Assembly: GCF_000377945.1 (NCBI RefSeq)
Contig: NZ_KB898954.1
Location: 1-33,626, forward strand
Length of the DNA stretch: 33,626 nt
Reading direction: 5' to 3'
Source of the DNA: Thioalkalivibrio sulfidiphilus
GTDB taxonomy: Bacteria > Pseudomonadota > Gammaproteobacteria > Ectothiorhodospirales > Ectothiorhodospiraceae
Position numbers and translations under genes: made by a program. Shown here piece after piece: positions 1-33,626 of this stretch; the first letter of the stretch is position 1; each line of letters opens with the position of its first letter. A model generated the notes under the pieces. It had not been told where the DNA came from, searched no databases, and saw nothing but the letters and a program-made list of their open reading frames with translations.

Positions 1-117
1 GTGCAGGTTCCAGGCAACATTGAAGGGGGCACCGCCCAGGACGCGACGGTCAGGGAAACAATCGAACAGGACCTCGCCGAACACGACGGGGCCCGGAGGC
101 GTGCGCTTGGCAGTCAT
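1..117 (-). CDS. PfkB-family sugar kinase, N-terminal part only
   Basis: The first 39 codons of a minus-strand gene run off the left edge. The translation contains FGEVLFDCFPDRRVLGGAPFN, the opening of PfkB/ribokinase-family carbohydrate kinases (fructokinase-like): an N-terminal strand with Gly-Glu, followed by the substrate-binding LGGAPFN segment. Family members phosphorylate sugars in the cytoplasm with ATP. The catalytic GAGD motif lies outside the window, so substrate and integrity cannot be judged. The ATG at 115-117 has no clear Shine-Dalgarno sequence. The gene follows the diguanylate cyclase on the same strand after a 186-bp gap filled by a repeat, so the two are probably not tightly co-transcribed. 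Confidence 0.75.
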   Translation of the reverse strand, partial: MTAKRTPPGPVVFGEVLFDCFPDRRVLGGAPFNVAWNLH

Positions 118-159
118 GCCAACAGCTTACGGGGGTAGGGCGGCAAGGGCAAAGGGGGT

Positions 160-228
160 TTGTCAGTTGTCAGTTGTCAGTTGTCAGTTGTCAGTTGTCA
201 GTTGTCAGTTGTCAGTTGTCAGTTGTCA
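160..228. repeat. Heptamer tandem array, TTGTCAG x 9.9
   Basis: Nine perfect consecutive copies of TTGTCAG plus a final TTGTCA, with no sequence divergence between units. The array lies between the 3' end of the diguanylate cyclase gene and the start of the PfkB kinase gene. Perfect short-unit arrays of this kind can change copy number by slippage. The period is seven, and because the array is intergenic a change would alter spacing rather than reading frame. Confidence 0.97.
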
Positions 229-272
229 AAAGACTGAATCACACGGACGTCGCGTCAAGGGTTTTTCAACAA

Positions 273-300
273 CGGACAACTGACCACTGACCAATAACAA
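273..300. repeat. Inverted partner of the TTGTCAG array
   Basis: This stretch holds CAACTGACCACTGACCA, the reverse-complement vocabulary (CTGAC words) of the array at 160-228, with imperfect spacing. It stands 3 bp from the diguanylate cyclase stop codon. With the array it could form an imperfect hairpin around a roughly 45-bp spacer. The same GTCAGTGG word recurs at 31856-31883, about 31 kb away. Confidence 0.75.
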
Positions 301-303
301 CCT

Positions 304-1659
304 TCAATGCAACACACAGCGATTACGCCCGGAATTCTTCGCCTCGTACAAGGCGCGGTCGGCATTGTCGAAGGCGGTCTCCGGGGTGTCGCCCTCGGCG
401 AACAGGGCGATGCCGGCGGAGATGGTGATGGGGACGCGCTCGCCGCGGAAGTGAAAGCCGAGTTCGGCGATCTCGGTGCGCATCTTCTCCGCGATGGCCA
501 GCGCATCCTGACCGCTCGCCCCGGTGAGCAGCATGACGAACTCCTCGCCACCGTAGCGGGCCACCATGTCGGTCTCCCGGATGCGTTCCTTGAGCTTCTG
601 TGCCACGGCGCGGATCACCTTGTCGCCCGCCTTGTGACCGTAGGAATCGTTGATGCGCTTGAAGCGATCCACGTCCCACATGATCAGTGCCAGCGGCGTT
701 TTGAAACGCTTCCAGCGACTGTATTCCTGGGCGAGACGCTCGTCGAAGGCCTGGCGGTTGGGCACACCGGTGAGCTGATCGATGAGCGCCTGCTTGCGCT
801 CGTCTTCCATGGTGCGGCGCAGGCCCTGGGCCTCGTGCTCCAGCTGCACGATGCGTGCGCGCATGCGCTCGGCCCGCGTACGGTAGTCTTCGGCGCGACG
901 CTCATCGGCCTCCCGGAAACTGCGCACGTGTTCACCGATGGCGTCCAGGCGCAGGGAGACCATGGCACGCAGTTCGTCCAGGCTGCCTGCCTGGGCCATG
1001 CCCGTCTGCAGCTCTCGCACCTCGCCCTGGATGCGGGTCTCCAGTGACACGCCTTCCTGGCGCGCCGCGTCCATGTCGCTGTTCTGCCCGGTCAGGAAGG
1101 CGTCGAACTCGCCCAGACGGTCGGTGATCTCCTTGAGGAAGGACTCCAGCTCGTGGCGTTCCCGCTGGGCGCGCAGGCACTGCTCCTTGAGTACATTGGC
1201 CACGCCGGTCAGCATCAACCCCCAGTCCGCCGGCGCCTGATCACGCTCCAGGCGTTCGATCAGGTTCTCCAGTTCGCCGCGCAGGCCGGGTACCGCCGGC
1301 AGTCGATCCTGCAGGGCTTCGAGGAATGCCGTCGGGGCCGCGGTGGCGGCCGGTGAGAGGTCAGGGGCATCGTCCCGGGATGACGAAGACGATGTATCGG
1401 GAAGATCCACATCCCTGAGCACCGCCTGCAGACGGGCGGCCAGCGCCTCGACCCGGGCAGGTTCCAGCTCGGTGCCGAGGGATGAGATGATCTCGCCGAG
1501 GGCCTGGTCCAGGACCGGGGACTGGCCCTGAGCGCAGCGACCCAGTCGCTCGGCGAGCTTGCGCAGGGCGGACTCGGCCTCCCGCCGCTGGTCCAGCTCA
1601 CGCTCCAGCTCGCGGATCACGTCCAGGTACTTCAGCTTCCTCTGCTCGTCTTCGGACAC
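304..1659 (-). CDS. Cytoplasmic diguanylate cyclase (GGDEF) with coiled-coil N-terminus
   Basis: A 451-residue protein that should make cyclic di-GMP from two GTP. The C-terminal 160 residues or so form a GGDEF domain with an active-site GGEEF. The product-inhibition I-site RETD lies five residues before it (RETDMVARYGGEEF), so both catalysis and feedback look intact. The N-terminal two thirds have no membrane segment or signal peptide. They are rich in charged heptad-like stretches (residues 5-40 and about 160-290), consistent with coiled coils that bring two cyclase domains together. The input signal is unknown. The start is GTG at 1657-1659; no strong ribosome-binding site is visible. It is one of two GGDEF genes here; the other (26659-27993) is membrane-bound. 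Confidence 0.9.
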   Translation of the reverse strand: MSEDEQRKLKYLDVIRELERELDQRREAESALRKLAERLGRCAQGQSPVLDQALGEIISSLGTELEPARVEALAARLQAVLRDVDLPDTSSSSSRDDAPDLSPAATAAPTAFLEALQDRLPAVPGLRGELENLIERLERDQAPADWGLMLTGVANVLKEQCLRAQRERHELESFLKEITDRLGEFDAFLTGQNSDMDAARQEGVSLETRIQGEVRELQTGMAQAGSLDELRAMVSLRLDAIGEHVRSFREADERRAEDYRTRAERMRARIVQLEHEAQGLRRTMEDERKQALIDQLTGVPNRQAFDERLAQEYSRWKRFKTPLALIMWDVDRFKRINDSYGHKAGDKVIRAVAQKLKERIRETDMVARYGGEEFVMLLTGASGQDALAIAEKMRTEIAELGFHFRGERVPITISAGIALFAEGDTPETAFDNADRALYEAKNSGRNRCVLH

Positions 1660-1695
1660 CTAGTGACGTCCCTGCGGTCTGTGCTCGTGAATGGG

Positions 1696-2580
1696 TCAGT
1701 GATCAGTCCAGTGAGGCAGGGTGATGCCTTCAGGCACCACGATCTCCACACCCACCGGCAGATGATCTGAGTAATTCACATTGTAGACGTGCACCTGCTC
1801 CACGCCCAGACCGGGCGTGACGAGGATGTGGTCAAAGGCATGGGCGGGACGCCAGCTGGGATAGGTCTTGTGGGCGGCCAAGGGTTCCTGCAGGCGGGTT
1901 TGGCGCACCAGGCGCTTGACCTCATCCGCGTGGCAGGAGCAGTTCATATCCCCCATCACCACCACGTGCTCGTGATCCCGCAGCACCTCGGCGATGTACT
2001 CCATCTGCAGGCGCCGGTCCCGTTTTCCCAGCGACAGGTGCACCAGCATGAACACCAGGGAACCGGAGCCCTGCTCCGCTCCGAAGTGGGCCTCCAGGGC
2101 GCCGCGGCCTGGGATCACGCTGGGCAGCCTGTGCTCCACCACGGTGTGGGGATGGTAGCGGGACAGCAGCCCCAGGCTGTGCTGGGCGATCTTGCCCAGG
2201 TTGCGATTGGTCTGGCTGTACCAGTAGGGCAGGTCGCTGCGCTCGGAGAGGTACTGGGCCAGGTTGATGAACTGGCTGCGCAGGCTGCCGGCGTCCAGTT
2301 CCTGCAGGCCCACCAGGTCGAAGCCGGAGATGAAGCGCGCCACGCTGTCCAGGTTGCCCAGACGCCCCTGGTAGGGCAGCACGTGTTTCCAGCTGTTGGT
2401 GAAGTAGTGGTGAAACCGGGTGGCACTGATGCCCACCTGCACGTTGTAGCTCAGCACTCGGATGCGCTGGCCGGTGATCGGTGGCGTGCTCGGCCCCACC
2501 TCCAGCAGGCCCTCGCCCGCATCCACGGAGGGCTGCGCGGAATAGGTGTGAAAGGGTTTGGCGGGCGTATGCTGAGTCAT
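1696..2580 (-). CDS. Endonuclease/exonuclease/phosphatase (EEP) family protein
   Basis: A 294-residue member of the EEP fold (DNase I/exonuclease III/inositol phosphatase-like), metal-dependent phosphodiesterases. The signature residues are present in order: the Asn of LSYNVQVG, the Glu of GLQELDAG, the Asp-Asn pair of VMGDMNCS, and the C-terminal SDHLPV Asp-His. No signal peptide or membrane segment is seen. The substrate cannot be deduced; nucleic acid, phospholipid and inositol phosphates are all possible in this family. I chose the ATG at 2578-2580 because translation upstream of it looks unlike the family; a start 20 codons earlier is also open. The last residues (WTDH) and the stop fall in a GTCAGTG-type word resembling the nearby repeats, so the extreme C-terminus may be repeat-derived. 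Confidence 0.82.
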   Translation of the reverse strand: MTQHTPAKPFHTYSAQPSVDAGEGLLEVGPSTPPITGQRIRVLSYNVQVGISATRFHHYFTNSWKHVLPYQGRLGNLDSVARFISGFDLVGLQELDAGSLRSQFINLAQYLSERSDLPYWYSQTNRNLGKIAQHSLGLLSRYHPHTVVEHRLPSVIPGRGALEAHFGAEQGSGSLVFMLVHLSLGKRDRRLQMEYIAEVLRDHEHVVVMGDMNCSCHADEVKRLVRQTRLQEPLAAHKTYPSWRPAHAFDHILVTPGLGVEQVHVYNVNYSDHLPVGVEIVVPEGITLPHWTDH

Positions 2581-2670
2581 GATGTCTGGCTGATGGGCAC
2601 TGACCTGATAGTGGTGGCACCTGCGCCCACTTTCAAGCAAGGGTCCGGCCCAAAGGCCGGGCCGAGCCGA

Positions 2671-3321
2671 TCAGCGGGCGGCCGTGGTCTCTGCGCCGGC
2701 CTTCTCCACCAGGTGCCCCATGACCCGCACCATGTTCTCGAAGCCGCCCGCCATGGTGGCGGTGACCAGGTAACGGCCGTCCACCACCACCGAGGGCACG
2801 CCCTCGATGCGGTAGTCCCGGGTCTTCTGGATGGCCTCGCGCACCCTGGCGGTCACCTCGTCGGAGACCATCGCCTCGCGGAAGGCGGCCGGATCCACAC
2901 CCTCCCTTTCCACGAATCGCAGGATGGAGCGCTCATCCGCCATGCGCCGGCCCTGGGCATGGATGGCATGGAAGAAGGGGTCATGCAGCTGATCGAATAC
3001 ACCCATGTGCTCGAAGGCGTAGAACACCCGGGCGTGCAGGGCCCAGAGGTCATTGAACACGGCCGGCAGGTAACGGAACTGCACGTGGTCGGGCTTGGCA
3101 TCCTTCCACTGTTTCAGGTGTGGCTCGAAGTGGTAGCAGTGGGGGCAGCCGTACCAGAACAGCTCCACCACCTCCACCTGGCCATCCGCCACCCGGGTAG
3201 GCACGGGCTGGGGCAGGACGATGTAGTCGATGCCCTCCGTCGGCTCGCTGGCCTGCACGGGCAGGGCCAGCAGGGCCATCGCGAACAGGATCGAAAACAG
3301 GGTGCCAGGAAAACGGGTCAT
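2671..3321 (-). CDS. dsbA: Thiol:disulfide interchange protein DsbA-like
   Basis: A 216-residue periplasmic oxidoreductase. Residues 1-24 form a signal peptide (hydrophobic core LFSILFAMALLALPV, cleavage probably after VQA). The thioredoxin-fold active site is C59-P-H-C62, the DsbA type, and the cis-proline loop GVPSVVV is present near the C-terminus. DsbA introduces disulfides into exported proteins and is reoxidised by DsbB, which is not in this window. The ATG at 3319-3321 is preceded by a GAGG ribosome-binding site. Only 8 bp separate it from ccsA upstream, so it is very likely co-transcribed with the cytochrome c biogenesis genes. In that setting it may also act on apocytochrome CXXCH thiols, which is inference. 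Confidence 0.92.
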   Translation of the reverse strand: MTRFPGTLFSILFAMALLALPVQASEPTEGIDYIVLPQPVPTRVADGQVEVVELFWYGCPHCYHFEPHLKQWKDAKPDHVQFRYLPAVFNDLWALHARVFYAFEHMGVFDQLHDPFFHAIHAQGRRMADERSILRFVEREGVDPAAFREAMVSDEVTARVREAIQKTRDYRIEGVPSVVVDGRYLVTATMAGGFENMVRVMGHLVEKAGAETTAAR

Positions 3322-3329
3322 GCAATGCC

Positions 3330-4694
3330 TCACAGTGTGCCGTAGGAGTGCAGGCCGGAGAGGAAGATGTTCACGCCGATGAAGGCGAAGGTGGTGATGA
3401 ACAGGCCCACGATGGCCCACCAGGCCATGGGCACACCACGCCATCCCTTGGTGAATCGCATGTGCAGCCAGGCCGCATAGTTGAGCCACACGATCAAGGC
3501 CCAGGTCTCCTTGGGATCCCAGGACCAGTAGCCGCCCCAGGCCTCGGCCGCCCACATGGCGCCCAGGATGGTGGCGATGGTGAAGAAGGCGAAGCCGAGC
3601 GCGATGACCTTGTACATCACGTCATCCATGACCTCGCGGCTGGGTAGGCGGGTGGCCAGCAGGCCGTCGGGATTGACCCGCTCACCCCGGGCACGCAGAA
3701 GATAGGCCACGCCCAGCATGGCGGCGATAGCGAAACCGCCGTAACCCACGAAGTTGGCGGGCACGTGGATCTTCATCCACCAGCTCTGCAGGGCCGGCAC
3801 CAGCGGCTCGATGAGGTGCGCCTCGCGGTCGAACACGTACCAGAGCAGGAAGCACACCGAGGCGCTGACCACCATCATCACGAAGCCGCCCATCGCACGG
3901 CTGCGGGTGCGGTATTCGTAGTAGAGGTACATGACCGTGGTCATCACGGCGAACTGGATGAACACCTCGTAGAGGTTGCTGACCGGGATGTAGCCCCAGG
4001 TGGGGTCGTGCAGGTAGGTCTCGCGCCAGCGCACCAGCAGGCCGGCCAGGCCCATCACCGCGCCGCTCCAGGCCAGCGCGGTGCCCACCCGTGCGGGGAA
4101 GTCGCTGCGCGCGAACAGGCCGATCAGTGCGGCGGCGGTGACGATCAGGAACATGGGCGCGATGAACTGCACGCCCATCCGGATGTTGTTCATGCCCACG
4201 TACACCAGGGCGGCGCCGATCACACCGGTCACCGCCAGCATGATCAGGGCCGGCTGGATGGCCGGGCGGCCATCCTTATAGCGGAACAGGGGGGCGAGAT
4301 AGGTGGCGGTGGCGCCGAACAGCAGCACGCACATCCACATGGTGGCGGTCTCGCCGGAGACCAGGAATTTGAGGAAGAAGTTGGTATCGGCCCGGGCCAG
4401 GTCCCCGGGATCGGACAGGCTCCAGCCGTGGTAGCTCAGGATGCCCAGCAGGCTGAGCCCCGCCACCGCCAGGCTGAAGGCCTGGAAGGGGCGCCAGAAC
4501 CAGCCCAGCCAGAGGATGCCCGGCGCCACGATCAGCAGCACGCTGATCTCGTAGACGTCCATGCGCCCGCCATACATGGCCAGAACAAAGACCGTTGCAG
4601 CGGTCACCAGGGCGGCCCAGGCCCAGTCCAGGTGACTGAGGCGACGGAACCAGCCGGGCTGTTCGATCTGAATGGCCTCGTGGGGAACGGACAT
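3330..4694 (-). CDS. ccsA: System II cytochrome c biogenesis protein CcsA (ResC-like)
   Basis: A 454-residue polytopic inner-membrane protein with many hydrophobic helices. It carries the haem-handling WWD-type motif GGYWSWDPKETWALIVWL close to the C-terminus, plus conserved helix segments such as NLYEVFIQFAVMTT and HVPANFVGYGGFA. With ResB/CcsB it forms the system II haem exporter and cytochrome c synthetase, which attaches haem to CXXCH motifs at the periplasmic face. Some databases call this protein CcsB, so symbols may be swapped. The ATG at 4692-4694 has a good AGAGGT ribosome-binding site. It lies 52 bp after resB and 8 bp before dsbA, forming a resB-ccsA-dsbA operon. The cytochrome c4 gene upstream is a natural client. 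Confidence 0.93.
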   Translation of the reverse strand: MSVPHEAIQIEQPGWFRRLSHLDWAWAALVTAATVFVLAMYGGRMDVYEISVLLIVAPGILWLGWFWRPFQAFSLAVAGLSLLGILSYHGWSLSDPGDLARADTNFFLKFLVSGETATMWMCVLLFGATATYLAPLFRYKDGRPAIQPALIMLAVTGVIGAALVYVGMNNIRMGVQFIAPMFLIVTAAALIGLFARSDFPARVGTALAWSGAVMGLAGLLVRWRETYLHDPTWGYIPVSNLYEVFIQFAVMTTVMYLYYEYRTRSRAMGGFVMMVVSASVCFLLWYVFDREAHLIEPLVPALQSWWMKIHVPANFVGYGGFAIAAMLGVAYLLRARGERVNPDGLLATRLPSREVMDDVMYKVIALGFAFFTIATILGAMWAAEAWGGYWSWDPKETWALIVWLNYAAWLHMRFTKGWRGVPMAWWAIVGLFITTFAFIGVNIFLSGLHSYGTL

Positions 4695-4746
4695 AGCACT
4701 TACCTCTCGAAAAACGACACGCCAGTGGGGGTTTCCGTGTTTGTGA

Positions 4747-6783
4747 TTATGTGGGCTGTTCCTGCGGGGATCCGTCACGGTCGGATGGGGGCTGTCTGCC
4801 CAGGGCGGCAGCGGAAAGCACACCGAATTCCTTGTCGAATTCCACCATATTCCGGTTGCTGGTACCAGCGAACACCACTCGGCTGCGGCCTTCGCCGGCC
4901 GGGGTCACCCACAGCCAACAACGCCGGTGGGCCACGTAGAACATCAGGAAGATGCCGATGGTAAGCATGATGCTGCCGAAATAGACCACACCCTGGCCGG
5001 GGGACTTGGTGATCATCAGGCCGGAGGCCTCGATCTGCTCGAAACCGGTCAGGTGCAGGAACACCGGCGAACCGTAGAAGTGGATGGCGTTGGCCGCCAC
5101 CACGGCATCTTCCAGGAACACCTGGTCGGCCTCCGTGATCTCATCGACACCCTCCTCTGCCAGCACCTCCAGGTACAGGGCCTGCAGGCCGGCATGCAGC
5201 ACGCGGATGAACACCTCGGTGACCTGGGAGACCTGTTCCGGCGGCGTGCGGGATTCGATCTCCCGGGCGATGGCGTCATAGCCACCCTGGGCGAACAGCA
5301 GCATGAGCCGCTCCATGGTGCGGCGCACCTGCTCCTGCACCTCCTCGTCGCCACGCACCTCGGCGACCGCCGCCGTGGTGGTGGAGCGTGCGACCTCGGC
5401 GATCACCGCCGGGTTCTGAAGCATGGCATGGAAGGTCATGAAACGCTGCAGGCTGCCCCTGGGATCGGCGGGGATGTGCAGGTACTGAAATTCATCGGCC
5501 ACACTCTCGCGCACACCGCTCAGGTAGAACAGCCGGCCTTCCTGCTCCACGGGCGCCATGTAGTTCTGATACTCCATGGCCACGCCGGTGCGGTCACGCA
5601 GACGGAAGGTGAAGCTGGGGCCGAAATTACGGTTGAAACGCTGGCCCTGCTCGTCCAGGAAGGGATTGATGTTGTGCAGTGCGAAGTCGTGCAGCTCCAG
5701 GGTCCATTCACCCCGGTCCACCACTTCCATGGGATAGTTCTGGAACACGTTGCCCTCAAACGGCACCGGCTCCAGACCGCGCTCGTTCAGCGGCCAGATG
5801 TTGATGTTCAGCCTGGAGCCGCCGTCGCCGAAGCTCGCCTGGTAGATGGCATGTCCCTTGTAGATGAGCGGATGGTTGACGGCGATGGTCTGCTCCAGGG
5901 GCTCGGGCAGGTCGTTGTCGTAGATCACCAGGTCGCTCTCGAAGGAGCGTGGCGCGCCGGTGGAGTGATGCTCGACCCGGAACTGGCGCACCTCCACGGT
6001 GAACGGCAGTTCCTGGACCAGGAAACCATCGCGCATGGGGATGAACACCACGTTGGCGCGCCGGCCCTCGGGGATCTCCACGGTGCCCCGGAAGGAACGG
6101 TTGGAGGCGCCCAGACGACTCTCCGGGGGCACCTGGGAGGCCGGAATGTCCCGGGTCTCCACCACCAGCCGGCCGGTCAGTTCGGCCAGCTTGAGCGGCA
6201 TGCGACCGTCCATCACGGCGCCCACGCAAATGATCACGATGGCCACGTGGGTGAACAGGTAGCCCAGGCGGTTGGAGGCGCCCTTCATGGCCGAGACCAC
6301 CTGGTGATCGCCATGGTCCTTGACCCGCACCCGGTAACCGCGGCTGCTCAGGGCGCGACTGGTGCGGTCGATGGCCGCGGCGGGGGCCATGTCCACCTCA
6401 TCGGCCACGTGGTGCTGGAAGCTGCGCAGGGATTTTTCCTTCACCGACATGCGGAACTGGCGCATGTCGCGCACCATCGAGGGCGCGTGGCGATAGACAC
6501 AGACGCTGGTGGAGACCACCAGGAAGGTCAGGATCACCAGGAACCAGCCGGCGGAGTAGACATCGTAGAGGGCCATGCCGGCGAAGATCTCGTGCCAGAA
6601 GGGCCCAAACTTGAGCAGGTAGTCCTGGTAGGGCTGGTTCTGCTGCAGCACCGTACCGATCACGGAGGCGATCGCCAGGGCCACCAACAGGGTGATGGCC
6701 AGGTTCATGGAACCCAGGAATTCCAGCAGGATGGCGCCGGTGGAGCGCTGCCCGCGGGTGACCGCCTTGGTGGTACTGCTCAT
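4747..6783 (-). CDS. resB: System II cytochrome c biogenesis protein ResB/CcsB-like
   Basis: A 678-residue membrane protein, the partner of CcsA in system II cytochrome c maturation. It begins with two transmembrane helices (EFLGSMNLAITLLVALAIAS and the segment near WFLVILTFLVVS). A third helix (YLFTHVAIVIICVGAV) is followed by a large periplasmic domain of about 400 residues, and there is a final helix near the C-terminus (YFGSIMLTIGIFLMFYVAH). The N-terminal SMNLAITLLVALAIASVIGT segment is typical of ResB. I chose the ATG at 6781-6783, which places the first helix at the usual distance; a start 12 codons upstream is possible. The protein should chaperone apocytochrome and help reduce its cysteines. 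It heads the resB-ccsA-dsbA operon. Confidence 0.92.
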   Translation of the reverse strand: MSSTTKAVTRGQRSTGAILLEFLGSMNLAITLLVALAIASVIGTVLQQNQPYQDYLLKFGPFWHEIFAGMALYDVYSAGWFLVILTFLVVSTSVCVYRHAPSMVRDMRQFRMSVKEKSLRSFQHHVADEVDMAPAAAIDRTSRALSSRGYRVRVKDHGDHQVVSAMKGASNRLGYLFTHVAIVIICVGAVMDGRMPLKLAELTGRLVVETRDIPASQVPPESRLGASNRSFRGTVEIPEGRRANVVFIPMRDGFLVQELPFTVEVRQFRVEHHSTGAPRSFESDLVIYDNDLPEPLEQTIAVNHPLIYKGHAIYQASFGDGGSRLNINIWPLNERGLEPVPFEGNVFQNYPMEVVDRGEWTLELHDFALHNINPFLDEQGQRFNRNFGPSFTFRLRDRTGVAMEYQNYMAPVEQEGRLFYLSGVRESVADEFQYLHIPADPRGSLQRFMTFHAMLQNPAVIAEVARSTTTAAVAEVRGDEEVQEQVRRTMERLMLLFAQGGYDAIAREIESRTPPEQVSQVTEVFIRVLHAGLQALYLEVLAEEGVDEITEADQVFLEDAVVAANAIHFYGSPVFLHLTGFEQIEASGLMITKSPGQGVVYFGSIMLTIGIFLMFYVAHRRCWLWVTPAGEGRSRVVFAGTSNRNMVEFDKEFGVLSAAALGRQPPSDRDGSPQEQPT

Positions 6784-6958
6784 AAATAATGGTTCTCTTG
6801 TCTTGCGCCCCCACCGCACGGGGATCGCGCCTCAACCCTGCGCCTTATCCCGGCGCTCGCCCGGAGCCCGTGGAGCGGGCTTAGGCATTGTGGTTTGACC
6901 CTCCGGACGCCACAAGTTCACTCAGGCAGCGCGGGGACATGATGGATTATCGTGCGCC

Positions 6959-6988
6959 AAAAAAAGGGTGGACCAGGCCACCCTTTTT
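6959..6988 (-). terminator. Intrinsic terminator downstream of cytochrome c4
   Basis: An 11-bp stem (6961-6971 with 6978-6988; arms AAAAAGGGTGG and CCACCCTTTTT) encloses a 6-nt loop. Read on the minus strand it ends in seven T residues. It lies 32 bp past the cytochrome c4 stop codon and separates that gene from resB, so the two are probably separate transcripts. Confidence 0.88.
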
Positions 6989-7020
6989 CTGACGGATCAG
7001 CGAGATACCCCGATTCGTGA

Positions 7021-7638
7021 TCAGTTGCGGCTCAGGCCGGCCATGTACTGGGAAACGGCCTCGATCTCCGCGTCCGTCATGCGGCGGGCGATATTGCGCA
7101 TCATGCGGCCGTTGTCGTTGGCGCGGCTCTCGTCGCGGAAGTAGCGCAGCTGGTCAGCATTGTACTTGGCGTGCTGACCGGCCACCTTGGGGAACATGGC
7201 AGCGGGATTGCCCTGGCCATTGGGGCCGTGGCAGGCGATACAGGCGGCCACGCCGGTGGCGGCATTGCCACCGCGGTAGATCTGCTCACCCAGCTCGACC
7301 ATGGACGCATCGGCGGTGCCGGGGGTGATGGTCTGGGAGGCGTAGAAGGCCGCCAGGTCACGCATGTCCTGGGTGCTCAGGTTGGCCACCTGACCGGCCA
7401 TCAGCACGTTCTGGCGGCGGCCTTCCTTGTAGTCCACCAGCTGCTTGAACAGGTAGGCCTCGCCCTGGCCGGCCAGCTTGGGCCACTCGGGGTTCACGCT
7501 GTTGCCGTCGGCACCATGGCAGGCGGCGCAGGAGGCGGACAGGCCCTTGCCACGGGTCGCATCGCCGGCATCGGCCATCACCGGGGCGGACAGGGCAAGC
7601 CCGAGGGCTGCGAGGGCAATCAGAGCGTACTTGTTCAT
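7021..7638 (-). CDS. Dihaem cytochrome c4
   Basis: A 205-residue periplasmic electron carrier. A signal peptide (residues 1-22, ending PVMA/DA) precedes two homologous class I cytochrome domains. Their haem sites are C37AACH41 and C133IACH137, and likely Met ligands lie in NVLMAGQV and GRMMRNIA. This two-domain arrangement is that of cytochrome c4, which passes electrons from the bc1 complex or other donors to terminal oxidases, notably cbb3-type. The ATG at 7636-7638 has an upstream CAGGAG sequence. The gene is divergent from engB across a 195-bp gap and is followed by a strong terminator. Its closeness to the system II haem-attachment genes fits its need for covalent haem. Confidence 0.95.
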   Translation of the reverse strand: MNKYALIALAALGLALSAPVMADAGDATRGKGLSASCAACHGADGNSVNPEWPKLAGQGEAYLFKQLVDYKEGRRQNVLMAGQVANLSTQDMRDLAAFYASQTITPGTADASMVELGEQIYRGGNAATGVAACIACHGPNGQGNPAAMFPKVAGQHAKYNADQLRYFRDESRANDNGRMMRNIARRMTDAEIEAVSQYMAGLSRN

Positions 7639-7833
7639 CGCGGATGTACTCCTGGTGACATCTAGGATTTACTGAGAGGGAATCGTTATTTTATGAGCCA
7701 TGGGTGGCCCGAAAACATTGACCCGGGTCCCGGCCATTGCCAAAAATGGCTGCACTGTATACCACAAAACCCCAGCCCGCAAAAGCCAAGGGCCCCTGCC
7801 TGCCGGGCCTGAACCCCCTCCGGAGCACGTCGC

Positions 7834-8463
7834 TTGAACCCCTTCTACCAGCAGGCCCGTTTCCTGATCAGCGCCGCCAAACCCGACGGCTTCCCCCCCG
7901 ACGAGGGCATGGAGGTGGCTTTCGCCGGCCGCTCCAATGCGGGCAAGTCCAGTGCCATCAACGTGCTGTGCAACCAGCGCGCCCTGGCCCGCACCAGCAA
8001 GACCCCGGGTCGCACCCAGCTGATCAATTTCTTTGCCCTGGATGAGACCCGGCGCCTGGTGGATCTGCCCGGCTACGGCTATGCCAAGGTCCCGGAAGCC
8101 ATGCGCAGGGCCTGGCGCAAGCTCATGGAGCACTACCTGGGCGAGCGCGCGTGCCTGAAAGGGCTGGTGGTGGTCATGGACATCCGCCACCCGCTCACGG
8201 ACCACGACTGGACCATGCTGGGCTGGGCCCGGGAACGGGGTCTGGCGGTGCACGTGCTGCTGACCAAGGCCGACAAAATCCGCCGGGGCCCGGCCATGGA
8301 GACCGCCCGGCAGGTGGCCCGCGCCCTGGGCGATGCCGGCATCGAGGCCACGGTACAGCCCTTCTCGGCCCTCAAGCGGGAGGGGGTGGACGACGCCCAC
8401 GGCATCCTGGACCAGTGGCTGGGGGTAACCGCGGAACCCGGGGCCCGGGCTGCGTCGGAGTAA
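7834..8463 (+). CDS. engB: Ribosome biogenesis GTPase EngB (YihA/YsxC)
   Basis: A 209-residue TRAFAC-class GTPase needed for large ribosomal subunit assembly and normally essential. The G1 P-loop is GRSNAGKSS (residues 32-40), G3 is DLPGYG, G4 is TKAD, and the G5-like SALKREG follows. Length is usual for the family. The start is TTG at 7834, which fits the family's N-terminus and has a GGAG ribosome-binding site about 9 nt upstream; no ATG lies at a suitable place. It is convergent with polA, with two sRNA genes between. The same engB/small RNA/polA order occurs in enterics (Spot 42) and Pseudomonas (ErsA). Confidence 0.95.
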
Positions 8464-8479
8464 AGGCCTTATCGAGGCC

Positions 8480-8525
8480 AAAAAAAACCCCGGTGACCGC
8501 TCGGGGAGAGCTGGTACGACCGGGG
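8480..8525 (-). terminator. Intrinsic terminator of downstream sRNA copy
   Basis: On the minus strand CCCCGGT (8525-8519) pairs with ACCGGGG (8494-8488) and is followed by eight T residues (8487-8480). An inner stem (8508-8515 with 8496-8502, one bulge) shows a UCCCC loop, so this terminator may also present a C-rich seed. Confidence 0.82.
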
Positions 8526-8606
8526 CAGAATGGAGGCTCGACTTGGGGGAATCGAGCCATCCCGCTCAGGGGAGGAAAAGCGGGCAGCGCCGGGCTAGAG
8601 CGCTTG
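8480..8606 (-). ncRNA. C-rich-loop small RNA, downstream copy
   Basis: A structured minus-strand transcript of about 127 nt, predicted between a sigma-E-like promoter and an intrinsic terminator. Three stem-loops can be drawn (plus-strand coordinates). Hairpin 1 pairs 8586-8590 with 8600-8604. Hairpin 2 pairs 8561-8566 with 8579-8584 and has the RNA loop UUUCCUCCCCUG. Hairpin 3 pairs 8535-8541 with 8552-8558 and exposes CCCCCA. The terminator carries a fourth loop, UCCCC. It is homologous to the copy at 8722-8837: loops are kept while hairpin 3 pairs change on both sides, which is evidence for RNA structure. The position downstream of polA and convergent with engB matches Spot 42 and ErsA. 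C-rich loops recall Xanthomonas sX13, whose targets carry G-rich motifs near the start codon. No open reading frame here is convincing. Confidence 0.72.
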
Positions 8607-8611
8607 TAATG

Positions 8612-8639
8612 TCAGACAAGGGGGCTGGCGGAAAAGTTC
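8612..8639 (-). promoter_or_regulatory. Sigma-E/AlgU-type promoter of downstream sRNA copy
   Basis: On the minus strand GAACTT (8639-8634) and TCTGA (8616-8612) are separated by 17 bp, an exact fit to the RpoE/AlgU consensus. The expected transcription start falls about 6-9 nt further on, near 8607-8605, just where the first stem-loop begins. The sibling sRNA has the same -35 at the same place. A sigma-E dependence is inferred from sequence only. Confidence 0.65.
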
Positions 8640-8721
8640 TGCCCATAACGCCCAATGCCGCAAAGTGTGAAACAGTCCCGAATGCCCTTCGCGCTGGTGC
8701 CTGTTTCCTCATGCCAGCAGC

Positions 8722-8752
8722 AAAAAAAAAAGCCCCGGCGGGCGCCGGGGCT
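8722..8752 (-). terminator. Intrinsic terminator of upstream sRNA copy
   Basis: A perfect GC-rich stem, AGCCCCGGC with GCCGGGGCT (8752-8744 and 8739-8731), is followed on the minus strand by a run of T residues to 8722. It cleanly ends the upstream sRNA and shows that the two sRNA copies are separate transcription units. Confidence 0.92.
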
Positions 8753-8837
8753 CAATAAAAGGCTCAACTTGGGGGAGTCTGAGCCATCCACCCGCTCAGG
8801 GAGGGAAGCGGGGAAGCGCCGGGCTACAGCGCTTACT
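8722..8837 (-). ncRNA. C-rich-loop small RNA, upstream copy
   Basis: The upstream sibling of the sRNA at 8480-8606, about 115 nt long. Stem-loops in plus-strand coordinates: hairpin 1 pairs 8815-8819 with 8829-8833 and has loop UGUAGCCCG in the RNA. Hairpin 2 pairs 8791-8796 with 8807-8812 and has loop UCCCUCCCUG. Hairpin 3 pairs 8761-8766 with 8780-8785, with an inner ACU/AGU pairing that exposes CCCCCA. A very strong terminator follows. Loop sequences match Shine-Dalgarno-like G-rich RNA, so the likely mode is pairing with ribosome-binding sites, perhaps with Hfq; this is inference. The size equals that recalled for Xanthomonas sX13. The CCCUCCCUG loop is fully complementary to nine bases at the rpfC ribosome-binding site (17860-17868). 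Confidence 0.75.
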
Positions 8838-8840
8838 GAA

Positions 8841-8867
8841 TATGACTCACCTTCGGGATGAAAGTTC
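8841..8867 (-). promoter_or_regulatory. Sigma-E/AlgU-like promoter of upstream sRNA copy
   Basis: On the minus strand GAACTT (8867-8862) is followed after 16 bp by TCATA (8845-8841). The -35 is perfect for RpoE/AlgU; the -10 departs from TCTGA/TCAAA at one or two bases. The predicted start near 8837-8834 coincides with the base of the first stem-loop. Sequence between promoter and RNA differs from the sibling, so the shared -35 looks conserved rather than merely copied. Confidence 0.5.
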
Positions 8868-8916
8868 TCCGGCCGACGACCAAAGGCTGGATTTGTGAAC
8901 AATGCACATAAAGACA

Positions 8917-9016
8917 GTGGCAAGTGGCTAGTCTCAAGTGGCAAGGAACACCACTCACCCGCATCGCGGGGAGGGTTGGGGGCCCTTGCCACTAACCACT
9001 TGAGACTAGCCACTGC
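8917..9016. repeat. Word-repeat hairpin after polA (GTGGCTAGTCTCAAGTGGC family)
   Basis: The left arm (8917-8946) and right arm (8984-9016) are reverse complements apart from a 7-bp insertion, around a loop of about 37 bp. The right arm ends 2 bp from the polA stop codon. Twenty-six bases (8921-8946) recur identically at 33307-33332 in front of hslU. Within each arm the word CAAGTGG is repeated. The rest of the gap between engB and polA (8464-9018) is taken up by the two sRNA genes; 8881-8914 shows nothing recognisable. Confidence 0.93.
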
Positions 9017-9018
9017 CT

Positions 9019-11730
9019 TCAATGCGCATCATCCCAGTTCTCCCCCACCCCGGCCTCCACCACCAGGGGCACCTTGAGCTCGGCGGCCTGGGACATGCGC
9101 GCGCACAGCTGCTCGCGCACCGCCTCCACCGCGTCCTCGTCCACCTCCAGCACCAGTTCGTCGTGCACCTGCAGGATCATCACCGCGGGAATTCGTGATT
9201 CGCGAATCCACCGATCCACCTGGATCATGGCCCGCTTGATGATGTCCGCGGCGGTACCCTGCATGGGGGCGTTGATGGCCACCCGCTCCGCCTGGGCGCG
9301 GATCTGGCCGTTGCGGGCGTTGATGTCCGGCAGGTACAGGCGGCGGCCGAACAGGGTCTCCACGTAGCCCAGCTCCCGAGCCTGCTCACGCGTCGATTCC
9401 ATGTAGTCCTTCACCCCGGGATAGCGGGCGAAGTAGCGGTCCACGTAGTCCTGGGCGTCGCCCCGCTCGATGCCCAGCTGGCGGGCCAGGCCGAAGGCGG
9501 ACATGCCATAGATGAGCCCGAAGTTGATGGCCTTGGCGGCCCGGCGCTGCTCGCCGGAGACCTGCTCCAGGCCCACGCCGAAGACCTCGGCGGCGGTGGC
9601 CCGGTGGATGTCCTGGCCCTCGGCGAAGGCCCTGAGCAGGCCGGCGTCCCCGGACAGGTGGGCCATGATGCGCAACTCGATCTGGGAGTAGTCCGCCGCC
9701 ACCAGCCGCCGGCCCTCGGGCGCCACGAAGGCCTGGCGGATGCGCCGGCCCTCCTCGGTGCGAATGGGGATGTTCTGCAGGTTGGGATCGGAGGAGGACA
9801 GGCGCCCGGTAGAGGCCACCGCCTGGTGATAGGAGGTATGCACCCGGCCGGTGCCGGGATCGATGCGCTCCGGCAGCTTGTCCGTGTAGGTGGACTTGAG
9901 CTTGGACAGCGAGCGGTGTTCCAGGATCAGCCTGGGCAGCGGGTAGTCCAGGGCCAGCTGCTCCAACACGTCCTCGGCGGTGGAGGGCTGGCCCTTGGGG
10001 GTCTTCCTGAGCACCGGCAGCTTCAGGCGCTCGAACAGGATCTCCTGGATCTGCTTAGGTGAGCCCAGGTTGAAGGCTCCGCCGGCCACCTCATGGGCCT
10101 CCCGCTCGATCTGGCCCATGCGCTCGGCCAGCTCGTGGCTCTGGGCGAACAGGCGCTCGGCGTCCACCTTCACCCCGGTGCGCTCCATGCGCGAGAGCAC
10201 CGGCACCAGGGGCATCTCGATCTCCCGGTAGACCCGGCACTGGCCCTCGGCGGCCGATAGCTGCGGCCAGAGGTGTTCATGCAGGCGCAGGGTGATGTCC
10301 GCGTCCTCGGCGGCGTAGGGGGCGGCGTCCTCGATGCGCACCTGGGAGAAGGGGATCTGCTTCGCCCCCTTGCCGGCCACCTCCTCGTAGTGGGTGGTGC
10401 GGTAGTCCAGGTACTTCTGGGCCAGGCTGTCCATGTCGTGACGGCTGGCGGTGCTGTTCAGCACATAGGACTCCAGCATGGTGTCGTGCTCGATGCCGTT
10501 CAATTCGATGCCGTGGTTGAGCAGCACGTTGCGGTCGTACTTGAGGTGATGGCCGAGCTTCTTGTGCTTGTCGCTCTCCAGCAGGGGCTTTAAGCGCTCG
10601 AGCGTCTCGTCCCGATCCAGTTGTGTCGGCGCATCGGGGTAGTCGTGGGCGAGCGGCAGGTAGGCGGCCTCGCCGGTCTGCACGGCGAAGGAGACGCCCA
10701 CGACTTGCGCCTGCATGTAGTCCAGGCTGGTGGTCTCGGTGTCGAAGGCGAACAGCTCTGCCGCCTCCAGGCGCTTCATCCAGGCGGTCAGGGCCTTTTC
10801 GTCCAGGATCGTCTCGTAGGCCTGGGCGGGCTGGCCGGGTGTCGGGTCATCGGGTGCGGCCTGGGCTTCCTCTTCGCCCGACTCCAGTTCCTTGAGCCAG
10901 GTGCGGAATTCCAGGCGGGTGAACAGCTCCCTGAGGGTCTCCCGGTCCGGCTCGCCCAGACGCAGGGACTCGGGCGTCACGTCCAGTTCCAGGTCCCGGC
11001 GCACGGTCACCAGTTCCCGGGACAGGGGCAGGTGGCCCAGGGCGGCGCGCAGGTTCTCGCCCACCTTGCCCTTGATCTCGTCGGCGTGGGCCATGATGCC
11101 GTCGAGACTGCCGTAGGCCTGAAGCCACTTCACCGCGGTCTTGGGCCCCACCTTGTCCACACCGGGTACGTTGTCCACGGTGTCGCCGATGAGCGCCAGG
11201 TAATCCACGATCTGCTCGGGCGAGACGCCGAACTTCTCCTTCACCCCCGCGGCATCCATCTTCGTGTCGGTCATGGTGTTCACCAGGGTCACCCCCGGCT
11301 CAACCAGCTGGGCCATGTCCTTGTCGCCGGTGGAGATCACCACCTCCAGGCCGTGTTCCTTGCCTTGGCGGGCCAGTGTGGCGATCACATCGTCCGCTTC
11401 CACCCCGGGGATCACCAGGATGGGCAGGCCCATGGCCTGCACCACCTGGTGCAGAGGCTCCACCTGGGCGGCCAGTTCGTCAGGCATGGGCGGACGGTTG
11501 GCCTTGTACTCGGCGTACATCTCGTCCCGGAAGGTCTTGCCCTTGGCATCGAACACCACCGCCACGTGCTCCGGCGCATAGTCCTTGAGCAGCTTGCGCA
11601 GCATGTTGGCCACGCCGTAGACGGCCCCGGTGGGCTCTCCCTTTGAATTGGTCAGGGGCGGCAGGGCGTGGAAGGCGCGGTAGAGATAGGAGGATCCATC
11701 CACCAGCACCAGGGGCGGGGTCTTGCTCAC
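9019..11730 (-). CDS. polA: DNA polymerase I
   Basis: A 903-residue repair and Okazaki-fragment polymerase with all three domains. The N-terminal 5'-3' exonuclease spans about residues 1-290 (VLVDGSSYLYRAFHALPP; EADDVIATLA; STGDKDMAQLV). The 3'-5' exonuclease keeps its acidic residues (FDTETTSLD at 330-337, HLKYDRNVLL, and YAAEDADITLRLH), so proofreading looks active. The polymerase domain has motif A (DYSQIELRIMAHLSGD), motif B (RRAAKAINFGLIYG) and motif C (VHDELVLEV). The start is GTG at 11728-11730 with a GGAG sequence 9 nt upstream. It is convergent with engB, and two sRNA genes lie downstream on the same strand. Its stop codon abuts a word-repeat hairpin. Confidence 0.98.
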   Translation of the reverse strand: MSKTPPLVLVDGSSYLYRAFHALPPLTNSKGEPTGAVYGVANMLRKLLKDYAPEHVAVVFDAKGKTFRDEMYAEYKANRPPMPDELAAQVEPLHQVVQAMGLPILVIPGVEADDVIATLARQGKEHGLEVVISTGDKDMAQLVEPGVTLVNTMTDTKMDAAGVKEKFGVSPEQIVDYLALIGDTVDNVPGVDKVGPKTAVKWLQAYGSLDGIMAHADEIKGKVGENLRAALGHLPLSRELVTVRRDLELDVTPESLRLGEPDRETLRELFTRLEFRTWLKELESGEEEAQAAPDDPTPGQPAQAYETILDEKALTAWMKRLEAAELFAFDTETTSLDYMQAQVVGVSFAVQTGEAAYLPLAHDYPDAPTQLDRDETLERLKPLLESDKHKKLGHHLKYDRNVLLNHGIELNGIEHDTMLESYVLNSTASRHDMDSLAQKYLDYRTTHYEEVAGKGAKQIPFSQVRIEDAAPYAAEDADITLRLHEHLWPQLSAAEGQCRVYREIEMPLVPVLSRMERTGVKVDAERLFAQSHELAERMGQIEREAHEVAGGAFNLGSPKQIQEILFERLKLPVLRKTPKGQPSTAEDVLEQLALDYPLPRLILEHRSLSKLKSTYTDKLPERIDPGTGRVHTSYHQAVASTGRLSSSDPNLQNIPIRTEEGRRIRQAFVAPEGRRLVAADYSQIELRIMAHLSGDAGLLRAFAEGQDIHRATAAEVFGVGLEQVSGEQRRAAKAINFGLIYGMSAFGLARQLGIERGDAQDYVDRYFARYPGVKDYMESTREQARELGYVETLFGRRLYLPDINARNGQIRAQAERVAINAPMQGTAADIIKRAMIQVDRWIRESRIPAVMILQVHDELVLEVDEDAVEAVREQLCARMSQAAELKVPLVVEAGVGENWDDAH

Positions 11731-11805
11731 GGGCTCTCACTCCGGGGGTTCAGGTCTGTGGCAGCATTATGGTGTGCGGGGGCGACAAATGGAAAAGTCA
11801 GCAGT

Positions 11806-11983
11806 CCGCGAATGAACGCAAATCAACGCGAATCGAAGACCGGGGCCTGTGTTTCGAATTCCGACCTTTGAGCAGGATAATTCTCGTCTAGTGTTCCGTT
11901 GCGCCCGTCGCCCACGCTGTCAGGCCCGATGGCAGTTCAACAGCAATATTCTTATATTCGCGTCCATTTGCGTTCATTTGCGG
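11806..11983. repeat. Word-repeat inverted pair upstream of polA and the LOG gene
   Basis: The left arm (11806-11833) reads in words of about nine bases (CGAATGAACGCAAATCAACG). The right arm (11955-11983) is its reverse complement with few differences. About 120 bp lie between, with no recognisable gene. The pair fills most of the 331-bp gap between the divergent polA and LOG genes (11731-12061), so their promoters must sit in or around it. I see no convincing promoter hexamers there. Confidence 0.9.
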
Positions 11984-12061
11984 ACCCCCCGCAGTACGCC
12001 GTTTTACCCGCCCCCGGTTTGGGGATAAGCTAGCCACCAACCCTTCGAGATACGCCGCAGC

Positions 12062-12787
12062 ATGAATCCCTCTTCCCGCCACGAACATCCCGGGCTTCAG
12101 CCCATCGACGACACCGTGCTCACCCGCGAGAGCTGGAAGATCTTCCAGATCATGGCGGAGTTCGTGGAGGGCTTCGAACGCCTGGCGCGCATCAAGCCCT
12201 CGGTGAGTATCTTCGGCTCGGCGCGCATCCAGCCGGACAACCCCATCTACAAGCTGGGCGAGGAGATCGCACGAGAGCTCTCGGACGCGGGCTTCGCGGT
12301 GGTGAGTGGTGGCGGACCCGGCATCATGGAGGCCGCCAACAAGGGCGCCTTCGCCGGCAAGTCGCCGAGCGTCGGGCTCAACATCCAGCTGCCCCACGAA
12401 CAGACCGCCAACGACTACCAGGACATCTCCCTGGGCTTCCGGCACTTCTTCTCCCGCAAGGTGATGTTCGTGAAATACGCCTCCGCCTACGTGGTGCTGC
12501 CAGGCGGTTTCGGCACCCTGGACGAGCTGGCGGAGATCCTCACCCTGGTGCAGACCGGCAAGACCCGGCGCATCCCCATCATCCTGGTGCATACCCCCTT
12601 CTGGAAGGGCCTGCTGGACTGGTTCGAGGACACCCTGGTGGCCCAGGGCACCATCGACGAGTCGGACCTCAAGCTCTACACCCTGGTGGACGAGCCCAAG
12701 GCGGCGGTCGACGCCATCTTCGACTACTACGAGGCCCGGGGCTTCGAGCCCTCGCCGGAAGAGAAAGAAAAGCTCATGGAGCTGTGA
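12062..12787 (+). CDS. LOG-family protein (TIGR00730-type nucleotide phosphoribohydrolase)
   Basis: A 241-residue cytoplasmic Rossmann-fold protein of the LOG family. The nucleotide-binding GSAR (52-55), the GGGPGIMEAANKGA loop (from 83) and the signature PGGFGTLDE (147-155) are all present, with the catalytic Arg/Glu region FFSRKVMFVKYA before it. Family members hydrolyse nucleoside 5'-monophosphates to free base and ribose 5-phosphate; plant and some bacterial members activate cytokinins, others salvage purines. Older annotations read 'lysine decarboxylase', which is a misnomer. Which activity applies here cannot be told. The ATG at 12062 is the first of the frame. Its stop overlaps the DUF2782 start, so the two are translationally coupled. 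Confidence 0.9.
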   Translation: MNPSSRHEHPGLQPIDDTVLTRESWKIFQIMAEFVEGFERLARIKPSVSIFGSARIQPDNPIYKLGEEIARELSDAGFAVVSGGGPGIMEAANKGAFAGKSPSVGLNIQLPHEQTANDYQDISLGFRHFFSRKVMFVKYASAYVVLPGGFGTLDELAEILTLVQTGKTRRIPIILVHTPFWKGLLDWFEDTLVAQGTIDESDLKLYTLVDEPKAAVDAIFDYYEARGFEPSPEEKEKLMEL

Positions 12788-13110
12788 TGATGAAAGCCAG
12801 CCTGCTTGCCGCCGCACTGCTGATACCGGGCCTCGTGTTTGCCGAGGTGCCTCCCCCGCCGCCCCTGCTGGACGACAGCGAAGCGGTGACCCGGGAGATC
12901 ATGGAGCCCCAGGTGACCATCATCCGCCGGGACGGGGAGGTCATCGAGGAATACCGCCTGCACGGCCAGCTGTACATGGTGCGCATCACGCCCACCAGCG
13001 GCCCGCCCTATTACCTGGTGGACACAGACGGTGACGGCAACCTGGATTCCCGCGCCCATGAACTGGACCCGGGGCTCATGATCCCCGCCTGGACCATTTT
13101 CCGCTGGTGA
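12787..13110 (+). CDS. DUF2782 exported protein
   Basis: A small protein (107 residues from this start) with a signal peptide (KASLLAAALLIPGLVFA, cleaved before EVPPPPP) and a compact domain typical of DUF2782: EPQVTIIRRDGEVIEEYR, GQLYMVRITP, GPPYYLVDTDGDGN. The function is unknown; it should be periplasmic. A GGAG sequence at 12778-12781 serves either ATG at 12787 or ATG at 12790; 12790 gives better spacing (8 nt). The start overlaps the LOG gene stop and the end overlaps the next gene by 4 bp. In Pseudomonas and relatives DUF2782 sits beside homoserine kinase near polA, the same arrangement as here. Confidence 0.85.
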   Translation: MMKASLLAAALLIPGLVFAEVPPPPPLLDDSEAVTREIMEPQVTIIRRDGEVIEEYRLHGQLYMVRITPTSGPPYYLVDTDGDGNLDSRAHELDPGLMIPAWTIFRW

Positions 13111-14039
13111 GTGCCGACCCCCGCGCCAGCCCGTTCCCCCCGCCCTGCAACCCGCTGCCCACCCGGGGGGAGCTGGAGGCCTTTCTCGCCGCCTACGATC
13201 TGGGCCCCCTGCAGGCATTCCACCCGGGGCGGCGCGGCCGGCGCGGACACGTGATCACCGACACCGGGCATTTCTGGCTGGTGGGCCCGGGCATGACCGA
13301 CACCTTCCTGGAGGGGCTGCTGGATCATCTGGCGGGCCATGCGCTGCCGGTGCCGAGCGTGGTGCGCGGCCGGGACGGCGCCTGGATCCGGCCCCTGGGG
13401 GACTATCCCGGTGCCCTGGTGCGCTGGCCCGAGGGCCGTCACCTGGAACAGTTCAGCGCCGAGGACTGTGCCCGGGTGGGCGCACTGCTGGGCCGCATCC
13501 ACGTCGCCTGCCAGGACTTCGGGGCCGTCCGGGAACCCCATCGCAGCCACCGCTGGCGTCGCCAGTGCGTTGAGACCCTCTCGCCCTATCTGGCGCAGGC
13601 GGACCAGGCCCTGCTCCAGGAAGAGGTGCGCTACCAGGGGCTGTACCGCTTCGGCGATCTGCCCCAGGGCATCGTGCACGGCGCCCCCAATCGCCGCCGC
13701 CTGGTGTTCGACGAGCGGGGCGCAGTCGGACTCACCGGCTTCGGCCATGCCTGCCGCCATGCCCTGCTGCTGGACGTGGCGGTGGCGGTCAACGACTGCT
13801 GCCGGGGCCCGGACGGGCGCCTGGACCGCAGCCTGAGCGCCGCCCTGCTCAACGCCTACCATCGCCTGCGCCCGCTCAAGGCCATCGAGCGGGGCGCCTG
13901 GCCGGTGCTGCTGCGCCTGGCGGCCCTGGACGCCTGGCTGGAACTGCTCATGCTGGGCCACGACGGCGACCAGGCCCGCGTCCTGCTCGCCACCCGCATC
14001 GCCGAGGAATCCGGCCTGCAACGCCACTGGGCCGGCTGA
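13107..14039 (+). CDS. Homoserine-kinase-like (ThrB/APH fold) protein, probably catalytically dead
   Basis: A 310-residue protein colinear with Pseudomonas-type homoserine kinase ThrB; compare PQGIVHGAPNRRRLVF and LLLDVAVAVNDCC with the family's HADLFRDNxxF and LYDLAxxxNDWC. Key positions have changed. The catalytic loop HxDxxxxN reads H191-G-A193-P-N-R-R-R198, losing both the catalytic Asp and the metal-binding Asn. The DFG-like IIDF reads LTGF, Asp replaced by Gly at 211. The N-terminal ATP-binding stretch is also poorly preserved (GRRGRRGHVITDTGHFWLV). The reading frame is intact over full length, which argues for a retained non-catalytic role rather than decay. The start is GTG at 13107, overlapping DUF2782 by 4 bp. 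A true ThrB must be encoded elsewhere if threonine is made. Confidence 0.8.
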   Translation: MSADPRASPFPPPCNPLPTRGELEAFLAAYDLGPLQAFHPGRRGRRGHVITDTGHFWLVGPGMTDTFLEGLLDHLAGHALPVPSVVRGRDGAWIRPLGDYPGALVRWPEGRHLEQFSAEDCARVGALLGRIHVACQDFGAVREPHRSHRWRRQCVETLSPYLAQADQALLQEEVRYQGLYRFGDLPQGIVHGAPNRRRLVFDERGAVGLTGFGHACRHALLLDVAVAVNDCCRGPDGRLDRSLSAALLNAYHRLRPLKAIERGAWPVLLRLAALDAWLELLMLGHDGDQARVLLATRIAEESGLQRHWAG

Positions 14040-14053
14040 CACGCCCAGCCCGC

Positions 14054-14089
14054 CTATCTCAGCACCCTTCTCTATCTCAGCACCCTTCT
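14054..14089. repeat. 18-bp tandem duplication
   Basis: Two perfect adjacent copies of CTATCTCAGCACCCTTCT (14054-14071 and 14072-14089), just past the stop of the ThrB-like gene and about 175 bp before rpfF. No stem or promoter motif is obvious in the unit. The rest of the gap (14090-14264) holds the likely rpfF promoter region, which I cannot resolve. Confidence 0.95.
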
Positions 14090-14264
14090 GCTGCGGCCCC
14101 CATCTGCGGGCCAGCCTGCGCCAATTTGGCAAACCCCTGATTTTCCCAGATGACAGCCGTGTTTCACTCCGGAATGTGATGCACTGCAACTAAACTGCCC
14201 GGGCGGCTCCTAACATGGAAGATGTGTCCATCCCACCCAGGGGTTATCCCCAAGGAGTACTGCC

Positions 14265-15140
14265 ATGAGCCACCTGCCCCAGATCCAGATCCCCGAGCAC
14301 GCCCAGGAACCCAGCCAGCCGAACCTGTCCACCTGGCTGGACACGCAGCACCGCGTCATGTGGTACTACATGCACGCACAGCCGCGCCCCTGCTTCAGCC
14401 CGGACCTGCTGTCCGAGCTGTCCAGCTTCCGGGATGACATGGCCCACCGGCTGGATGCTCCCGAGGATGCGGGCATCGACTACATGGTGCTGGCCTCCAA
14501 GGTCCCGGGGATCTTCAACCTGGGGGGTGACCTGGCCCTGTTCCGCAGCCTGGTGGAGGCCGGGGACCGCCAGAGCCTGCAGCGTTATGCCCATGCCTGC
14601 ATCGACATGCTCTGGACCAACATCAGCGGCATCGACGGCCGCGACATCACCACCATCGCCCTGGTGCAGGGCGAGGCCCTGGGAGGCGGCTTCGAGGGCG
14701 CCATGTCCGCCCACGTGCTGATCGCCGAGCGCAGCGCGCGGATGGGCCTGCCGGAGATCCTGTTCAACCTGTTCCCGGGCATGGGCGCCTACAGCCTGCT
14801 GTCCCGCAAGCTGGACCCGGTGCGCGCCGAGCGGCTGATCCTGTCGGGCAGGATCCACACCGCCGAGGAACTGCATGCCATGGGCGTGGTGGACGTGCTG
14901 GCGGAGGACGGCCAGGGGGAGCAGGCGGTGTATGACTACATCGCCCGGGAAAACCGTGCCCGCAACGGCTTCCGTGCCCTGCGCGCCGCCAAGCGGCTGA
15001 GCAATCCGGTGACCCGTGAGGAGCTGATCGGCATCACGGAGATCTGGGTGGACGCCGCCCTGCGGCTGACCCCCCGTGATCTGCGCATGATGGAAAGGCT
15101 GGTGGCCCGGCAGTCGGCCCGCGGCCGCGACGCGGCATGA
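14265..15140 (+). CDS. rpfF: DSF synthase RpfF (crotonase family)
   Basis: A 291-residue crotonase-fold enzyme closely resembling Xanthomonas RpfF along its length: FNLGGDLALF, VQGEALGGGFEGAMS, MGLPEILFNLFPGMGAYS and ITEIWVDAALRL. The two catalytic glutamates known from RpfF are present as E144 and E164, with the same 20-residue spacing as E141/E161. RpfF makes diffusible signal factor, a cis-2-unsaturated fatty acid, by thioester hydrolysis and dehydration of 3-hydroxyacyl-ACP. A strong AAGGAG ribosome-binding site lies 7 nt before the ATG. The gene converges on rpfC and rpfG, the cluster layout of xanthomonads. An ordinary enoyl-CoA hydratase is unlikely given these RpfF-specific segments. 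Confidence 0.92.
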   Translation: MSHLPQIQIPEHAQEPSQPNLSTWLDTQHRVMWYYMHAQPRPCFSPDLLSELSSFRDDMAHRLDAPEDAGIDYMVLASKVPGIFNLGGDLALFRSLVEAGDRQSLQRYAHACIDMLWTNISGIDGRDITTIALVQGEALGGGFEGAMSAHVLIAERSARMGLPEILFNLFPGMGAYSLLSRKLDPVRAERLILSGRIHTAEELHAMGVVDVLAEDGQGEQAVYDYIARENRARNGFRALRAAKRLSNPVTREELIGITEIWVDAALRLTPRDLRMMERLVARQSARGRDAA

Positions 15141-15163
15141 TGTCGCGCAATGGAACGCCTCTG

Positions 15164-15213
15164 AAACCGCGCTGAACGCACCCTCGAACGGGGGGTGCGT
15201 TCAGCGGTTTTTT
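15164..15213. terminator. Intrinsic terminator between rpfF and rpfC
   Basis: A long stem (CGCTGAACGCACCC pairing with GGGTGCGTTCAGCG) is flanked by AAACC on the left and GGTTTTTT on the right. It sits 23 bp past the rpfF stop and 41 bp from the rpfC stop. The T-run serves the plus strand best, but the flanking A residues make it usable from both sides. Confidence 0.92.
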
Positions 15214-15254
15214 CGCTTCGGTCTGCGTTCGCCCTTGCGGATCGCGGTCGACAC

Positions 15255-17854
15255 TCAGGTCAGCGCATCGGCATCGCCGCGCCGGCGGCGCAGGTAGGCG
15301 TCCACACCTGCGCAGGTCTCGCGGAAGGCCTGTTCGATGTGGGTCACGTAGGTGGCGGGCTTGTCCGTGCCCAGTTCATAGGGCTTGAGCCCCTCCGCCG
15401 CCTGACACAGGCGCACCAGCAGGGCGCCGCCCATCTCCCCGGCGCTGCCTTTGAGGGCATGCAGGGCGTCGCGCATGCGCGGGTAGTCTTTCATGATGAC
15501 CGCCTGGTGCAGGTCGGCGAGCTGCTGTTCCCCGTCGCGCCGGAAACCCTCCAGCAGATCCATCAGGAACACCGGCCCCGAACCGAGGCGAACCAGGCTG
15601 TCCAGGACTTCCGAATTGAGCACATCGACCTCCTTTGTCGCAGTTTGTGTCGCGGCTGGCTCGGGCCGCGTCTCCAGGTTTGCAGGTCTCGCGGCGCCCT
15701 GCAGGGCCAGCCCCGCCACCGTGTCCAGCAGGCGCCGGGCATCCAGGGGCTTGGTCAGGTAGGCCTCGGCGCCTGCCTCGCGACAGGCCACCAGGGCCTC
15801 CGTAGTGGCATCGGCCGTCAGCACGATGGCCGGCAGCCTGGCCTCCTCGGCCATGAAGCCCCGGGCCTTGAGCACATCCAGCCCACCCATCACGGGCATG
15901 TTCATGTCCAGGATCATCAGATCGAAATCCCGCGCCCGGGCGGACAGCAGGTCCAGCGCCGCCTCGCCGTTGCCCACCACCGTCACCTTGTGGCCGGCCC
16001 GTTCCAGGATGCCCGAGATGACCCGCTGGTTGACCGTGTTGTCCTCGGCCACCAGGATGCGCAGGGCCCGCACGCCGCCGGCACGGCTGCGATAATGGTC
16101 GGCCAGGGAGACGACATTTTCCGCAGGCTCCGTCGCACTTTGTGCCGCGTGCAGGGCATTGAACAGCAGGGTCTTGTCCGGTGGCGCGCCCAACACGGCG
16201 GAATAGCCGGCCCGCAGCCAGACGTCCTGGGCCGGCCCCGCCGGACCGTCATCCAGCAGGATCAGGGGCAGGCGCCGCAGGCTCGCATCCTGGCGCAGCA
16301 GGCCCAGGAAATGGGCGGGATCGGCCCCCAGCATGCGGCGCTGGACCAGCACGACCGCGTGGGGTTCAGTCGGGTTCTCACCGCCGTGAAACAGTTGTGC
16401 CAGGGCCTGGGGCGGACTCTCCGCGGACTCCGGCACCAGCCCCCAGCCCGAGAGCAGTTCGCCGAGACCGGCGGCGAGCTGCTCTCGGCCAGGATGAGCA
16501 CCCGGCTGCCTTCCGAGGCCAGGGCGCCGCGGCTTGCCTCCTCCGGGATCTCCTGCCGGCCCAAGGGCAGGTCGAAGTAGAAGGTGGTGCCCTCACCCAC
16601 ACGGCTTTCCAGACCCATGGTCCCGCCCATCAGCTGCACCAGCTGGCGGGCGATGGTGGTGCCGAGCCCGGTGCCGCCATAGCGACGGGTGACGGTGGTG
16701 TCCGCCTGCTCGAAGCTCTCGAAGATGCGCGCCTGGGCCTCCTCCGGGATGCCGATGCCCGTGTCGCGCACCTTGAAGCGCAGGCGCACCGCATCCTCGG
16801 CGGGTGCTTCCAGCAACTGCACGGAGAGCTCCACCTGGCCCCGCTCGGTGAACTTCAGCGCGTTGCCGATCAGGTTCACCAGCACCTGGCGCAGGTGCAG
16901 GGCGTCGCCATGCAGTGCAAAGGGCACGCTGGGGTCGATGCGCGCCCCCAGGTGCAGGCCCTTGCTGCGGGCCTGGGCCTCGAACATGCCCAGGGTGCCG
17001 TGCACCAGGCGATGCAGGTCGAAGTCCTCCCGCTCGCTGCTGAGCTTGCCCGCTTCGATGCGCGAGATGTCCAGGATGTTCTCGATCAGGCCCAGCAGCA
17101 CCCGGGCGGAGGTGTGGATGGATCGACCCAGGTCCCGCTGCTCGTCGTTGAGCGGCGTGTCCATGAGCAGGTCGCTCATGCCGATCACGCCGTTGAGCGG
17201 GGTGCGCAGCTCATGGCTCATGTTGGCCAGGAAACGGCTCTTGGCCTGGTTGGCCTCGTTGGCCCGGTCGATGGCGCCCTTGAGGGTGCGCAGCAGGGTG
17301 GCGGTGTACAGGGGCACCATGATCAGCACCAGCATCAGGCTGAAGCTGAACACCGGGTGGGTGGACCAGAAGGGGCTGAGCGCGAACACCATCGCGAAAC
17401 CGGCCAGGGCCATGACCGTGGCGGCGTAGAGGTAGGGCAGGCCGTAGCGAAAGCCATTGCCCACGATGACCCACAGATACACCGCCAGGATCGGCGCGCC
17501 GGCCTCGCCGCCCAGCAGCAGGCTGAGGGAGGCGCCGGCCATGTCCCCCGCCATGCCCAGCAGACGTCGCGAGGGGCTCGGTTCCGGCCACAACAGAATG
17601 GCCAGAAAGATGCCCAGGGAGAAGGCCAGGAACAGGGTACTGCCCAGGCGGGCATATTCCAGCGCGGGGGGATCCACCACCGCCGCAAACAGGGGCGAGT
17701 GGAAATAGAGGAACACCGCCATGCCGATGATCAGGCGCAGCAGCGCCTGCTGGTGTTCACTGTCGGCACGGGAGGCCAGGCGCTGGCGAATCATGGCTAG
17801 CGCCGACGGCGAGACCTGGCCCGAGCCGGTCGGGCGTTGTCTGGGATTATTCAC
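15255..17854 (-). pseudogene. rpfC: RpfC-like hybrid sensor kinase with a one-base frameshift
   Basis: The gene encodes about 866 residues across two frames. The first part (17854 to about 16484) starts at GTG with a GGAGG site 6 nt upstream. It has about five N-terminal membrane helices after a RADSEHQQ segment like that of RpfC, a HisKA domain (HELRTP, His near residue 214) and an HATPase domain (NALKFT, DTGIGIP, GGTGLGT). After RVLILAE the frame is lost at about 16481-16490; a -1 shift there restores [18 protein letters not shown]. The second part has a degenerate receiver, a true receiver (ILVAEDN, phospho-Asp in LMILDMNMP, YLTKP) and an HPt domain (HALKGSAGEMGG). RpfC senses DSF and relays phosphate to RpfG. 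One base missing in GAGAG would explain everything: mutation or sequence error. A GTG at 16436 could restart translation of the receiver-HPt part. Confidence 0.85.
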
Positions 17855-17859
17855 CGCGG

Positions 17860-17868
17860 CCCTCCCTG
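17860..17868 (-). promoter_or_regulatory. rpfC ribosome-binding site, complementary to sRNA loop
   Basis: On the minus strand this reads CAGGGAGGG, with GGAGG six bases before the GTG start at 17854; this decides the rpfC start. All nine bases are complementary to the loop of hairpin 2 (CCCUCCCUG) in the small RNA at 8722-8837. A regulatory pairing is inferred; G-rich ribosome-binding sites will often match C-rich loops by chance. Confidence 0.5.
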
Positions 17869-17919
17869 GAGCCGGCCCGCCCGCCACGGTGGGCGAACCA
17901 CTGAAAAAATGCTCGCACC

Positions 17920-19119
17920 CTAGGTCGTGTCGCGCAAGCTGTCCTCGACCTGGCAGATGCGCTCGAAGCAGCTCAGGAAGGCCGCAACGCAGGTGGGGTC
18001 GAAGCGTCTGCCGGCCTCATCACGCAGGAAATCGCAGGCCGCCTCACGGCTCCAGGCGGACTTGTAGGGGCGGTCGGAGCGCAGGGCGTCGTAGACATCG
18101 GCCACGGCGACGATACGCGCCGGCAGGGGGATGTCCTCGCCCGCCAGCCCGTGGGGATAGCCCTCACCGTCCCAGCGTTCGTGGTGGCCCAGCGCGATCA
18201 CCGCGCCCATCTGGATGTAACGGGACTTGGATTCCATCAGGATCTGATGACCGATGATGGCGTGGCGCATCATGATCTCGCGCTCCTCCGGGGTGAGTTC
18301 GCCCGGCTTGAGCAGGATCTGATCCGGCACGCCGATCTTGCCGATGTCGTGCATCGGGGCGGCCAGCTCGATGGTCTCGCACAGCACCTCGTCCAGACCC
18401 AGGGCCTCGGCCACGCAGCGGGCGTAGCGGGCCATGCGCAGCACGTGATTGCCCGTGCCCTCGTCCCGGTATTCACCCGCCTTGGCGAGCCGGAACAGGG
18501 TCTCCCGTTCCCGCTTGATGACCTCCTGGGTGGCGGCGCGCACCCGCTGCTCCAGCCACTGGGCGCGCTTGCGAACCAGGCGCCCCTGGCGGCGCAGCTG
18601 GAGCAGGTTGCGGCAACGCACCCGGCATTCCACCGGGTCCAGGGGACGGGACAGGAAATCCGTGGCGCCGGCCTCCAGGGCCTCGTAACGCACGTTGCGG
18701 TCCTCGAGCACGGTCACCACCACGATGGGCACATCAGCGCCGCCGGGTATGGCGCGCACGGCACGGATGAATTGGGCGCCGTTCATCCCGGGCATGCGGT
18801 AGTCGGTGACGATCAGGTCCGGCAGGTTCTCGCGCACGTCCAGCAGGGCATCCTGGGGCGCGGCATAGTCGACGATCTCCACCCCCTGGCCCACGTCCTG
18901 GAGCAGCTCCCGCAGGATGCGCCGCCCCGTGGACTGGTCGTCCACGATGACCAGGCGCATGCGGGCCGCCGGCGGGGTGTATTCGTACTCACCCTCTCCC
19001 TCGGCATGGCTCGAACGCCACTGGGCCGGCGCCGTGCGCCGGCGGGCGGCCTCCCGGGTCATGGAGATGACCTGGGCCTTCCGGGGATCGGAAATGTGAA
19101 GTTCATTCATGAGAATCAT
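17920..19119 (-). CDS. rpfG: RpfG-like response regulator, REC-HD-GYP cyclic di-GMP phosphodiesterase
   Basis: A 399-residue two-domain regulator. The receiver domain (about 54-170) has acidic residues in LVIVDDQ and the phospho-acceptor D106 in [13 protein letters not shown]; the usual Lys-Pro is Arg-Pro (FLSRPLDP). The HD-GYP domain (about 205-390) has HD at 257-258 ([11 protein letters not shown]), [11 protein letters not shown] at 312-322 and a full set of metal-binding histidines. Such proteins hydrolyse cyclic di-GMP when phosphorylated by RpfC. The start is uncertain: ATG at 19119 or at 19110, neither with a clear ribosome-binding site. The gene lies 65 bp upstream of rpfC on the same strand, as in the Xanthomonas rpfGHC operon but without rpfH. 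It links DSF sensing to cyclic di-GMP removal, opposing the two GGDEF cyclases in the window. Confidence 0.92.
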
Positions 19120-19227
19120 TCTGGCAGAGCGCCGGAAGGTCGGGTGGCAAAGCGGCGGGATTGTTGATGGGCGTCACAGTCCGGCCGACATACGACGTGG
19201 AGATACCAAGCAAAGAGTAAGGCCTTT

Positions 19228-19268
19228 CACTTCCCACTTCCCACTTCCCAATCCCCCCTTCCCACTTC
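19228..19268. repeat. Heptamer repeat CACTTCC with interruptions
   Basis: Three perfect tandem copies of CACTTCC (19228-19248), then CAATCCCCCC and a further CTTCCCACTTC. The last copy runs into the uvrD stop codon (19267-19269). It lies in the 147-bp gap between uvrD and rpfG, both minus strand. No inverted partner is evident. Confidence 0.93.
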
Positions 19269-21432
19269 AGGACACCTTTTCCAGCTTGGCATACCCCGCC
19301 ACCAGCCACTTGGCCCCGTGCTCGGCGAAATGCACCTGGATGCGGGCGTTGCTGCCCTGGCCCTCGCAGTCGGTGATCACCCCCTCGCCGAACTTCTGGT
19401 GGGCCACCCGCACCCCCACCCGCAGGCCGTCGCCGGCATCGTTGGCCACCTGCTCGGGGCGACGGAACACCGGCTGGCTGATGCGCGCCCGGGGACGGAT
19501 GTCCTCGATCAGTTCGGCGGGCAACTCCGCCAGGAAGCGCGACGGGGCGTTGAAGGTCTCCCGGCCGTGCAGCCGGCGGGATTCCGCGTAGCAAAGCACC
19601 AGCTGCCGGCGCGCCCGGGTGATGCCCACGTAGGCCAGCCGGCGCTCCTCCTCCATGCGCCCGGGCTCTTCCACGGACATGCGGTGGGGGAACAGGCCCT
19701 CCTCCATGCCCGCCATGAACACCAGGGGGAACTCAAGGCCCTTGGCGGAATGCAGGGTCATGAGCTGCACGCAGTCCTCGAAGGCCGACGCCTCCCCCTC
19801 CCCGGACTCCAGCGCCGCGTGGGCCAGGAAGGCAGTCAGCGTGTTCATGTCGCCGTGGGTCTCCGGGTCTAAGCTGAAGCCCCGGGCCGCGCTCACCAGC
19901 TCGTCCAGGTTCTCCACCCGGGCCTGGGCCTTCTCGCCCTTCTCGGCGGCATAGAAGTCCCGCAGGCCGGAATGCTGAATCACGTGCTCCGCCTGCTCGT
20001 GCAGGGGCAGGTCACGGCAGGCCTCGGCGAGTCCGTCCACCAGGGCCAGGAAACCGCGCAGGGCATTGCCCGCCCGGGCGGTCAGGGCACCCGTTTCCAG
20101 CAACCGGGCGGAGGCGCCCCAGAGGGACTGGTCCCGTTCCCGGACCAAGTCGCGGATCTGCGCCAGGGTACGCTCGCCCAGGCCGCGGGCGGGCTGGTTG
20201 ACCACCCGCTCGAAGGCGGCGTCATCCTCGCGGCTCGCCACCAGGCGCAGGTAGGCCAGGGCGTCCTTGATCTCGGCCCGCTCGAAGAAGCGCAGCCCGC
20301 CGTAGACCCGGTAGGGGATACGCGCCTGAATGAGGGCTTCTTCGAACACCCGCGACTGGGCGTTGGAGCGGTACAGGATGGCCACTTCGCTGTGGCGATG
20401 TCCCTCGCGCAGCCATTCCTCGATGCGCCCGGCCACGAAGCGGGCCTCGTCCTGCTCGTTGAAGGCGGCATACAGGGCGATGGGCGCGCCCTCGCTGTCC
20501 TCGGTCCAGAGGTTCTTGCCCAGGCGCCCGTCGTTGTGCTCGATGAGTGCGTTGGCGGCCTTGAGGATGTTGCCGGTGGAGCGGTAGTTCTGCTCCAGGC
20601 GCACGGTGCGGGTGCCCGGGAAGTCGCGGCTGAAGTGCTGGATGTGCTCGATGCGCGCGCCGCGCCAGCCGTAGATGGACTGGTCGTCGTCACCCACGGC
20701 GAACACTGGGATGCGGCTGCCCGCCAGCAGGCGCAGCCAGCCGTACTGGATGGCGTTGGTGTCCTGGAACTCGTCCACCAGGATGTGGCGGAAACGGGCC
20801 CGGTAGTGTTCCAGCAGGGCGGGGGTGTCGCGCAGCAGTTCCAGGGCGCGCAGCAGCAGCTCGGCGAAATCCACCACGCCGGCGCGCTTGCAGGCCGCCT
20901 CGTAGGCGCTGTAGATGCGCACCAGCTGACGGTTCACCGGGTCGCCGTGATCCTCCATGTGCTGGGGGCGCACGCCCTCGTCCTTGCGGGCGTTGATGAA
21001 CCACTGGGCCTGGCGCGGCGGCCAGCGGGCCTCGTCCAGCTCCAGCGCCTTGAGCACCCGCTTGACCATGCGCAGCTGGTCGTCGGAATCCAGGATCTGG
21101 AAGCCCTGGGGCAGGCCCGCATCCTGCCAGTGGGCACGCAGCAGGCGGTGGGCCAGGCCGTGAAAGGTGCCCACCCACATGCCGCGCACCGGCATGCCCA
21201 GCAGGGCCTCGATGCGCCCGCGCATCTCCGCCGCGGCCTTGTTGGTGAAGGTCACGGCGAGGATACTGTGGGGAGAAAGTCCCTCCACCTGGATCAGCCA
21301 GGCGATGCGGTGGGTGAGCACGCGGGTCTTGCCGCTGCCGGCGCCGGCCAGTACCAGCACCGGCCCCGGGTCGGCGCTCACGGCCTCCCGCTGGGCAGGG
21401 TTCAGGGAATCGAGCAGGGTGGTCACGTCCAT
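19267..21432 (-). CDS. uvrD: DNA helicase II
   Basis: A 721-residue superfamily 1A 3'-5' helicase, nearly the length of E. coli UvrD (720) and colinear with it throughout. Motif I is AGAGSGKT (29-36), Ia VTFTNKAAAEM, II VDEFQDT, III GDDDQSIYGWRGA, IV EQNYRST, V LMTLHSAKGLEFPLVF and VI RRLAYVGITRAR. The C-terminal Tudor-like segment (VRVAHQKFGEGVITDCEG) that contacts RNA polymerase in UvrD/PcrA is present. Its roles are nucleotide excision repair, mismatch repair and removal of RecA filaments. The ATG at 21430-21432 has only a weak ribosome-binding site. It is divergent from sucA across 119 bp containing a palindrome. I see no canonical LexA box there. Confidence 0.97.
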   Translation of the reverse strand: MDVTTLLDSLNPAQREAVSADPGPVLVLAGAGSGKTRVLTHRIAWLIQVEGLSPHSILAVTFTNKAAAEMRGRIEALLGMPVRGMWVGTFHGLAHRLLRAHWQDAGLPQGFQILDSDDQLRMVKRVLKALELDEARWPPRQAQWFINARKDEGVRPQHMEDHGDPVNRQLVRIYSAYEAACKRAGVVDFAELLLRALELLRDTPALLEHYRARFRHILVDEFQDTNAIQYGWLRLLAGSRIPVFAVGDDDQSIYGWRGARIEHIQHFSRDFPGTRTVRLEQNYRSTGNILKAANALIEHNDGRLGKNLWTEDSEGAPIALYAAFNEQDEARFVAGRIEEWLREGHRHSEVAILYRSNAQSRVFEEALIQARIPYRVYGGLRFFERAEIKDALAYLRLVASREDDAAFERVVNQPARGLGERTLAQIRDLVRERDQSLWGASARLLETGALTARAGNALRGFLALVDGLAEACRDLPLHEQAEHVIQHSGLRDFYAAEKGEKAQARVENLDELVSAARGFSLDPETHGDMNTLTAFLAHAALESGEGEASAFEDCVQLMTLHSAKGLEFPLVFMAGMEEGLFPHRMSVEEPGRMEEERRLAYVGITRARRQLVLCYAESRRLHGRETFNAPSRFLAELPAELIEDIRPRARISQPVFRRPEQVANDAGDGLRVGVRVAHQKFGEGVITDCEGQGSNARIQVHFAEHGAKWLVAGYAKLEKVS

Positions 21433-21491
21433 CCCAGCAGTCTACCAAACCCGGCCAGACGCCGGGCGGCTTGGACGGCCCCTGCGGGAAC

Positions 21492-21511
21492 GTCTATGTA
21501 TATACATGGAC
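21492..21511. promoter_or_regulatory. Near-perfect 20-bp palindrome between uvrD and sucA
   Basis: A perfect 12-bp palindrome ATGTATATACAT (21496-21507) extends to 20 bp with one mismatched pair (21495/21508). It is AT-rich in a GC-rich setting and sits 40 bp upstream of sucA and 59 bp upstream of uvrD, so it is a good candidate operator for either. The half-site spacing (TGT-N4-ACA) does not fit LexA; GntR-family sites are similar in style. Which protein binds is unknown. Confidence 0.55.
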
Positions 21512-21551
21512 CAACGAATATCGACCCAGCCATTCCGACCGACACGCGCAC

Positions 21552-24398
<2,847 letters not shown>

Positions 24399-24431
24399 TA
24401 AAACCAACAACGCAAGTCACAAGGACCTTTC

Positions 24432-25664
<1,233 letters not shown>

Positions 25665-25693
25665 TCCCCTGGCTGCGTCAGCGTTCAGACAAT

Positions 25694-25790
25694 CAAAAGC
25701 ATTAACGCAAAGGGCGCTAAGAAGGTCTTTTCTAGAAAAAACCTTTGCGTCCTTTGCGCATCCTTTGCGCCCTTTGCGTTCCGGCTTTTG
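25694..25790. repeat. Word-repeat hairpin between sucB and phnD-like gene
   Basis: A nearly loop-less inverted repeat of 97 bp. Outer CAAAAGC (25694-25700) pairs with GCTTTTG (25784-25790), AACGCAAAGGGCGC (25704-25717) with GCGCCCTTTGCGTT (25767-25780), and the centre (25724-25743) is a palindrome around TTCTAGAA. The right arm repeats CCTTTGCG four times and is longer, so extra copies bulge out. It fills the 133-bp gap between two convergent genes and could stop transcription from both sides. Confidence 0.95.
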
Positions 25791-25797
25791 ACTTTAC

Positions 25798-26646
25798 CTA
25801 CCGCCCCGCCTGAGCCGGCGGCGTATCGAAGGGCCGGATCAGTTCCCGGATCACGTCGTACTCCGCATCCGTGACCGGCGCGAAACCGTCATAGCTGGGG
25901 TCCAGGGCGCGCATCGCCGGTCCGGAGAACGGGTCGTCGGGCCGGGCGGCCAGCAGGGCCTCGCGCAGGCGTTCGGTCAAGGCCGGATCCAGGCCCTTGC
26001 GGGCGGCGATCACGTAGGGCGGCAGCAGGGGCGATTCGTACAGGATGCGAATGCCCTCGCCCTGCCAGCGGAAGGCGGTGGTGTCCTTGAGGATGCCCGC
26101 GTCGAAATCGCCGTTCATCACGCCGCGCACGATGTTGTCGTAGTGACCCAGGAAGTGATACTCGCCCAAGGTCTCCAGGGGCATGCCCGCACCCACCACC
26201 GTGGCCCGCTGCAGCAGGGCCGCGCGATCACCGAACGCAAAGCGCTTGCCGGCCAGGTCCTCGACGCTGCGGATGGGGCTGTCTTCGGCCACCACGATCA
26301 TCAGCCTGAAGGCCTCCTCACCGTCGGTGACCGTCTTCACCAGGGGTTCCACCTCGCCCCGGGCCCGGGCGCGGACGTAGGCCACCGGGGTCAGGTAGGC
26401 GAGATCCGAACGGCCCTCGCTCACCTCCTTGATGGCGTCGGGCATGTTGGGCGAGAGGCGCAGGCTCACGGGCATGTCCATGGCCGCGCTCAGATACTCG
26501 GTCACCGGCAAGAGCCGCTGGTACATCTGTGCCGGGATGTCCATGGCCACGGAGCCGAACACCAGCTCCCCGGGAGCACGCGGTTCATTGGCCTGGACAC
26601 CCAGGGACGCGACCAGGAGCAAACAGGACATCAGGACACGCTTCAT
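25798..26646 (-). CDS. PhnD-like periplasmic solute-binding protein
   Basis: A 282-residue exported protein. The signal peptide (MKRVLMSCLLLVASLGVQA) is cleaved before NEPRAPGELVFGSV. The mature part has the two-lobe fold of the phosphate/phosphite/phosphonate-binding family (PhnD-like): LTPVAYVRA, VVAEDSPIRSVEDLAGKRFAFGD and GVMNGDFDAGILKDTTA. No ABC permease or ATPase gene is nearby. Instead it lies 12 bp after a membrane diguanylate cyclase on the same strand, with a GAGGA ribosome-binding site before its ATG. The likely role is ligand sensing for that cyclase rather than transport, by analogy with NspS/MbaA pairs; this is inference. The ligand cannot be told. Confidence 0.88.
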   Translation of the reverse strand: MKRVLMSCLLLVASLGVQANEPRAPGELVFGSVAMDIPAQMYQRLLPVTEYLSAAMDMPVSLRLSPNMPDAIKEVSEGRSDLAYLTPVAYVRARARGEVEPLVKTVTDGEEAFRLMIVVAEDSPIRSVEDLAGKRFAFGDRAALLQRATVVGAGMPLETLGEYHFLGHYDNIVRGVMNGDFDAGILKDTTAFRWQGEGIRILYESPLLPPYVIAARKGLDPALTERLREALLAARPDDPFSGPAMRALDPSYDGFAPVTDAEYDVIRELIRPFDTPPAQAGR

Positions 26647-26658
26647 GACATGGATTCC

Positions 26659-27993
26659 TCAGGCAAAGTGCGTTGCTGTGGTTAGAGACTCGGTGACCAG
26701 GCTGTCGTAGTGGGTGACCCGGTTGCGGCCCGCCTGCTTGCTGGCGTACATGGCCTGGTCCGCGGCCTTGTAGAGGGCCAGTGCCGAGGTGATGCGCAGG
26801 CGGGTAGAGAGGGTGGCGACGCCGATGCTGACGGTGACGCTGATCTTGAGCGCGTCGTCCACGTTGACCACCATGGCCTCCACCGCCGCGCGCAGCTTCT
26901 CCGCCATGGCCATGGCGCCGTCTTCGTCGGCCCGGCGCAGGAACACGGCGAACTCCTCGCCCCCCAGCCGGCAGACCTCATCGGTTTCCCGCGCATGGCT
27001 CTGCAGCACGTCGGCAAACTGGCACAGGATCAGGTCGCCGATGTCATGGCCGTGGGTGTCGTTGAGTCCCTTGAAGTAATCCAGGTCCAGCACCAGCAGG
27101 CTGCTGACATCACCATGGCGGCGGAACAGGGCCATGTCCGCCTCGGTGTTCTGGTCGAAGGCACGCCGGTTGCCCAGCCCCGTGAGCGGGTCGGTGAGGC
27201 TCAGGCGCTCCAGCTCCAGGTTGGAGTGCTGCAGGGCGGCGGACTGTTCCAGCAGCTTCTGGTAGGCCTCCTTGAGCTCCCGGTCGGCGGCCTCCACCCG
27301 GCCATGGAGCTTCTGGTTGGCGGCGTTGAGCTGGGCGCGCATCTCGTTGAAGCGCCGCGCCAGCTCGCCGATCTCGTCCCGGGAATCCACCGGGATGTCG
27401 CGCAGGATCACGCCGTTCTCGTCCACGTTGGATTCCAGGGCCCGGGAGACCCGGGTGAGCGGGCCGATGATGATCCAGGACAACACCAGGAACTCGCCCA
27501 GGGCGATGAGCAGGATAACCAGCGCCTCGCGCTTGATGAGGGACTCTTTCTGCTCGGCCAGCTGCGCCACGATGGGCTCGATGCTGAGCTCCAGCTCCAG
27601 GTTACCCACCACCGTGTCATCGTTGAGCCGTACCGGGCGCTCGAAGACCACCCGCTCCACGGCCTCCCGGTCCGGATGGGCCACCTCGGCCATGGTGTTG
27701 CCCCGGTCGCTGAGCACGCGCACATGCACCACGTCACCGGTCTGGACGACCTGATTCAGCAGCAGCTGGATGGTGTGGTAGTCGTAGCCCACCACGCTGT
27801 AGGCCAGGGACCGGGACAGGTATTCCGCCATCTCCACGCCGCGCCGCTCGGTCTCGCTGAGCACGTTGCGCTCCATGTCGCGCAGCACCAGCCAGCCGCT
27901 CACGGACAGGGCGGTGAGCAGCACCGTGAGCAGCACGAGTACCACCTTCTGGCGAATGCCAAACCGGCACAGGCGCCGGCGCGGGCGGTTCAT
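26659..27993 (-). CDS. Membrane-bound diguanylate cyclase with periplasmic sensor and HAMP
   Basis: A 444-residue inner-membrane protein. TM1 (about 14-37, VVLVLLTVLLTALSVSGWLV) and TM2 (about 165-187, ALVILLIALGEFLVLSWIII) enclose a periplasmic domain of about 125 residues. A HAMP domain, a coiled coil (LHGRVEAADRELKEAYQKLL) and a C-terminal GGDEF domain follow. The active site is GGEEF, and the inhibitory I-site RETD lies five residues before it, so it should be an active, feedback-inhibited cyclase. The ATG at 27991-27993 has a strong GAGGAG site; an upstream extension of the frame is not protein-like. It forms an operon with the PhnD-like binding protein 12 bp downstream. The 223-bp gap to ubiB (27994-28216) shows no gene and no clear terminator. 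Confidence 0.92.
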   Translation of the reverse strand: MNRPRRRLCRFGIRQKVVLVLLTVLLTALSVSGWLVLRDMERNVLSETERRGVEMAEYLSRSLAYSVVGYDYHTIQLLLNQVVQTGDVVHVRVLSDRGNTMAEVAHPDREAVERVVFERPVRLNDDTVVGNLELELSIEPIVAQLAEQKESLIKREALVILLIALGEFLVLSWIIIGPLTRVSRALESNVDENGVILRDIPVDSRDEIGELARRFNEMRAQLNAANQKLHGRVEAADRELKEAYQKLLEQSAALQHSNLELERLSLTDPLTGLGNRRAFDQNTEADMALFRRHGDVSSLLVLDLDYFKGLNDTHGHDIGDLILCQFADVLQSHARETDEVCRLGGEEFAVFLRRADEDGAMAMAEKLRAAVEAMVVNVDDALKISVTVSIGVATLSTRLRITSALALYKAADQAMYASKQAGRNRVTHYDSLVTESLTTATHFA

Positions 27994-28216
27994 GGGGTCT
28001 TCTCCTCTGGCAGCGGCCCCTCTGGATCGGGCCTGGCCGGGTCTCTTCTTGATGTATCCCGGCTCTGGGGTGCGGGTCCATCGACTTGTGACCCACATCA
28101 CGCTTTTGACCAGATTACGCCAATCATTGGCCTGCTGGTGAGAGGGGAAAAGACAGAGGGAGATGACGGCCCGATGAACGGCCCGGGACGACAGGGCCGG
28201 GTGACCCGGGAAGGGC

Positions 28217-29896
28217 TCAGCCGCGTCGCAACAGGGCGATGGCCAGGGCCGAAAGCCCCGCCAGACCGAAAGCCCAGGCCACCCAGGACAGGCCCAGGAC
28301 CCCGGGCCAGTCGGTGCGCAGACCCGCCAGCCCTGCCACCAGCAGAGCGACTGCCCCGGCCACGGCCCAGACCTGTGCCCGGCGCGCACCATGGAGTTCC
28401 TGGCGCAGGCTGTCGAGCTCCAGCCTGAGGGCAGCGTCACGCTCCGTCGCCTGGCCCTGGTTGGCCAAGGCCGCATGCAACAGCTCGGGCATCTCCGGGA
28501 GCTTCTCCAGGATGCGCGGCAGGTGCTTGCGGGCGCCGCGGATCATGGCGCGCAGGCCCACCTGCTCGTCCATCCAGCGCTCGATGAAGGGCTTGGCGGT
28601 CTTCCACAGGTCCAGCTCCGGGTAGAGCTGACGGCCCAGGCCCTCGATGTTGAGCAGGGTCTTCTGCAGCAGCACCAGCTGGGGCTGGACCTGCATGTGG
28701 AAGCGACGCGCGGTCTGGAACAGGCGCAGCAGCACGTGACCGAATGAGATGTCCTTGAGCGGCCTCTGGAAGATGGGTTCACAGACGCTGCGGATGGCCG
28801 ACTCGAACTCGTCCACCCGGGTATCCGCCGGCACCCACCCGGACTCCACGTGCAGTTCCGCCACGCGCCGGTAGTCGCGGTTGAAGAAGGCGTAGAAGTT
28901 CTCCGCCAGGTAGCGCTGGTCGGAGGGCGAGAGGGTGCCGACGATGCCGAAGTCCACGGCCAGGTAACTGGGGTCCTCCGGATGCTCGGCGTTGACGAAG
29001 ATGTTGCCCGGGTGCATGTCGGCATGAAAGAAGTTGTGGCGGAACACCTGGGTGAAGAAGATCTCCACGCCACGCTCGGAGAGCAGTTGCATGTTCACGC
29101 CCCGGGCACGCAGGCTGTCGATGTCCGCCACCGGGATGCCGCTGATGCGTTCCATGACCATCACGTCGCGGCGGGTGTAGTCCCAGTAGACCTCGGGGAT
29201 GTAGAGCAACCGCGAGCCCGCGAAGTTGCGCCGTAGCTGGGTGGCGTTGGCCGCCTCGCGCACCAGGTCCAGCTCGTCGATGATGGTCTTCTCGTATTCC
29301 TGCACCACCTCCACGGGACGCAGGCGCCGGCCCTCGGGCCAGTAGCGTTCGGCCAGTTCCGCGAGGATGTACATGAGCTCCAGGTCCCGGCGGATGACCT
29401 TCTGGATCAGCGGGCGCACCACCTTGACCACCACCTCGCGGCCGTCGTGCAGGCGCGCGCCGTGCACCTGGGCGATGGAGGCCGAAGCGATGGGGGTGTC
29501 GTCGAAGCGGGCGAACAGGGCCCCGATGGGCTGTTCCAGGGAGCGTTCGATGATGGCCCGGGCCTCGCTCACCGGGAACGGCGGCACCCGGTCCTGCAGC
29601 AGCGAAAGCTCGGCGGCGATGTCGTCGGGCAGCAGGTCGCGGCGGGTGGAAAGCATCTGGCCGAACTTGATGAAGATCGGGCCCAGGTCCTCCAGGGTGC
29701 GACGGATGCGCTCGCCGCGCCCGGCACGGTGGCGGCGGAACCAGTTCCAGGGCGCCAGGTACATGAGAAAGCGCAGCGGCCGGAACAGGTGGATGGCAAA
29801 CACCACCTCGTCGAGCCCGTGGCGGATCAGCACCCGGTTGATGGTGACCAGCCGCCACAGCTGGGCGGGGGTGAGCAGCGGTACCGCGCGGCTCAC
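28217..29896 (-). CDS. ubiB: Ubiquinone biosynthesis regulatory protein kinase-like UbiB
   Basis: A 559-residue member of the UbiB/ADCK atypical kinase family, required for ubiquinone synthesis; it probably uses ATPase activity to move or extract lipid-like intermediates. The diagnostic KxGQ motif is KFGQ (77-80) followed by [12 protein letters not shown]. The A-rich loop region ([11 protein letters not shown]), [11 protein letters not shown] and VDFGIVG supply the kinase-like active site. Two C-terminal membrane helices ([17 protein letters not shown] and [18 protein letters not shown]) anchor it to the inner membrane. The start is GTG at 29894-29896, overlapping ubiJ by 4 bp. It is the last gene of ubiE-ubiJ-ubiB. 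Confidence 0.96.
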
Positions 29897-30537
29897 GGCT
29901 TGTGTTCCCGCAGGATCTGTTCCAGACGGGCGATGCGCGCCTGCAGCCGGTCCACGTCCTCGCGCATCCGGTCCACGTCGTCCATGAAGCCCTCCACCTC
30001 GTCACGAGCGGGCAGGGTGCCGGATTCCTCGCGCAGGTATTCGCCCAGGTCCAGGCGCAGGCTCTCGCCGGCGCGCCTTCCCCAGCCGGTGAAGCCGCGC
30101 ACGGCCTCGCCGACGCGATGGGCGACGAGATCACCGGTGAGCCGGGACAGCCATTCCTCCCAGTCCAGGTCCACGCCCCGCAGCAGGTCGCGAAACTGCT
30201 GACCCAGCCGGGCATCGCCTTCGAGACGCACACCCTCCGGCAGGCGCGTGGTCTCGCCGGCCAGGGCCAGCCGTCCCAGGGCGAAGGGGGAACCGCTGAT
30301 GCGGGTGTCCGGCTCGGCGTCGTAGGCGGTGCTCACCTGCAGGCGGTCGGCGCCGGGGATGAAGTAGAGGGTCGCCTCGGGCAGCGTGAAGCTGAGGGCC
30401 ACCACGCCGCCGTGCATGGCCGCGAGCCGGTCGCGGCTGTCGGGATCCAGTTCCAGGTAGCCGTTCAGCGCCCGTTCCAGGGCGGCGGTGAAGGCGGACA
30501 GTGCGCTCATGTCCATGTGCGTGTCTGCCCCGGCCAT
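29893..30537 (-). CDS. ubiJ: Ubiquinone biosynthesis accessory factor UbiJ (SCP2 domain)
   Basis: A 214-residue protein with an N-terminal SCP2-like lipid-binding domain (about 10-110; [29 protein letters not shown]) and a C-terminal coiled coil ([20 protein letters not shown]). UbiJ holds ubiquinone precursors within the soluble Ubi complex together with UbiK. The gene order ubiE-ubiJ-ubiB is the standard one in gammaproteobacteria and confirms the call. The start at 30537 lies 1 bp after the ubiE stop; in-frame ATGs a few codons later, before [10 protein letters not shown], are also possible and no strong ribosome-binding site decides. The stop overlaps the ubiB start. Confidence 0.92.
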
Positions 30538-30538
30538 C

Positions 30539-31288
30539 CTAGAACCGGTAGCCCCGGTGCAGGGCGACGATGCCGCCGGTGAGATTGAAGTAATCGCAGC
30601 GCTCCAGGCCCGCCTGCTCCATCATGGCCTTGAGGGTATCCTGGTCCGGGTGCATGCGGATGCTTTCCGCCAGGTACTGGTAGCTCTCCGCATCGCCCGC
30701 CACCAGCTTGCCCATGAGCGGCAGTGCCTTGAAGGAGTAGAGGTCGTAGACGGGCTTGAGCCCCGGGGTGACCGGGTGGGAGAACTCTAGCACCAGCAGC
30801 TTGCCGCCGGGCTTGAGCACCCGGCGCATGGAGGCCAGCGCCTTGTCCTTGTCGGTGACGTTGCGCAGGCCGAAGGCGATGGTGATCAGATCGAAGTGCT
30901 CGTCGGGGAAGGGCAGGCACTCGGCGTTGCCCTGCACGAAGCGCAGGTTCTCCACCAGGCCCTCGTCGGTGAGCCGGTCGCGGCCCACGTTGAGCATGGA
31001 GGCGTTGATGTCGCAGAGCACCACCTCGCCGGTGGGTCCGGTGAGCCGCGCGAAGCGCGAGGCGAGATCACCGGTGCCGCCGGCCAGGTCCAACACCCGC
31101 TGACCCGGACGCACCGCCGCCATCTCGATGGTGTAGCGCTTCCACAGGCGATGCACACCCATGGACATGAGGTCGTTCATCAGGTCGTACTTGGCCGCCA
31201 CCGAATGGAACACCTCGCCCACCCGGCGCACCTTCTCTTCCTTGGGCACCTGCTTGAAACCGAAATGGGTGGTGTTGTCGTCTGTCAT
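30539..31288 (-). CDS. ubiE: Ubiquinone/menaquinone C-methyltransferase UbiE
   Basis: A 249-residue class I SAM-dependent methyltransferase that carries out the C-methylation step in ubiquinone (and, where present, menaquinone) synthesis. UbiE signatures are complete: [25 protein letters not shown] at the N-terminus, SAM-binding [28 protein letters not shown], and the C-terminal [17 protein letters not shown]. The ATG at 31286-31288 follows an AAGG sequence. It begins the tight ubiE-ubiJ-ubiB cluster. Upstream, a 201-bp gap with a word-repeat hairpin parts it from DUF971. Confidence 0.97.
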
Positions 31289-31343
31289 CGGGGTGGCCTT
31301 ATGCTCATTGATGTGACTTCTGCCGAGGGTGTTCTGAAAATCG

Positions 31344-31458
31344 AATGGACAGGATGAACAGGATTTGAGCGGATTAACAGGATCATGGAAATCAAATCAT
31401 CAAACTCCTCATTGTTAATCCTGTAAATCCTTTTCAATCCTGTTCATCCTGTCCATTG
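31344..31458. repeat. Word-repeat hairpin (CAGGAT family) upstream of ubiE
   Basis: The left arm (31344-31383) strings together ACAGGAT words: AATGGACAGGATGAACAGGAT, then GGATTAACAGGAT. The right arm (31415-31458) is largely the reverse complement (GTTAATCCTGTAAATCC and CAATCCTGTTCATCCTGTCC). About 30 bp lie between the arms. It occupies most of the gap between DUF971 and ubiE and would lie in the leader of ubiE if transcription runs through. Confidence 0.95.
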
Positions 31459-31489
31459 TTTCAGATCTTCGCAGCAAACAGCCCGGTAC

Positions 31490-31855
31490 TCAGTTAACCT
31501 TGCGCTGGTGGCCCGCATCCGCCAGGCGCTTGAGGTATTTCTGCCACAGGGCATCCTGGTCCTCGCCGATGCGATAGAGGTAGTTCCAGTCGTAGATGCC
31601 CGTGTCGTGGCCGTCGGAGAACACCAGCTTCACCGCGTAGTTGCCCACCGGCTCGATGGCGTTGATATTCACGTCTTCCTTGCCCAGCTGCAGCACTTCC
31701 TGCCCCGGACCGTGGCCGGTCACCTCGGCGGAAGGGGAGTACACCCGCAGGAACTCGCAGGGCAGCTTGTGGCGCACGCCGTTGTCGTAGACCAGCTCCA
31801 GCACCCGGCTCTTCTGGTGCAGATGAATCTCGGTGGGACGGTGTTTAGCTGTCAT
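31490..31855 (-). CDS. DUF971 (gamma-butyrobetaine hydroxylase-like N-terminal domain) protein
   Basis: A 121-residue small cytoplasmic protein consisting of a single DUF971 domain (PTEIHLHQKSRVLELVYDNG, LPCEFLRVYSPSAEV, NYAVKLVFSDGHDTGIYDWNYL). The fold is that of the N-terminal domain of gamma-butyrobetaine hydroxylase; the function is not established, although links to Fe-S handling have been proposed for relatives. It commonly follows hslU in gammaproteobacteria, as here. The ATG at 31853-31855 is directly preceded by a repeat (31856-31883) with no Shine-Dalgarno sequence, so translation may be weak or leaderless. Confidence 0.9.
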   Translation of the reverse strand: MTAKHRPTEIHLHQKSRVLELVYDNGVRHKLPCEFLRVYSPSAEVTGHGPGQEVLQLGKEDVNINAIEPVGNYAVKLVFSDGHDTGIYDWNYLYRIGEDQDALWQKYLKRLADAGHQRKVN

Positions 31856-31883
31856 TTGTCAGTGGTCCGTCGTCAGTGGTTAA
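31856..31883. repeat. GTCAGTGG word repeat abutting the DUF971 start codon
   Basis: TTGTCAGTGGTCCGTCGTCA and a further GTGG share their vocabulary with the repeats at 160-300. The first base lies immediately next to the DUF971 ATG, so the ribosome-binding region is made of repeat. Confidence 0.85.
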
Positions 31884-31895
31884 ATTCAGGTAAAA

Positions 31896-31955
31896 GATAC
31901 AAGGGGCAAGGTACAAGGGAAAAACCGTTTGCCCTTGTACCTTGTATCCTTGCCC
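31896..31955. repeat. Word-repeat hairpin (ACAAGG family) between hslU and DUF971
   Basis: The left arm (31896-31919, GATACAAGGGGCAAGGTAC and more) and right arm (31932-31955) use the words ACAAGG and GGCAAGG in different orders on the two sides. The innermost GGTACAAGGG/CCCTTGTACC gives at least ten perfect pairs around a loop of about 12 bp. It ends 4 bp from the hslU stop. Confidence 0.94.
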
Positions 31956-31959
31956 TGCC

Positions 31960-33294
31960 TTACAGGATATATCGACTCAGATCCTCATCCTGCACCAGCT
32001 CTTCGAGCCGCTCGTCCACGTAGGCGGCGTCGATGCTCACCGGACCCTGGTAATCCGGGGCCTCGAAGGAGATCTGCTCCAGCAGGCGCTCCATCACCGT
32101 GTGCAGGCGACGGGCGCCGATGTTCTCGGTGCGCTCATTGACCCGGGTGGCGATCTCGGCGATGCGCCGCACCCCGTCCTCGGTGAAGTTCACCTCCACG
32201 CCCTCGGTCTTGAGCAGCGCGCTGTACTGCTCGGTGAGCGAGGCGTCCGGCTCGGTGAGGATGCGCACGAAGTCCTCGGCGGTGAGGGCGGACAGCTCCA
32301 CGCGGATGGGCAGGCGGCCCTGCAGCTCCGGGATCAGGTCCGAGGGCTTGGACAGGTGAAACGCACCGGAGGCGATGAACAGGATGTGGTCGGTGCGCAC
32401 CATGCCGAACTTGGTGTTCACGGTGCAGCCCTCCACCAAGGGCAGCAGATCCCGCTGCACGCCCTCGCGGGAGACGTCGGCGCCGCCGTATTCACCGCGC
32501 TTGGCCACCTTGTCGATCTCGTCCAGGAACACGATGCCGTTCTGCTCCACGTTCGCCACGGCACGCAGCTTCAATTCGTCCTGGTTGACCATGCGCGCGG
32601 CCTCTTCATCCGTGAGCAGTTTCATGGCGTCGCGGATCTTGAGCTTGCGGGTCTGGCTGCGCCCGCCGCCGATGTTCTGAAACAGGCTCTGCAACTGGCT
32701 GGCCATCTCCTCCATGCCCGGCGGGGTCATGATCTCCACGCCCACGGGGGTGGCGCTCACCTGGATCTCGATCTCCTTGTCATCCAGCTGGCCCTCGCGC
32801 AGGCGCTTGCGGAATTTCTGCCGCGTCTCGCTCTGCTCCGGCGCGGAGGCCGGCTCGCTCATGAAGCCCGCCTGCCGTGGTGCCGGCAGCAGCACGTCCA
32901 GGATGCGTTCCTCGGCGGCCTCCTCGGCACGGAAGCGCACCTTGTCCATCTCCTGTTCGCGCAGCAGCTTCATAGAGGCATCCACGAGATCCCGGATGAT
33001 GGATTCCACATCGCGGCCCACGTAGCCCACCTCGGTGAACTTGGTGGCCTCCACCTTGATGAAGGGGGCATTGGCCAGCCGCGCCAGGCGCCGGGCGATC
33101 TCGGTCTTGCCCACGCCGGTGGGGCCGATCATGAGGATGTTCTTGGGGGTCACTTCCTGGCGCAGGGCCTCGGGCAGCTGCTGGCGACGCCAGCGGTTGC
33201 GCAAGGCAATGGCCACGGCGCGCTTGGCGTCTTTCTGGCCGACGATGTGCTTGTCCAGTTCCTGGACGATCTCACGGGGGGTCATGTCTGACAT
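31960..33294 (-). CDS. hslU: ATP-dependent protease ATPase subunit HslU (ClpY)
   Basis: A 444-residue AAA+ unfoldase that feeds substrates to the HslV peptidase; a heat-shock protein, and the same length as E. coli HslU (443). Walker A is GPTGVGKT (57-64), the pore motif GYVG is at 90-93, Walker B is [10 protein letters not shown], and the sensor region includes [12 protein letters not shown]. The C-terminal tail LSRYIL is the HslV-docking peptide. The intermediate domain (about 110-245) is present. The ATG at 33292-33294 lacks a clear Shine-Dalgarno sequence because a repeat comes to within 4 bp of it. It is normally only a few bases downstream of hslV; here 221 bp of inserted sequence separate them. 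Confidence 0.98.
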
Positions 33295-33298
33295 TTAA

Positions 33299-33332
33299 GG
33301 CAGTCTCAAGTGGCTAGTCTCAAGTGGCAAGG
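33299..33332. repeat. GTGGCTAGTCTCAAGTGGC repeat before hslU
   Basis: Twenty-six bases (33307-33332) are identical to 8921-8946 next to polA. It lies 4 bp upstream of the hslU start codon, and displaces or replaces the ribosome-binding site. Only one arm is present here, without an inverted partner. Confidence 0.93.
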
Positions 33333-33346
33333 TCAAAACCCTGTCC

Positions 33347-33514
33347 CTAGCCCGAATGTTTCATGAATTCGCGCGATGATCGCGCAGGATATTGGCCGCA
33401 CAGGGGATTTTCCGAGGGAGCGCCGTATCGGGCTATACGGCCGACTGAGGAAAATCCCCTGTGCGGTCAAGAGACAAGCGAGGGCGCGCGCAATTCATGA
33501 AACATTCGGGCTAG
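33347..33514. mobile_element. 168-bp nested inverted-repeat element (MITE-like) between hslV and hslU
   Basis: Terminal inverted repeats of 23 perfect bases (33347-33369 with 33492-33514) begin CTAGCCCGAATGTTTCATG. Inside is a second perfect 18-bp inverted repeat (33396-33413 with 33449-33466, CCGCACAGGGGATTTTCC), and at the centre CCGTAT/ATACGG (33423-33428 with 33435-33440). A further small dyad GCGCGAT/ATCGCGC lies at 33371-33385. There is no open reading frame of note. CTAG at both ends may be a duplicated target. It starts 1 bp after the hslV stop codon. A non-autonomous transposable element is the simplest explanation; a transposase of matching ends would have to be elsewhere. Confidence 0.8.
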
Positions 33515-33515
33515 A

Positions 33516-33626
33516 TTACATCTCCTCGATGGTGAGGTGACGGTTGGTGTAGATGCAGATGTCGGCGGCGATGTTGAGCGCGCGCTCGGCGATCTCCCGG
33601 GCGGACAGCTCGGTGTTGTCCAGCAG
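33516..33626 (-). CDS. hslV: ATP-dependent protease peptidase subunit HslV, C-terminal part only
   Basis: The last 36 residues and TAA stop of a minus-strand gene that continues beyond the right edge. The translation contains [20 protein letters not shown] and [10 protein letters not shown], matching the end of HslV (ClpQ), the threonine peptidase partner of HslU. The active-site N-terminal Thr lies outside the window. It is upstream of hslU in the usual hslVU order, but an inserted element follows its stop codon. Confidence 0.95.

Follow-up and report, generated by a model that had tools for sequence, protein, structure and literature searches.

A tandem pair of predicted small RNAs between polA and engB of Thioalkalivibrio sulfidiphilus, probably a duplicated member of a class-wide, sigma-E-driven family

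The window, by which we mean the whole stretch of DNA analysed here, covers positions 1-33,626 of contig NZ_KB898954.1 (assembly GCF_000377945.1) of Thioalkalivibrio sulfidiphilus. The sequence and the list of open reading frames place two homologous minus-strand units, A and B, between engB and polA, both oriented as polA, and three repeats (D1-D3) match unit A to unit B at a spacing of 226-230 nt. Two such units had been predicted originally from the sequence alone, with coordinates that proved correct to within a few bases. The features of the locus are listed below from polA to engB; R1 is a covariance model built from relatives of the two units and described further on.

9019..11730, minus strand: polA, the upstream neighbour, read in the same direction as the units (ORF; tblastn against E. 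coli polA and relatives)
8841..8867, minus strand: sigma-E/AlgU-type motif of copy A, GAACTT (8867-8862), 16 bases, TCATA (8845-8841) (sequence, motif scan)
8722..8836, minus strand: predicted sRNA copy A, with a putative 5' end near 8835 (Rfam, fold, R1)
8725-8836, minus strand: R1 match in copy A, 103.8 bits
8724-8814, minus strand: anti-hemB match in copy A, 51.0 bits
8814..8834, minus strand: hairpin 1 of copy A, with AGCCC in the loop (fold)
8791..8812, minus strand: hairpin 2 of copy A, loop CCCUCCC (fold)
8761..8785, minus strand: hairpin 3 of copy A, loop with CCCCCA (fold)
8722..8753, minus strand: terminator hairpin of copy A (stem 8753-8730) and U run (consensus scan, fold)
8612..8639, minus strand: sigma-E/AlgU-type motif of copy B, GAACTT (8639-8634), 17 bases, TCTGA (8616-8612) (sequence, motif scan)
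8480..8606, minus strand: predicted sRNA copy B, with a putative 5' end near 8606 (Rfam, fold, R1)
8480-8607, minus strand: R1 match in copy B, 113.2 bits
8480-8586, minus strand: anti-hemB match in copy B, 45.8 bits, under the cut-off
8586..8604, minus strand: hairpin 1 of copy B (fold)
8561..8584, minus strand: hairpin 2 of copy B, loop with CCUCCCC (fold)
8535..8558, minus strand: hairpin 3 of copy B, loop with CCCCCA (fold)
8480..8526, minus strand: terminator hairpin of copy B with an inner hairpin (loop UCCCC), then U8 (fold)
7834..8463, plus strand: engB (yihA), the convergent neighbour (ORF; tblastn against E. coli yihA and relatives)

By sequence, copies A and B have the make-up of sibling sRNAs, that is, tandem homologous sRNAs each with its own promoter and terminator. 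The stretch between copy A and polA (8905-9030) is an imperfect palindrome belonging to a dispersed, REP-like repeat that has 81 matches in its own genome, some of them being both strands of one place.

Both copies are predicted to fold into unusually stable structures (copy A -55.6 kcal/mol, z -4.76; copy B -58.5 kcal/mol, z -5.09), and for neither was any of 200 shuffles equally stable. Each fold consists of three hairpins followed by a terminator with a U run and presents C-rich loops, in agreement with the three stem-loops and the intrinsic terminator first proposed for each unit; the AGCCC loop of hairpin 1 is less C-rich than loops 2 and 3. The terminator of copy A was picked up by the consensus terminator scan as well as by the fold, whereas that of copy B is visible in the fold and had no match in the scan, because its loop exceeds the length that the scan allows. 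Differences between the copies lie in the hairpin 2 loop, hairpin 3 and the loop of the terminator. Those in hairpin 3 include the paired change noted at the outset (G-C to A-U).

An RNA of this kind may also be translated: in the E. coli record a small peptide, spfP, is annotated inside spf, and hairpin 3 contains an ATG in each of the window copies. We rejected such a dual function for the window pair as highly improbable, since the reading frame of copy A encodes MAQTPPS only and that of copy B has no stop inside the transcript; moreover, the ATG is missing in a number of single-copy relatives.

Concerning promoters, each copy is preceded by GAACTT, a spacer of 16-17 bases, and TCATA (copy A) or TCTGA (copy B), which we take to be the sigma-E/AlgU promoter form. 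A promoter for each unit had been part of the original prediction, and a motif does stand before both, but its sigma-E/AlgU type had been overlooked. The promoter scan gave no sigma-70-type site in 8000-9400. Genes for both RpoE (310 bits against a cut-off of 236) and Hfq (104.5 against 27) are present in the genome.

When the window was compared with all of Rfam, the sole match to reach its cut-off was that of copy A to anti-hemB (RF02837; 51.0 against 49.5 bits), the same cut-off being missed by copy B (45.8 bits, E 2.1e-9). Copy A is thus an anti-hemB member by the Rfam rule, and copy B is its paralogue and a non-member by that rule. The original prediction had placed the units beside Spot 42, ErsA and sX13: the Spot 42/ErsA slot between polA and engB and the sX13-like C-rich loops stand, but the nearest Rfam family, anti-hemB, was not named there, and none of the three models it proposed for comparison reaches its cut-off at the window. 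The sX13 model (RF02232) reaches 19.3 bits where 50 are required, while those of ErsA (RF01719; cut-off 50 bits) and Spot 42 (RF00021; cut-off 80 bits) find nothing between 8300 and 9100 at E values up to 1, nor anywhere in the genome at E 0.001. By description, the copies do lie in the polA-engB gap as ErsA does, and downstream of polA with three stems and C-rich apical loops as sX13 does. Rfam P1 (RF00623) was also tried as the ErsA family and matched 0/370 genomes; this says nothing, because the controls (0/14) were silent too, and the ErsA family is RF01719.

Among 58 genomes examined for relatives in the family, that of the window included, 45 have an RF02837 match, nine of them over the cut-off. 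Of 33 regions fetched from the Ectothiorhodospiraceae, 32 contain polA and/or engB, and in 25 both genes are present. Within the window's genus, two copies are found at the locus in every one of the five genomes. Three members of this genus (L032, L033 and L034, from G001-G003) have divergent copies, with copy A facing polA and engB not found in the region; the locus has thus been rearranged within the genus. A tree of 49 copies, suggestive only with its 124 columns, places the copies A of the five genus genomes in one clade (98/97) and their copies B in another (85/90), while both copies of genus g5 group in a third (98/98). Copies A lie at distances of 0-0.02 from that of the window, and copies B at 0.009-0.35 from theirs; within the genus copy A is thus nearly constant and copy B variable, as if A were more tightly constrained.

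It may then be asked if a single copy is functional and the other a decaying or redundant duplicate. This would fit a copy B that falls under the Rfam cut-off and is the more variable of the two within the genus; yet copy B retains the promoter motif, all hairpins and the U8 terminator, is present in 5/5 genus genomes, and scores higher than A with R1 (113.2 against 103.8 bits, both copies being in the model). We therefore regard a lone working copy as unlikely, and favour two genes.

The alignment of the relatives (A1) holds 49 of 53 entries, four class members from outside the family being left out. On its 49 rows RNAalifold returned 16 pairs and no hairpin 3, and the register of the hairpin 3 stem differs between genera. 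The model R1 was built from 15 Ectothiorhodospiraceae sequences that share one hairpin 3 register, both window copies included; covariation in these 15 rows is modest, with three pairs changed on both sides and a value reached by 14 of 500 shuffles.

The reach of R1 is far wider than the family. In the class Gammaproteobacteria, taken in the GTDB sense with the betaproteobacteria included, it matches 155 of 370 genomes and 120 of 273 genera, and has no match in the other 215 genomes. We read 90 of these loci (L072-L161), five of them from the window's family with the window itself among them, and 60 hand-picked from the R1 list and so not random. polA is present in 63, engB in 67 and at least one of the two in 82, although R1 itself contains neither gene.

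A rerun of R1 on the 85 loci from outside the window's family gave 101 matches. In an alignment of these, which is fitted to R1 and so favours the structure, both partners vary in 27/27 pairs, 96.6% of cells are paired, and the covariation score is 0.544 (shuffles, 0.192; slid pairs, 0.073 at most). Lack of structural conservation in relatives had been named originally as a result that would speak against the prediction; with this fitted alignment, the relatives show compensatory change throughout. Most members of such a family would be uncatalogued: at Rfam cut-offs only 2/40 of these loci match anything, both of them anti-hemB, and at a lax threshold, among 17 loci, anti-hemB is matched in 14, ErsA in three and sX13 in two.

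The sigma-E-type motif recurs upstream of relatives. Its strict form, GAACTT-N14-19-TCNNA, precedes 26 of 55 matches (0.07 in Markov resamples) and a relaxed form 39 of 55 (0.47 in resamples), these 55 regions including L070 and L071, which lie away from polA/engB, are without the motif, are probably chance matches and were dropped from the later list. Upstream of the 101 matches from the 85 class loci, the relaxed form occurs 61 times, where its density across those loci predicts 0.13 and Markov resamples of the 100-base upstream stretches give 0.95; it is found in 37 of 56 families, 31 times at offset -31. A looser form precedes 86/101 matches (12.2 expected). The relaxed motif is missing in 40/101 matches and 19/56 families. 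Two loci of group f10 (L079 and L080) hold close relatives of the window RNA (95 bits) and have no sigma-E-type motif upstream.

The literature consulted on published sRNAs to which the pair can be likened comprised PMC5688073, PMC3521395, PMC5819304, PMC8575079, PMC7565897 and PMC5362039, and further PMC12153292, PMC6515984, PMC7074977, PMC8395346 and PMC3771888.

The nearest by letter is anti-hemB (Burkholderia RNA 7; ncS04 of B. cenocepacia), with a near-identical hairpin 2 and the same layout of hairpins and terminator. Its name comes from the gene antisense next to hemB, whereas the neighbours of the window copies are polA and engB. A pattern scan for hairpin 2 returned at least 120 stretches. 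Most of the 80 stretch titles listed are betaproteobacterial, including Burkholderia, Cupriavidus and Caballeronia, and R1 matches 79 of the 80 stretches tried among those listed, L204 being the one without a match. Among the 120 stretches listed, 78 have polA and/or engB and 42 have neither, with engB nearby in 77.

In this mostly betaproteobacterial set the upstream sequence differs. From 81 matches, less three with short upstream DNA, the relaxed sigma-E motif is present in 27/78 and missing in 51/78, and a sigma-70-like site is present in 19/78, a count that has no control; Burkholderia-type loci are mostly without the sigma-E-type motif, and many have the sigma-70-like site. This suggests, as far as upstream sequence can tell, that the promoter changed in Burkholderia-type lineages. 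At Burkholderiales-type loci L185, L186, L188, L190, L217, L225 and similar ones, a TTG...TAAATT-like upstream sequence replaces the sigma-E-type motif. In one published study, ncS04 is unchanged in the conditions of one table.

ErsA (the Pseudomon-1/ErsA RNA, RF01719) likewise lies in the polA-engB gap according to the accounts consulted, where it is described as sigma-22-dependent, as needing Hfq, and as repressing algC and oprD while also activating amrZ. Its model matches 13/370 class genomes, one of them over the cut-off, and R1 matches all 13 places, ten at E<0.001 and three at E 0.015-0.16; polA and/or engB are found in 11/13. The over-cut-off locus (L306) stands beside polA and is preceded by GAACTT-N16-TCATA, which agrees with the sigma-22 dependence described in those accounts.

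For sX13 (RF02232), the accounts consulted describe a place downstream of polA and three stems with C-rich loops, features that the window copies share; through these loops, mRNAs carrying a G-rich motif close to the start are repressed, independently of Hfq according to its authors. The sX13 model matches 15/370 class genomes, three over the cut-off; 10/15 matches coincide with R1 and 5/15 lie elsewhere. Six of them coincide with listed R1 matches (G057, G109, G157, G190, G243 and G283), and R1 also matches in place the three over-cut-off loci and G354, at 20.6-31.7 bits. Spot 42 shares the slot and orientation only, namely polA, sRNA and convergent yihA/engB in the E. coli record.

The main rival reading is that the units are real sRNAs whose likeness to ErsA and sX13 arose by convergence, the gap having repeatedly gained C-rich, Shine-Dalgarno-blocking sRNAs. 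In its favour, R1 gives true sX13 and ErsA only 20-27 bits (sX13 loci 20.6-26.5, ErsA 22.2), and the region around E. coli spf has no R1 match at E values up to 10. Weak cross-matches, such as that of ar14 in the window region (29.1 bits), moreover arise from nothing more than C-rich loops and G+C-rich terminators. However, at intermediate loci several models match one and the same site: G190 carries four copies in 754 bases according to R1, different copies of which are matched by the sX13 and ErsA models. The same promoter type also recurs at a fixed distance, ErsA locus L306 included. Convergence is in our view the less probable explanation, though it deserves more weight than that of a lone working copy. 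Across the class, the case for homology has weak scores at its far ends and is linked by intermediates and by place. Our search of a mostly open-access literature found no paper joining sX13 with ErsA, or anti-hemB with either.

The tandem arrangement had been proposed as a new variant. In fact 9/85 class loci hold two to five R1 matches (in L136 the two are ~1.5 kb apart, and in L111 the second is weak), and Nitrosospira briensis Nsp8 and Ectothiorhodospira mobilis DSM 4180 (L218) also have two each. Tandem sibling sRNAs have moreover been published already: NmsRA/NmsRB of Neisseria meningitidis are described as two tandem homologous sRNAs aimed at ribosome-binding sites, at another locus with lrp downstream. 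Because multi-copy loci recur and such siblings are published, the duplication is not new in kind, and the window pair is a recurrent form. Arrays larger than that of the window occur in L119 (G269; five copies), L122 (G190; four) and L123 (G283; four).

The reach of R1, the polA/engB neighbours, the compensatory changes, the motif excess and the places shared with the ErsA and sX13 models all argue for a class-wide family, of which the window pair is, on sequence grounds, probably a duplicated, sigma-E-driven member. Weighing on the other side are the weak R1 scores of true sX13 and ErsA, the five sX13 matches that lie elsewhere, the 215 genomes with no R1 match, the matches and families that have no motif, the modest covariation of the 15 model rows and the unchanged ncS04. 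We consider it likely that A and B are paralogous genes for trans-acting sRNAs of this polA-engB family, each transcribed through RpoE and using C-rich loops to hinder mRNAs with G-rich Shine-Dalgarno regions. Under envelope stress, RNA polymerase carrying RpoE, the sigma factor of that response, whose motif and gene are both seen, would transcribe each copy separately, and each transcript would end at its own terminator. By analogy with sX13, the NmsRs and ErsA, the conserved stems would hold out the C-rich loops, which would pair with G-rich Shine-Dalgarno regions and so hinder translation; in the accounts consulted these analogues split on Hfq, ErsA needing it and sX13 being reported without it, so that either mode may apply. 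Because their sequences diverge in loop 2, in hairpin 3 and in the loop of the terminator, and because they form two separate lineages inside the genus, A and B probably share targets and differ in strength or preference.

More broadly, and with somewhat less assurance, we lean towards a single sRNA family that would have occupied the polA-engB gap from an early point in the history of the class, with sigma-E as its ancestral control. Anti-hemB, ErsA and sX13 would be its separately named branches; Burkholderia-type lineages would have had their promoter rewired, and several lineages, that of the window included, would have expanded the family to arrays of two to five copies. For part of the class this would mean one promoter type, one structure and one slot. 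Anti-hemB, which just two sRNA papers in the literature searched mention, would gain ErsA as a likely working relative, and the two-copy form would offer a natural comparison between paralogues with a common promoter type and unlike loops.
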